Origin: an uncultured Bacteroidota bacterium
Lineage (GTDB): Bacteria > Bacteroidota > Bacteroidia > Bacteroidales > UBA12481
DNA length: 53,080 nt
Assembly (NCBI GenBank): GCA_903919065.1
Contig: CAIXHD010000270.1
Span: 1 to 53,080, forward strand
Direction of reading: 5' to 3'
The position numbers and the translations under genes are program-made. Of the stretch, positions 1 through 53,080 are shown piece after piece (position 1 is the stretch's first letter; each line of letters starts with the position of its first letter). A model generated the notes under the pieces. It worked only from the letters and a program-made list of their open reading frames with translations, ran no database searches and had not been told where the DNA came from.

Positions 1-291
1 GACAAGGAGAAAGAGTTTTTAAAAGTTCTGAAGGCAAAAGGCTGGAAGGTGGAAATCCAGCCGACCGGTTCCTCGTACAAACATGTTCTGCTGGCCGAGG
101 GGATGGCCCATTTATATGCCAAGCCTGGAATTTGCTGGGAATGGGATACGGCACCCGGGCAGATCATTCTGGAAGAGGCAGGAGGTTCAGTGAAACGTAT
201 GGACAACGGGACCCCATTGGTTTACAACAAGGAAAACTTCGCTAATCCCGATCTGATCATGTGGGCTCCGGGGGTATCTATTCCCCTTTGA
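1..291 (+). CDS. cysQ: 3'(2'),5'-bisphosphate nucleotidase CysQ, C-terminal part (5' truncated by window edge)
   Basis: Frame 1 open from base 1; GSSYKHVLLAEGMAHLYAK..WEWDTAPGQIILEEAGG matches the inositol-monophosphatase/CysQ C-terminal signature. Confidence 0.88.
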   Translation, partial: DKEKEFLKVLKAKGWKVEIQPTGSSYKHVLLAEGMAHLYAKPGICWEWDTAPGQIILEEAGGSVKRMDNGTPLVYNKENFANPDLIMWAPGVSIPL

Positions 292-1492
292 GAAAAGAAT
301 CCAGGTACAAAAATGGTTCATTCAGCTGTCCGTCGCGGGTAATGGTTGCCTGATTTACGACGTGACACGGATCCTCGCCGAGTAAGCAAGGGAACACCTT
401 TTCTAACAGGGCACGTGAGAATTCCTGCGAGGCATCGCGGGGCAATTCGCCCGGCAGGTTATCAATCGACATTACGGTAACGGCCTCAGGGTCAGAAAAA
501 GGAGGCATCTCCTGCAACTGGAAACGATCCCAGTCATAAAAAGGATCGGCGATAGTGGTAGCTCTTATTGTAGAAGGTACTGATCCATTTATATCGCAGC
601 TGATATCGGCGATCACCCTGATTTTGAAATCCTTATTTTTCATTTCTTCCGGTTGCCAGAGTTTTGGCGAGGCCGGGTCCCAGAAATGAGCTGCAATGAG
701 CATATCCGTTGAGGAGCTGAAACGTTTGAAACAGGATTTGTAGTCCCATGGATTTTTGCAGAAATGGTCATAATCGAAGGGATTTCCGTTCTTATGCTCA
801 GCATAATGACAGGGATCTATGCGACAGATGACCGGGGAAATCTCCGGATTATTAAGATATTCATCAGGAGATATCAGTGGAATTCCGAGTTTGCCAAGAG
901 TCTCCATGGCGCCCATCGCGACGCGTCCCCCGCCAGTCACTAATATTCTGACATTGGATATATCGAGTTTTTCCAGCTGCTGATCCATCTCAAAGCGGTC
1001 GTGGCATTGATGTGCAGCTGTAAGTTCATATTGCCCTGTTTTCATTCCCCAGGCCATGAGTCCGTTGAAGGCGCCGATGATGCCTGCCCAGCGTCCGAAG
1101 GCTATCAGGCGGCAGTTATTATTATCCTTCAGATATTCATAATCTGCGAGGGTAATATTCTTATCCACAATTTCCTGGAGGAGAAGTTGGTTATAGGCTT
1201 GTTTTTTAGCCACATGAGCGAAGAAGAGGTACTTTTTGCCGGCTATCAGATCCGGAATATGCACTTCTTTCACTCCGATGAGCCAGTCGCAGTCGGAAAG
1301 GTCCTCCTGGAGGGTAATCCCGGCGGCACGGTATTCGTTATCGCTGAAGCATCGCATGTGACTTGGCTGGACAACAATATTCACATCGGGATACCGGGCA
1401 TTTACTTCAGCAGCGGCAGCTGGGGGCAGTGCCACTCTACGATCCGGCGGTATTTTTGTTTCTCGTAGTATTCCGATTTTTATGCGTGTCAT
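278..1492 (-). CDS. NAD(P)-dependent dehydrogenase, alanine dehydrogenase/PNT N-terminal - saccharopine dehydrogenase-like
   Basis: N-term IKIGILRETKIPPDRRVALPP (AlaDh/PNT N-terminal type) plus VRILVTGGGRVAMGAMETLGKLG nucleotide-binding motif; convergent overlap with cysQ. Confidence 0.75.
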   Translation of the reverse strand: MTRIKIGILRETKIPPDRRVALPPAAAAEVNARYPDVNIVVQPSHMRCFSDNEYRAAGITLQEDLSDCDWLIGVKEVHIPDLIAGKKYLFFAHVAKKQAYNQLLLQEIVDKNITLADYEYLKDNNNCRLIAFGRWAGIIGAFNGLMAWGMKTGQYELTAAHQCHDRFEMDQQLEKLDISNVRILVTGGGRVAMGAMETLGKLGIPLISPDEYLNNPEISPVICRIDPCHYAEHKNGNPFDYDHFCKNPWDYKSCFKRFSSSTDMLIAAHFWDPASPKLWQPEEMKNKDFKIRVIADISCDINGSVPSTIRATTIADPFYDWDRFQLQEMPPFSDPEAVTVMSIDNLPGELPRDASQEFSRALLEKVFPCLLGEDPCHVVNQATITRDGQLNEPFLYLDSFLKGE

Positions 1493-1556
1493 TGAAGTGT
1501 ATCCTGTTTTGAGGCTCTGAAAATAGCATTTTTTTGTGTATATTTGCGGGCTTATC

Positions 1557-1954
1557 GGGGCTGACCTGGTTTTGACAGCAAGGTGAACTGGTAGACAAGC
1601 ATGCCGAGCAACGCAAAAACGCTCGTTAATCAGGATTGCAAAATTTCAACTGGCGAATCTAATTACGCTCTCGCCGCTTAATCGAAGTAATAGTAGATTA
1701 AGCATAACTCCCGGCACTAGGTGCTGGGACGGGACATCACGCCGGAGGTCATGACCTGTTCCATCCGGATCCCGTGGTGCTGACTAATACAGGGATAGTT
1801 TCTGCCCCGCCCCGTGGCAGCGATGAAATTCAGGGGATAGGTTCATGATCGGTTGCCGTATACCAGTCATGGAATGAAAACCCAAATCCGGCTAAGCATG
1901 TAGAAACCCTATGGGTTCCTTGTCTGGACGCGGGTTCGATTCCCGCCAGCTCCA
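1557..1954 (+). ncRNA. ssrA: transfer-messenger RNA (tmRNA)
   Basis: 5' GGGGCTGA..., 3' GGTTCGATTCCCGCCAGCTCCA; 5' GGGGCTG pairs with 3' CAGCTCC; internal tag reading frame GGC GAA TCT AAT TAC GCT CTC GCC GCT TAA (GESNYALAA) at 1652-1681. Confidence 0.95.
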
Positions 1955-1978
1955 CAAAAGGACAAAGTAAAAGAAAGC

Positions 1979-2013
1979 AAAAGCCTGTAAGTTCCACACT
2001 TTCAGGCTTTTTT
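1979..2013 (+). terminator. Rho-independent-like hairpin downstream of tmRNA
   Basis: AAAAGCCTG taagttccacacttt CAGGCTTTTTT. Confidence 0.55.
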
Positions 2014-2064
2014 CGTTTTCGAGAAAAGCAAAAGAAAGCAGAAAAACGCAATGTTCGTTGGACG

Positions 2065-2117
2065 AATCGTGGGACCAAAATTTTTGAGGGTCAAGTCCCA
2101 CGATTAGTCCCACGATT
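2065..2117. repeat. One inverted and two direct 11-bp repeats (AATCGTGGGAC / GTCCCACGATT x2)
   Basis: AATCGTGGGAC 2065-2075, GTCCCACGATT 2095-2105 and 2107-2117, between tmRNA and integrase. Confidence 0.8.
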
Positions 2118-2164
2118 TAGGAGGTTTTGCACTGATTTGCAGTGTTTTACAAAACGGTAAATGG

Positions 2165-2199
2165 ACGCTTAAAAGTAGTTTTAACCAAATTTTAAGCGT
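2165..2199 (+). promoter_or_regulatory. Perfect 10-bp inverted repeat abutting the integrase start codon
   Basis: ACGCTTAAAA (2165-2174) ... TTTTAAGCGT (2190-2199), ATG at 2201. Confidence 0.7.
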
Positions 2200-2200
2200 T

Positions 2201-3412
2201 ATGAAAAGAGTAACTTTCAGTGTGTTGTTCTTCATCAAGAAGAAAAAGCTTTTGAAGAACGGTGATGCACGTATCTACGTGAGAATCACAGTAAATAACC
2301 TATCCGTAGACCATGCCACGGCCCGGAATGTTGATCCGGATTACTGGGATTCGGGCCGTGGAAAGAGCAAGTCGAATGATCCGGATGGAAAATCGCTCAA
2401 TCACTATCTGGAACATGTCCGAAAATCGATTTACGATGCGCAGATTAACCTGGAAGACAAGGAGATAGAGGTTACCGCAGAGGCCCTTGGGCAGGAAGTA
2501 TTCGGCCAGAGCCAGATGAGTAAGGGGCTGATGGCTTACTACCAGGAGCACAACGATGAGGTTAAAAAATTGATTGACAGGGAGTTTTCAAGATCTACCT
2601 ACAAAAGGCATGTCACTTCCCGGAATCTTGTTGGACTATACGTGGAACATCGCTATGGAAAAAGCGAGTTCAGCATCCGGATGATCACGGCCGACTTTGT
2701 CCGTGGGTACCAATCCTTCCTTCGTACGGAAAGAAAGTGCAACCACAATTCCACGGTAAAGTACATCCGGAATGTCGGCAAGCTGATCCGCCGGGCCATT
2801 GCTGAGGGCCTCCTGGATAAAGATCCCTTTTTGGGAATCCGCTTCAAGGAAGACCGGGTGGATGTGGAAATCCTGACCAAGAAAGAGTTGGAATCGCTAG
2901 CCGCCAAAGATTTTCAGAACGACCGGCTCAACCAGGTCCGGGATGTATTCCTGTTCTGTTGCTATACCGGACTAGCCTTTATCGACGTCAGCCAGCTGAG
3001 GCAAAAGGAGCTGGTCATCAGAGCCGACGGCAAACTGTGGATCAAGAAAAACCGCAGCAAAACCAAGAATGAGTTCATGGTACCACTGCTTAAAATACCT
3101 ATGGAAATCCTGGGAAAATACGAATACCTAAGGGGAGCAGACGACTCCAAACCCATTTTGCCCGTTTTATCAAACCAGAAATATAACTCCTACCTGAAGG
3201 AAATCGCCGACCGCTGTGATATCAAAAAGAACCTGACCACCCATACAGCCCGGCACACTTTTGCGACCACGGTGACTTTGACCAATGGCATTTCCATTGA
3301 GACGGTATCGAAAATGCTGGGGCACTCTTCCATTACCATGACACAGCGATACGCCAAGGTGATCGAGGAAAAAATCGGGAAGGAGATGGGAACACTGAAA
3401 GACCTGATGTAG
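2201..3412 (+). CDS. Tyrosine-type site-specific recombinase/integrase
   Basis: C-terminal HTARHTFATT...ETVSKMLGHSSITMTQRYAKV; adjacent to tmRNA 3' end. Confidence 0.95.
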   Translation: MKRVTFSVLFFIKKKKLLKNGDARIYVRITVNNLSVDHATARNVDPDYWDSGRGKSKSNDPDGKSLNHYLEHVRKSIYDAQINLEDKEIEVTAEALGQEVFGQSQMSKGLMAYYQEHNDEVKKLIDREFSRSTYKRHVTSRNLVGLYVEHRYGKSEFSIRMITADFVRGYQSFLRTERKCNHNSTVKYIRNVGKLIRRAIAEGLLDKDPFLGIRFKEDRVDVEILTKKELESLAAKDFQNDRLNQVRDVFLFCCYTGLAFIDVSQLRQKELVIRADGKLWIKKNRSKTKNEFMVPLLKIPMEILGKYEYLRGADDSKPILPVLSNQKYNSYLKEIADRCDIKKNLTTHTARHTFATTVTLTNGISIETVSKMLGHSSITMTQRYAKVIEEKIGKEMGTLKDLM

Positions 3413-3436
3413 GGTTACTGACCGACTGGAAAAATC

Positions 3437-3477
3437 AAAGGCTGAGACGGGCCTTTTTCTGCCACTTCTCAGCCTTT
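3437..3477. terminator. Hairpin between convergent integrase and HTH gene
   Basis: AAAGGCTGAGA (3437-3447) / TCTCAGCCTTT (3467-3477). Confidence 0.6.
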
Positions 3478-3498
3478 GTTATCGTGACTGTTCAACCA

Positions 3499-3843
3499 TT
3501 ATGGCTGAACAGACAGGTTCTGTTCCAGAAGTTTTTCCACATCCGAAGCCCGGTAGAAAAATTTACCACCCAACTTCGAAAAGGGCAAAATTCCCTTATC
3601 ACGATAACTTTGCAACGTACGAGGGCTGATCCTCAGCAGCTGTTTAACCTCCTGGTTATCCAGCCACCGTTCTTTCATCCCAAAGTTCGTGCATCGATTC
3701 TCCAGGCTCCTCAGCAGTTTTTCAATCCGCTTTTCGAAGGCCTGGAACTCAGCTAAAGTCAACATATATATATTGTATCCGCCAACTCCTAAAAGTTTTA
3801 AGACAGAGTGGCCAAAAACCGATGAAAAATATTCTCTAATCAT
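3499..3843 (-). CDS. Helix-turn-helix (excisionase/MerR-like, HTH_17 type) protein
   Basis: WLDNQEVKQLLRISPRTLQSYRDKGILPFSKLGGKFFYRASDVEKLLEQ. Confidence 0.85.
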   Translation of the reverse strand: MIREYFSSVFGHSVLKLLGVGGYNIYMLTLAEFQAFEKRIEKLLRSLENRCTNFGMKERWLDNQEVKQLLRISPRTLQSYRDKGILPFSKLGGKFFYRASDVEKLLEQNLSVQP

Positions 3844-4625
3844 TGTAAGTCAGATCCACTATTGGGTAATAACAATTTATGCATGAACTGGACAGGACGA
3901 TCAAAGTAAGTTACCCGGCCATCAGTCGACGCCCAGGTGATTCGTTCATACCCATTCCGCCATATCAGATCCAGCAGGACGGTTACTTTATCATTATCTC
4001 CGGCTAATTCAAAAAGGCCGGGCTCCCTACCCTCACCTAAGGCTATAGTTACCGACTTTAATTTATCAGCATGAAGAAGGCTGATCACCTCAGCCTCCGG
4101 GGCTGTCAATACTGAAAGTTCAGATAGCACCACAGCATCAATCTTTCGGAAAGAATCAAGCATCACTTCTGTCAGAGAAACGCAAAGGAATGTTTTCGAC
4201 AACAGATCATGCCTGAAAAAGAAACCCATCGACTGGTCTGCCTTATCCAGGTCGACCGATTTGACTGTGCCATCATGGGTAAGAATAATTACGAATTTTG
4301 ACCGGGTCAGTATGGTATGCATAACCATGCTGGTCAGGCTTGAAATTTTGGTTGCAAAGTTCTCTATACAGATCGCTTCCCTGACCTGCCGGATCATCTC
4401 CAGGGGAATTTCGAAACTCCTGAGATGAGCGACGATTCTCAGCCAGAGGATTTCAATGTAACTGAGCCGTCTCCATTTCCCTTCCTGAAATTCACCGATC
4501 ATCAAACCCTCATGGCCCCAGTGGGTAATATTGCGATGCTTAACCTCTGTATCCCTGATGGTGAAACGGGGCTTTTGCAGTTCCGTTAAAAGGGGGTCAA
4601 TTTGATCATGTCCAGTGGTATTCAT
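3840..4625 (-). CDS. Hypothetical protein with MerR-like N-terminal region
   Basis: 261 aa ORF overlapping the HTH gene by 4 bp (coupled); GEFQEGKWRRLSYIEILWLRIVAHLRSFEIPLEMIRQVRE resembles a MerR-like HTH. Confidence 0.6.
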   Translation of the reverse strand: MNTTGHDQIDPLLTELQKPRFTIRDTEVKHRNITHWGHEGLMIGEFQEGKWRRLSYIEILWLRIVAHLRSFEIPLEMIRQVREAICIENFATKISSLTSMVMHTILTRSKFVIILTHDGTVKSVDLDKADQSMGFFFRHDLLSKTFLCVSLTEVMLDSFRKIDAVVLSELSVLTAPEAEVISLLHADKLKSVTIALGEGREPGLFELAGDNDKVTVLLDLIWRNGYERITWASTDGRVTYFDRPVQFMHKLLLPNSGSDLQ

Positions 4626-4709
4626 AATTTTATCCGATCATTGTATATTTTTTTTCTTGCAATTCGTTCCCAAGTGTAATATTTATATTTAACTTTACCA
4701 AAAATATTC

Positions 4710-5162
4710 ATGATTATTATGGAAACAGGTAATCCAAAACCAGGTTCGAATTGTATAACCGCCATGATGTTAGGGAGACCCGACTCTACCCCACCGGTAA
4801 AAATCAGGCAAAAAACATGTCTCTGGTGCGGCAAGGAGCTGATCGGCCCCAGCTATAAAAAGTTTTGTGATGCCAGGTGCCACGACCGATATAATAACGA
4901 CAGGAAAGCAGCGAGGCGAGCTGAATGGAATATAATAAACGGTCCAATTGCCCAGAACGATAAATTCCTTGAGCAGATGTTCAAAAAATACCCCGACAAG
5001 GATTGGCCATTAATTCACCTTGAGAATCCGGCATTTGACGGTAAAGCTCGATGCGACCGCATCATAGATACGCGATCAGAATTTGAAGGCCGGCGCTACT
5101 TAAGATATAGCATCCACGAGAACCCATCAGCTAAAACATTCAAAATTCTAAAACATGAATAG
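4710..5162 (+). CDS. Hypothetical zinc-ribbon-containing protein
   Basis: CLWCGKELIGPSYKKFCDARCHDRYNNDRKAARR (CX2C...CX3C); start uncertain. Confidence 0.55.
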   Translation: MIIMETGNPKPGSNCITAMMLGRPDSTPPVKIRQKTCLWCGKELIGPSYKKFCDARCHDRYNNDRKAARRAEWNIINGPIAQNDKFLEQMFKKYPDKDWPLIHLENPAFDGKARCDRIIDTRSEFEGRRYLRYSIHENPSAKTFKILKHE

Positions 5163-5358
5163 TGTTACATACAACTTCGTCCATCCGGAAGAATTCGACA
5201 ACTTCATCCCGGAGGCAACCCGGGAGAGGCAAACCCGGAACGCCCAAACAGTAGTTCTTGTCATCACCGCTGGCATAATCGTTGCCGGAATTGGCTACAT
5301 ATATTATCGATGGTGGCAGGACCAGCAAGAAAAAGAATCTCAGATCAGACGGCAGTGA
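5155..5358 (+). CDS. Small membrane protein
   Basis: 67 aa, one hydrophobic stretch VVLVITAGIIVAGIGYIYY, overlaps the preceding ORF by 8 bp. Confidence 0.5.
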   Translation: MNSVTYNFVHPEEFDNFIPEATRERQTRNAQTVVLVITAGIIVAGIGYIYYRWWQDQQEKESQIRRQ

Positions 5359-5375
5359 ACCTGCCGTTTTTTTTT
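5349..5375 (+). terminator. Rho-independent terminator
   Basis: ACGGCAG tgaac CTGCCGT followed by a T run. Confidence 0.75.
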
Positions 5376-5384
5376 CGCCGTTTC

Positions 5385-5545
5385 ATGACCCGTGTGCACC
5401 CGGGTCGCCCTGATACACTCTGAAAATATGCTGAAAACGATAGCGCGACAACCCGAGTAACCCCGGGTAAACACGTTTCATAATCAACACTCGTATCAGG
5501 TAACCCTGGGGCTACACGGGTTAACACGGGGTTACATGCATCTTT
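5385..5545. repeat. GC-rich intergenic patch with interleaved imperfect repeats
   Basis: cgtgtgcacccgggt near-inverted to ccccgggtaaacacg; ctgatac/gtatcag; repeated ggtaaccc/taacccc-type words. Confidence 0.5.
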
Positions 5546-5572
5546 TAAGCTGATTATCTTATCGTTAAAACA

Positions 5573-5722
5573 ATGAGCTATATCCGATCTCAATTTAAGG
5601 AAGAGCTTCTATGGGGTTCATATGTCAGGGGAGATCGAAACTTGAATAATTATTACAGGGTGCGGCAAATTCAAGCTTTAGAAAATCAGCAAACCAGGTT
5701 TTTCGACAGGTACCTTTACTGA
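5573..5722 (+). CDS. Possible small protein (49 aa) or relic
   Basis: ATG AGC TAT ATC ... TAC TGA = MSYIRSQFKEELLWGSYVRGDRNLNNYYRVRQIQALENQQTRFFDRYLY; below the supplied ORF cutoff. Confidence 0.35.
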   Translation: MSYIRSQFKEELLWGSYVRGDRNLNNYYRVRQIQALENQQTRFFDRYLY

Positions 5723-5878
5723 GTAATTCTTTTGTTGGAAGAAATGTGGAATAATATAAAACCGAAGCCAAGCTAACCACCGCAATTATTACCTTTAAGA
5801 AGTTGTGGAAATCTCTTGAACCTGACAGAAAGAAGATCACGGAAATTCAGAAGAACTAAATAGAAACACCTTAAGTAT

Positions 5879-7108
5879 ATGAGAATACTTCATACTTCAG
5901 ACTGGCATCTGGGCCGGTCACTTTATGATCGAAAACGAGACGATGAATTCAGCGAATTCCTTAACTGGTTGACCGCATTCATCAAGGAAAAGATGGTTGA
6001 TGTATTATTAGTTTCAGGAGATATTTTCGACTCGACCGTGCCAAGCAATCATGTTCAGAAGCAATATTATCAATTTCTTAGCAGCTTAATGAAGTCTTGC
6101 TGCCGACACATTATCATTACCGGAGGCAACCATGACTCGCCCACCCAGTTAAACGCTCCTTCCGAACTACTGAAGGGATTCAATATATATGTTGTGGGCG
6201 CAGTGAACGGGAAAAACGTCAGGGACGAAATAATAACCCTCAAGGACACTGCCGGCAAACCTGAGCTGATTGTTTGCGCAGTACCCTATTTACGTGACAA
6301 GGATATAAGAACCGTTGAAGCCGGAGAATCAATTGAAGACAAAGCAAGCAAGCTTATTGAAGGCATAACAGGTCATTATCAAGAAATTGGGAGAATTGCT
6401 GCGGAGGAGAAGCTAATTAACGGCGGTATCCCAGTTATCGCTATGGGACATCTGTTTACTACAGGCGGATGTACCACTGAAGGCGATGGTGTCAGGGAAC
6501 TATACGTTGGAACGCTGGCGCATGTGGGCGCCGATATTTTCCCTGCCTGTTTTGATTATGTGGCACTGGGTCACCTCCACCTGGCCCAGCCGGCTGGAGA
6601 CCTCAATCACATCCGATACTCGGGCTCACCCATACCGATGAGTTTTGGCGAAGCAGATCAAGAAAAGAAAGTGATTCTTGCAGATTTCGAACCTGCTGAA
6701 GTAACAATAACCGAGTACCCTATACCATGTTTTCAGCAATTGGTTAGCATTTCGGGCGATGAAGATTTAATCGCCGCTTCAATCACAAAGCTGAAGGAAG
6801 AAGATAGCACAGCCTGGTTGCAGGTCGATTATATAGGAAAGCTTACTTCATCAGAAATTAATCAAAAAATTTCAGATATAGTTGATGGCTCTAAAATGGA
6901 AGTACGCCGAATAAAAAACCGGAGAGTCGCTGATAAGGTACTTAATCGTGAACATGATCTGGAAACTTTGGATAGTCTGGGATTGAATGATGTATTTGCA
7001 AGGTGCCTGGATGCACATGAAAAGACCGGTGAAGAGAGAGAAGGTTTGCTCAGGACTTTTGAGGAACTTATCCAGTCATTCAATGAGAAAGATGTAAACG
7101 CGCAGTAA
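5879..7108 (+). CDS. sbcD: DNA double-strand-break repair nuclease subunit SbcD (Mre11-like)
   Basis: MRILHTSDWHLGRSL...DVLLVSGDIFDS...ITGGNHDSP...YVALGHLHLAQ. Confidence 0.95.
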   Translation: MRILHTSDWHLGRSLYDRKRDDEFSEFLNWLTAFIKEKMVDVLLVSGDIFDSTVPSNHVQKQYYQFLSSLMKSCCRHIIITGGNHDSPTQLNAPSELLKGFNIYVVGAVNGKNVRDEIITLKDTAGKPELIVCAVPYLRDKDIRTVEAGESIEDKASKLIEGITGHYQEIGRIAAEEKLINGGIPVIAMGHLFTTGGCTTEGDGVRELYVGTLAHVGADIFPACFDYVALGHLHLAQPAGDLNHIRYSGSPIPMSFGEADQEKKVILADFEPAEVTITEYPIPCFQQLVSISGDEDLIAASITKLKEEDSTAWLQVDYIGKLTSSEINQKISDIVDGSKMEVRRIKNRRVADKVLNREHDLETLDSLGLNDVFARCLDAHEKTGEEREGLLRTFEELIQSFNEKDVNAQ

Positions 7109-7118
7109 TCTAAGAATT

Positions 7119-10100
7119 ATGAAAATACTTCAAATCCGCTTCCAAAACCTTAATTCATTATTTGGAGAATGGGAAATCGACCTAACCAATTCCAAATATA
7201 CCACAGAAGGTGTTTTTGCCATCACGGGGCCAACCGGTGCCGGTAAGTCAACTATTCTTGATGCAATTTGCCTTGCTATATACGGGCGCACACCACGGCT
7301 GGACAGTATCACCAATAAAAGTAATGAGATAATGTCCCAAAATACAGCTGTCTGTTTTGCCGAGGTCGTTTTCGAAACGCAAAAGGGAACTTATCGCTGT
7401 CATTGGAGCCAGAATCGAGCACGGGGCGGTCCCGAAGGAGAGCTGCAACAACCAAAGCACGAGATTTCAGATGTTTCAACCAAAGAAATACTTGCCAGTC
7501 AACTAACAAAAACGAAAAATGAAGTAGAAAGATTGACGGGGATGGATTATGGCCGATTCACACAGTCGATGTTGCTCGCTCAGGGTGGATTTGATGAGTT
7601 TTTGAAAGCTGATCCAAAAAATCGTGCCCCAATACTGGAGCAAATAACCGGAACTCAAATATACAGCGACCTATCGATGCATGCTTTCGACCGGCAAAGA
7701 GAGGAGCTAAGAATCCTTGATGGATTAAAAGAGTCAACCAGCGGCATCATTCTACTGAGTGTAGTGGAAGAAGCCCAAATCATGAGTGACCTTGAGTTAA
7801 ATAAACAAGATGAAGGTCGACTTCAGTCTATATTGGCAACTTTAAATTCAGCAATTCTCTGGTTGGAAACGATATCAAAACTAACAAATGAACTTGAAGG
7901 ATTAAAAATTAGCCAGGAATTACTTACCAAAGAAGCTGAAGAGTTTTCCGAAGATCGCAGAAAATGGGAAGGGGCTGTTCAAGCCCACAACCTGGAAGGT
8001 GAATATGAAAAGCTGAGCAGTAAGCGGTCACAGCAGACTAAAGACACTAATGAACTTAATGCCACGAAAGAGCAATTGCCCTTGATGGATCAAGAAATCT
8101 TATCTGCCGCGGATAAACAATCTGTAAAAAGAGATGAACTAAAAAGGATCCGGGGAAGCGCTATTCTTGAAAGGGAAGTCATTACACAGGTCCGCAGCCT
8201 TGATACCCGCATAGCCGAAAAAAGATTAGCACTTTCAATTACTCTGGCAGCTCAATTAACAGCAGCTGAGCAAAAAATTCAGACACAACAAACTCTTCTT
8301 ACTGAGCAAAACCACCAGACTGATTCAATTAATGAACTTGATGCTTTGAAGGAATACTTCAAAGAAAACAGTCAGGATGAAGAATTAGGCAGCAAGCTGG
8401 CACCCATTCAGGAGGCTGCTGCTAACATGGGTAATGCAAGAAATAACCTGATTGCTGCTGAAAATAATTTGAATCTTGCCGTAAATTTTCAGGCTGGATT
8501 ATCAGCAAAAGTCTCCGACAAGAAAGGGCTGTTCGAGAGCTTGGAAGCAAGGCATGAAGCGGCACGCATTGAGTTAATTAACAGCCAGGAGGCTGTCAAA
8601 ACATTACTTGGAGAGAAATCGCTCGGGGAATACAGGACCGAAAAGGATTCCTTATTAATAGAAATGGCCCTTCTTCAGAGAATTGCCAGCCTTGAAGAAC
8701 AACGAAAGATTCTTCAAGACAATAAGCCATGTCCGTTGTGTGGGTCTTTGGACCATCCTTTTGCAAAGGGGAACATCCCTGCACCCGATAAGGTGCAGAA
8801 CCGTATCAATGGACTGAACGATTTAATTGAGCAATGCGAGATACTGATTTTGGAATCGGAAAAAAGAAATACAGCCTTTAATGCGCTTAATACAGAGGCA
8901 ATTCTTGCAAAAGCACAGCTTGATACGGACAATGGGTTACTAACCACAGCCATAGAAAATACGGATTATCTGAGTCAACAGAAAAAGATCATAAATGAAA
9001 TTTATACAAACCTCACAAACAATCTCTTAACCCAACTGAAACCATTTGGGATACAGGTTATCCCTAATGAAGACGCCAGTCTAATCTTAGAAACGCTACA
9101 GGAAAGGATTAAAAGGTGGCAGGATGAAAAGGCCAAATCAGTGGTAATCAATGATACCATCGGGGAAATCAGTATAAGGATTGCCGGGTTAAAAGCAACT
9201 CTGCATGGATTTGAGGAAAAAGTAAAAGAATTAGCTCAAAGTATTGAGGACCATACGTTGGAGCTCAATACAATGGTCAGCCAACGGAGCGATCTCTATG
9301 GAGCGAAGGATCCTAATATTGAGGATATGGCGATCACTGAAAGAATTAACCTAGCGGCAGAAGCAGAAACGAATTCAACAATTGCTTATAACAACCTGGT
9401 CCAGAAAAAAGAGTTTATCGAGGGCAGGATAGTTGAACTCAAAAATGCAATTGCAATCAGGCTTATTGATCTTGACATGGAAGAACCGGCCTTTATCTCA
9501 TCATTAAAAATTACCGGGTTCGAAAGTGAAACAGATTTTTGCAATGCGCGTTTGTCACAAGAAGATCGAAACCGCCTTGGGGAGAATGCACTAAAACTTG
9601 AAAAAAGACAGGAAGAGATTAATACCCGCCGAAACGACCGCGAAAGCATTTTAGTCCAGGAAAAAGCAAAAGCCTTAACAGAGGAACAAATGGTTGACCT
9701 TATCGGGAAAGCAGAAGAGGCTAATGAACAACTCAGGCTAATTCTTGAGGCAATCGGTGCAAATAATCAGAAACTTACAACGCAGACTGCTGCTAAAATA
9801 CTTTATGAGGAAAAACAGCAGCTCATCGAAGCTCAAATGATCGAATTTAAGAAATGGGATTCACTAAATAACCTTATTGGTGCCAGGGATGGAGCCAGAT
9901 TCCAAAAATTTGCTCAGGGCCTGACTTTCGAAATTATGATCTCTCATGCTAACCGACAACTATGCCGCCTTACCGACCGTTATCTTTTGGTCCAGGATAC
10001 CGCTGTTCCGCTTGAATTAAATGTGATAGACAATTACCAGGCAGGTCAGGTACGCTCGATAAAGAATCTTTCCGGAGGAGAGTCTTTCATCGTCAGCCTG

Positions 10101-10457
10101 GCTCTGGCGCTTGGGCTTTCCGGGATGGCCAGCAGGAATGTGAGGGTTGATTCACTCTTTCTTGATGAAGGATTCGGATCCCTTGACGAGGACAGCCTTG
10201 AGATAGCCCTGAATACCCTTAGCAGCCTGAAGCAAGATGGAAAGATGGTTGGAATTATCTCCCATGTATCCGCCCTGAAAGAGCAGATAAGCAGTCAGAT
10301 CAATGTTGAGAAAATGTCAGGAGGAAGGAGCAGAATTGACGGCCCGGGGTGTCGGCTCCTTAATTCGGATGTTGCTCCTGCCAAGAAAACCAGAAAGAAG
10401 AAGAAGGTGGATGATCAATCCGAAACGGAGGACTCAGACCAGGAAAATCAAGCTTGA
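7119..10457 (+). CDS. sbcC: SbcC ATPase (Rad50-like) with zinc hook
   Basis: ITGPTGAGKSTILDAICLAIYGRTPR; CPLCGS hook; LSGGESFIVSLALALGLS; LFLDEGFGSLDEDSL. Confidence 0.96.
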   Translation: MKILQIRFQNLNSLFGEWEIDLTNSKYTTEGVFAITGPTGAGKSTILDAICLAIYGRTPRLDSITNKSNEIMSQNTAVCFAEVVFETQKGTYRCHWSQNRARGGPEGELQQPKHEISDVSTKEILASQLTKTKNEVERLTGMDYGRFTQSMLLAQGGFDEFLKADPKNRAPILEQITGTQIYSDLSMHAFDRQREELRILDGLKESTSGIILLSVVEEAQIMSDLELNKQDEGRLQSILATLNSAILWLETISKLTNELEGLKISQELLTKEAEEFSEDRRKWEGAVQAHNLEGEYEKLSSKRSQQTKDTNELNATKEQLPLMDQEILSAADKQSVKRDELKRIRGSAILEREVITQVRSLDTRIAEKRLALSITLAAQLTAAEQKIQTQQTLLTEQNHQTDSINELDALKEYFKENSQDEELGSKLAPIQEAAANMGNARNNLIAAENNLNLAVNFQAGLSAKVSDKKGLFESLEARHEAARIELINSQEAVKTLLGEKSLGEYRTEKDSLLIEMALLQRIASLEEQRKILQDNKPCPLCGSLDHPFAKGNIPAPDKVQNRINGLNDLIEQCEILILESEKRNTAFNALNTEAILAKAQLDTDNGLLTTAIENTDYLSQQKKIINEIYTNLTNNLLTQLKPFGIQVIPNEDASLILETLQERIKRWQDEKAKSVVINDTIGEISIRIAGLKATLHGFEEKVKELAQSIEDHTLELNTMVSQRSDLYGAKDPNIEDMAITERINLAAEAETNSTIAYNNLVQKKEFIEGRIVELKNAIAIRLIDLDMEEPAFISSLKITGFESETDFCNARLSQEDRNRLGENALKLEKRQEEINTRRNDRESILVQEKAKALTEEQMVDLIGKAEEANEQLRLILEAIGANNQKLTTQTAAKILYEEKQQLIEAQMIEFKKWDSLNNLIGARDGARFQKFAQGLTFEIMISHANRQLCRLTDRYLLVQDTAVPLELNVIDNYQAGQVRSIKNLSGGESFIVSLALALGLSGMASRNVRVDSLFLDEGFGSLDEDSLEIALNTLSSLKQDGKMVGIISHVSALKEQISSQINVEKMSGGRSRIDGPGCRLLNSDVAPAKKTRKKKKVDDQSETEDSDQENQA
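10448..10457. repeat. Palindrome TCAAGCTTGA copy 1 (overlaps sbcC stop)
   Basis: Exact 10-bp palindrome. Confidence 0.8.
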
Positions 10458-10511
10458 GTAACAGTAAATATTGCGATATTATCACCATATTTTTGTTCAA
10501 AAACCAACAGT

Positions 10512-11207
10512 ATGGAACCACACAATTTCAATTGCGAAATCATCGACGGTCATTGTATTATCCGCGACCAGGGGAATGTCATTCTCCTGGATACCGGGTC
10601 ACCTGTGACTATTCACGAAACCAAGACTTTGAAATTCTTAGGAGATGATTTCGCTACACAGGATCAATATCAGACAAACATCCCTGAACTACGCCATTTA
10701 ACCGGGCTGGATGACCTGACTACCCTGATGGGAACAGATATACTCAGACAATACAAATTATGGTTCAATTACAAATATCAAAAGGTGATTTTCGGTTCCC
10801 CTAACATGCAATCAAAGGGCTACACCATTCCTGTAAAGATGGTTCATGGAATTCCTCTGATAAAGACGCAAATCGGTGAAGTTTCTCATAATACAGTTCT
10901 CGACAGCGGTGCAAGGCTCTCCTACCTCACCGGAAAACTCACTCAAGGCCTTCATGAAGTTGGGAACGAACAGGACTTTTATCCCGGACTGGGATTCTTT
11001 AATACACCAACTTTTGAGGTTTTAACCATTACCGGCGAAAAAGAGATCCCTGTTAAATACGGGAAATTGCCAACACGGATCGAGCCGACCATGGCAGCCC
11101 TGAATTGTAGTACAATTATCGGATATGACCTTTTTAGGAATTTCGCCATTTACCTTGATTTGGAAGGTCCTAACGGCGGCTTAATGACAATTATGGAGCC
11201 TTTTTAA
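10512..11207 (+). CDS. Clan AA (retropepsin/pepsin-like) aspartyl protease with two catalytic-type motifs
   Basis: VILLDTGSPVTIHE (D27) + LMGTDILRQYKLWFNY, then NTVLDSGARLSYL (D131) + IIGYDLFRNFAIYLDL. Confidence 0.75.
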   Translation: MEPHNFNCEIIDGHCIIRDQGNVILLDTGSPVTIHETKTLKFLGDDFATQDQYQTNIPELRHLTGLDDLTTLMGTDILRQYKLWFNYKYQKVIFGSPNMQSKGYTIPVKMVHGIPLIKTQIGEVSHNTVLDSGARLSYLTGKLTQGLHEVGNEQDFYPGLGFFNTPTFEVLTITGEKEIPVKYGKLPTRIEPTMAALNCSTIIGYDLFRNFAIYLDLEGPNGGLMTIMEPF

Positions 11208-12880
11208 ATATTCTCCAGCCTAAAACCGATCCGTGACTGCCTTTCCTTAAGGAGATGTTCCTGACCTGCAATATTATAAAGAAGCCCGTTGGGATCTTCT
11301 CCTTTCTGAATCAGCAGCAGTTGAACCTTGAATTTTATATGCAGCCTCTCGATTTCAGCCGGGGTCGTAATTCCATTATTCTCCAAAAAGTCATTTACCT
11401 CACTCTCGTTAAAATCCGGAAACCGGTTTATGAAGATCGATAGCATAATTTCCTTCTGTGGCGGCTTTACATGAACCACCTGATGAAACCTCCGGTTGAG
11501 CGCTGCATCCAGGTCGGCCGTCTTAAAATTCGTCAGAAAGAAAGCAATTCCCCTGAAACTTTCGAGTTTTGGAAGCAAAAGCGAAATCAGGTTATTGCTC
11601 ATATGATCGGCGGCTGTTGAAGCACTGGCCTCGCGCCTGTATAACAGAGCCTCAGCCTCATCAAAAACACAGATTGGCGTAAGGTCTTCAAAAGCATCAT
11701 ATGCGCTTTCAGCCTCTTTGAAAAGGTCCAGAAGATTTGACTCGCTCTGGCCCACATAACAACTGAGGATATTCGCAATATTTGCCGTCAATATTGGTCT
11801 GCCCGTTTTTCTGGCCAATTGTCGAACAAAGGAGGTTTTGCCGGTACCCGGAGCGCCGGTCAATAAAAAAGTCAGGCCCGGGACTTCTCCTCTTACCTTT
11901 TGATAGGAATCCTTCTCCAGTATCTTTTCGATGAGCTCCAGGTCATTGTTGTCATGCAGATAGCATTCGGCCTCGATTTCATCGGGATTTATCAGTTGGA
12001 ATAAACGTGGATTGAATGATTTTTTTCCAGATTGATAAAAATCCGGAGACAGCTTGCTGAGCTCCATGAGGCTTCGTGGGCTTGGCTTCAGATTGTCGCT
12101 GATGAAAAAATCAACCTCAAAGCGGAGTAAATCCTTCCTGATGAGCACATGCCTTCCGCTTTTAAATTCCTTTTCCGCATCGAACCTCATGAACGGCTCA
12201 TCCGCAATAATCTTTAATATCTTTTCCAGGCTTGCCGATCTTCTGAACAGAATATGATCACGGAGTGTCAGGAAAAATATCACGCAGTCTTCCCGGCTAA
12301 GCTCTTGCTGTATGAGCCATTTCAACTCGGGCAAAGCGGTATGATGATCCACCACCTGGCAGAGTTGCAGCATATAATCTTCGCTAAAAGAATCATCCGA
12401 ACTGCCGATGATTGAATCAAATTCCATCAGAAATCCATTAAATGAGGTTGCCTTTTTCGTCGAAACCAGCTTCCGGAAATTGAGAATTGAAGACAGACAC
12501 CCGGAAGTCAGACTAAATTCTTCACGCTGGTGCCGGAATCCATCAGAATAACCGACCAGCCTTTTAGCAACAAGATCCTGAATGGTGGAGTTCAGCTGGA
12601 CGCACGCCTCCAGGTCCAGGGAAAAATGCCGGGTTATCTCTTTCCAGGTAAGGCCTAAATTTTCAGACAACTTTCGATCTATAAAATAACATAGGACGAT
12701 GACTTCATAGACCGTTTTCAGTCCGAAAAAATTTCGGATTAAGCGAATTCGGGTGGCATCCTCCTCTCCATACTCATGGTAGCGAAAACCATGGATCACG
12801 AAGGACTCCTGCTGCTTGCCTATTATCCGGCACAACTGCTCAGCCTTCTTGTTGCGCTTCTTTTGTTCCGATAATTTCAT
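11204..12880 (-). CDS. AAA+ ATPase with N-terminal HTH-like region
   Basis: Walker A LLTGAPGTGKTSFVRQLARKTGRPI; Walker B PICVFDEAEALL; C-terminal end RIGFRLENI. Confidence 0.9.
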   Translation of the reverse strand: MKLSEQKKRNKKAEQLCRIIGKQQESFVIHGFRYHEYGEEDATRIRLIRNFFGLKTVYEVIVLCYFIDRKLSENLGLTWKEITRHFSLDLEACVQLNSTIQDLVAKRLVGYSDGFRHQREEFSLTSGCLSSILNFRKLVSTKKATSFNGFLMEFDSIIGSSDDSFSEDYMLQLCQVVDHHTALPELKWLIQQELSREDCVIFFLTLRDHILFRRSASLEKILKIIADEPFMRFDAEKEFKSGRHVLIRKDLLRFEVDFFISDNLKPSPRSLMELSKLSPDFYQSGKKSFNPRLFQLINPDEIEAECYLHDNNDLELIEKILEKDSYQKVRGEVPGLTFLLTGAPGTGKTSFVRQLARKTGRPILTANIANILSCYVGQSESNLLDLFKEAESAYDAFEDLTPICVFDEAEALLYRREASASTAADHMSNNLISLLLPKLESFRGIAFFLTNFKTADLDAALNRRFHQVVHVKPPQKEIMLSIFINRFPDFNESEVNDFLENNGITTPAEIERLHIKFKVQLLLIQKGEDPNGLLYNIAGQEHLLKERQSRIGFRLENI

Positions 12881-12959
12881 GATTGAATTTCATTGCTATA
12901 AACCGGTATGACACTAAAATGCAAATGAAACCCAATCCGACAATATTAAATTAAATTTG

Positions 12960-12969
12960 TCAAGCTTGA
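12960..12969. repeat. Palindrome TCAAGCTTGA copy 2 (intergenic)
   Basis: Exact 10-bp palindrome. Confidence 0.8.
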
Positions 12970-12997
12970 AATTTATCCGGCCAGTGAAGAAAGACTC

Positions 12998-14119
12998 TTA
13001 TCCGAAATTTGTATAGATTCTATTCTCAAGATTCCTGCGACGCAATTCCCTTCTATAGGTAGTGATCAGGTTTATAATCTCCGGGCTATCAATTCTAACC
13101 AGATTCCTATCTAGGTTAATCTTGTTCTGGTTGGCATTTGATGCTATTATGAAATTGTCAAGAAATCGGGAGGGCACCATTTCTTCCAGCTTTCTATTGA
13201 TAGCATTACGATATTGTGCAAATTGGTCGGAACTTTTCAACATCGTTGCAACCGGATTATCACTCCTTGTAGTAAGCCTCTGATATAAGGCAAACATAAA
13301 ATCCTCATTCCATGGCGTTTCTTTGACTGCTGTTGATTTATTATATGTGTTGATGTTATCAAACCGTATGCCTTTATGTAAAAGCAGAAAAATAAAAAAG
13401 GTCTCTTGCGCAGCTCCTGAAAGAAGGTCCGGAATAACCAGGCCAGGTATACTTATCCCATCATTCCGGATGATCAGATCAAGGGGCGCCAGTGTCGGAA
13501 CATTGCCCAGATTAATCTTGAAAGCTGTCCTAACCGTTTCAAATATTCCCAATGCTTGCGGCATTATAGCCTCTCCAGATTGTGTTTTCGAAATCCTTTC
13601 CTGACACAGATCACATATATTGGCCGAAACAAGCTTATGAATAATTTGCTTTTTGCGCTCACAAAAATCGTTCATACAACTTTTAGGTTCCAAATGAAAG
13701 TAGGTCGAGTCCCGGTTGTTTAAGTCAAGGCCCATCAACGTTTGTAGAACATTTTCAACCACTTCATAGGCGATTGCATATTCAACCGGCCGGTTTATAA
13801 ATTCTTCCCATTCATCAGTGTGTATGTATACATTCCTTTCCCCATCGAATGCGCTGAAGAAGTTCCTTGCATTTTTGGTACCTGTCAGTAAAATCACAAA
13901 ATCATCCCTGACAATCCCACAGTCAGAACGAAAATCTTTTGCCTTTTGGAAGAAGGCAGGATGATCCTCTAACCAGTCAATACCCCGGAGTGGTTTTATC
14001 GTATTGGTGAATTGCATTTTCTCGCCTGCCCCTTTGATTTCAACTCCCTCCAATATTTGAAATACTCCTTCGGCCAGGTCAGCCGGGCAATTTTCGGTCC
14101 TACAGATGTGTATTTTCAT
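12998..14119 (-). CDS. Uncharacterised protein with CX4C...CX2C cluster; related to the genes at 17535 and 20204
   Basis: DDFVILLTGTKNARNFFSAFDGERNVYIHTD; SCMNDFCERKKQIIHKLVSANICDLC; C-term AINRKLEEMVPSRFLDNFIIASNANQNKINLDRNLVRI. Confidence 0.75.
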   Translation of the reverse strand: MKIHICRTENCPADLAEGVFQILEGVEIKGAGEKMQFTNTIKPLRGIDWLEDHPAFFQKAKDFRSDCGIVRDDFVILLTGTKNARNFFSAFDGERNVYIHTDEWEEFINRPVEYAIAYEVVENVLQTLMGLDLNNRDSTYFHLEPKSCMNDFCERKKQIIHKLVSANICDLCQERISKTQSGEAIMPQALGIFETVRTAFKINLGNVPTLAPLDLIIRNDGISIPGLVIPDLLSGAAQETFFIFLLLHKGIRFDNINTYNKSTAVKETPWNEDFMFALYQRLTTRSDNPVATMLKSSDQFAQYRNAINRKLEEMVPSRFLDNFIIASNANQNKINLDRNLVRIDSPEIINLITTYRRELRRRNLENRIYTNFG

Positions 14120-14219
14120 TTTTCCTCCTTTGGGATAAAACTAACGGAAAGTTTATTATCACAGAAATCAGACGGCCAGTATTTAGCATATATTTTACTG
14201 AGTACCGATCCTGAAAAAC

Positions 14220-14229
14220 TCAAGCTTGA
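14220..14229. repeat. Palindrome TCAAGCTTGA copy 3 (divergent intergenic)
   Basis: Exact 10-bp palindrome. Confidence 0.8.
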
Positions 14230-14385
14230 GATGGAACAGCTAAAAATTTGGATTTCACAGACCTTTACAGAATTAAACATCAACAAGTCCTGTGAAGTTA
14301 AAAATTTCCAAAAAAGTAAAACCGTCGGCGTCAGGTTTTGGCGCCATGGCAGCATACGTTTACCCCCTCAAAAAAATCCCCCCAT

Positions 14386-16074
14386 ATGTTAAGCATCAAC
14401 ATGAAAACCCAATTATTGGAAAGTATTGAGTGCCTGTTTGAAATCTCACGCAACTCGCAGCTCGAGCCCGGGATATTTAAACAATGCTCGAAGGATATCA
14501 AAACCGTTTCGTCATACTTCAAAACCAACCGTCTCCAGTCGATTCTGCTGGCAGTCATTTTTGTAAATAACTGCCAGAGTGAATCGGTAGGCCTGGAAAC
14601 CCTGGGTACACATCTTGGAATTAGTCCGCTCAGGCTATTGCAGGAGAGCAACGATATTGAAGCTCTGACCAAATCAGGAATCATTCGGAAAACAGAAAGA
14701 ACGCGTTCGGGAAGGAAAAACCTTTTAAGGCAGTATTTCGAGATTAACGACTCGGTTATTGAGGCTATGATGGATAACCGGCCAATGCCTGACATGGCTC
14801 CCCCAAAACCACAGGATGCCATCGATCTGCTCCGGTCGCTGAATACTCTCTGGGGAAGGTGCGAACGGGGTGAGCTGAGGCCGGAAGAGCTGCAGCGGGG
14901 AATAAGAGGCCTCCTCGAAGAAAATGAAAAGTTCCCCCTGGTAATGGCTGTCAGAGACCTCGGGATGGAAGATCTGGAAACATTCCTGTTCCTGATGATT
15001 ATCTGGAAAACCCTGAATTCCAACCAGACCACCGAGGTCCAGAAACTGATTGCCCCCATTTTACGGAGTTCCGCCCGATCCATCCGTTACATGCAAAACC
15101 TCAACCTGTCGGAAAACGACCTGATCCGAAAGGATCTGGCAGAGATTGTTGAGGCCGATTTCTTCAGCGATACCTCATTGCGCCTTACTGACAGGGCAGT
15201 CAGAATAATCCGCGAATGCGGCATTAACCTTTACCGGGATGCAAAGAAGAGCGAAAACATCATCCTTCCTGAATCGATTGCAGAAATCAGCCTGGTGTTC
15301 AACTCCGTGGAACGGGAGAGGATTCAGATGCTGAAAAGCATACTGAATGAGGAAAAGCTCACAGAAACCCGCGAAAGGCTTGCCCGGAAGAAACAACCCA
15401 TGGGTATCGCCATCCTGCTTTACGGCCCTCCCGGAACCGGAAAAACTGAGGCGGTATACCAGTTAGCCCGTGAAACTGGTCGTGATATTTTCAAGGTCGA
15501 CATCAGTTCTACCAAGAGTATGTGGTTTGGGGAGAGTGAAAAAATCATCAAGAAGAAACTGTTCACCGATTATTATGCCTACGCCAAGAAATGCGAGAGA
15601 CTGCCCATACTGTTTATCAATGAGGCCGATGCGGTAATTTCAAAACGCAAGCAGGTAGGTGCATCGAATGTTGCCCAAACGGAAAACGCCATCCAGAATA
15701 TCATCCTGGAGGAGCTGGAGAAGTTCGACGGCATCCTTTTCTGCACAACGAACCTGGCTGATAATCTTGATCCGGCTTTTGAAAGAAGGTTCCTTTTCAA
15801 AATCGAACTTGGCGCTCCCGATATCAAATCAAGAAAGGAAATCTGGAGGCTGAAACTGCCTGGTCTGACTTTAGAGGATCTTGGAACCCTTTCCGCCAGG
15901 TTCCACTTTTCGGGTGGGCAGATCAACAACATCGTAAGGAAGGCTGACATGTATGAGATCATCAACGGGGTTGATCCCGATCTGGCAGCCATCATCGGTT
16001 TTTGCGAAGAGGAATCCACAGGCTGGCACGATAGCCGCCAAAGCCTGGGCTTCAGGCTCCCGGAAGCAAGCTGA
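14386..16074 (+). CDS. AAA+ ATPase with N-terminal HTH-like region (related to 11204-12880)
   Basis: Walker A ILLYGPPGTGKTEAVYQLARETGRDI; Walker B-like LPILFINEADAVI; C-terminal SLGFRLPEAS; the supplied TTG start at 14338 is less likely than ATG 14386 or 14401. Confidence 0.9.
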   Translation: MLSINMKTQLLESIECLFEISRNSQLEPGIFKQCSKDIKTVSSYFKTNRLQSILLAVIFVNNCQSESVGLETLGTHLGISPLRLLQESNDIEALTKSGIIRKTERTRSGRKNLLRQYFEINDSVIEAMMDNRPMPDMAPPKPQDAIDLLRSLNTLWGRCERGELRPEELQRGIRGLLEENEKFPLVMAVRDLGMEDLETFLFLMIIWKTLNSNQTTEVQKLIAPILRSSARSIRYMQNLNLSENDLIRKDLAEIVEADFFSDTSLRLTDRAVRIIRECGINLYRDAKKSENIILPESIAEISLVFNSVERERIQMLKSILNEEKLTETRERLARKKQPMGIAILLYGPPGTGKTEAVYQLARETGRDIFKVDISSTKSMWFGESEKIIKKKLFTDYYAYAKKCERLPILFINEADAVISKRKQVGASNVAQTENAIQNIILEELEKFDGILFCTTNLADNLDPAFERRFLFKIELGAPDIKSRKEIWRLKLPGLTLEDLGTLSARFHFSGGQINNIVRKADMYEIINGVDPDLAAIIGFCEEESTGWHDSRQSLGFRLPEAS

Positions 16075-16097
16075 CAGACACAATAAAATCTGACTAT

Positions 16098-16643
16098 ATG
16101 AAAACCCTTATCATTCATCCCCAGGACCGGACAACAACTTTTCTGCAACCTATTTACCAAACTATCCCTGATAAAACGATCATAAGCGGCGGCGCTTTCA
16201 TGAAAGATATCAGGAAAATGATTGATGCACATGAAAGAGTAATGATGATGGGCCATGGATCGCCCCATGGGTTATTATCGGTCGGAAGGTTCTACGACGC
16301 CTTCGGATATGTTATCGACGGCTCCATGGCCGCCAGGCTTTCCGAAAAAAATGGCAATGTCTTTATCTGGTGCAATGCTGACCAGTATGTAAACAAGCAT
16401 AACCTGAAGGGATTTTTCACCGGCATGTTTATCTCAGAGGTTGGCGAGGCTTTGTATTGCGGATTAAAGGGCATTGGTCAGGAACAGATTGATGAATCCA
16501 ACGATGCCTTTACAGGAATTGTATCGAAGTATATCAATGAGCCTGCAGATACAATATATAATAAGTTATTACAGGAGTATGGTGCACTCGCGAAAAGGAA
16601 TCCTGTGGCTATGTACAACTACCAGAGACTTTACTACAACTGA
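16098..16643 (+). CDS. Putative small caspase/CHAT-like (clan CD) cysteine peptidase-fold protein
   Basis: hydrophobic strand then HG: ERVMMMGHGSPHGLL; next strand then Cys: NVFIWCNADQYVNKHNLKGFFTGMFISEVGEA. Confidence 0.5.
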   Translation: MKTLIIHPQDRTTTFLQPIYQTIPDKTIISGGAFMKDIRKMIDAHERVMMMGHGSPHGLLSVGRFYDAFGYVIDGSMAARLSEKNGNVFIWCNADQYVNKHNLKGFFTGMFISEVGEALYCGLKGIGQEQIDESNDAFTGIVSKYINEPADTIYNKLLQEYGALAKRNPVAMYNYQRLYYN

Positions 16644-16652
16644 GCTTGAATT

Positions 16653-16662
16653 TCAAGCTTGA
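16653..16662. repeat. Palindrome TCAAGCTTGA copy 4 (intergenic)
   Basis: Exact 10-bp palindrome within gagcttgaattTCAAGCTTGAg. Confidence 0.8.
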
Positions 16663-16734
16663 GACTTTACCGACCTTCATAATAGGTCAGGTTAACTTTG
16701 CACCAGCTTACTATTCTAACTAAGGAATCTGATT

Positions 16735-17538
16735 ATGGCGATTAAAATGGCAACTGTTGAGGTAAAAGGAAAAGAGGAATTCGACCGGCTCGTTACTCTA
16801 ATTGACCTCGATCGAACGGAAGATTATGACTGCAGCAGCCTGAATGTCTGGAGTTATCGCAAAGCCTTTGATGTCCGTGAAGGCCTCAGCCTCAGGCTGG
16901 GGAACATGGCGAACGGCTTTCCTTTCACGGTGGAGGGTGTTCCATTTATCAACTCCGAATGCGCCTATATCGCCGGAGCCTATGCATCGGCAGATGATGA
17001 TTCTTCACGGATTCAGAAGATGATTTCAGCTGAGACCAATGGCCAGAAAGCAAAACGGATTTACCGCCACCGCCCGGAGTTCACCTCAATCATGCGGGAT
17101 GATTTCCATTCGTACAATGTCCAGTGGATGTTGCATGTTATCTGGCAGAAATGCCTGTTCAACAAGGACTTCGCAAGGCTCCTGATCAGACTGCCGATTG
17201 ATTCGGTCCTGGCTGAAAACACATCTCTCCATCATGGCGAGACTGCCACTTTCTGGGGTGTAAAAAACAAGGAACTGATGGCGGCGAGGAAGGCAGAAGA
17301 GACGAAAGTAACTCAAAACAATACATTCCGATACAAGAAGGACCTGGAGTTTGCCCAAATGCTGGCTGCCAATAAGGTAAATGGCATTGGCCATTTTACC
17401 GGTATTAATACGATGGGTAAGATATTAAAGCTGTGCAGCCTGAGCCTGATTTATGGTCAAAAACCACCCATCGATTTAGACTTACTGGTAAGCAAGGAGC
17501 TTTACCTGCTTGGAAAGAAAATAAAGTTGAGGAAATGA
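16735..17538 (+). CDS. NADAR (YbiA/DUF1768-like) domain protein
   Basis: FPFTVEGVPFINSECAYIAGAYA...NVQWMLHVIWQKCLFNKDFARLLIRLPIDSVLAEN...ATFWGVKNKELM. Confidence 0.7.
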   Translation: MAIKMATVEVKGKEEFDRLVTLIDLDRTEDYDCSSLNVWSYRKAFDVREGLSLRLGNMANGFPFTVEGVPFINSECAYIAGAYASADDDSSRIQKMISAETNGQKAKRIYRHRPEFTSIMRDDFHSYNVQWMLHVIWQKCLFNKDFARLLIRLPIDSVLAENTSLHHGETATFWGVKNKELMAARKAEETKVTQNNTFRYKKDLEFAQMLAANKVNGIGHFTGINTMGKILKLCSLSLIYGQKPPIDLDLLVSKELYLLGKKIKLRK

Positions 17539-18473
17539 TCGAACGAAAAGGATTTACCAGGATTATTATGCACTGCATACTGGCAGAGGATGTTCCCTTT
17601 CATTTTATTTCAACGATAACAGATATGATGAGTAAGAACCCAGGGCCGGTCTGGCACAAAATTTATGATACGGTCGTTCCCGTATCTCAGGCACGGTACA
17701 GGCAGAACCGGAAGCTTATGCCTGGAGCGGGGATCTTCAGGCCCGGCATCGAAAACCTTTACGAATGGTGCCAGTTGTTCAGGGAATCGGAGAATATCGA
17801 TTGTGACGATGCTGTCGTCATTTTCACAGGGAAGACGCCTCTGAACGGACTCTCCCTGAACTGGGATCCGGCTCATGGCAGGAATTACATCATTTCAACC
17901 GAGGGAAAACAGGGAGCTCCTATACATGAGCGGATTTTCCTGGTGGCCAACGACATGGTTAAAGCTTCCCTGATCCAGGGCGGACTGGTCAAATCGCACA
18001 ATGGAATTCAGGCCGGACTAACGCTTACCAGCATCCGAAAAAGGATGAATGTCTGGAACCGGAACAGGAAATCAGTCAGGTCCATCCCTATGGAGATCAA
18101 TATCCCTGATGGTACTTTAAAATTTCCCAGGCTCGGGGAAATGATCGTCAACCTGTCGAAATACGAAATGGCGGTATACCTGTTTTTCATGGGTCATCCG
18201 GAAGGTATTGACCTAAGAAACCTGAGATTGCATATCAGTGAAATATATAGTGATTACAAAACGTGTCAGAATTGGGGAAGCATCCTGCCGGATATTCCCA
18301 TTGAGGAATTCAGCACCATGGACTTTGGGCTCATCATCCGCACAATCAATGAGAAAATCCGATTCGTAACTGGCGACGGGCTTGCGGGATACTACATAAT
18401 CAGGCCATGCCCAGGCGGGGATAATATCATAGCGGTGGATCGGGAACTTCTGACCGTAATTGGAGATTTTTAA
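17535..18473 (+). CDS. Uncharacterised protein, paralogue of 20204-21085 and distant relative of 12998-14119
   Basis: ATG 17535 overlaps the stop of the NADAR gene (ATGA); DDAVVIFTGKTPLNGLSLNWDPAHGRNYIISTEGK; C-term TINEKIRFVTGDGLAGYYIIRPCPGGDNIIAVDRELLTVI. Confidence 0.8.
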   Translation: MIERKGFTRIIMHCILAEDVPFHFISTITDMMSKNPGPVWHKIYDTVVPVSQARYRQNRKLMPGAGIFRPGIENLYEWCQLFRESENIDCDDAVVIFTGKTPLNGLSLNWDPAHGRNYIISTEGKQGAPIHERIFLVANDMVKASLIQGGLVKSHNGIQAGLTLTSIRKRMNVWNRNRKSVRSIPMEINIPDGTLKFPRLGEMIVNLSKYEMAVYLFFMGHPEGIDLRNLRLHISEIYSDYKTCQNWGSILPDIPIEEFSTMDFGLIIRTINEKIRFVTGDGLAGYYIIRPCPGGDNIIAVDRELLTVIGDF

Positions 18474-18483
18474 AAATAAGGAT

Positions 18484-19122
18484 ATGAATAAGCTAACATT
18501 ATCCAAGCTAATCTCAGACAGTTTAAAAGAGCTCAGTATCTCCGGCAGAGAGATGATGCAGCGCGCAGGATACCTTAACCTATCGCATGGTTCAAGGATT
18601 CTCGACCATGTTCTCAAAGGTGGTTACCTAAAGGGAGGTCAATTCGACATGTTCGCAAAAGGGCTGGACATTGAAGCGGATATGCTTAAAAGTGCTCAGG
18701 AAGAAACCATCAGGCGGGATTTACTGGTAGCGGCAGAAAGAATCCGAATACGGCAGCAATGGGAAAGGGAAAATTTCACGCCTTTTCTTGAGCCTGTTTA
18801 TCGGAGCACCGGCTTCCGGATTCATTTCAGCTGCTGGCCATTATACTATAGTGATACCACAATCCCTCTCGATCAATTATTCATGTCGCTATCACCCGGG
18901 GAGAAATTGATAAGAGTCAGGCAGGCAATCGGTGAGAATCATGAAACGATTAGCAGGAAGGTTGCTCTTGCCAGAACTATTACGGAATACATTCTCCATC
19001 GGGATTACGATGAAAACGATCAGGAAAGGCTCCATTTCGATACACAGGGGGAGTTGATTTCCGGGACAGGTCCATCTACGGATCAATTTCTCACGCACCT
19101 GACAGGATACCCCGAGCGGTAG
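18484..19122 (+). CDS. Hypothetical protein
   Basis: Open frame immediately downstream of the 17535 gene; MNKLTLSKLISDSLKELSISGREMMQRAGYLNLSHGSRILDHVLKGG looks HTH-like. Confidence 0.6.
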   Translation: MNKLTLSKLISDSLKELSISGREMMQRAGYLNLSHGSRILDHVLKGGYLKGGQFDMFAKGLDIEADMLKSAQEETIRRDLLVAAERIRIRQQWERENFTPFLEPVYRSTGFRIHFSCWPLYYSDTTIPLDQLFMSLSPGEKLIRVRQAIGENHETISRKVALARTITEYILHRDYDENDQERLHFDTQGELISGTGPSTDQFLTHLTGYPER

Positions 19123-20087
19123 TCGTCCGGAAAACAGCTCTGCATAATATAGTCGGTAAACTCGTTTTGCCAGGAAAAAAACCATTGCAGGTAATCATCA
19201 GGCAATCCCGGCTGGGCAATGGAAGAATAAAATGAGGTGCTTACACCCATGTCAATAAAGGAGCCTACCCCCATATCTCCGTGGCAGGTATGCCTTCCTG
19301 CCGACAGCACTGTAAACCCTATTGAATTAATGCCATTTCTGTTATTGAGCCAGCCTTTGGTGGATTTCAATGCTTTTCCACCCGTGGTGGCAGAAAACCG
19401 GTTCGACACCCAATAAAAACTATCAACTGCCATCACCAGACTGATCCATTCATCATTGGTTGGCAGGTGCCAGCCCGGAGGACACGATTTTAAAGCTGCC
19501 TCACCTGAATAAAGAACGCCGTAAGTTTTATAATTGGCAGTAGCCTTAGCTTCGTCGACTTTTGAACCATTGTAATCATAAACCCAATATGGAGAGCCAT
19601 AATTATCTGAGGTTGGTTTTATGGATGGCAGGTAGGCCAGGTTCTCTGCCATCCATTGCCGGTCCCCGATCTGCATCCAGCGATATACATGGCCATCACG
19701 TGAATCGGTGAATATTCCTGAACCGTCTTTCACCACTATCAGTTCCCGGCTGATTGAGCTTACCAGTCCTGCAGCATCCCTGACTTCCATTGCTATGGTA
19801 TAATCACCGGGCTTGCTGAACCTGAATGTGGCTTTCTTGTCTGCGGTGAATTCCGTATCCCAGACTCCGTCATTATTAAAATCCCAATGCACCTCAAGCA
19901 TAGCCTGATCATCTTCATTATCAGAGGAGGATGAAGCATTGAAGGTGAAGATCGTATCGGGATTCCCAATTACCGGCAAAACAGCAAAGCCGGCTGTTGG
20001 CGGAGTATTGACCCTCTCACAGCCCGAGGAAAACAGTGTCAGACAAACCAGCATCGGAACAAGTAAAACAGCGGCGATTGTTCTCAT
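19083..20087 (-). CDS. Lipoprotein with PKD-like domain and FISUMP (Fibrobacter major paralogous) domain
   Basis: Signal peptide with lipobox LFSSGC; PKD-like HWDFNNDGVWDTEF..GDYTIAMEVRD; MQIGDRQWMAENLAYLP...CPPGWHLPTNDEW...GYPVRCVRN. Confidence 0.85.
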   Translation of the reverse strand: MRTIAAVLLVPMLVCLTLFSSGCERVNTPPTAGFAVLPVIGNPDTIFTFNASSSSDNEDDQAMLEVHWDFNNDGVWDTEFTADKKATFRFSKPGDYTIAMEVRDAAGLVSSISRELIVVKDGSGIFTDSRDGHVYRWMQIGDRQWMAENLAYLPSIKPTSDNYGSPYWVYDYNGSKVDEAKATANYKTYGVLYSGEAALKSCPPGWHLPTNDEWISLVMAVDSFYWVSNRFSATTGGKALKSTKGWLNNRNGINSIGFTVLSAGRHTCHGDMGVGSFIDMGVSTSFYSSIAQPGLPDDYLQWFFSWQNEFTDYIMQSCFPDDYRSGYPVRCVRN

Positions 20088-20203
20088 GGCATTTAATTTT
20101 TATCCGGATGCAAATAACCATTCGGGGACGTCAATAACTGTCGCAACCGGGCCATTTCTTTGCGGCTGAACCGGTATAGAATCAACCAATACACATAACC
20201 GTA

Positions 20204-21085
20204 ATGAACGATAAAAATGTTTCCCCGGAAATTATCATGCATTGCCTGGTAACCGATGATGCCCCTTCTGAACTTATTCCCTATATGCTGGCGCTGATGG
20301 CCCTTTATCAGGGGCCCGTTCATTACCGGTTTCACGATAGGGTATTCAGCACCGGCCTGGAAAATCTTCACGATTGGGCCAAATCGTTCAGGGAAACAGA
20401 GAAAATCAGCCGGGATGATGCCGTTGTTATTTTCACCGGCACCACTCCGCCGACAGGCAAATCGCTGAACTGGGATCCGCGCAATGGCAGAAATTTCATC
20501 ATATCAACCGAAGGAAAGTTGGACCAGGGATTGCCTGATAAAATATTTCAGATAGCCTCCGATCTGGTGATGGCTAACCTGATACAGGCCGGATTGAAGA
20601 GTATCGACCATGGAATTCAGGCCGGACTCACCTATGATGGAGTCCGAAAAAGAATGCTGGCCTGGGACCAAAGCAGAAAGTCGCCGGAGTGTTTACCGAT
20701 GGAGATCAAAGTACCTCTTTCACAAATCAGGTTTCCGGAGATGGAGCAGATATTTATCCATCTGACAACCTACGAACAGGCCATTTACCTGTTTTTTCTC
20801 AAACATTCTGAAGGGATAAATATCCGATCACTGAATAAGCACATCAATGAAATCTACGAAATAGCCGAAACTTGCGAGGAATCAGGAATTTTCCCTGACA
20901 TGATTGATTTTGACGAATTCAGCAAGTTGGATTTCGAAGTCCCCATCCGCTCGATTAATGACCAGATCCGGTTTGTAACCGGTGACAACCTTGCCGATTA
21001 TTACATGATCAGGCAGGATCAAAGCGGAAACTCGGGAATAGCTATGGACCGGAGCCTGCTGACTATAATTAATGATTTTAAGTAA
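20204..21085 (+). CDS. Uncharacterised protein, paralogue of 17535-18473
   Basis: DDAVVIFTGTTPPTGKSLNWDPRNGRNFIISTEGK; SINDQIRFVTGDNLADYYMIRQDQSGNSGIAMDRSLLTI. Confidence 0.8.
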   Translation: MNDKNVSPEIIMHCLVTDDAPSELIPYMLALMALYQGPVHYRFHDRVFSTGLENLHDWAKSFRETEKISRDDAVVIFTGTTPPTGKSLNWDPRNGRNFIISTEGKLDQGLPDKIFQIASDLVMANLIQAGLKSIDHGIQAGLTYDGVRKRMLAWDQSRKSPECLPMEIKVPLSQIRFPEMEQIFIHLTTYEQAIYLFFLKHSEGINIRSLNKHINEIYEIAETCEESGIFPDMIDFDEFSKLDFEVPIRSINDQIRFVTGDNLADYYMIRQDQSGNSGIAMDRSLLTIINDFK

Positions 21086-21815
21086 GAGCCGTATCAAAAC
21101 CTTTCGAAGAGTGAACCTTGTTTGGTGCCGACTGCCAGTACTCCTTGGTATTGACATCCATCAAAGTCAGTTTCCCATCATAGCCCACACCCTGGTCAAG
21201 CGCCCATACATTTAACCGATGAACTGGTTTCAGTGACGGGTCCATATCAAAGGTGGGAGTATGGCCGATAAAAATTTCATTGAATGCGCCGAAGCTTCTT
21301 TCCGGAAATCTCCGGTGCCACATATCGGCAGTAGCCAGAAGGTCCCTATCCCACAGCAGTACGCTTTTTTCAATTTTTACTTTCGCTTGTTTGTTGAAAC
21401 GCCCGCCGGGTTTAAAGCCGCCATGAACAAAAAGACGGTTATCCGCATCGATGTAATGAGTTGGCGCATTTTCAAGCAATTCCATGTGGTCCCTGATCAG
21501 GCTTTCCTGCAATTCAGGAGGATGCTTTCGGTAGGAGGCGATTGAATATCTAGCCCCCTGATCCATCCATAAATCATCTGTCTCTCCGTTTTTAAACCAT
21601 TGCAGCAACCACAGATCGTGATTACCCATAATATATATCAGGTTCCTGATCTTGAGCAGTTCGGTAAAGCATTCCGAAACCAGCGGATTACGATCCGGGA
21701 CATCTCCCAGACAGATCAGGGTATCCTCCTCCGGGTTGAGGCCGGAAGATTCAAGCACCTGAACCAGGGCGCCATGCACCCCGTGTACATCTCCTAAAAC
21801 AAATGTTCTTGCCAT
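21078..21815 (-). CDS. PPP-type metallophosphatase (serine/threonine phosphatase-like)
   Basis: ARTFVLGDVHGVHGAL; ICLGDVPDRNPL; YIMGNHDLWL. Confidence 0.9.
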   Translation of the reverse strand: MARTFVLGDVHGVHGALVQVLESSGLNPEEDTLICLGDVPDRNPLVSECFTELLKIRNLIYIMGNHDLWLLQWFKNGETDDLWMDQGARYSIASYRKHPPELQESLIRDHMELLENAPTHYIDADNRLFVHGGFKPGGRFNKQAKVKIEKSVLLWDRDLLATADMWHRRFPERSFGAFNEIFIGHTPTFDMDPSLKPVHRLNVWALDQGVGYDGKLTLMDVNTKEYWQSAPNKVHSSKGFDTALT

Positions 21816-21899
21816 AATTTTCAAAGTAAAATAAAGCTAACGACAGATTCCGTCGCTCCTGATAATAATCTTGCACATCGAAAATCAAAGTGATTTATT

Positions 21900-23423
21900 A
21901 TGGAACTTACCGTTCACGCCGCCTATAAAATAGCCCTCTTCACGGGGGAAATGTATGAAGCTCCTGATGAGCTGATGATGATTGATTTTGAATTTGCCGG
22001 ACAAGCCTTTGGCAACAGGATTGGCGATCTCTTTGAATTATTCAATCAACACGACCCTGAAGGCTTAATCTTTGAGCAGGAGAATCTCGGAGAATACCGA
22101 CCGGAGGTGACCACCACACTGCTGAAACTCGACAGATGCAATACTAAAGAGGAGGTTCTTGACCTGCTCATACGGGAATTTACAGCCTGGTTCAGTGAAT
22201 TGGGAGATAACGAGCTGACCAGAGTAAGGTCACTTGCTGATGATGTTTATAAACTAAAACAAAGCTGGGATTCATACAGTACGATCGACAAACTTTTCGA
22301 AAGTGCTAAAAGGAGGCTTGAGCTAAATACCATCGCCGGTGAAATCGATTCCCATTATTTTCTCGATATTATCTTCATGCTTAACCCATCAGATAAAGCG
22401 ATAGAAGACCGGCTTGATGATTTTGTGGAGAAACATGGCATGGACACCAAAAATCCTGACCTGAAGTTCGAATTTCATGCTCAATTACCGTCGGACATGG
22501 AATCTGAAGTGTTCACTCCTTCTTACTTTCGTTCCGGGCTCAGGTTGGCCTTATCAAGACTAATATATTATATCCCTCGCCACCTGATCAAAAGGTTTGA
22601 GCTATTACTCGATCCGGCTTACCCATTGCCCGATAACAAAACCGAAGCAATAGCTCTAAGGGTAAATGGATCGGATATGGATTCCGGCAGGTTTGCCTTT
22701 GTGGCTTCGCCGGATTTATTCATGGATACCAATGGAGAACCTATATCCCCAAGACTCCATAAAGAATATTGGGTACCGGCTATCGTCACATTGCTTGACT
22801 TTGACAACCATTTGCTGGCCGACAGGCTTCTGGAAGATAAGGAGCCGGGGAAGCAGGTATTAGGGAAATTAGTAAAAATCAGAAATGCCGGTCTGGTGAG
22901 CCTTGTCAGGCAAATCCAATGCGAAAATGATACATTCGGCAAACACGAATTAGTACGACTTAGAGAGATTCTGTCGCGCAGTCATCCGGCCAAATGGCTT
23001 TTACAAGCGGAAAACCAGTCCGATACCCCTGATTCCCCCACCCTTTCAAAAGCAGATATGGAGCTCATCGGCCGTTGGTTTATCCTGCACGGCATACTTC
23101 ATCAGAACAAGCCGGTTTTGCCTGCCGAAAGAACCACCCGAATCATGCATAATCCGGATTGGTCCGTTGAACGGGAAATCAGCCAGATTATCGGGAGTGC
23201 GCTGAAACTTGGCCCTTACGATTTTATTCAAGCCCTAAGCTTTCCCGATGTCAGGCACCTGATACATCTTGACGGCAAGGTATTGAAGCAAATAGTCAGC
23301 AAGCATGGAAAAATTATCAACCACCGTTTCGGCCTGGAGAAAGGAAGCACAAAATACACGGTCATCAGGATCAGGGAAGATATTCTGGTTGATTATTACA
23401 ATCAGTTTTCCGATATTCCCTGA
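21900..23423 (+). CDS. Hypothetical protein, no recognised domain
   Basis: 507 aa uninterrupted ORF with plausible composition; no motif recognised. Confidence 0.65.
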   Translation: MELTVHAAYKIALFTGEMYEAPDELMMIDFEFAGQAFGNRIGDLFELFNQHDPEGLIFEQENLGEYRPEVTTTLLKLDRCNTKEEVLDLLIREFTAWFSELGDNELTRVRSLADDVYKLKQSWDSYSTIDKLFESAKRRLELNTIAGEIDSHYFLDIIFMLNPSDKAIEDRLDDFVEKHGMDTKNPDLKFEFHAQLPSDMESEVFTPSYFRSGLRLALSRLIYYIPRHLIKRFELLLDPAYPLPDNKTEAIALRVNGSDMDSGRFAFVASPDLFMDTNGEPISPRLHKEYWVPAIVTLLDFDNHLLADRLLEDKEPGKQVLGKLVKIRNAGLVSLVRQIQCENDTFGKHELVRLREILSRSHPAKWLLQAENQSDTPDSPTLSKADMELIGRWFILHGILHQNKPVLPAERTTRIMHNPDWSVEREISQIIGSALKLGPYDFIQALSFPDVRHLIHLDGKVLKQIVSKHGKIINHRFGLEKGSTKYTVIRIREDILVDYYNQFSDIP

Positions 23424-23449
23424 ATATTGTCCATAAAAATCACAAACTC

Positions 23450-24376
23450 ATGCCCTATTCATTAGACCAGAAACTGGTTGTTGCCGTTGCCTCAAGCGCA
23501 CTGTTTGATTTGTCGGAGTCTGATAAGATTTATCGGGAACAGGGGCTGAAGGCATACCGGCAGTTTCAGCAGAATAACATTGATTCCACCCTGGATAAAG
23601 GTGTCGCATTCCCGTTTATCAGGCGGTTGCTGAGCATAAACAGAAGTTTTCCCGATTTACAACCGATTGAGGTCATACTTCTTTCCAGAAATAGTCCTGA
23701 AACCGGATTGAGGGTATTCCGGAGCATCGAAACACACGGTCTCGGGATAACCAGGGCGGCATTCTTTACCGGACAGAGTCCTTATCAGTATATACCCGCC
23801 TTTAACGCCTCCCTTTTCCTGTCGGCCAATAAAGAGGATGTTAATCTGGCCATTCAGGCAGGGTTCCCTGCAGGTGTAGTGCAAAAGACAACCTTCATTG
23901 ATGATCCGATGGATGAAGAATTAAGGATTGCTTTCGATTTCGACGGTGTTTTGGCTGATGATTCTGCTGAGGCGGTTTATCAGCAAAACCATGACCTGAA
24001 TGAATTCAACCGGGAGGAGAATTCAAAAAGAATCTCACCTTTAAACCCGGGCCCGCTGAACGATCTGCTTATGAAACTTGCCTCCTTCCAGAGGCTCGAG
24101 GATGAAAAGCAGGAAACCGAACCGGGATACAAGAGAAAGATCCATATTTCAATTGTCACAGCCCGCAGTGCTCCCGCTCATGAGAGGATGGTCAACACCT
24201 TATCAAGCTGGGGGATAAATGCAGACAATGCCTTCTTTTTGGGCGGCATCAATAAGAGCAAGGTTCTGGGTGTTCTGCAGCCACATATCTTTTTCGATGA
24301 CCAGCGCGTGCATCTGGCAGATGCTGAAATGGTACCCTGCGTTCATATACCTTTCGGAATCACTAACATCAGCTAA
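23450..24376 (+). CDS. 5'-nucleotidase (cytosolic cN-I-like family)
   Basis: LVVAVASSALFDLSESD...PIEVILLSRNSPETGLRVFRSIE; IAFDFDGVLADDSAE. Confidence 0.8.
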   Translation: MPYSLDQKLVVAVASSALFDLSESDKIYREQGLKAYRQFQQNNIDSTLDKGVAFPFIRRLLSINRSFPDLQPIEVILLSRNSPETGLRVFRSIETHGLGITRAAFFTGQSPYQYIPAFNASLFLSANKEDVNLAIQAGFPAGVVQKTTFIDDPMDEELRIAFDFDGVLADDSAEAVYQQNHDLNEFNREENSKRISPLNPGPLNDLLMKLASFQRLEDEKQETEPGYKRKIHISIVTARSAPAHERMVNTLSSWGINADNAFFLGGINKSKVLGVLQPHIFFDDQRVHLADAEMVPCVHIPFGITNIS

Positions 24377-24401
24377 TAACAGGAATAATTGATAAACGGT
24401 C

Positions 24402-24428
24402 AAAATAAATGTACCAAACATTTATTTT
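24402..24428. terminator. Perfect 11-bp A/T-rich hairpin
   Basis: AAAATAAATGT accaa ACATTTATTTT just after the 5'-nucleotidase stop. Confidence 0.55.
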
Positions 24429-24699
24429 CTGTACATCAGCATTTGCTTTACTGTATTCTAATATCTACCTTGCTACCAGGAAAATGGTAAAATACGATGG
24501 TTACGGGTTCTGGCGGGTCTTTCGGCCCGACCGGCGCATTCTTGGAATGTGACTGAGGGGGCGAAGCTGCGAATTACCCTGATTCTCAGGAGTCTTTTTC
24601 CAAATCAATCATTATTTTTTGATAATTAGTTTTACCGACGACAGGATTTGGCGGACCTGACCTATTTCTTTGGGATTCAATTCACCAAATCTCACAGCC

Positions 24700-25350
24700 A
24701 TGAAAAACAAGAAAACCTATTATCAGCTGATCCTCGACCGCAGCGGTTCGATGTCGTCATGCATCGAAGAAACAGTTACCGGAGTTAATTCGCAAATCGT
24801 CCAGATCCGTGAGCTTGCCAAACAGTTTCCTGAACAGGAACTTTTAACCTCATTCAACCTGTTCAACCATAATCTGACAACGGTATGGGATCGATTAGGA
24901 TCAACCGAGATCAAGGAATTAAGTTATCCTGATTTCAATCCCGACGGAAATACTGCACTGCTTGATGCCATAGGATTAACAATCAGACACCTTCAGGATA
25001 CCATTGGCGAAGAGGTTGCCCGTGACGAAGCATCGGTGGTGGTGGTGATCTTTACTGATGGATATGAGAACGCAAGTACGCAGTTTAAACTGAAGCAGAT
25101 ATCATCGCTGATTAAGGAACTGGAGCTTACCGGTCGCTGGAGCTTCAGTTACATTGGCGCTACCCTTGATGCCATTGAGATAGCCATAACCCTGAATATC
25201 AAGCGCTCAAACTCGAGGCATTTTGATGTACGTGATTCCGCAATGGAGCATAACCGGGTGAGCGGAAGCATGCGCTCATACATGGTTGAAAAAAGGGAAG
25301 GCCGTATCAAACAGGATTTTCTAGAAGATGAGGAACCTAAGAAAGTTTAG
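24700..25350 (+). CDS. von Willebrand factor A domain protein
   Basis: YYQLILDRSGSMSSCIEETVTGVNSQI (MIDAS DxSxS), VVVVIFTDGYENAS. Confidence 0.88.
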   Translation: MKNKKTYYQLILDRSGSMSSCIEETVTGVNSQIVQIRELAKQFPEQELLTSFNLFNHNLTTVWDRLGSTEIKELSYPDFNPDGNTALLDAIGLTIRHLQDTIGEEVARDEASVVVVIFTDGYENASTQFKLKQISSLIKELELTGRWSFSYIGATLDAIEIAITLNIKRSNSRHFDVRDSAMEHNRVSGSMRSYMVEKREGRIKQDFLEDEEPKKV

Positions 25351-25750
25351 TAGCCAATAGCTCCATTACGCGTATCAGCTCATCTTTCGTTTCGAGGTCG
25401 ACCACGATTAACCGATCCAGACGGCCGACCTCTGACAACATGTTCTTTGATACAACAGTCGGGCTATCATCTATCCAGATAAAGTCGGAAGAAAGATCAA
25501 TGCCTTCCGCCTTTGTCTTTTTAAAATCGGTCGGCTTGACTTTTAACAGCTTTTCCATTGTTACCGGCGCAAAATATCCGGCCAGAACCTTAAGTAATGA
25601 CCTGGTGTTTCCACGGCAATAACTGGTTAGCCAGTAGCAATCGAAGTTCTCAGTGACAAAATCGATAAAAGGAAGAATATGCTCAGGCAGATCGGCCTCT
25701 ATATCTGAGGGGATTAAAACGCCATCTACATCGATATAAAGTCGTTTCAT
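25337..25750 (-). CDS. HAD-like hydrolase
   Basis: MKRLYIDVDGVLIPSD...CYWLTSYCRGNT...FIWIDDSPTV. Confidence 0.8.
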   Translation of the reverse strand: MKRLYIDVDGVLIPSDIEADLPEHILPFIDFVTENFDCYWLTSYCRGNTRSLLKVLAGYFAPVTMEKLLKVKPTDFKKTKAEGIDLSSDFIWIDDSPTVVSKNMLSEVGRLDRLIVVDLETKDELIRVMELLATKLS

Positions 25751-25761
25751 GGTGGATGAAT

Positions 25762-25771
25762 TCAAGCTTGA
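25762..25771. repeat. Palindrome TCAAGCTTGA copy 5 (divergent intergenic)
   Basis: Exact 10-bp palindrome. Confidence 0.8.
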
Positions 25772-25995
25772 TTAAACGCAAAGCAAGTGAAAAAAAGGAT
25801 ATTTCTTTGAATCAGCATGCAATTAAAATTCGGCCAATTAATGAGCTCAATTAATATTATCCGTCCAGGGATTTCGCTGCAACAATTTACAACAGTGATC
25901 TATACAACCGATGACGAAGGTTCAGTTCAACAGGCTGTTGGACTCCAAATAATATTGCTTTCAAACTCAATTTGTCAATAATATCATAATCATCC

Positions 25996-27828
25996 ATGGC
26001 AGATTCAATCGACGTTCACAAAGTTTTTGCTGAGTTTTTTCCGGGATTTGAACCCTGGGCCTATGCAGTTTCAGAAACCCTGGGACGCGGAAGTATTTGT
26101 CTTGATATTAATCAATATCAAGCCGATCTTCTCCAGAACGAACTGAAAAATCCATTTACCGGAGAGGCTGGAGAGCTTGATTCAGGTCTGCTAAACACCA
26201 GTCCGCATGTCTCAGTTGCCAACCTGAATTGTTTAACCCCGTTTATTTTGGAAGATGGCAAGCTCTATATGCACCGGTACTATACTTATCAGGTGAAAAT
26301 CGCACAAAAGATCAAAGGGTTTATTGATGCGGAGGAAGAAGTATACTCCACCAGAATTGAATGGTTAAAGGAAAACCAGGCATTCATTGATACAATTTTC
26401 CCGAGTGTTAAGCCAGAAGAACCTCGTCTTCCAGAACTCGAGCAGGTAGATTGGCAAAAAACAGCGGCGCTAATGGCTTGCCTCAATAACTTTACAATCA
26501 TTACCGGTGGACCAGGAACAGGAAAAACCACCACCGTTGCTCGGATTTTAGCAATTCTTTTCCAGCAAAATCCCGACTTAAAGGTTGCCCTTGCGGCACC
26601 AACGGGTAAAGCTGCAACAAGAATGGCCGAGTCACTGCATCAGGCAAAGGAAAGCATCAACGGAATCCCGGATGAAATTAAAGGCAAATTTGATACAATC
26701 GCGCCCAGAACCCTGCACCGACTGCTTGAAAAAATGCCAGAGAGCATGCTGTTCCGCCATAATGCCAAAGAACCCCTTGAATATGATCTTGTCGTTATCG
26801 ATGAAGCCTCCATGGTAGACACCGGGATGATGTACAAGATGTTGGAAGCTTTAAGACCTCACCAGCGGATCATTTTCCTGGGCGACAAAAATCAGTTGGC
26901 TTCCGTTGAGGCAGGCAGCATATTCGGAGACCTTTGCCGAACTCAACAAGGGATTATGAACCACTTGCCGGACACGAGGTTTGAGCTTTGCCACTATTTT
27001 ATGCACTCGCAGATTCCCGGCACCTTCCTGCTGAAGCCTAACATAACCAATGTTTTATCGGGGCACGTTATCCAACTCTATCACAACTATCGTGTCGACA
27101 GTCAAATAATCTCAACTGCCTGCAGTCTAATTATTGAGAACGACCAGAAAAAGCTTATTCCCTTTCTGACTAATTCGGAAAATCTTAATTCCATTGAACT
27201 TGATCCAATATATGATTCCAAAAAGCTGACAGATTTAGCCCGTGGATACATTGAGTATATCAGAGAACCGGACATAAGGCAGGCACTTCGAAAAATCAAT
27301 CGGGTTAGGGTGTTGTGTGCTGTCAGGGAAGGAAAGCACGGCATCTACATGATCAACAGAATCATAGAAAAATTACTTAAATCGGAAACGGCCAATCCTG
27401 AATTGTTCGGGCCTGCCCCTGGCTTTTATCACAACCAACTCATCATGGTCACCAGTAATAATTATGATTTGGGCGTCTTTAACGGGGATACAGGTATCAT
27501 CCGTCGCAAAAGTGATGCTGACAGGATGCTCTATGCTTATTTTGAAAGCGAGAATCCGGAAAAGCCGAAAGAAATACTTCCTGGTTACCTAAATGACTAT
27601 GAAGCAGTTTATGCAATGACCATTCATAAGAGCCAGGGGTCTGAATTTGAATCAGTCGCTGTTATCTTGCCTGAAAATGAAAATGCCGGCATATTGACCC
27701 GCGAATTGTTATATACGGCAGTCAGCCGTGCCAAAAGACACGTACTTATCCAATCCCCCGAAAATGTACTCCTCGCCACTGCTGAAAGAGAGGTTTCAAG
27801 GGCATCAGGTATCAGCAATCAATTTTAA
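25996..27828 (+). CDS. recD: Exodeoxyribonuclease V alpha subunit RecD
   Basis: ITGGPGTGKTTTVARILAIL; DLVVIDEASMVDTGMM; YEAVYAMTIHKSQGSEFESV. Confidence 0.95.
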   Translation: MADSIDVHKVFAEFFPGFEPWAYAVSETLGRGSICLDINQYQADLLQNELKNPFTGEAGELDSGLLNTSPHVSVANLNCLTPFILEDGKLYMHRYYTYQVKIAQKIKGFIDAEEEVYSTRIEWLKENQAFIDTIFPSVKPEEPRLPELEQVDWQKTAALMACLNNFTIITGGPGTGKTTTVARILAILFQQNPDLKVALAAPTGKAATRMAESLHQAKESINGIPDEIKGKFDTIAPRTLHRLLEKMPESMLFRHNAKEPLEYDLVVIDEASMVDTGMMYKMLEALRPHQRIIFLGDKNQLASVEAGSIFGDLCRTQQGIMNHLPDTRFELCHYFMHSQIPGTFLLKPNITNVLSGHVIQLYHNYRVDSQIISTACSLIIENDQKKLIPFLTNSENLNSIELDPIYDSKKLTDLARGYIEYIREPDIRQALRKINRVRVLCAVREGKHGIYMINRIIEKLLKSETANPELFGPAPGFYHNQLIMVTSNNYDLGVFNGDTGIIRRKSDADRMLYAYFESENPEKPKEILPGYLNDYEAVYAMTIHKSQGSEFESVAVILPENENAGILTRELLYTAVSRAKRHVLIQSPENVLLATAEREVSRASGISNQF

Positions 27829-27839
27829 CAAGTTCTAAG

Positions 27840-30800
27840 ATGGCAACAACAATATATTACTCGAATAAGCTTGAGGAGCTTGTAAGGATACTCGGGGAAA
27901 ACATCAAAAGCTCACCATGCGGAATCTTTATAAGTGAACATGTCATAACACAAACTTCCGGCATGAAGCAATGGTTAGCCGTGGAAATGGCAAAAAAGGA
28001 AAACAACGGAGTATTTGCCAACTTTAAGCTTGAGAATCAGGATGCTTTTATCAATTCACTTTATCAGCTGCTTACCGGCCAAACCGTCACCCACAACCTC
28101 GAAACCAGCAAGTGGCTTCTGTTCAGTTTTTTGGGTAGCGACGAATTCAGACAAAATCCAGATTTTAAAAAAGTTACTGAATATTATAAGGAAAATGAGC
28201 TCAAGCAGATCCAGCTTGCCGCAAGACTAAACGACCTGTTCGACCAGTACCAGGTATACAGGGAAAACATTATCGGAACCTGGGAAGCTGGGCAGCGAGC
28301 CTATCCGGATTCCGATGCTGAACCCTGGCAGAAGGAGTTGTGGGAGAAGCTGGCCGGATGTGGTCAAGTCCATTCAAAGTACCGAATGAAGAGGGAAATT
28401 CTTAATCTTTTAAAAAATGACGAGAATATTGAAAAGGTGCGCAAAGAATTTCCTATCCTCAGCTTTTTCGGCAACTCGATCTACACCAATTTTCACTTGG
28501 AAATATTCAACCGCCTGGCAGAAGTGATCCCGGTCAATAATTATGTCCTGCTTCCTGTCAAGGACCCCAAAACAGCATTTTCGAATGAGCTATTAACAAA
28601 CCTGGGAGCCAACGCAGATGAGCTTAAAATCATGCTTGGAGCCGAAAATAACATCTTATCTCTGCCTAAGGCACCACCAATTCATAACCTCCTGGGTATT
28701 ATCCAGAAGCAGATTTTTGACAACCAAAATTTAAGCACTGCCGAAATTCTTGCAGACGAACTTCTCCAGGACGGCAGTATCCAGATCAACTCAGCATACA
28801 CAGAAGCCCGCGAAGTGGAAATTCTGTACAATTACCTGGTGAACCTTATCCACCGGGATCCGGAACTAAAGCCCACCGACATAATGGTTCTCGCCACCGA
28901 TATTGACCGTTATGCACCTTTTATCCAGGCTGTGTTCTCCAACGCTCCATTTTTAATACCATTTAAAATATCAGGGGTATCCAATGGCCGGAAAGATTCC
29001 ATACTAACAGCTCTGATTAAAATCCTTGACTTCAGGGAGGATGATTTTACCTCTGAAAAAGTCATCGGATTGCTGGAAACCAGATCCATTTCTGCAAAAT
29101 TTGGCGTTACCGGCACGAAGCATCTCCGCGTTCTCGTGGAAAAAGCGAATATTCGCTTTGGCTGGGAAGGACGGTCGCAAGATGATACCCGTTATGTGGG
29201 CTGGGAATACGGACTCAGAAAACTAGCGTATGGGTTTGCAATGTTGACAGAGGAATCCATAGAAATACCAGGTAAAGAATATAGCCTCTACCCTTTTGAG
29301 GACATCGAGGGAAAATCTGGCATGGACATCTTCCGGGTAAAGGCTTTTGCAGAAAGGCTCTGGAATTTGGTCAGAACCATAGATGAAAAAAGGACCCTTG
29401 CCGAATGGGAATTTTTCATACAGAATGAGGTTTTTGAGAAAATGATCCTGCCCGAAGACACTGATAAAGAAGACCTCTCCCTTTTTTACCGCCAATTCAG
29501 GCATTTGGAAGAGGTTAAACAGCTACTCCCTGAACTCAGAATACACTTCACCACCTTTTATTCGGCTTTTAGGGCAGCGCTTTTAGAGGAGTCAGGGGAA
29601 ATGGGTTTCAACTCGGGGCGGGTTACCTTCTCATCCCACATTCCCGCCAGGGGATTACCGGCAAAGGTGATCGCTTTCCTGGGGCTGAATAATGGCAAGT
29701 TCCCCCGAAAAGATCGGTTTGTTAGCTATGACCTGATCGCCAAAGAACGACTCACTGGCGACCGAAGTAAAAAAGCCAATGACAAGCAGCTGTTTCTCGA
29801 CACATTGCTTTCGGCAAGAGAAAAGCTCTATCTGAGCTATATTGGACGCAATGCCAAGGAAAATTCAGAACTGCCGCCATCCATTGTTTTGGATGAGCTC
29901 ATGGATTACATTGAATCACAATCCGCAAATCCGTCATTGGTTCGAGAAGGCATTCTTGTTCACCATCCCTTGCACGGATTCAGCGGAAGGTACCGTCCGG
30001 AAAATAACCGCCTGTTCACCTACCTATATGGAGAAGACGTTCAGGTTGAAAACATCTTACTCGAAACCCAGGTAGCGGATGATCCGAATGACCAGCCAGC
30101 CTCAACCGAGATCAAGCTGAATGATCTGATCAATTTTTACAAATCTCCGGTTAAATGGTATTACCAAAGGACAATTGGAATCTATCTTGAGGAAAAAGAA
30201 GAAAATTTACCGGAAGAAGAGACCTCCGAACTTGACCATTTGGAGAGCTGGACCTTGAAAAAGGAACTCATGAATGCCGATAGCGGCATTCATGAAGAGA
30301 AAGATAAAATAAGAGAGCAATACGTTAAATCAGGGAGATTTCCTTTAGCAACTTTCTCTGAAATTCTAATTGACTCTCTGTTGGAAGATATTGCCCAGGT
30401 CAAAACAGGAAAAGATCAACAAACAGCTGGACTTACCGAAGAGACCCTCGGCAATATCCTGACCATAAATGATAAAATCAAGATAACCGGAACAGTGGGA
30501 GGGATCTATGGGAATAACCTCATTGAGTATTCCCTTTCAAAGCAAGCGCTCAAATATAAGGTTGAAACTCGGATTAAATATCTTTTCCTGACTGCCTCCG
30601 GATTCGAACTTGAAGCTCGCTTTATAGACCGCAGTGGAGGCTTGATAACTTTTAAACCTATCAGTACGACAGAAGCAGTAAATGTTCTTGCGATATTGGC
30701 TAAGTATTTCCTTAAGGGCAGACAAGGTATGCTTCGTATCACACTGAATGCAGCAGAAAACTATCTAAAGAATGATAACCTTGAAGTAATCATGTCAGAG

Positions 30801-30947
30801 CTAATAAAGGAAGCTAATGGCAACCCTAATAGTAATACATTTCCTGATCTATATCTTAAGAGAGCCATTTCAGACGGGCAGTTCGAGGATCAGGCCATCC
30901 TAGGGGAACATTTGGAAGCACTTGCATCCTATCTTATTAATTTCTAA
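27840..30947 (+). CDS. recC: Exodeoxyribonuclease V gamma subunit RecC
   Basis: YYSNKLEELVRIL...ITQTSGMKQWLAVEMAKKENNGVFANFKLENQDAFI; between recD and recB. Confidence 0.93.
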   Translation: MATTIYYSNKLEELVRILGENIKSSPCGIFISEHVITQTSGMKQWLAVEMAKKENNGVFANFKLENQDAFINSLYQLLTGQTVTHNLETSKWLLFSFLGSDEFRQNPDFKKVTEYYKENELKQIQLAARLNDLFDQYQVYRENIIGTWEAGQRAYPDSDAEPWQKELWEKLAGCGQVHSKYRMKREILNLLKNDENIEKVRKEFPILSFFGNSIYTNFHLEIFNRLAEVIPVNNYVLLPVKDPKTAFSNELLTNLGANADELKIMLGAENNILSLPKAPPIHNLLGIIQKQIFDNQNLSTAEILADELLQDGSIQINSAYTEAREVEILYNYLVNLIHRDPELKPTDIMVLATDIDRYAPFIQAVFSNAPFLIPFKISGVSNGRKDSILTALIKILDFREDDFTSEKVIGLLETRSISAKFGVTGTKHLRVLVEKANIRFGWEGRSQDDTRYVGWEYGLRKLAYGFAMLTEESIEIPGKEYSLYPFEDIEGKSGMDIFRVKAFAERLWNLVRTIDEKRTLAEWEFFIQNEVFEKMILPEDTDKEDLSLFYRQFRHLEEVKQLLPELRIHFTTFYSAFRAALLEESGEMGFNSGRVTFSSHIPARGLPAKVIAFLGLNNGKFPRKDRFVSYDLIAKERLTGDRSKKANDKQLFLDTLLSAREKLYLSYIGRNAKENSELPPSIVLDELMDYIESQSANPSLVREGILVHHPLHGFSGRYRPENNRLFTYLYGEDVQVENILLETQVADDPNDQPASTEIKLNDLINFYKSPVKWYYQRTIGIYLEEKEENLPEEETSELDHLESWTLKKELMNADSGIHEEKDKIREQYVKSGRFPLATFSEILIDSLLEDIAQVKTGKDQQTAGLTEETLGNILTINDKIKITGTVGGIYGNNLIEYSLSKQALKYKVETRIKYLFLTASGFELEARFIDRSGGLITFKPISTTEAVNVLAILAKYFLKGRQGMLRITLNAAENYLKNDNLEVIMSELIKEANGNPNSNTFPDLYLKRAISDGQFEDQAILGEHLEALASYLINF

Positions 30948-30951
30948 GAAA

Positions 30952-33900
30952 ATGGAAGATTTTGACGCATTAATCGTTGAATTATCAGGAACAAACCTGA
31001 TCGAAGCCAGTGCCGGCACAGGGAAAACATATTCGTTAGCCATTCTGGCTTTGAGGATGATTGCAGAGAAATCGATACCCTTGCCGAAAATTCTGATGGT
31101 CACCTTTACAAATGCTGCAACTGCTGAACTGGAAGTCCGCATCAGGTTGTTTGTTCGGAAAGCATTTCAATATAGCCATCAAAACCTTTGCGACGACAAC
31201 AAAATCATGGAGGTCGTCAATAATGCCAACCTGATAATAGGGGTAAATGCTGTGAGGGAAAATTTACAGGCTGCAGTTAACAATCTGGATGAAACAAGCG
31301 TAATGACCATACACAGTTTCTGCCAGAACTTGCTTAATGAATTCCAGTTTGAAACCGGTCAAACCGACCGAACGGGGATTTTGGGTTCCATTGAAGACCT
31401 GCGTAAAAGGGCAGTGAATGAATTCTGGAGGACGGAAATTTCAACTCTAAACAGGGAAATCCTGGAACTGCTATTAAAGAAGGTAAATAAAATCGTACTC
31501 CTCGATAAAATGACAATAAGTAAGGTTGTTGAAAAAACTATGTCGGGAAGGAGTTTCCTTTGTAAAACAACAGATCCTGAGAATGCACTGCAGGAGCTAA
31601 ATTCCAGCTTGATTTCTCTGAGGTCCGCGGAACGCGATTTCGAGGAACATGTTATGGAGAATTATTCAGAGTTTCTTCAAAGAGGCAATCTTACCGAACC
31701 TGCCAGAAAATTCTTAATAGATGTATGTAATGGTTCACCGGAAAACTTCATTATAGAATTTCGCAAAAAAATAAAGAGGCCTGGCTACTTCACGGGTTGC
31801 TTTTCGCAGGAACTTCGATTGCTTGAACAAATCGATACAGCGCAGCAGGCAAATGAATCATCAACCCTCAATTTTCGCAATGCGCTTCTGGCCAAAGCAG
31901 CTAAAGTTATTGGAGCGTCAATCATTGATAAATTAAAGGTTCTCAACTTAGCCACTTATGATCAACTCATCTCCCGGGTCCACGATGCCGTAATTAAAGA
32001 TAATGAGAAATTAAGCTCTCTTCTTAATGAAAAATACAAAGCCGTTTTCATTGATGAATTCCAGGATACCGACAAACTTCAGTATGAGATTTTTAACAAT
32101 ATTTTCAATAACAAAGCGATCCTGTTTTACATTGGAGACCCGAAACAATCTATCTACGGTTGGAGGAGTGCTGACCTCGATACCTACATTGAGGCAAGAG
32201 GAAACATTGAAGACGGCAGATGCTTTTCAATGGATGAGAATTTCCGTTCCACAGAAAGCATGGTGGCAGCGCTTAACCATTTTTTTCAACCAGTGGCGAA
32301 TTTCGATGCTTTTCAAAGTGAAGATATCCGCTATCACACGGTTCGGTCTGGTCGGAACCAGGGAGAACTATTCAATGGTGGTAATCCGGTAATTCCCATT
32401 ACCATTGTTAGTAATGAGAACCAGGATGAAATTATCGAATGCGTTGTCAGGGAGATCTCCAATCTTTTAACAAACGACCAAATTTACATTCAAAGGAACG
32501 GAAACCAAAGGGCAATTGTTCCATCCGACATCACCATTCTGGTTAGGGATGGCAACCAGGGCAAATCAATCAAATCCTTACTCCGGAAATCCAGAATACC
32601 AGCTATTGTCGCAGATGATTCCAAAATACTTAAATCCCAGGAAGTAAAATCCATCCGGAAACTTATGGCAACTGTCATCCGGCCAAATCGGAAAAGCATC
32701 AATTCATTGCTGGCAGACGATCTGTTTGCCGTCAATCTCGATGACTTAAAGAAGCTCGACGACGAGAAGCTCCTCAATATTTTCAACCTTTTGAGAGAAA
32801 CCTGGAATGAATCAGGAGCTTATGTAATGCTTTCCAGGTTTCTTCGGAAATTTGGTCTTATCGAAAAGTGCCTGTCTGGGGTAAGCAATGCTGGCCAGCG
32901 AACACTGACCAATTTCATACAGATTATGGAGATCCTGCACGACGAGGAGGTACGAAACAAGCTAAAGGCAGAAGATTTGTATGCATGGTTAGGAAAAGCC
33001 ACCAGGATTGTATCAGAAGAAGATGAATCACAGTTGCGGATTGAAAGCGATGATAATGCCGTTAGGATTATGACAATTCACAAATGCAAGGGGCTTACAT
33101 TCAACATTGTATTTGCACCATTCCTGGATTTCTATAAGCATTCCATTAAAAAGGGGATTGAATTCAAGAATGAGGAAGGAAGCTTCTGCTTTACTTTCGA
33201 CATTGACGATGACAACCAAAAATTATACTCTGATCGTTTAACAGGAGAAAACCACCGACTCATTTATGTTGCCATGACTCGGGCGGTGTATAAAACCTAT
33301 CTTAATTCAAATGCAGAGTTTCCCGAAAGTGAACTGCAAAAATTCATGAAAGAATTTGCTGCTGAAGGTTTTCAGGAAAGAACAACGGGATTCATTGAAT
33401 TCCTGGAGGCGCAAGATATTGAAAGCGGTCGCCCAAACATACAAATCCAAAATCGTATAGCCCTTGCGAGAGCCTTAAATCCAGAAGTGGATTTCAAGCA
33501 AACATGGAAAATTCACAGTTTCAGTTCCCTGAGCGGCAAACACGAAAAGGCAACCTCTGAACCAGTAGAAATAATAGATGCTTACAACAAGTTTGTGTTT
33601 AGCGACCTTCCTAAAGGTGCCAAAGCCGGGTTGTTTCTTCACAGCATTTTTGAAACACTCGATTTCACCAGACCTGATACCTACGAGGAACAATTAACAA
33701 AAGCGGCTATTTACTACCCCAGTCTCTATGATGCGGAACAAAAGGGAAATTATCTCCAGCTGATCCGTCATTGCATGGAGGTTAAAATTGGAGATGGACC
33801 GGAGGCTTTCAGTCTGAACCAGGTTGAACCATCCAAAAAACTTCCGGAGCTCGATTTCTACTTCAGCTTTGATAACCATAAGAAGAACGAACTTGCTCGA

Positions 33901-34293
33901 ATTATCCCGGATATTGAATTCACCACTGACCCGGAAATTGAAGGAGTAATGCATGGCTTTATCGACCTGTTCTTTGAGCACAATGGCAAATTCTATATTG
34001 TCGACTGGAAATCGAATTTTCTGGGAAACCGCCTTGAAGATTACCAACAGAACGGGCTATTAACTGGGATGAGAGGCAATAACTATCATCTTCAGTATTA
34101 CATTTATACCATTGCCATGAAAAGGTTTCTTGAAAAGAAACTTCCAACGTTTGATTACGAAAAAGACTTTGGCGGAGCTATTTACTTGTTTTTAAGGGGG
34201 GTTAGAAACCTGAGCAATTGCACCGGCGTATTTTATGCGAGACCAACTACCGCTGAGATAAATAGGATTGAGGAACTTTTCAAGTTAGCATAA
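30952..34293 (+). CDS. recB: Exodeoxyribonuclease V beta subunit RecB
   Basis: IEASAGTGKTYSLAILALR; KAVFIDEFQDTDKLQYEIF; nuclease motif GFIDLFFEHNGKFYIVDWKSNFLG. Confidence 0.95.
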   Translation: MEDFDALIVELSGTNLIEASAGTGKTYSLAILALRMIAEKSIPLPKILMVTFTNAATAELEVRIRLFVRKAFQYSHQNLCDDNKIMEVVNNANLIIGVNAVRENLQAAVNNLDETSVMTIHSFCQNLLNEFQFETGQTDRTGILGSIEDLRKRAVNEFWRTEISTLNREILELLLKKVNKIVLLDKMTISKVVEKTMSGRSFLCKTTDPENALQELNSSLISLRSAERDFEEHVMENYSEFLQRGNLTEPARKFLIDVCNGSPENFIIEFRKKIKRPGYFTGCFSQELRLLEQIDTAQQANESSTLNFRNALLAKAAKVIGASIIDKLKVLNLATYDQLISRVHDAVIKDNEKLSSLLNEKYKAVFIDEFQDTDKLQYEIFNNIFNNKAILFYIGDPKQSIYGWRSADLDTYIEARGNIEDGRCFSMDENFRSTESMVAALNHFFQPVANFDAFQSEDIRYHTVRSGRNQGELFNGGNPVIPITIVSNENQDEIIECVVREISNLLTNDQIYIQRNGNQRAIVPSDITILVRDGNQGKSIKSLLRKSRIPAIVADDSKILKSQEVKSIRKLMATVIRPNRKSINSLLADDLFAVNLDDLKKLDDEKLLNIFNLLRETWNESGAYVMLSRFLRKFGLIEKCLSGVSNAGQRTLTNFIQIMEILHDEEVRNKLKAEDLYAWLGKATRIVSEEDESQLRIESDDNAVRIMTIHKCKGLTFNIVFAPFLDFYKHSIKKGIEFKNEEGSFCFTFDIDDDNQKLYSDRLTGENHRLIYVAMTRAVYKTYLNSNAEFPESELQKFMKEFAAEGFQERTTGFIEFLEAQDIESGRPNIQIQNRIALARALNPEVDFKQTWKIHSFSSLSGKHEKATSEPVEIIDAYNKFVFSDLPKGAKAGLFLHSIFETLDFTRPDTYEEQLTKAAIYYPSLYDAEQKGNYLQLIRHCMEVKIGDGPEAFSLNQVEPSKKLPELDFYFSFDNHKKNELARIIPDIEFTTDPEIEGVMHGFIDLFFEHNGKFYIVDWKSNFLGNRLEDYQQNGLLTGMRGNNYHLQYYIYTIAMKRFLEKKLPTFDYEKDFGGAIYLFLRGVRNLSNCTGVFYARPTTAEINRIEELFKLA

Positions 34294-34390
34294 TTCTCGC
34301 ACAACAGATTTATAATTAATAAAGTAGCAAAGCTTTATTGTTGTTAACGTTTTAACCTGACCCGACTTAAACCCTAATGATGTCCTAACC

Positions 34391-36034
34391 ATGAAAGTAA
34401 AGGAGCTCTTTTCCGTCAATCCAGAAAATATCAACCTTAAGAATGAAGGGGTCTGCCGATTAAGGTCAGACAATCAAAGTGAAAATGATCTTTCAATTGC
34501 TCAGAACGAATTAAAAACCTTCGCTTGCGTGGGTGAATATCATGATGGGCTCAGAAAAATAATGGAAGTTTATCTTCAACATTTCGATGAACCTAAACAA
34601 CACTCATTCTGGGTAAGTGGTTCCTGGGGAAGCGGCAAATCTCATCTTGTGAAAATGGCCGGATACTTGTGGACTGATTTCGAATTCCCAGATGGAACAA
34701 GAGCCCGCTCTATAAAGCCTCTACCCCCAGAAATTGAAGATCTTTTATTCGAACTCGACCGTAAGCAGAAAATTTATGGAAAGCTATCCATAGCGGGAAC
34801 ATTAAGGGATTTCCCATCAAAGGATGTCCGGTATTCATTCATTCAATTGCTCTTAAATACGCTTGGGCTACCATCGCAATACCATCATTTCAAATTTATG
34901 TATTGGGCCAAAAAGGAAGGAATTTATGATGGATTAAAAGCTTTGGTTGAAGCCAAAGGCAGAAATCTGGACAAAGAAATTGGAAATCTTTATGTGTCTT
35001 ATACTTTAGCGAAGGCAATCCTGGAATTAAAGCCTGAATTAGCTGAGAATGCTGACAAACTCCTTGATCAGATTGGTGCACAATTTCCGAGAGTTGAGAT
35101 TATTGGTAGGGAAGATTTTGTAAGAATCATAAAAGAAGAGATTCTTCCCATTTCATTTGGGAGTAAAATCCCTTGTACAATTATTGCATTAGATGACATC
35201 CATCACTTTGTCGGCCAAGATATCAATCTTGCGTTGGACCTTATGATGCTAAAAGAGGTTTTGTCTTGCCACTTCAATGGCAGGTTTTTATTAGTTGTCA
35301 CCGCAGGAAATACATTAAATGAAAATCCTATCCTTCAAAAGTTGAAAGGCAAATTTGAAAGAGGGATTCATTTGGCAGTAATTGACAACCAATCCGTTTT
35401 AAGAAATACGATTTTGCAGAAGAAGGAAACAGCCTATGCGCAAATTAATTCTATACTTGAATCCTCCTTAGGCGCAATATCAAACAATCTGGAAAATACC
35501 ATTTTTGAGTACCTACCTGAAGATCGGAAAACCCTGGTTGCCGATTATCCTATTCTCCCATCAACCATAAAATTTTGGGACGCAGTACTACAGGTTACTA
35601 AACTGACCGGCATATCAGACTCATTGAGATATCGACTTCGGATTGTTGGTGAAGGATTAAAACAAATAGCTAACACAGAAGTTGGCACTTTGGTTCCAGC
35701 CGATTTTATCTTTACCATGTCGCATCCCTTATACCTTCAGTCAGGATTATTGCACATTGGAACCCATAAAATAATCCAAGAAAAAAAGGCAAAAGGAGGT
35801 GATTATGAACTCGAGGGGCGCATCTTGAGTGCAATTTTCCTTTTGGATCAAGTTATTTCGAACACTATAGGCACCGGATTGATTTCTGATAAGATAACCA
35901 TTTCGGATTTGCTTATTGACAACCTGTATTTAAATTCAGATACTTTCCGAAATAAGATTAAAGAACTCATTGACAATTTGGTGAATGAGAAGGTGATCAT
36001 AGCCGTTGGAAATGAATATAAGCTTTATACCTAA
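34391..36034 (+). CDS. Truncated BrxC paralogue (N-terminal ATPase half only); possible pseudogene
   Basis: Aligns with residues 1 to about 545 of the downstream 1144-aa BrxC; Walker A SGSWGSGKSHLVKMAGYLW; ends at NEYKLYT where BrxC has DQYKLQTKIGAEWEQ. Confidence 0.88.
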   Translation: MKVKELFSVNPENINLKNEGVCRLRSDNQSENDLSIAQNELKTFACVGEYHDGLRKIMEVYLQHFDEPKQHSFWVSGSWGSGKSHLVKMAGYLWTDFEFPDGTRARSIKPLPPEIEDLLFELDRKQKIYGKLSIAGTLRDFPSKDVRYSFIQLLLNTLGLPSQYHHFKFMYWAKKEGIYDGLKALVEAKGRNLDKEIGNLYVSYTLAKAILELKPELAENADKLLDQIGAQFPRVEIIGREDFVRIIKEEILPISFGSKIPCTIIALDDIHHFVGQDINLALDLMMLKEVLSCHFNGRFLLVVTAGNTLNENPILQKLKGKFERGIHLAVIDNQSVLRNTILQKKETAYAQINSILESSLGAISNNLENTIFEYLPEDRKTLVADYPILPSTIKFWDAVLQVTKLTGISDSLRYRLRIVGEGLKQIANTEVGTLVPADFIFTMSHPLYLQSGLLHIGTHKIIQEKKAKGGDYELEGRILSAIFLLDQVISNTIGTGLISDKITISDLLIDNLYLNSDTFRNKIKELIDNLVNEKVIIAVGNEYKLYT

Positions 36035-36214
36035 ATCGACGCCCATTAGGAGTGAGAGTCTTCAATCAAGATGCCGCTAAACAAATCAGAGAAAAGCATA
36101 ATCTTTTTGATTCTTAAGGTAAAGAATGAAAATATCTTAATTTAAATCCGCGCATCAAATTTCTGCTTGAAAAGCTTATCTTAGAAGTATCACTTCTTTT
36201 AAAATTTATTAATA

Positions 36215-36946
36215 ATGATGAGAAAAATTCGAACAATACATACTTCCAGAACCTTGATGTTTTCTGAGTTAGAGAAAGTCATGGATTATTCTATTGAATC
36301 ATCTAATTTTAATGAGGCCCTAAGCATAAATGTTACCGGCAAGAAATCAAACTCAGGGGTTGAAAAGACGGCGAACTACCTAAAACTGCTATACGGCTTC
36401 GATGCAAAAAATCCCCACTTTGCTGCATTTAAGTACTTCTGGCAAACCTCCGAACATGCTGAAAAACCCCTCTTTGCTTTCGTATATGCTTGTAAACAGG
36501 ATGACCTATTGTCAGAAAATCTTTCGGTCATTAGTGAAACCCGTATAGGAGAAAAAGTCCTGATTGAAAGGTTGGAAGAGAATATCGAAAAGCTCCATCC
36601 AAATCAGTATTCTCCCAATACCCGCAGGTCAGTTGCCCAAAATATAGCCAGTTCATTCAAGCAGGCAGGTTTTGTTGAGGGTAAGGTTAAGAATTTACGA
36701 GTCCAACGTGAAATTACTTACCCTGTAGCCTGCTTCGCCTTTCTGATGGCATATTTAGATGGGGATCGTGGGGATTTCATTTGGAACAATCGAAGCGTAA
36801 CAACCCTTATGCTTTCAGAATTTAGGCTGCGAGAATTAGCTTTAGAATGTACAAAACGGGATTTGATGCAATACCAGTTTGGCGGAGGTGTAACAGCAAT
36901 CTCTTTCAACAACTTGTTAAACAAAATTGGAATTGATGCAATCTAA
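36215..36946 (+). CDS. brxA: BREX protein BrxA (DUF1819)
   Basis: Size, sequence feel and position immediately upstream of brxB-brxC; IRTIHTSRTLMFSELEKVMDYS. Confidence 0.88.
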   Translation: MMRKIRTIHTSRTLMFSELEKVMDYSIESSNFNEALSINVTGKKSNSGVEKTANYLKLLYGFDAKNPHFAAFKYFWQTSEHAEKPLFAFVYACKQDDLLSENLSVISETRIGEKVLIERLEENIEKLHPNQYSPNTRRSVAQNIASSFKQAGFVEGKVKNLRVQREITYPVACFAFLMAYLDGDRGDFIWNNRSVTTLMLSEFRLRELALECTKRDLMQYQFGGGVTAISFNNLLNKIGIDAI

Positions 36947-37481
36947 ATTAGATCAATTGATAGAGGCATTTGAAAAGGTCGTTAATGAGCCTTGGTCATC
37001 TGCTTTATCCGGTCAGGAGCGGATTTGGTTTTTGGTGTATGATCCTGCGGAGCAACGCAAAGTGGATTTTAGATTGGGCGATTTTGAGGCCTCAACTTTA
37101 AAGGCTGGGAAAAAATTGCGCATCGTTTCTATGAAGAATTGCTTTCCTCTCTGGATGGTAAACCATGAGTATAGAGAAGGATACTTCAAAAACCCAGGGT
37201 TTATTATCGACCAATTGGAAGCTGAGTTTATTCCTTTTGCGATTGAGTTTTTAAAGAATGAATTGCGGAATACCGCACAAGATTCGGATACATTGATTGC
37301 TATTAGGGATGTTTCCTCACTTTTCGGTTTCCTTCGGTTATCTGAAATTCTTAAGAGCTGTGTCAAAGATCTCCAGGGACGCATGCTGATATTTTTCCCA
37401 GGAGAATTTGAACACAATCATTACCGCCTGCTGGATGCAAGAGATGGGTGGGATTATTTAGCCAGACCAATAACCTTATAA
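36927..37481 (+). CDS. brxB: BREX protein BrxB (DUF1788)
   Basis: EPWSSALSGQERIWFLVYDPAEQRKVDFRLGDFE; position between brxA and brxC. Confidence 0.88.
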   Translation: MELMQSKLDQLIEAFEKVVNEPWSSALSGQERIWFLVYDPAEQRKVDFRLGDFEASTLKAGKKLRIVSMKNCFPLWMVNHEYREGYFKNPGFIIDQLEAEFIPFAIEFLKNELRNTAQDSDTLIAIRDVSSLFGFLRLSEILKSCVKDLQGRMLIFFPGEFEHNHYRLLDARDGWDYLARPITL

Positions 37482-37490
37482 AGTACTAAA

Positions 37491-40400
37491 ATGAAGAACA
37501 AAGAGCTATTTACGTTGAATCCTGAGGAGGTTAACCTTAAGAATGAAGGGGTTGCAAAGATCAGAAACATCAACGAGAAGGATGACCTAGCCATTGCCGA
37601 ATATGAATTAAGGACTTTTGTTTGTGATGGGGAATACTTTGAAGGGTTGAAAAAGATGCTCGATGTATACCTGAGTAATTATAATAGCCCCGTTCAACCA
37701 ACTTTTTGGGTTAGCGGGTTTTACGGAAGCGGAAAATCTCATTTGGTTAAAATGGCAGGGTATCTTTGGGAAGATTTTAAATTTCCAAACGGTAGTACCG
37801 CTAGGAATATCAAACCATTGCCCCAAGAGATTCAGGACTTATTTATTGAGATTGACCGTAAGCAAAATATCCAAGGAAAATTATCCATTGCAGGCACATT
37901 GAGGGATTTCCCATCAAAAGATATCCGGTATTCATTCATTCAATTGCTTTTAAATACGCTTGGGCTTCCATCGCAATACCATCATTTCAAATTTATGTAT
38001 TGGGCCAAAAAGGAAGGAATTTATGATGGATTAAAAGCTTTGGTTGAAGCCAAAGGCAGAAAATTGGACAAAGAAATTGAAAATCTTTTTTTGTCTGATA
38101 CTTTAGCGAAGTCGATCCTGGAATTAAAGCCTGAATTAGCTGAGAATGCTGCCAAACTGCTTGATCAGATTGGTGCGCAGTTTCCGAGAGTTGAGATTAT
38201 TGGCAGGGAAGAATTTGTTAAAACAATCAAAGAAGAGATTCTACCTCTTATTTACGGAGACAAAATCCCCTGTACCATTATTATTTTGGATGAGGTCCAG
38301 CAGTTCATCGGCCAGGATCCATATCTTGCTGAAAATGTACAATTCCTTGCAGAAGACCTTAGTTCAAGGTTTGATGGCAAATTTCTATTGGTGGGTACGG
38401 GCCAAAATGCATTAACAGATACACCCATTCTGCAAAAAATGATGGCCCGGTTCAGGGTTTCGATACAACTTACCAATAACGACATTCAAACCGTAATCCG
38501 GAAAACTATCCTTCAGAAGAAAGCATCAGCGCTTGCGCCCTTGAACACCAAAATGGAGGCTTCCTCTGGCGAAATAGCTCGTAACCTCCAATGTACTGTT
38601 TTTGGATACCGGACCGATGATAAAGACACACTTGTCGCGGATTATCCATTGCTCCCATCTACCCGGAAATTCTGGTATAAAGTATTGCAAGTGGTTGACG
38701 TGGCAGGAACCTCGGGTCAGCTACGTAACCAATTACGTTTAATTGATGACAGTTTAAAAACTCTCGCTGAAAAAGAAGTAGGCTATGTAGTACCTGCAGA
38801 CTTTATTTTCACACAAACTCGTTCAGACCTTATCCAGGCTGGGCTATTGTTAAACGACACAAGCAATCTCATTCAGGGAAAGAAATCTAAAGGTGGGGAT
38901 TCGGAAATAGAAGGTAGAATTCTCAGCGCAGTTTTTTTATTGGATCAAATCACTTCAAATATTACAGACACTGGATTGAAATCCAATGAAAACACCATTG
39001 CTGATCTGCTGATTGACAATTTGAATGTAAACTCTGATGCATTCCGTACCAAGATCAAAGAGCTGATTAAAAAGTTGGTCGATGAAAAATATCTCATGCC
39101 TATTACCGATCAGTACAAGTTACAAACGAAAATTGGGGCTGAATGGGAACAGGAATTCACCAAGCAATACATCAAGCTTAACAACTCAGGTGATGACCAG
39201 ATTCAAAGCCTGAGAAGGGAAAAGATGGTTGCCCACTTTAAGGATAAAACAAGAGCCATCAGCGTTTCGCAAGGCACTTCCCGGATGGTGCGTGAATTCG
39301 AACTTTGGGATAAAAATACCATACCCAACACTGAGCATAAATTGAACCTATGGATTCGTGACGGATGGTTTGAAAATGAAACTTCCGTTGAAAATGAAAT
39401 CCGTGCTGCCGGCAATAATGCTCCATTGGCATACGCCTTTGTCAAGAAATTAAGAGCCCCTGAATTAAGAACAGAAATAATCAAGTTCTTAGCTACCGGA
39501 TTAGCTATAAACGCGATGGGCCTACCTTCAACCCCTGAGGGTGAGCAAGCTAAAAAAAGCATGGAAACCCGCCAGTCACAGGCAAAAACTGCGATTCAAG
39601 AATTAGTGGAGAAGATCTGCGATGAAACCAAAGTATACCTTGCTGGTGGCACACTAATTCAATCTGGCACCTTGAAAGAGAAGATCCAGGAAGCGCTCAA
39701 TAGTATTGCGGATCGCCAATTCCCAGAATTTAAGAGCAAAGCAGACTTCTTAAACTGGGGACAGGCATTGACCAAAGCTCTGGCTGGCAATCCGGATGCA
39801 TTGAATTCCATCAATTATGTTGGAGACGATGAAAAGCACCCTTTATCGGTCGAGATATTGAGGTTTCTGGGCAACGGCACTAAACCTGGCAGAGACATCC
39901 GAAACCATTTTATGAAAGCACCCTATGGATGGAGCCAGGATGCTATTGATACGATTTTATTGGTTTTGAAAAATTCGGCTTGGATTTCGACCTCTGAAAC
40001 AAATCTGATTGTTGCTAAAATTAATCAGGCTTCCTTTAAAAAAGAAGTCCATATTCTTACCGCAAGGGATAAAATGGACATTCGAATTCTATTTCAAAAT
40101 GCCGGGATTGCTTGTCCCCCGAATCATGAAATATTTCCATATTCAAACGAATACCTTGAAAAGTTAAAAGCCCTTGCAAACCAAGTAAGCGGAGATGCAC
40201 CACGGCCAGAACCTATCAACATAGATTTCATTAAAGAAATTGAAAACAAAGAAGGCAATGAACGTTTGCTGGAAATACTCCAACAAAAGATTGACTTGCA
40301 GGCCAGATTTACTGATTGGAGTTCAAAAGCGAAATTGGTAACAAAAAGAGAGCCGTCATGGGTTTTACTGTTGGATCTGACGAACCATGCTCCGGACGAA

Positions 40401-40925
40401 CCTGAACTGGATTCACTTAAAACAGAAATCAAGGCCATCAGGGATAATCGACTCCTGCTCCAGGAGCCTGATCCTATTCAGACTATTTTAAATGCGATTA
40501 CAGAAAAATTGGTGAGCATCCTGAACACAAGAAAAGGTCAATTCAATGCATTATATGATCTTAAAATGGTTGACTTACAGGCTAATGAGTATTTCAAGAA
40601 TTTAACACCCGAGCAAAAGCACAGCATTCTGGTGAAACATCAAATTTTGGTAAAGCCGGAAGTTAAGGTATTGGATGCACATGCACTGCTCAATCAGCTA
40701 CAAAAAGCATCGTTATATATCTGGGATACCAAAATAGCGGCATTACCCGGACAGTTTCAGTCAGCATTGGAAGATGCCATTGCGGTGTCTGCACCTCAGG
40801 CAAAGACATACAGCCTTCCCCGCAAAACCATTACCAACCAGACTGACATTGATTCTTACCTGATAGCATTGAAAACCGATTTGGAAAATTTATTGCATGA
40901 ATCAAGCTCAATCATTTTAAAGTAA
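37491..40925 (+). CDS. brxC: BREX ATPase BrxC
   Basis: ELFTLNPEEVNLKNEGVAKI; Walker A SGFYGSGKSHLVKMAGYLW; Walker B CTIIILDEVQQFIGQD. Confidence 0.94.
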   Translation: MKNKELFTLNPEEVNLKNEGVAKIRNINEKDDLAIAEYELRTFVCDGEYFEGLKKMLDVYLSNYNSPVQPTFWVSGFYGSGKSHLVKMAGYLWEDFKFPNGSTARNIKPLPQEIQDLFIEIDRKQNIQGKLSIAGTLRDFPSKDIRYSFIQLLLNTLGLPSQYHHFKFMYWAKKEGIYDGLKALVEAKGRKLDKEIENLFLSDTLAKSILELKPELAENAAKLLDQIGAQFPRVEIIGREEFVKTIKEEILPLIYGDKIPCTIIILDEVQQFIGQDPYLAENVQFLAEDLSSRFDGKFLLVGTGQNALTDTPILQKMMARFRVSIQLTNNDIQTVIRKTILQKKASALAPLNTKMEASSGEIARNLQCTVFGYRTDDKDTLVADYPLLPSTRKFWYKVLQVVDVAGTSGQLRNQLRLIDDSLKTLAEKEVGYVVPADFIFTQTRSDLIQAGLLLNDTSNLIQGKKSKGGDSEIEGRILSAVFLLDQITSNITDTGLKSNENTIADLLIDNLNVNSDAFRTKIKELIKKLVDEKYLMPITDQYKLQTKIGAEWEQEFTKQYIKLNNSGDDQIQSLRREKMVAHFKDKTRAISVSQGTSRMVREFELWDKNTIPNTEHKLNLWIRDGWFENETSVENEIRAAGNNAPLAYAFVKKLRAPELRTEIIKFLATGLAINAMGLPSTPEGEQAKKSMETRQSQAKTAIQELVEKICDETKVYLAGGTLIQSGTLKEKIQEALNSIADRQFPEFKSKADFLNWGQALTKALAGNPDALNSINYVGDDEKHPLSVEILRFLGNGTKPGRDIRNHFMKAPYGWSQDAIDTILLVLKNSAWISTSETNLIVAKINQASFKKEVHILTARDKMDIRILFQNAGIACPPNHEIFPYSNEYLEKLKALANQVSGDAPRPEPINIDFIKEIENKEGNERLLEILQQKIDLQARFTDWSSKAKLVTKREPSWVLLLDLTNHAPDEPELDSLKTEIKAIRDNRLLLQEPDPIQTILNAITEKLVSILNTRKGQFNALYDLKMVDLQANEYFKNLTPEQKHSILVKHQILVKPEVKVLDAHALLNQLQKASLYIWDTKIAALPGQFQSALEDAIAVSAPQAKTYSLPRKTITNQTDIDSYLIALKTDLENLLHESSSIILK

Positions 40926-43900
40926 TGGCAGTCCTCACATCACAACAACGGAGCACTTTAGAAGCAGCAGTAAAGCAAGCTCGAAAGGTTGCTGAAACGG
41001 GAGCATTCAATGCTTTACATAGCCTTGCTATCGATAACCCTGAACCTTTTGCACACTTGGGCCCAGACCAAAAGGCTCTTCGTAACAGCCTTCGCAGCAA
41101 AGCTCGATTATTGGGAGATGAATTGCAAGCAAACGGTGCTCAAAAAATCGATCATCTTTCCTATGAGCTGGCTTACGAAACCTGGCATATGATGCTTTTT
41201 GCAAAATTTCTGGAATCAAATGGCCTGTTAATGCACCCCGACGGAGTTGCAGTGACGATGGCAGATTGCGAAGAGCTGGGCAAGGATGAGGGCTTCGTGG
41301 ACAAATGGGATACGGCCGCCAACTATGCTTCTAAAATGCTGCCCGTCATTTTTAGAACAGACGACCCTCTAATGAAGGTATTATTTGCAACGGATGAAAG
41401 AATAAAACTTGAAGAAATTATTGACGGATTAGAAAATCAAATATTTACGGCTGATGATTCTCTTGGGTGGGTATATCAGTTTTGGCAAAGCGAAGCCAAG
41501 GCTACCATAAATGCCAGTGGTGATAAAATTGACGGAGCAAAACTACCGGCTGTTACTCAGTTATTCACCGAGCCTTATATGGTTCATTTTCTTATTGATA
41601 ATACACTTGGTGCCTGGTGGGTTAGCCGAAATCCGGGTATTAAACCACCAGTTAAATTCGAGTATATAAGATTGTTGGACAATGGCACACCTGCTGCAGG
41701 AAAGTTTGATGGCTGGCCTGACAAAACAAGCGAAGTTACTTCGCTTGACCCCTGCATGGGCTCCGGGCATTTTGTGGCATCACTATTTCCGGTATTTGCA
41801 TCCCTTCGCATGCACGAAGAAGGATTAACGAAGGAGGATGCCACCGATAAGGTAATTTCCGAAAATTTGCATGGTCTAGAATTAGATTCCAGATGCACCC
41901 AGATTGCCGCTTTTAACCTCGCATTAACCGCCTGGAAATTCTGTGGACACTTCAAAGAGTTGCCAGAGATGAATCTAGCATGCAGCGGTATTGCTCCAAA
42001 AGGTAAGGTTGAAGATTGGCTGAAGCTGGTAGGGAAGGTGGATCGGATCGAAGATAAGGTCCGGATGGAAAATGGAATACGCATGTTGTACGACCATTTC
42101 CAATTAGCACCTGAATTGGGCAGTCTGTTAGATCCTTCTACGATAATATCTGATGCATTTACAGCCAGCTTTGAGCAATTGCAACCTGTATTAAAAAAGG
42201 CTTTGGAAAACGAAGCAGATCAAGACATTTTGGAACGCGGTGTAATGGCAGCGGGCATCGCGAAAGCCGGACTTCTTCTGGCAAAAAAATACACTTTACA
42301 GATTACCAATGTACCGTATCTAAGTCGAGGTAAACAAGATAAAATCTTGGCAGATTATTGCGAGAACAACTATCCGGAAGCTAAAGGTGACCTCGCAAAT
42401 GTTTTTCTTGAGAAAATGCTCAAATCTAACCAACTGGGAGGTATTTCCTGTAGTGTAATTCCTCAAAACTGGTTGTTTCTGAATGCTTATAAAAAATTTC
42501 GCGAAAAACTCTTGAAAAACGAAACCTGGAATATTGTGGCACGACTTGGTGTAAAAAGCTTTCAAACACCAATGTGGGATTTTAATGTGATGCTTATTTC
42601 ATTAGCCCATCAAAAGCCTTTTAAAGAACACACATTCTTTGGCCTAGATGTCTCGAAAGCAAATAATGCAGCTGGCAAAGAAGATGCCCTGAAAAGAATC
42701 GAATTGAAACCTATGAATCAGACTGAGCAGCTGAAGAATCCAGATGCTAGGATCGTTTTGGAACATTCACATTCCAGCGAATTATTGTCCAAGTTCGCTG
42801 TGGCAATAAATGGAATGCATGGAGGTGATTCATATAATTTTAGATTCCATTTTTGGGAAATAAGTGATTTTAAAAAATGGCACTTCTTTCACGGAACTAG
42901 TAAAGAGACGAAATATTTTTCTGGAATGCAGAATGTCTTTTATTGGCCAGAAAACGGTGAAATTCATCGAAATAATCCGGCGGCTTTTGTTAAGGGAGAA
43001 AAAATATGGAAAAAAAAAGGAATCGTAATTAGCCTAATGCAGCAACTTCCAGCCACATTCTACCTTGGAAATAAGTTTGATATAAGTTGTTCACCAATTG
43101 TACCATTTAATCAAGAGCACGTAAAAGCTATCTGGTGCTATTGTGCTTCCCCAATGTATAATGAAGAAGTCAGAAAAATCGACCAAAAATTAAATGTCAC
43201 AAATGCCACTTTGGTCAAAGTTCCATTCGACCTTGAATACTGGCAAAAAGTAGCTGCTGAAAAATATCCCAACGGTCTGCCCAAACCGTACAGTGATGAC
43301 CTAACTCAATGGTTGTTTCATGGACATCCAATTAAGGCAGAAAATCCATTACAGGTTGCTTTAGCCAGAATGCTTGGTTATCGCTGGCCAGCAGAGAGCG
43401 ATACCGAAATGGAATTAGCTGAGGAAGCAAAAGCGCTAATCGATGCCATAAAAACCTTTGACCATTTATCGGATGAGGATGGCATTATCTGTATTCCTTC
43501 AGTAAATGCCGAAGCAGCCGGTGCAGATAGATTGCGCGAATACTTGCAGGAAGTTTTTGCCGGAGAATGGAACAACCAAACCATTACGCAACTGTTGGCC
43601 ATAGAAGGTGCATCTTCGTCTAATTTGGAAGATTGGCTGCGCAAAGAGTTTTTTATCCAACAGTGTAAAGTATTTCAAAATAGGCCTTTCATCTGGCATA
43701 TATGGGATGGCCGCAATGATGGTTTCTCCGCTTTGGTTAATTACCATAAGCTGGATAAAGAGAATTTATCCAAATTGATCTATACATACTTGGGTGATTG
43801 GGTACGGATGTGCCAAGCCAAGAAGAAAGCCGGGGAAAGTGGGGCCGAAGGTTTGCTGAGCGCTGGGCTTAAACTTAAAGAGAAGCTGGAAGCCATATTG

Positions 43901-44164
43901 TTAGGCGAAGATCCCTACGACATTTTTGTACGTTGGAAGCCTTTGGAAAAGCAACCCCTCGGTTGGGATCCAGATCTTAACGATGGTGTGCGTCAAAATA
44001 TTCGTCCGTTTGTTGAAGCTGGTGTTTTACGTTCCAAATTCAATATCAAATGGGGAGTGGATCGTGGCAAGAACCCTCGTGGCAGTTATTGGGGCGAAGT
44101 GCGGGATAATGATAAACACTTGAGTTTGGAAGAAAAACGAAAAGCGCAGAAACATACAAAGTAG
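40925..44164 (+). CDS. pglX: BREX adenine-specific DNA methyltransferase PglX (copy 1)
   Basis: SAM motif SLDPCMGSGHFVASLF; ITNVPYLS catalytic-like motif; in BREX order. Confidence 0.94.
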   Translation: MAVLTSQQRSTLEAAVKQARKVAETGAFNALHSLAIDNPEPFAHLGPDQKALRNSLRSKARLLGDELQANGAQKIDHLSYELAYETWHMMLFAKFLESNGLLMHPDGVAVTMADCEELGKDEGFVDKWDTAANYASKMLPVIFRTDDPLMKVLFATDERIKLEEIIDGLENQIFTADDSLGWVYQFWQSEAKATINASGDKIDGAKLPAVTQLFTEPYMVHFLIDNTLGAWWVSRNPGIKPPVKFEYIRLLDNGTPAAGKFDGWPDKTSEVTSLDPCMGSGHFVASLFPVFASLRMHEEGLTKEDATDKVISENLHGLELDSRCTQIAAFNLALTAWKFCGHFKELPEMNLACSGIAPKGKVEDWLKLVGKVDRIEDKVRMENGIRMLYDHFQLAPELGSLLDPSTIISDAFTASFEQLQPVLKKALENEADQDILERGVMAAGIAKAGLLLAKKYTLQITNVPYLSRGKQDKILADYCENNYPEAKGDLANVFLEKMLKSNQLGGISCSVIPQNWLFLNAYKKFREKLLKNETWNIVARLGVKSFQTPMWDFNVMLISLAHQKPFKEHTFFGLDVSKANNAAGKEDALKRIELKPMNQTEQLKNPDARIVLEHSHSSELLSKFAVAINGMHGGDSYNFRFHFWEISDFKKWHFFHGTSKETKYFSGMQNVFYWPENGEIHRNNPAAFVKGEKIWKKKGIVISLMQQLPATFYLGNKFDISCSPIVPFNQEHVKAIWCYCASPMYNEEVRKIDQKLNVTNATLVKVPFDLEYWQKVAAEKYPNGLPKPYSDDLTQWLFHGHPIKAENPLQVALARMLGYRWPAESDTEMELAEEAKALIDAIKTFDHLSDEDGIICIPSVNAEAAGADRLREYLQEVFAGEWNNQTITQLLAIEGASSSNLEDWLRKEFFIQQCKVFQNRPFIWHIWDGRNDGFSALVNYHKLDKENLSKLIYTYLGDWVRMCQAKKKAGESGAEGLLSAGLKLKEKLEAILLGEDPYDIFVRWKPLEKQPLGWDPDLNDGVRQNIRPFVEAGVLRSKFNIKWGVDRGKNPRGSYWGEVRDNDKHLSLEEKRKAQKHTK

Positions 44165-44169
44165 CAATA

Positions 44170-47100
44170 ATGGCAGTCCTTACAACCCAACAACGGAGCA
44201 CCTTAGAATCAGCCGTTAAGCGAGCCAGGAAGATAGCTCAAACAGGAGCTTTCAATGCCTTGCATAACTTGGCTATTGATAATACAGAACCTTTTGCCCA
44301 CATGAGTTCTGAGCAAAGAGCACTCCGTAATAACCTACGAAGCAAAGCGCGATTATTAGGAGATGAATTATTAGCCAACGGAACTCAAATAATTGACAAC
44401 CTTACCTATGAACTAGGTTACGAAACCTGGCATAAAATGCTCTTTGCAAAATTTCTGGAATCCAATGGTCTACTCATACACCCCGATGGTGTGGCTGTGA
44501 CAATTGCAGATTGCGAGGAGTTAGGGAAGGATGAGGGTTTCATCGACAAATGGGATACGGCCGCCAACTATGCTTCTAAAATGTTACCAGCCATTTTTAG
44601 AACAGATGATCCATTGATGCAGGTACTCTTTGCCACCGAGGAAAGAATTAAACTGGAAGAAATTATTGACGGATTAGAAAACCAAATATTTATTGCCGAT
44701 GATTCCATTGGCTGGGTATATCAATTTTGGCAAAGCGAAGCCAAAGCTGCCATCAATGCCAGTGGTGATAAAATTGACGGTGCAAAATTGCCAGCTGTTA
44801 CTCAATTGTTCACCGAGCCATATATGGTTCATTTTCTCATTGACAATACTTTGGGTGCCTGGTGGGTAAGTCGAAATCCGACTGTTAAGCCACCCGTTAT
44901 ATTCGAGTATTTAAGATTGTTGGACGATGGTACACCTGCTGCAGGAAAGTTTGATGGCTGGCCGGACAAAACTAGCGAAGTTACTTCCCTTGACCCTTGT
45001 ATGGGCTCCGGGCATTTTGTGGCATCGCTTTTTACCGTATTTGCATCTCTTCGCATGCACGAAGAAGATTTAACAAAGGATGAAGCCACCGATAAAGTAA
45101 TTGTCGAAAATCTGCATGGCCTTGAATTGGATGCCCGATGCACTCAAATTGCAGCCTTCAACCTAGCCCTAACAGCTTGGAAGTTTTGCGGCTATTACAA
45201 AGAACTTCCGGAAATGAATCTGGCATGCAGCGGCATTGCACCAAAAGGGAAGGTGGAAGATTGGGTGAAGTTGGTTGGTAAGGTGGAAAGAGTTGAAGAT
45301 AAAGCCCGGATGGAAAATGGAATGCGAATGTTATATGATCATTTTCAATTAGCACCTGAATTGGGCAGTCTGTTAGACCCTTCTGCGATAAAATCCGATG
45401 CATTTACGGCCAATTTTGAACAACTGAAGCCAGTTTTGACAAAAGCATTCGATAGCGAAGCCGACAAGGACCTGATAGAAAGGGGGGTAATCGCTGCCGG
45501 GATAGCTAAAGCCGGTGAACTACTTTGTCGGAGATATACTTTGCTCATCACCAATGTCCCATATTTAGGAAAGGGGAAGATGGACACTTTTCTATCTGCC
45601 TATGCTGAAAGCAATTACAAGGATTCAAAATCTGATTTAGCTACAATTTTTTTAGAAAGACTAAGTAAAATTGCATTGGATTCAGGTACAATTAGCACTG
45701 TAATTCCACAAAATTGGCTATATCTAAAAGCTTATAAAAATTTAAGGGAAATATTATTAAAATCAAACACTTGGGATTTTTTAGCACTTCTTGGCCCAGG
45801 AGCATTTAGCCAAATTTCAGGCGAAGTTGTTAAGGTCTTATTGTTCTCTATATCTAAGCTTAAACCCAAAATTAACCATAGATTCATAGGAATAGACGTT
45901 TCTTCATCAATAACTACTCATAATAAACATGATTCTCTTAATGTTTCAAACATGATTTTCTGTAATCAATTTGAACAATTAGGAAATCCGGATTCACGCA
46001 TTACTCTGGAAGTATTATCAAAGGAACCTCTTCTCTCATTGTCTGCGTATTCGTATCATGGACTTACAACAGGGGATAAACCAAGAATGAATTTGCTATT
46101 TTGGGAATTAGACATAATAAATAAAGAAGTTTGGGTTTTCTATCAAGGTACTGTTAAATCGAACATCTTCCATGGTGGAGCTAATTCATTATTAAGATGG
46201 GAGAATGGTGAAGGTTGCATAAACGAATTAATTGGAGCTCGAAAGGATGGAACAGGTGCTTGGGGTAAATCTGGAGTCTTAATCAGTCAAATGGGATCCT
46301 TAAATGCAACTTTATATTTGGGGACTGCGTTTGATAATACCACAGCTTCAATAATACCGAATGATAAAGATGAATTAGCTGCAATTTGGTGTTATTGCTC
46401 ATCTGAGAAATTCGTTTCTGATGTACGTAAAATTGACAAAAGTTTATATGTCACTTGCGCTACTTTAGTTAAAGTGCCTTTCGATGATGATTATTGGAGA
46501 AAAGTTGCAGCCTCAAGGTTCCCCAATGGCCTTCCAAAACCATATAACGACGACCCAACCCAATGGCTATTTCACGGCCATCTAATAAAAACAGATAATC
46601 CATTGCAGGTTGCTTTAGCCAGAGTCCTTGGTTATCAATGGCCAGCCGAAAGTGATGCTGAAATGGAATTGGCAGATGAAGCAAGAACATTGATCAAGAC
46701 CATAAAAGCCTTTGATCATTTATCAGATGAGGATGGAATTATCTGTATCCCTTCAGTAAATACCGAAGTAGCCGGTGCAGATAGATTGCGTTCCTACTTG
46801 CAAGAAGTTCTTACAACAGAATGGGATAATAAGACAATTACAAAATTGCTGGCCAAAGAAGGTGCATCATCATATAATTTAGAAGATTGGCTTCGCAAAG
46901 AATTTTTTATCCAGCACTGTAAAGTATTTCAAAACAGACCATTTATATGGCATATTTGGGATGGCCGCAATGATGGCTTCTCCGCTTTGGTCAACTATCA
47001 TAAGCTAACTAAGGACAATCTTTCGAAACTCATCTATACATACCTAGGAGATTGGATTCGAATGTGTGAATCAAAGAAAAAAGCAGAAGAAAGTGGAGCC

Positions 47101-47424
47101 GATGGATTGTATAGTGCGGCCATCAATCTCAAAGAAAATCTGGAAGCCATCCTTTTCGGCGAAGCTCCCTACGATATATTTGTAAGGTGGAAGCCTCTTC
47201 AAGAGCAGCCAATCGGTTGGGATCCTGACCTTAACGATGGTGTGCGTCTAAATATTCGTCCATTTATCGAGGCGGGAGTATTGCGATCTAAATTCAACAT
47301 TAAATGGGGTGTCGATCGTGGCAAGAACCCTCCCGGCAGTTATTGGGGCGAAGTGCGGGATAATGATAAACACTTGAGTTTGGAAGAAAAACGAAAAGCA
47401 CAAGCAAATAAAGGAGATAGCTGA
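44170..47424 (+). CDS. pglX: BREX adenine-specific DNA methyltransferase PglX (copy 2)
   Basis: SLDPCMGSGHFVASLF; ITNVPYLG; near-identical N- and C-terminal regions to copy 1, divergent centre. Confidence 0.94.
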   Translation: MAVLTTQQRSTLESAVKRARKIAQTGAFNALHNLAIDNTEPFAHMSSEQRALRNNLRSKARLLGDELLANGTQIIDNLTYELGYETWHKMLFAKFLESNGLLIHPDGVAVTIADCEELGKDEGFIDKWDTAANYASKMLPAIFRTDDPLMQVLFATEERIKLEEIIDGLENQIFIADDSIGWVYQFWQSEAKAAINASGDKIDGAKLPAVTQLFTEPYMVHFLIDNTLGAWWVSRNPTVKPPVIFEYLRLLDDGTPAAGKFDGWPDKTSEVTSLDPCMGSGHFVASLFTVFASLRMHEEDLTKDEATDKVIVENLHGLELDARCTQIAAFNLALTAWKFCGYYKELPEMNLACSGIAPKGKVEDWVKLVGKVERVEDKARMENGMRMLYDHFQLAPELGSLLDPSAIKSDAFTANFEQLKPVLTKAFDSEADKDLIERGVIAAGIAKAGELLCRRYTLLITNVPYLGKGKMDTFLSAYAESNYKDSKSDLATIFLERLSKIALDSGTISTVIPQNWLYLKAYKNLREILLKSNTWDFLALLGPGAFSQISGEVVKVLLFSISKLKPKINHRFIGIDVSSSITTHNKHDSLNVSNMIFCNQFEQLGNPDSRITLEVLSKEPLLSLSAYSYHGLTTGDKPRMNLLFWELDIINKEVWVFYQGTVKSNIFHGGANSLLRWENGEGCINELIGARKDGTGAWGKSGVLISQMGSLNATLYLGTAFDNTTASIIPNDKDELAAIWCYCSSEKFVSDVRKIDKSLYVTCATLVKVPFDDDYWRKVAASRFPNGLPKPYNDDPTQWLFHGHLIKTDNPLQVALARVLGYQWPAESDAEMELADEARTLIKTIKAFDHLSDEDGIICIPSVNTEVAGADRLRSYLQEVLTTEWDNKTITKLLAKEGASSYNLEDWLRKEFFIQHCKVFQNRPFIWHIWDGRNDGFSALVNYHKLTKDNLSKLIYTYLGDWIRMCESKKKAEESGADGLYSAAINLKENLEAILFGEAPYDIFVRWKPLQEQPIGWDPDLNDGVRLNIRPFIEAGVLRSKFNIKWGVDRGKNPPGSYWGEVRDNDKHLSLEEKRKAQANKGDS

Positions 47425-47425
47425 A

Positions 47426-49744
47426 ATGGGAAATAGTATATTTGATAAGGTCATTCAAGCTCTACTGCAGGCAGAACAGCACAATAGTAGTGTAATGGTG
47501 AAGCCAGAAGTGATACTGTGGCCCGATCCGGAATATCAATGGGTGGATGTTATTTCTGTTTTGCAGTCAACTGTGCCTCAGTTGCTCATATACGGCGATT
47601 ATGAGCCTTCCAATAAAAAAGGTCCTGCAATCTGGTTAAAGTGCATGATTGCAAAGATGCTCCCCGAAGCAGATTGGGCAGAGGATGCTATTCCGATAAT
47701 TTATATGCCGGGCATAGCAAAATCCGATTTACGAAATGTAGAGAATGCCGTTTCTAATTTCCAACCGCTATTGGAATACCAATACACGGGTATTTTGTTC
47801 CTCCAAGAAAACGGAAAAGAATGGACAATACTTGCTTTTATTGAAAATCCGATAATTGGACTGGGCGTTAGTGTTGCCCAGGACAATGCTACAAAAGTTG
47901 CACTAATAAAATCATTACCCACCATTTTTCAAGACCAAGAGGTTTTATCAGGCAAAACTATAATAGATGCCGAATACCTGAACAATCAATTATTACCAGA
48001 CATTATCCCCATCATTCTCAAATGGATGTGCAGAGGCGATGCTTTTTTACAAAGTATGGAAGTAGGAAAAAAAGAGGTTTTTATCAGCCTATGCAAATCG
48101 CAATTTGATTTTGAGCCCGATCATAAAAACATAAAAGCCATTACAGAAAAGCTTGGATCACAAAATAACTCCTGGAAATACATTTGGCAATTGTTTTCTA
48201 CAGCACCGCATAAATATCCCGAATTATATGATTTGTTGGAGTTAGCTAAACCTGCCGATTTAGGTAAAGGCATTTTTGCCTTACCGGAGGAAAGTTGGCC
48301 GCAGGTGAATAGACAAAAGGAGGAAGCCTTGGCACTGGCACTGGTAAAAACGGCCAAACTAGATGCTCAAAAAGCTATTTCCGAGCTGAAACAATTAGAA
48401 GCCGAGCACAGCACAAGAAAAAACTGGGTTTGGTTTGAACTAGGGAAATCACCTTTGGCTGATACTTTGCAATACCTGGTTCAAATGGCTGTAAAATCTT
48501 CGGAAGCGTTTCCATCGTCATCCATTGAAGAACTCAAATCATATTATACTACGAGTGGTTATCTGGTAGATCAATTCATGCGAAAATCATTGGCAGCAGT
48601 GAGAACTGAGGAGCATAAAAATATTATAAAATCAATCATCCAACTCTTTTACCGACCATGGTTTGAATCCTTAACAAATAAGTTTCAAAAACTGGTGGAA
48701 GCCGAAACCTCGATTTTTACCGCACAAACTGCGTTTGAAGAAACCGAATCGTTCGTTTTGTTTGTCGATGCTTTCCGCTATGAATTGGCCGAAGAATTCT
48801 GCCAACATTTATCAAAGTATAAACTCAACGTTTCCTTGCAAGCCGGATGGTCGGCCATTCCATCCTTAACACCCACAGCCAAGCCCAATGTTTCACCAAT
48901 CGCATCAATTGTTTCAACGCAAAGTGAAATTGCCGAGTTTCGACCAAAATTGCAGAATGGCAAAGATTTACAGACCAACGCATTTCGGGATGCCTTAAAG
49001 GCTAACAATTTTAAATTTGTATCCAATGCTAATGATATCCAGGGTGAAGGGAGATATTGGCAAGAAATCGGTGAAATTGATACAAAAGGGCATGAAGAAC
49101 AGTCTGGCCTAGTAAAACGAATTAATGAGTTGTTTGAGCAGGTGCAAGAAGCATTGGAGGTTGCATTCGACAAAGGCATTAAGCGCATCAAAATCGTAAC
49201 CGATCACGGTTGGTTATTGTTACCGGGCGGTTTACCTAAAACACAGCTAAATGTTGGATTAACTGAAACACGGTGGGGCCGTTGTGCATTAATAAAGGAA
49301 GGAGCAAAAACAGATCTATTGCACTTACCATGGCGTTGGAATCCTGCTATTTACATTGCCTATGCTCCAGGAATTTCATTCTTTATGGCCAATCAGGAGT
49401 ATGCGCATGGAGGTATTTCCTTGCACGAATGTTTAGTACCCACCTTGATTATTGAAAATCCGAACGTATCGAATATTGAAGCTGAAGTCAAGGCTGTGAA
49501 ATGGGTTAACCTTAAATGCACCATACAAACTACCGATGTGCCAAATTTGTATTCTATTGATATTCGAACCAAATACAATGATGCTAAGTCATCCATTGTG
49601 TTGTCAAAAAACAAGTTACTGAAAGACAATACAATAACATTGATGGTGGATGATGCTGCCGAAGACCAAGCAGCAACAATTGTTTTATTGGATCAGAATG
49701 AACGTATTTTAGATAAAAAACCAACCACAGTAGGTGGTGATTAA
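47426..49744 (+). CDS. pglZ: BREX alkaline-phosphatase-superfamily protein PglZ
   Basis: FVLFVDAFRYELAEEF; IKIVTDHGWLLLPGGLPK. Confidence 0.93.
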   Translation: MGNSIFDKVIQALLQAEQHNSSVMVKPEVILWPDPEYQWVDVISVLQSTVPQLLIYGDYEPSNKKGPAIWLKCMIAKMLPEADWAEDAIPIIYMPGIAKSDLRNVENAVSNFQPLLEYQYTGILFLQENGKEWTILAFIENPIIGLGVSVAQDNATKVALIKSLPTIFQDQEVLSGKTIIDAEYLNNQLLPDIIPIILKWMCRGDAFLQSMEVGKKEVFISLCKSQFDFEPDHKNIKAITEKLGSQNNSWKYIWQLFSTAPHKYPELYDLLELAKPADLGKGIFALPEESWPQVNRQKEEALALALVKTAKLDAQKAISELKQLEAEHSTRKNWVWFELGKSPLADTLQYLVQMAVKSSEAFPSSSIEELKSYYTTSGYLVDQFMRKSLAAVRTEEHKNIIKSIIQLFYRPWFESLTNKFQKLVEAETSIFTAQTAFEETESFVLFVDAFRYELAEEFCQHLSKYKLNVSLQAGWSAIPSLTPTAKPNVSPIASIVSTQSEIAEFRPKLQNGKDLQTNAFRDALKANNFKFVSNANDIQGEGRYWQEIGEIDTKGHEEQSGLVKRINELFEQVQEALEVAFDKGIKRIKIVTDHGWLLLPGGLPKTQLNVGLTETRWGRCALIKEGAKTDLLHLPWRWNPAIYIAYAPGISFFMANQEYAHGGISLHECLVPTLIIENPNVSNIEAEVKAVKWVNLKCTIQTTDVPNLYSIDIRTKYNDAKSSIVLSKNKLLKDNTITLMVDDAAEDQAATIVLLDQNERILDKKPTTVGGD

Positions 49745-49755
49745 TCGGAAGAAGC

Positions 49756-51804
49756 ATGGAACTCGATAAAATTGATCAATTATCTACAAAGGCCTTTGAG
49801 GGCTTTGTTGTGCGAAAAGATTTACTTGGACCTTTTCGCAAAACATTTCCAGTACCTACTTATGTAATCGAATTTCTATTAGGACGCTATTGTGCCACTA
49901 TTGATGAAGAAGAAATCCAGGAAGGATTGGAGATTGTAAAACGACAACTCCAAGACAGAACAGTTCGGACAGGTGAAGAAGAATATTTTAAGTCAAAAGC
50001 CAAAGAAAAAGGGTCAATAAAGTTAATCGATATAGTTACAGCTCGGCTTGATACAGGAACGGATAGTTATGTAGCTACTCTTCCAAGTCTCCAACTAAAT
50101 AAGGTCCGTATTTCTGATGAAGCTGTTAATGCCAATGACAGGATGTTGACAGGTGGTTTCTATGCGGAAATAGAATTGGAATATGATGCAGCAATAGCAC
50201 AAGAGAATAGTGGCCGTCCTTTTGGCATTATTAACATTCGACCAATTCAATTGTCGAACAGAAATGTAATGGACATCTTGTATAAAGGTCGCGACCTATT
50301 CACTTTAGATGAATGGAAAGATTTTTTAATTCGAAGTATTGGGTTGGAACCAACCGCATTATCTGAAAGAGCAAAGAATGTCCAATTTGTTAGAATGATC
50401 CCTTTTGTGGAGCGGAATTATAATATGATTGAGCTAGGTCCAAGAGGTACTGGCAAATCGCATCTCTTTCAGCAAATATCCCCATATGCCCATTTGGTTT
50501 CAGGAGGAAAAGCAACTGTTGCTAAAATGTTTGTTAATATGGGCAATGGTGAACGTGGTCTGGTTTGCAAATACGATGTGGTATGCTTCGATGAGGTTTC
50601 AGGAGTTTCATTTGACCAAAAAGATGGCGTAAACATCATGAAAGGGTACATGGAAAGTGGCGAATTTAGTAGGGGAAAAGAACCAATCCGAGCCGATGGT
50701 AGTATTGTGATGGTCGGGAATTTCGAAGTTGACGTCGAGCACCAGCAACGAATTGGTCATCTATTTGGTCCCTTACCTCCCGAAATGAGAAATGATACCG
50801 CATTCATGGATCGTATCCATGCCTTCGTTCCTGGTTGGGACTTCCCAAAATTAGATAACAAAGTACATCTCACTACTCATTTTGGCTTGGTAAGTGACTT
50901 CCTCTCTGAATGCTGGACACGTTTGCGCGATATTAGCAGAATTACTTCATTATCAATGCGCATTGATTATGGAGGGGCCTTAAGCGGTCGTGACACGAGT
51001 GGAGTTAATAAAACCTTGAATGGTTTGTTGAAATTGATGCAGCCTAATCCTGAAATACCTATTTCGGACGAATTATTGGAGTGGGCAGTAAAAGTTGCCT
51101 TGGAGTATCGTCGCAGGGTAAAAGAGCAGCAAAAACGTATCGGGTCTACCGAATTCCGAAATACACATTTTAGTTATAGGATGGGGGAAAATGGAATTGA
51201 AACTTTCGTGACAACACCTGAAATACATAGTGAAAATACTATTGGAGAGGATCCGTTACCGCCAGGTCAGATTTGGGCGCTAAATGCAGGAGGTCAGGAA
51301 GAATCAACAGGATTATACAAAATTGAAATAAATGTTGGACCGGGTTCTGGTGTAAAAATCTTGAACAAACCAGCACCACCGCAATTTCAGGAAAGCGTGA
51401 AATATGCGGAGCAGAATTTATATAGCAAGACAAAAGAATTAGTTGGAGACAGAGACCCTCGTTCTCATGAATTTTCTTTGCAGTTAAGGGCTTTTGATGC
51501 CTCAAAAAGCGGGAATGGAATGGGTATGGCCGTGCTCATCTCCATGTGCAGTGCAATTCTCGAAAAAGGCACAAAAGGCGGATTAGTCATTGTTGGTCAG
51601 TTGAACCTAGGTGGTTCATTTGATATAGTTTACAATGCGGTCAACCTTGCTGAAATAGCTATTGAAAAAGGAGCCACAACTTTATTGATTCCATTAAATG
51701 CGAGGAAACAGTTAAACGATTTGTCAGATCAAATGATAACCAAGATCAATATTCAATATTATTCAGATTTGAAGGACTGCTTGATTAAATCTTTATTGGA
51801 GTAA
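49756..51804 (+). CDS. brxL: BREX Lon-like protease BrxL
   Basis: ELGPRGTGKSHLFQQISPYAHLVSGGKATVAKMF; Lon-like C-terminal domain; LDKIDQLSTKAFEGFVVRKDL. Confidence 0.94.
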   Translation: MELDKIDQLSTKAFEGFVVRKDLLGPFRKTFPVPTYVIEFLLGRYCATIDEEEIQEGLEIVKRQLQDRTVRTGEEEYFKSKAKEKGSIKLIDIVTARLDTGTDSYVATLPSLQLNKVRISDEAVNANDRMLTGGFYAEIELEYDAAIAQENSGRPFGIINIRPIQLSNRNVMDILYKGRDLFTLDEWKDFLIRSIGLEPTALSERAKNVQFVRMIPFVERNYNMIELGPRGTGKSHLFQQISPYAHLVSGGKATVAKMFVNMGNGERGLVCKYDVVCFDEVSGVSFDQKDGVNIMKGYMESGEFSRGKEPIRADGSIVMVGNFEVDVEHQQRIGHLFGPLPPEMRNDTAFMDRIHAFVPGWDFPKLDNKVHLTTHFGLVSDFLSECWTRLRDISRITSLSMRIDYGGALSGRDTSGVNKTLNGLLKLMQPNPEIPISDELLEWAVKVALEYRRRVKEQQKRIGSTEFRNTHFSYRMGENGIETFVTTPEIHSENTIGEDPLPPGQIWALNAGGQEESTGLYKIEINVGPGSGVKILNKPAPPQFQESVKYAEQNLYSKTKELVGDRDPRSHEFSLQLRAFDASKSGNGMGMAVLISMCSAILEKGTKGGLVIVGQLNLGGSFDIVYNAVNLAEIAIEKGATTLLIPLNARKQLNDLSDQMITKINIQYYSDLKDCLIKSLLE

Positions 51805-51861
51805 GAACTCAGTTTAATGCTTGACAAAGTGAATTTTATCACATCTTATTCACAATTAGAA

Positions 51862-51987
51862 TCCCGCCGAAGGGTTAAGGAGCAACAAAAGAAGATCTTG
51901 GAATCTGAATTCCGTGATACAAATTTCAGTTATGTAATGGTTAAGGATGGGGTGGAGAAGTTCGTTACTACTCCTGAATCGTTGTGA
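51862..51987 (+). pseudogene. Relic of a second brxL (internal fragment); open from ATG 51817
   Basis: SRRRVKEQQKKILESEFRDTNFSYVMVKDGVEKFVTTPE vs BrxL YRRRVKEQQKRIGSTEFRNTHFSYRMGENGIETFVTTPE. Confidence 0.85.
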
Positions 51988-52031
51988 TTTAACTCTAAAG
52001 TCCTCCTCAATTAATCAACAACTTAACTTTT

Positions 52032-52954
52032 ATGGATAGATTTAAGGGTTGCCTCCTGGGCGGTGCGATTGGAGATGCCTTAGGTGCTCCAGTTGAATTT
52101 ATGCCAATCAATCTTATTCAGAATTATTATGGACTCAATGGCATAACCGATTACGTTGAATACCCCGATGGAACAGGAGAGTTTACCGATGATACCCAGA
52201 TGACATTATTTACCGCAGAGGCCGTATTGCGCTTTTACCAAAGGACCATCGTTGACAGGTCAGATTTGTCATTGCGCGCAATAACCATCCATTCACATAT
52301 CCGCTGGCTTCTAACGCAGGGGGAAGTACCGGTTGAAATTCCAGAGTCTGAGGAACGTCCAATAGAATCGGGATGGTTGATCAAGAGGAGTGAATTGTTT
52401 AGACGCCGAGCCCCGGGAAATACTTGTTTAGAATCCATCCGGAACGGGCAAAGAGGGAGTATCGGTAATCCCGTCAACAACAGCAAAGGGTGCGGAGCCA
52501 TAATGCGGATGGCTCCCGTTGGATTGATGTTTTCGCCGACAGAAGCGTTCAGCAATGGTTGTGAAATGGCTGTTTTAACCCACAGCCATCCAACTGGATA
52601 TCTAACTGCAGGATACTTCGCAGCTTTGATTTCATTTATTAACAATGGATGTAGCCTTATTGATGCCATAAATGCCGCAATACATATTCTCAAGGAACAG
52701 CCAAACTTTGCCGAAACATTAGTTGCTATTGAAAAGTCAATCCAATTGTATGAAAACACAAAGTCCATAACCGATCCTAAAACAAGATGTTCTCCCGAGC
52801 ATATTGAATCTTTAGGTGGAGGATGGATTGCCGAGGAAGCACTGGCTATTTCGCTTTTTTGCAGCCTTCATTATGAAAGTGATATTCGTAACGGATTGCT
52901 GGCTGCTGTAAACCACAGCGGGGACTCCGATAGCACTGGTGGATATTCCGGTGA
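52032..52954 (+). CDS. ADP-ribosylglycohydrolase family protein, 3' truncated
   Basis: FKGCLLGGAIGDALGAPVEF; GEFTDDTQMTL; AVNHSGDSDSTGG then sequence unlike the family. Confidence 0.88.
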
Positions 52955-53080
52955 TGTTGACCCCCTTGTCCGGTCATATTGACCCCCCTCAGGGATGATG
53001 ATTCAGAGAACTCGAATGACTGACAATTTTACCGATTTTTTCTTAAATTCTCTCCACGCAATTCAATTCTGTATGCGCTA
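52955..53080. mobile_element. Putative left end of an IS21-family-like insertion sequence (continues beyond window)
   Basis: TGTTGACCCCC at 52955 with repeated TTGACCCCC at 52957-52965 and 52979-52987; abrupt end of ADP-ribosylglycohydrolase homology. Confidence 0.45.

Follow-up and report, generated by a model that had tools for sequence, protein, structure and literature searches.

The IetAS system pairs an AAA+ protein, IetA, with a subtilisin-like protein, IetS. A second relevant group of proteases, the CHAT peptidases, serves in antiviral systems, including SAVED-CHAT of type III CRISPR (PDB 8tl0) and TPR-CHAT of Craspase (7y84). In the caspase/haemoglobinase fold of clan CD enzymes, the elements follow the order beta1-alpha1-beta2-alpha2-beta3-small beta section-alpha3-beta4, with one dyad residue at the end of beta3 and the other at the end of beta4 (PMC4357240). 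Within this clan, Arg-specific enzymes carry a Gly beside the catalytic His and a set of Arg-pocket acids, namely an Asp at alpha1 (MALT1 D365, RgpB D163), an Asp on L4 (MALT1 D462) and a Glu on L5 (MALT1 E500) (PMC4357240).

This study examined a small protein encoded by an uncultured Bacteroidota bacterium, on a stretch of 53,080 nucleotides that was analysed as a whole and is referred to here as the window. The protein is very probably a minimal clan CD (CHAT/caspase-fold) peptidase, and it is called the peptidase below. Its family, which has no name in any database, occurs mainly in phages and also in bacterial defence islands; the open-licence papers on phage-encoded caspases that were consulted contained no description of this family.

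The peptidase gene and its surroundings

An earlier note on this DNA had proposed a 181-residue caspase/CHAT-like protease without extra domains. The translation of the ORF contains each of the motifs named there, GHGSPHG with H53 and H57, FIWCNAD with C92, and GFFTGMFISEVGEA at residues 105-118, and the feature positions are collected in Table 1. The ORF represents a real gene, since its phage homologues reach 59% identity along the whole protein and a paralogue in the same genome is 54% identical.

Table 1. Positions within the window of the peptidase gene, its putative functional residues and the two AAA+ genes; fractions refer to 194 distinct aligned homologues.
Feature	Coordinates	Strand	Basis
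Peptidase ORF, ATG start, 181 aa; putative cysteine peptidase of clan CD (CHAT/caspase fold) with a single domain	16098..16643	+	AF2 pLDDT 98, Foldseek clan CD matches, conserved dyad
D10 codon, immediately ahead of alpha1, candidate S1-pocket acid	16125..16127	+	190/194, remaining 4 are gaps
G52-H53-G54 codons, beta3 end, putative catalytic His motif	16251..16259	+	H53 192/194, G52 193/194, G54 192/194
W91-C92 codons, beta4 end, putative catalytic Cys	16368..16373	+	C92 194/194, W91 192/194
D95 codon, loop after beta4 (L4), candidate S1-pocket acid	16380..16382	+	172/194 (89%)
E117 codon, after beta5 (L5), candidate S1-pocket acid	16446..16448	+	189/194 (97%)
AAA+ ATPase, IetA-like, directly upstream of the peptidase	14338..16074	+	Walker A GPPGTGKT, Walker B ILFINEAD; Pfam AAA 7e-24; PADLOC IetA 5e-23
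Second AAA+ ATPase, related to the first, with a DEAE Walker B	11204..12880	-	Pfam AAA 3e-20; relative in locus L263 (AAA E 3e-127)

The window is an integrase-bearing BREX/RecBCD defence island, with genes for an integrase (2201), SbcD/SbcC, the two AAA+ ATPases, a 5'-nucleotidase, a vWA protein, RecD/RecC/RecB, BrxC (one short and one full copy), PglX, PglZ, BrxL and an ADP-ribosylglycohydrolase. PglX is present twice, at 40925 and 44170. In the region 34391-37481, the first BrxC copy covers the N-terminal half of the profile only (547 aa), and smaller ORFs separate it from full-length BrxC at 37491; the short copy is probably a broken duplicate. Three apparently related unnamed proteins, encoded at 12998-14119 (-), 17433-18473 (+) and 20204-21085 (+), share a DDFVILLTG / DDAVVIFTG motif, and relatives of these proteins lie near the peptidase gene in the loci L254, L262, L263 and, weakly, L253, adjoining vWA genes in L262 and L263. 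The gene that follows the peptidase, at 16735-17538, matches phrog_1017, a family of unknown function (E 5e-8), and no relatives of this gene were found near other peptidase copies. Additionally, the product of 10512-11207 weakly resembles retropepsin-like aspartyl proteases (PF00077, E 0.024, below the cut-off); its gene and the second AAA+ gene meet head-on and may be another AAA+/protease pairing.

Distribution of the family and the adjoining AAA+ ATPase

Viral homologues dominate the family, with 251-271 IMG/VR stretches recovered per profile scan (about 270 viral contigs) and further homologues detected in one phage scaffold and 15 Prevotella Lak megaphages. Homologues were also present in 64 GTDB contigs, mostly from Bacteroidota; some of these are probably phage contigs that were binned with bacteria, and L251 and L252 resemble one contig placed in two different bins. 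The PLSDB plasmids held no relatives. In the phage contigs L011/L054, L012/L046 and L013/L055, two different peptidase copies lie about 38 kb apart. Chromosomal copies in gut Bacteroidales (L279, L283, L303 and other Prevotella loci) lie near genes for vWA, macro-like, NUDIX, low-molecular-weight phosphatase and AAA+ proteins, several of them named by eye. In two Bacteroidota genomes (L089:1351-3356 and L090:25-2148), genes for distant relatives with a GHG...LSCNS pattern form a run of three together with those for a GHKL ATPase and a small protein without a name, and a wider search for this far-branch subfamily among 396 genomes returned those two only.

The earlier note had the peptidase encoded right after an AAA+ ATPase on the same strand, which is the arrangement seen: the IetA-like gene, which may actually begin at an ATG further downstream, ends 23 bp ahead of the peptidase start codon. 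In three other contigs (L267, L268 and L269), a member of the same ATPase family immediately precedes the peptidase gene, in the same orientation and 8-55 bp away, and L263 encodes a relative of the second AAA+ ATPase two genes upstream of its peptidase gene. Overall, 9 of the 64 GTDB loci had a gene of this AAA+ family no more than 8 kb from the peptidase gene, vs. none of the 244 viral loci (E<1e-20; Fisher p 5e-7). The peptidases linked to AAA+ genes do not fall into a single clade, with at least four changes forced by supported branches of the tree; most peptidase family members have no AAA+ neighbour, and some of the linkage could stem from both genes residing in defence islands. Nearly all members seen of the upstream ATPase family have a Walker B of the NEAD type (Asn for Asp), and several adjoin WYL-domain regulators.

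It is quite possible, if somewhat short of probable, that a clan CD peptidase works alone in this island as in phages, for example as a captured counter-defence or superinfection protein, and that the AAA+ ATPase is a mere neighbour in a crowded locus. The phage loci are consistent with such an arrangement, having variable small accessory genes as neighbours, no constant gene partner and, in one of 244 cases, a weak AAA+ relative nearby; furthermore, the ATPase family in other genomes occurs mostly without the peptidase and often beside WYL regulators, and the paralogue in this genome has no adjacent AAA+ gene. The direct adjacency in the three other contigs, which fall on separate branches, argues against it, as does the rarity of the ATPase family (13 of 396 genomes of the phylum). 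Gating by the ATPase, as suggested in the earlier note, is plausible because the AAA+ gene directly precedes the peptidase gene in these contigs, yet is absent near the phage copies, and that the AAA+ ATPase gates the peptidase in this island is a reasonable hypothesis that can be held tentatively.

Predicted fold, dyad and specificity

The AF2 model of the peptidase, built from an alignment of 134 sequences, has a pLDDT of 98.0 and a pTM of 0.92, and the model of a 31%-identical Prevotella relative has a pLDDT of 96.9. By DSSP, both predicted structures follow the order beta1-alpha1-beta2-alpha2-beta3-His-small beta section-alpha3-beta4-Cys-helix-beta5, that of the caspase/haemoglobinase fold, and place the His and the Cys at the C-terminal ends of beta3 and beta4, respectively (strand 47-52 then H53 and strand 87-91 then C92 in the peptidase model, with the same arrangement in the relative). 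In Foldseek comparisons with the PDB, the model of the Prevotella relative gave CHAT peptidases at ranks 1-7, with SAVED-CHAT first (E 5.8e-4, prob 1.00, TMq 0.54) and then TPR-CHAT. The peptidase's own model gave gingipain R (RgpB, C25; PDB 4ief/1cvr) as the match with the highest TM-score among those listed (TMq 0.48, prob 0.98), with all E-values above 0.001 and the gingipain matches interspersed with flavodoxin and receiver folds, and the BFVD viral models gave no match at E <= 0.001. The element order in two confident models and the structural matches therefore support the single-domain caspase/CHAT-like protease proposed in the earlier note.

No statistically strong sequence match was obtained between the peptidase family and any clan CD family. 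An hhalign comparison with C14 caspases (profile from related genomes) aligned 122 columns with His and Cys in register at E 0.0021, compared with 0.04 for the best of 45 decoy families and 0.0043 on 12 columns for the reversed C14 profile; because of the latter value the score is weak taken alone. Profile comparisons with CHAT, C11 and receiver domains covered 11-17 columns only (CHAT 11) and were considered noise. No Pfam, PHROGs, NCBIfam, PADLOC or PDB-sequence family matched the peptidase, CHAT (PF12770) gave no match to it at E 1, and neither CHAT nor Peptidase_C14 (PF00656) was among the families listed for the 134 members. Scattered weak matches, such as ribosomal S12 and Peptidase_C50 (3/134, E 0.024), were not relied on.

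The His-Cys dyad layout that had been read from the sequence held for H53, which is almost invariant among the distinct homologues, and for C92, which is invariant; it did not hold for H57, whose column contains at most 19% of any one residue and which was therefore ruled out as a dyad member, leaving H53/C92 as the putative catalytic dyad. The homologue scans ran several patterns, some of which contain neither His nor Cys, so the conservation of the pair is not merely a product of search selection, and the set may retain some bias toward intact motifs. T13, Y20, M110 and N174 are also nearly invariant.

An enzyme of Rossmann-like fold that uses Cys and His on a small molecule or for protein modification, and is no peptidase, is an unlikely alternative to the clan CD assignment; these additional near-invariant residues and the flavodoxin and receiver folds matched by the peptidase's own model would suit it, whereas the CHAT ranking of the Prevotella relative, the C14 alignment of both His and Cys and the position of the two residues at the beta3 and beta4 ends, which is the clan CD signature (PMC4357240), argue for a clan CD peptidase.

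D10, D95 and E117 of the peptidase correspond in position to MALT1 D365, D462 and E500, an equivalence drawn by secondary structure, and the His sits in GHG. Because these residues are placed as in Arg-specific clan CD enzymes, the peptidase is predicted to cleave probably after basic residues (Arg/Lys at P1).

Proposed role and comparison with described systems

Combined, the results are explained with good confidence by a minimal clan CD peptidase with an H53/C92 dyad and probably a basic P1 preference, which would be a mobile conflict gene in an apparent operon with an IetA-like AAA+ ATPase. Because of the phage distribution and the residence in defence islands, the peptidase likely acts in phage-host conflict. 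It would be the executing part, cleaving a host or phage protein during infection, and the AAA+ ATPase would control or feed it in this island. A maturation protease for phage structural proteins that was later acquired by bacteria would fit the mainly phage-borne distribution but is very improbable, as the neighbours are variable accessory genes and no fixed head or tail module, the gene also resides in defence islands, and the known prohead proteases are serine enzymes of other folds. A broader and more doubtful extension of the conflict role is that phages carry a stand-alone caspase-like peptidase as a weapon against hosts or rival phages, and that bacteria have acquired it repeatedly and coupled it to IetA-like AAA+ ATPases, giving an AAA+/caspase defence module not described before.

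A compact, unnamed clan CD family across hundreds of phages, including megaphages, would add caspase-type proteolysis to the phage repertoire. Additionally, the recurrence of its gene after that of an IetA-like ATPase in bacterial defence islands suggests that IetAS is joined by a second defence architecture of the AAA+/protease kind. Being 181 residues long, with an evident dyad and a preference predicted to be for Arg/Lys, the peptidase is readily testable.

Compared with the CHAT peptidases, which are the best structural matches of a family member, the peptidase shares the HG...C layout, but it has no SAVED, TPR or other domain, is only 181 residues long, has no Pfam CHAT match and could not be aligned by profile, and its family is mostly phage-borne. 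With gingipain R it shares a Gly on both sides of the His and an Asp at alpha1 (an Arg-pocket acid in gingipain), whereas it lacks the N-terminal subdomain and the prodomain and has no detectable sequence similarity. The C14 enzymes (caspases, paracaspases and orthocaspases) resemble it in the register of His and Cys and, by secondary structure, in pocket acids as in MALT1; in contrast, the profile score is near that of the reversed control, Pfam C14 does not match and the peptidase is smaller. Like IetAS, the putative pair described here combines an IetA-type AAA+ ATPase and a candidate protease in the context of defence, but the partner gene encodes a clan CD-type putative cysteine peptidase with no PADLOC match in place of the subtilisin-like IetS.
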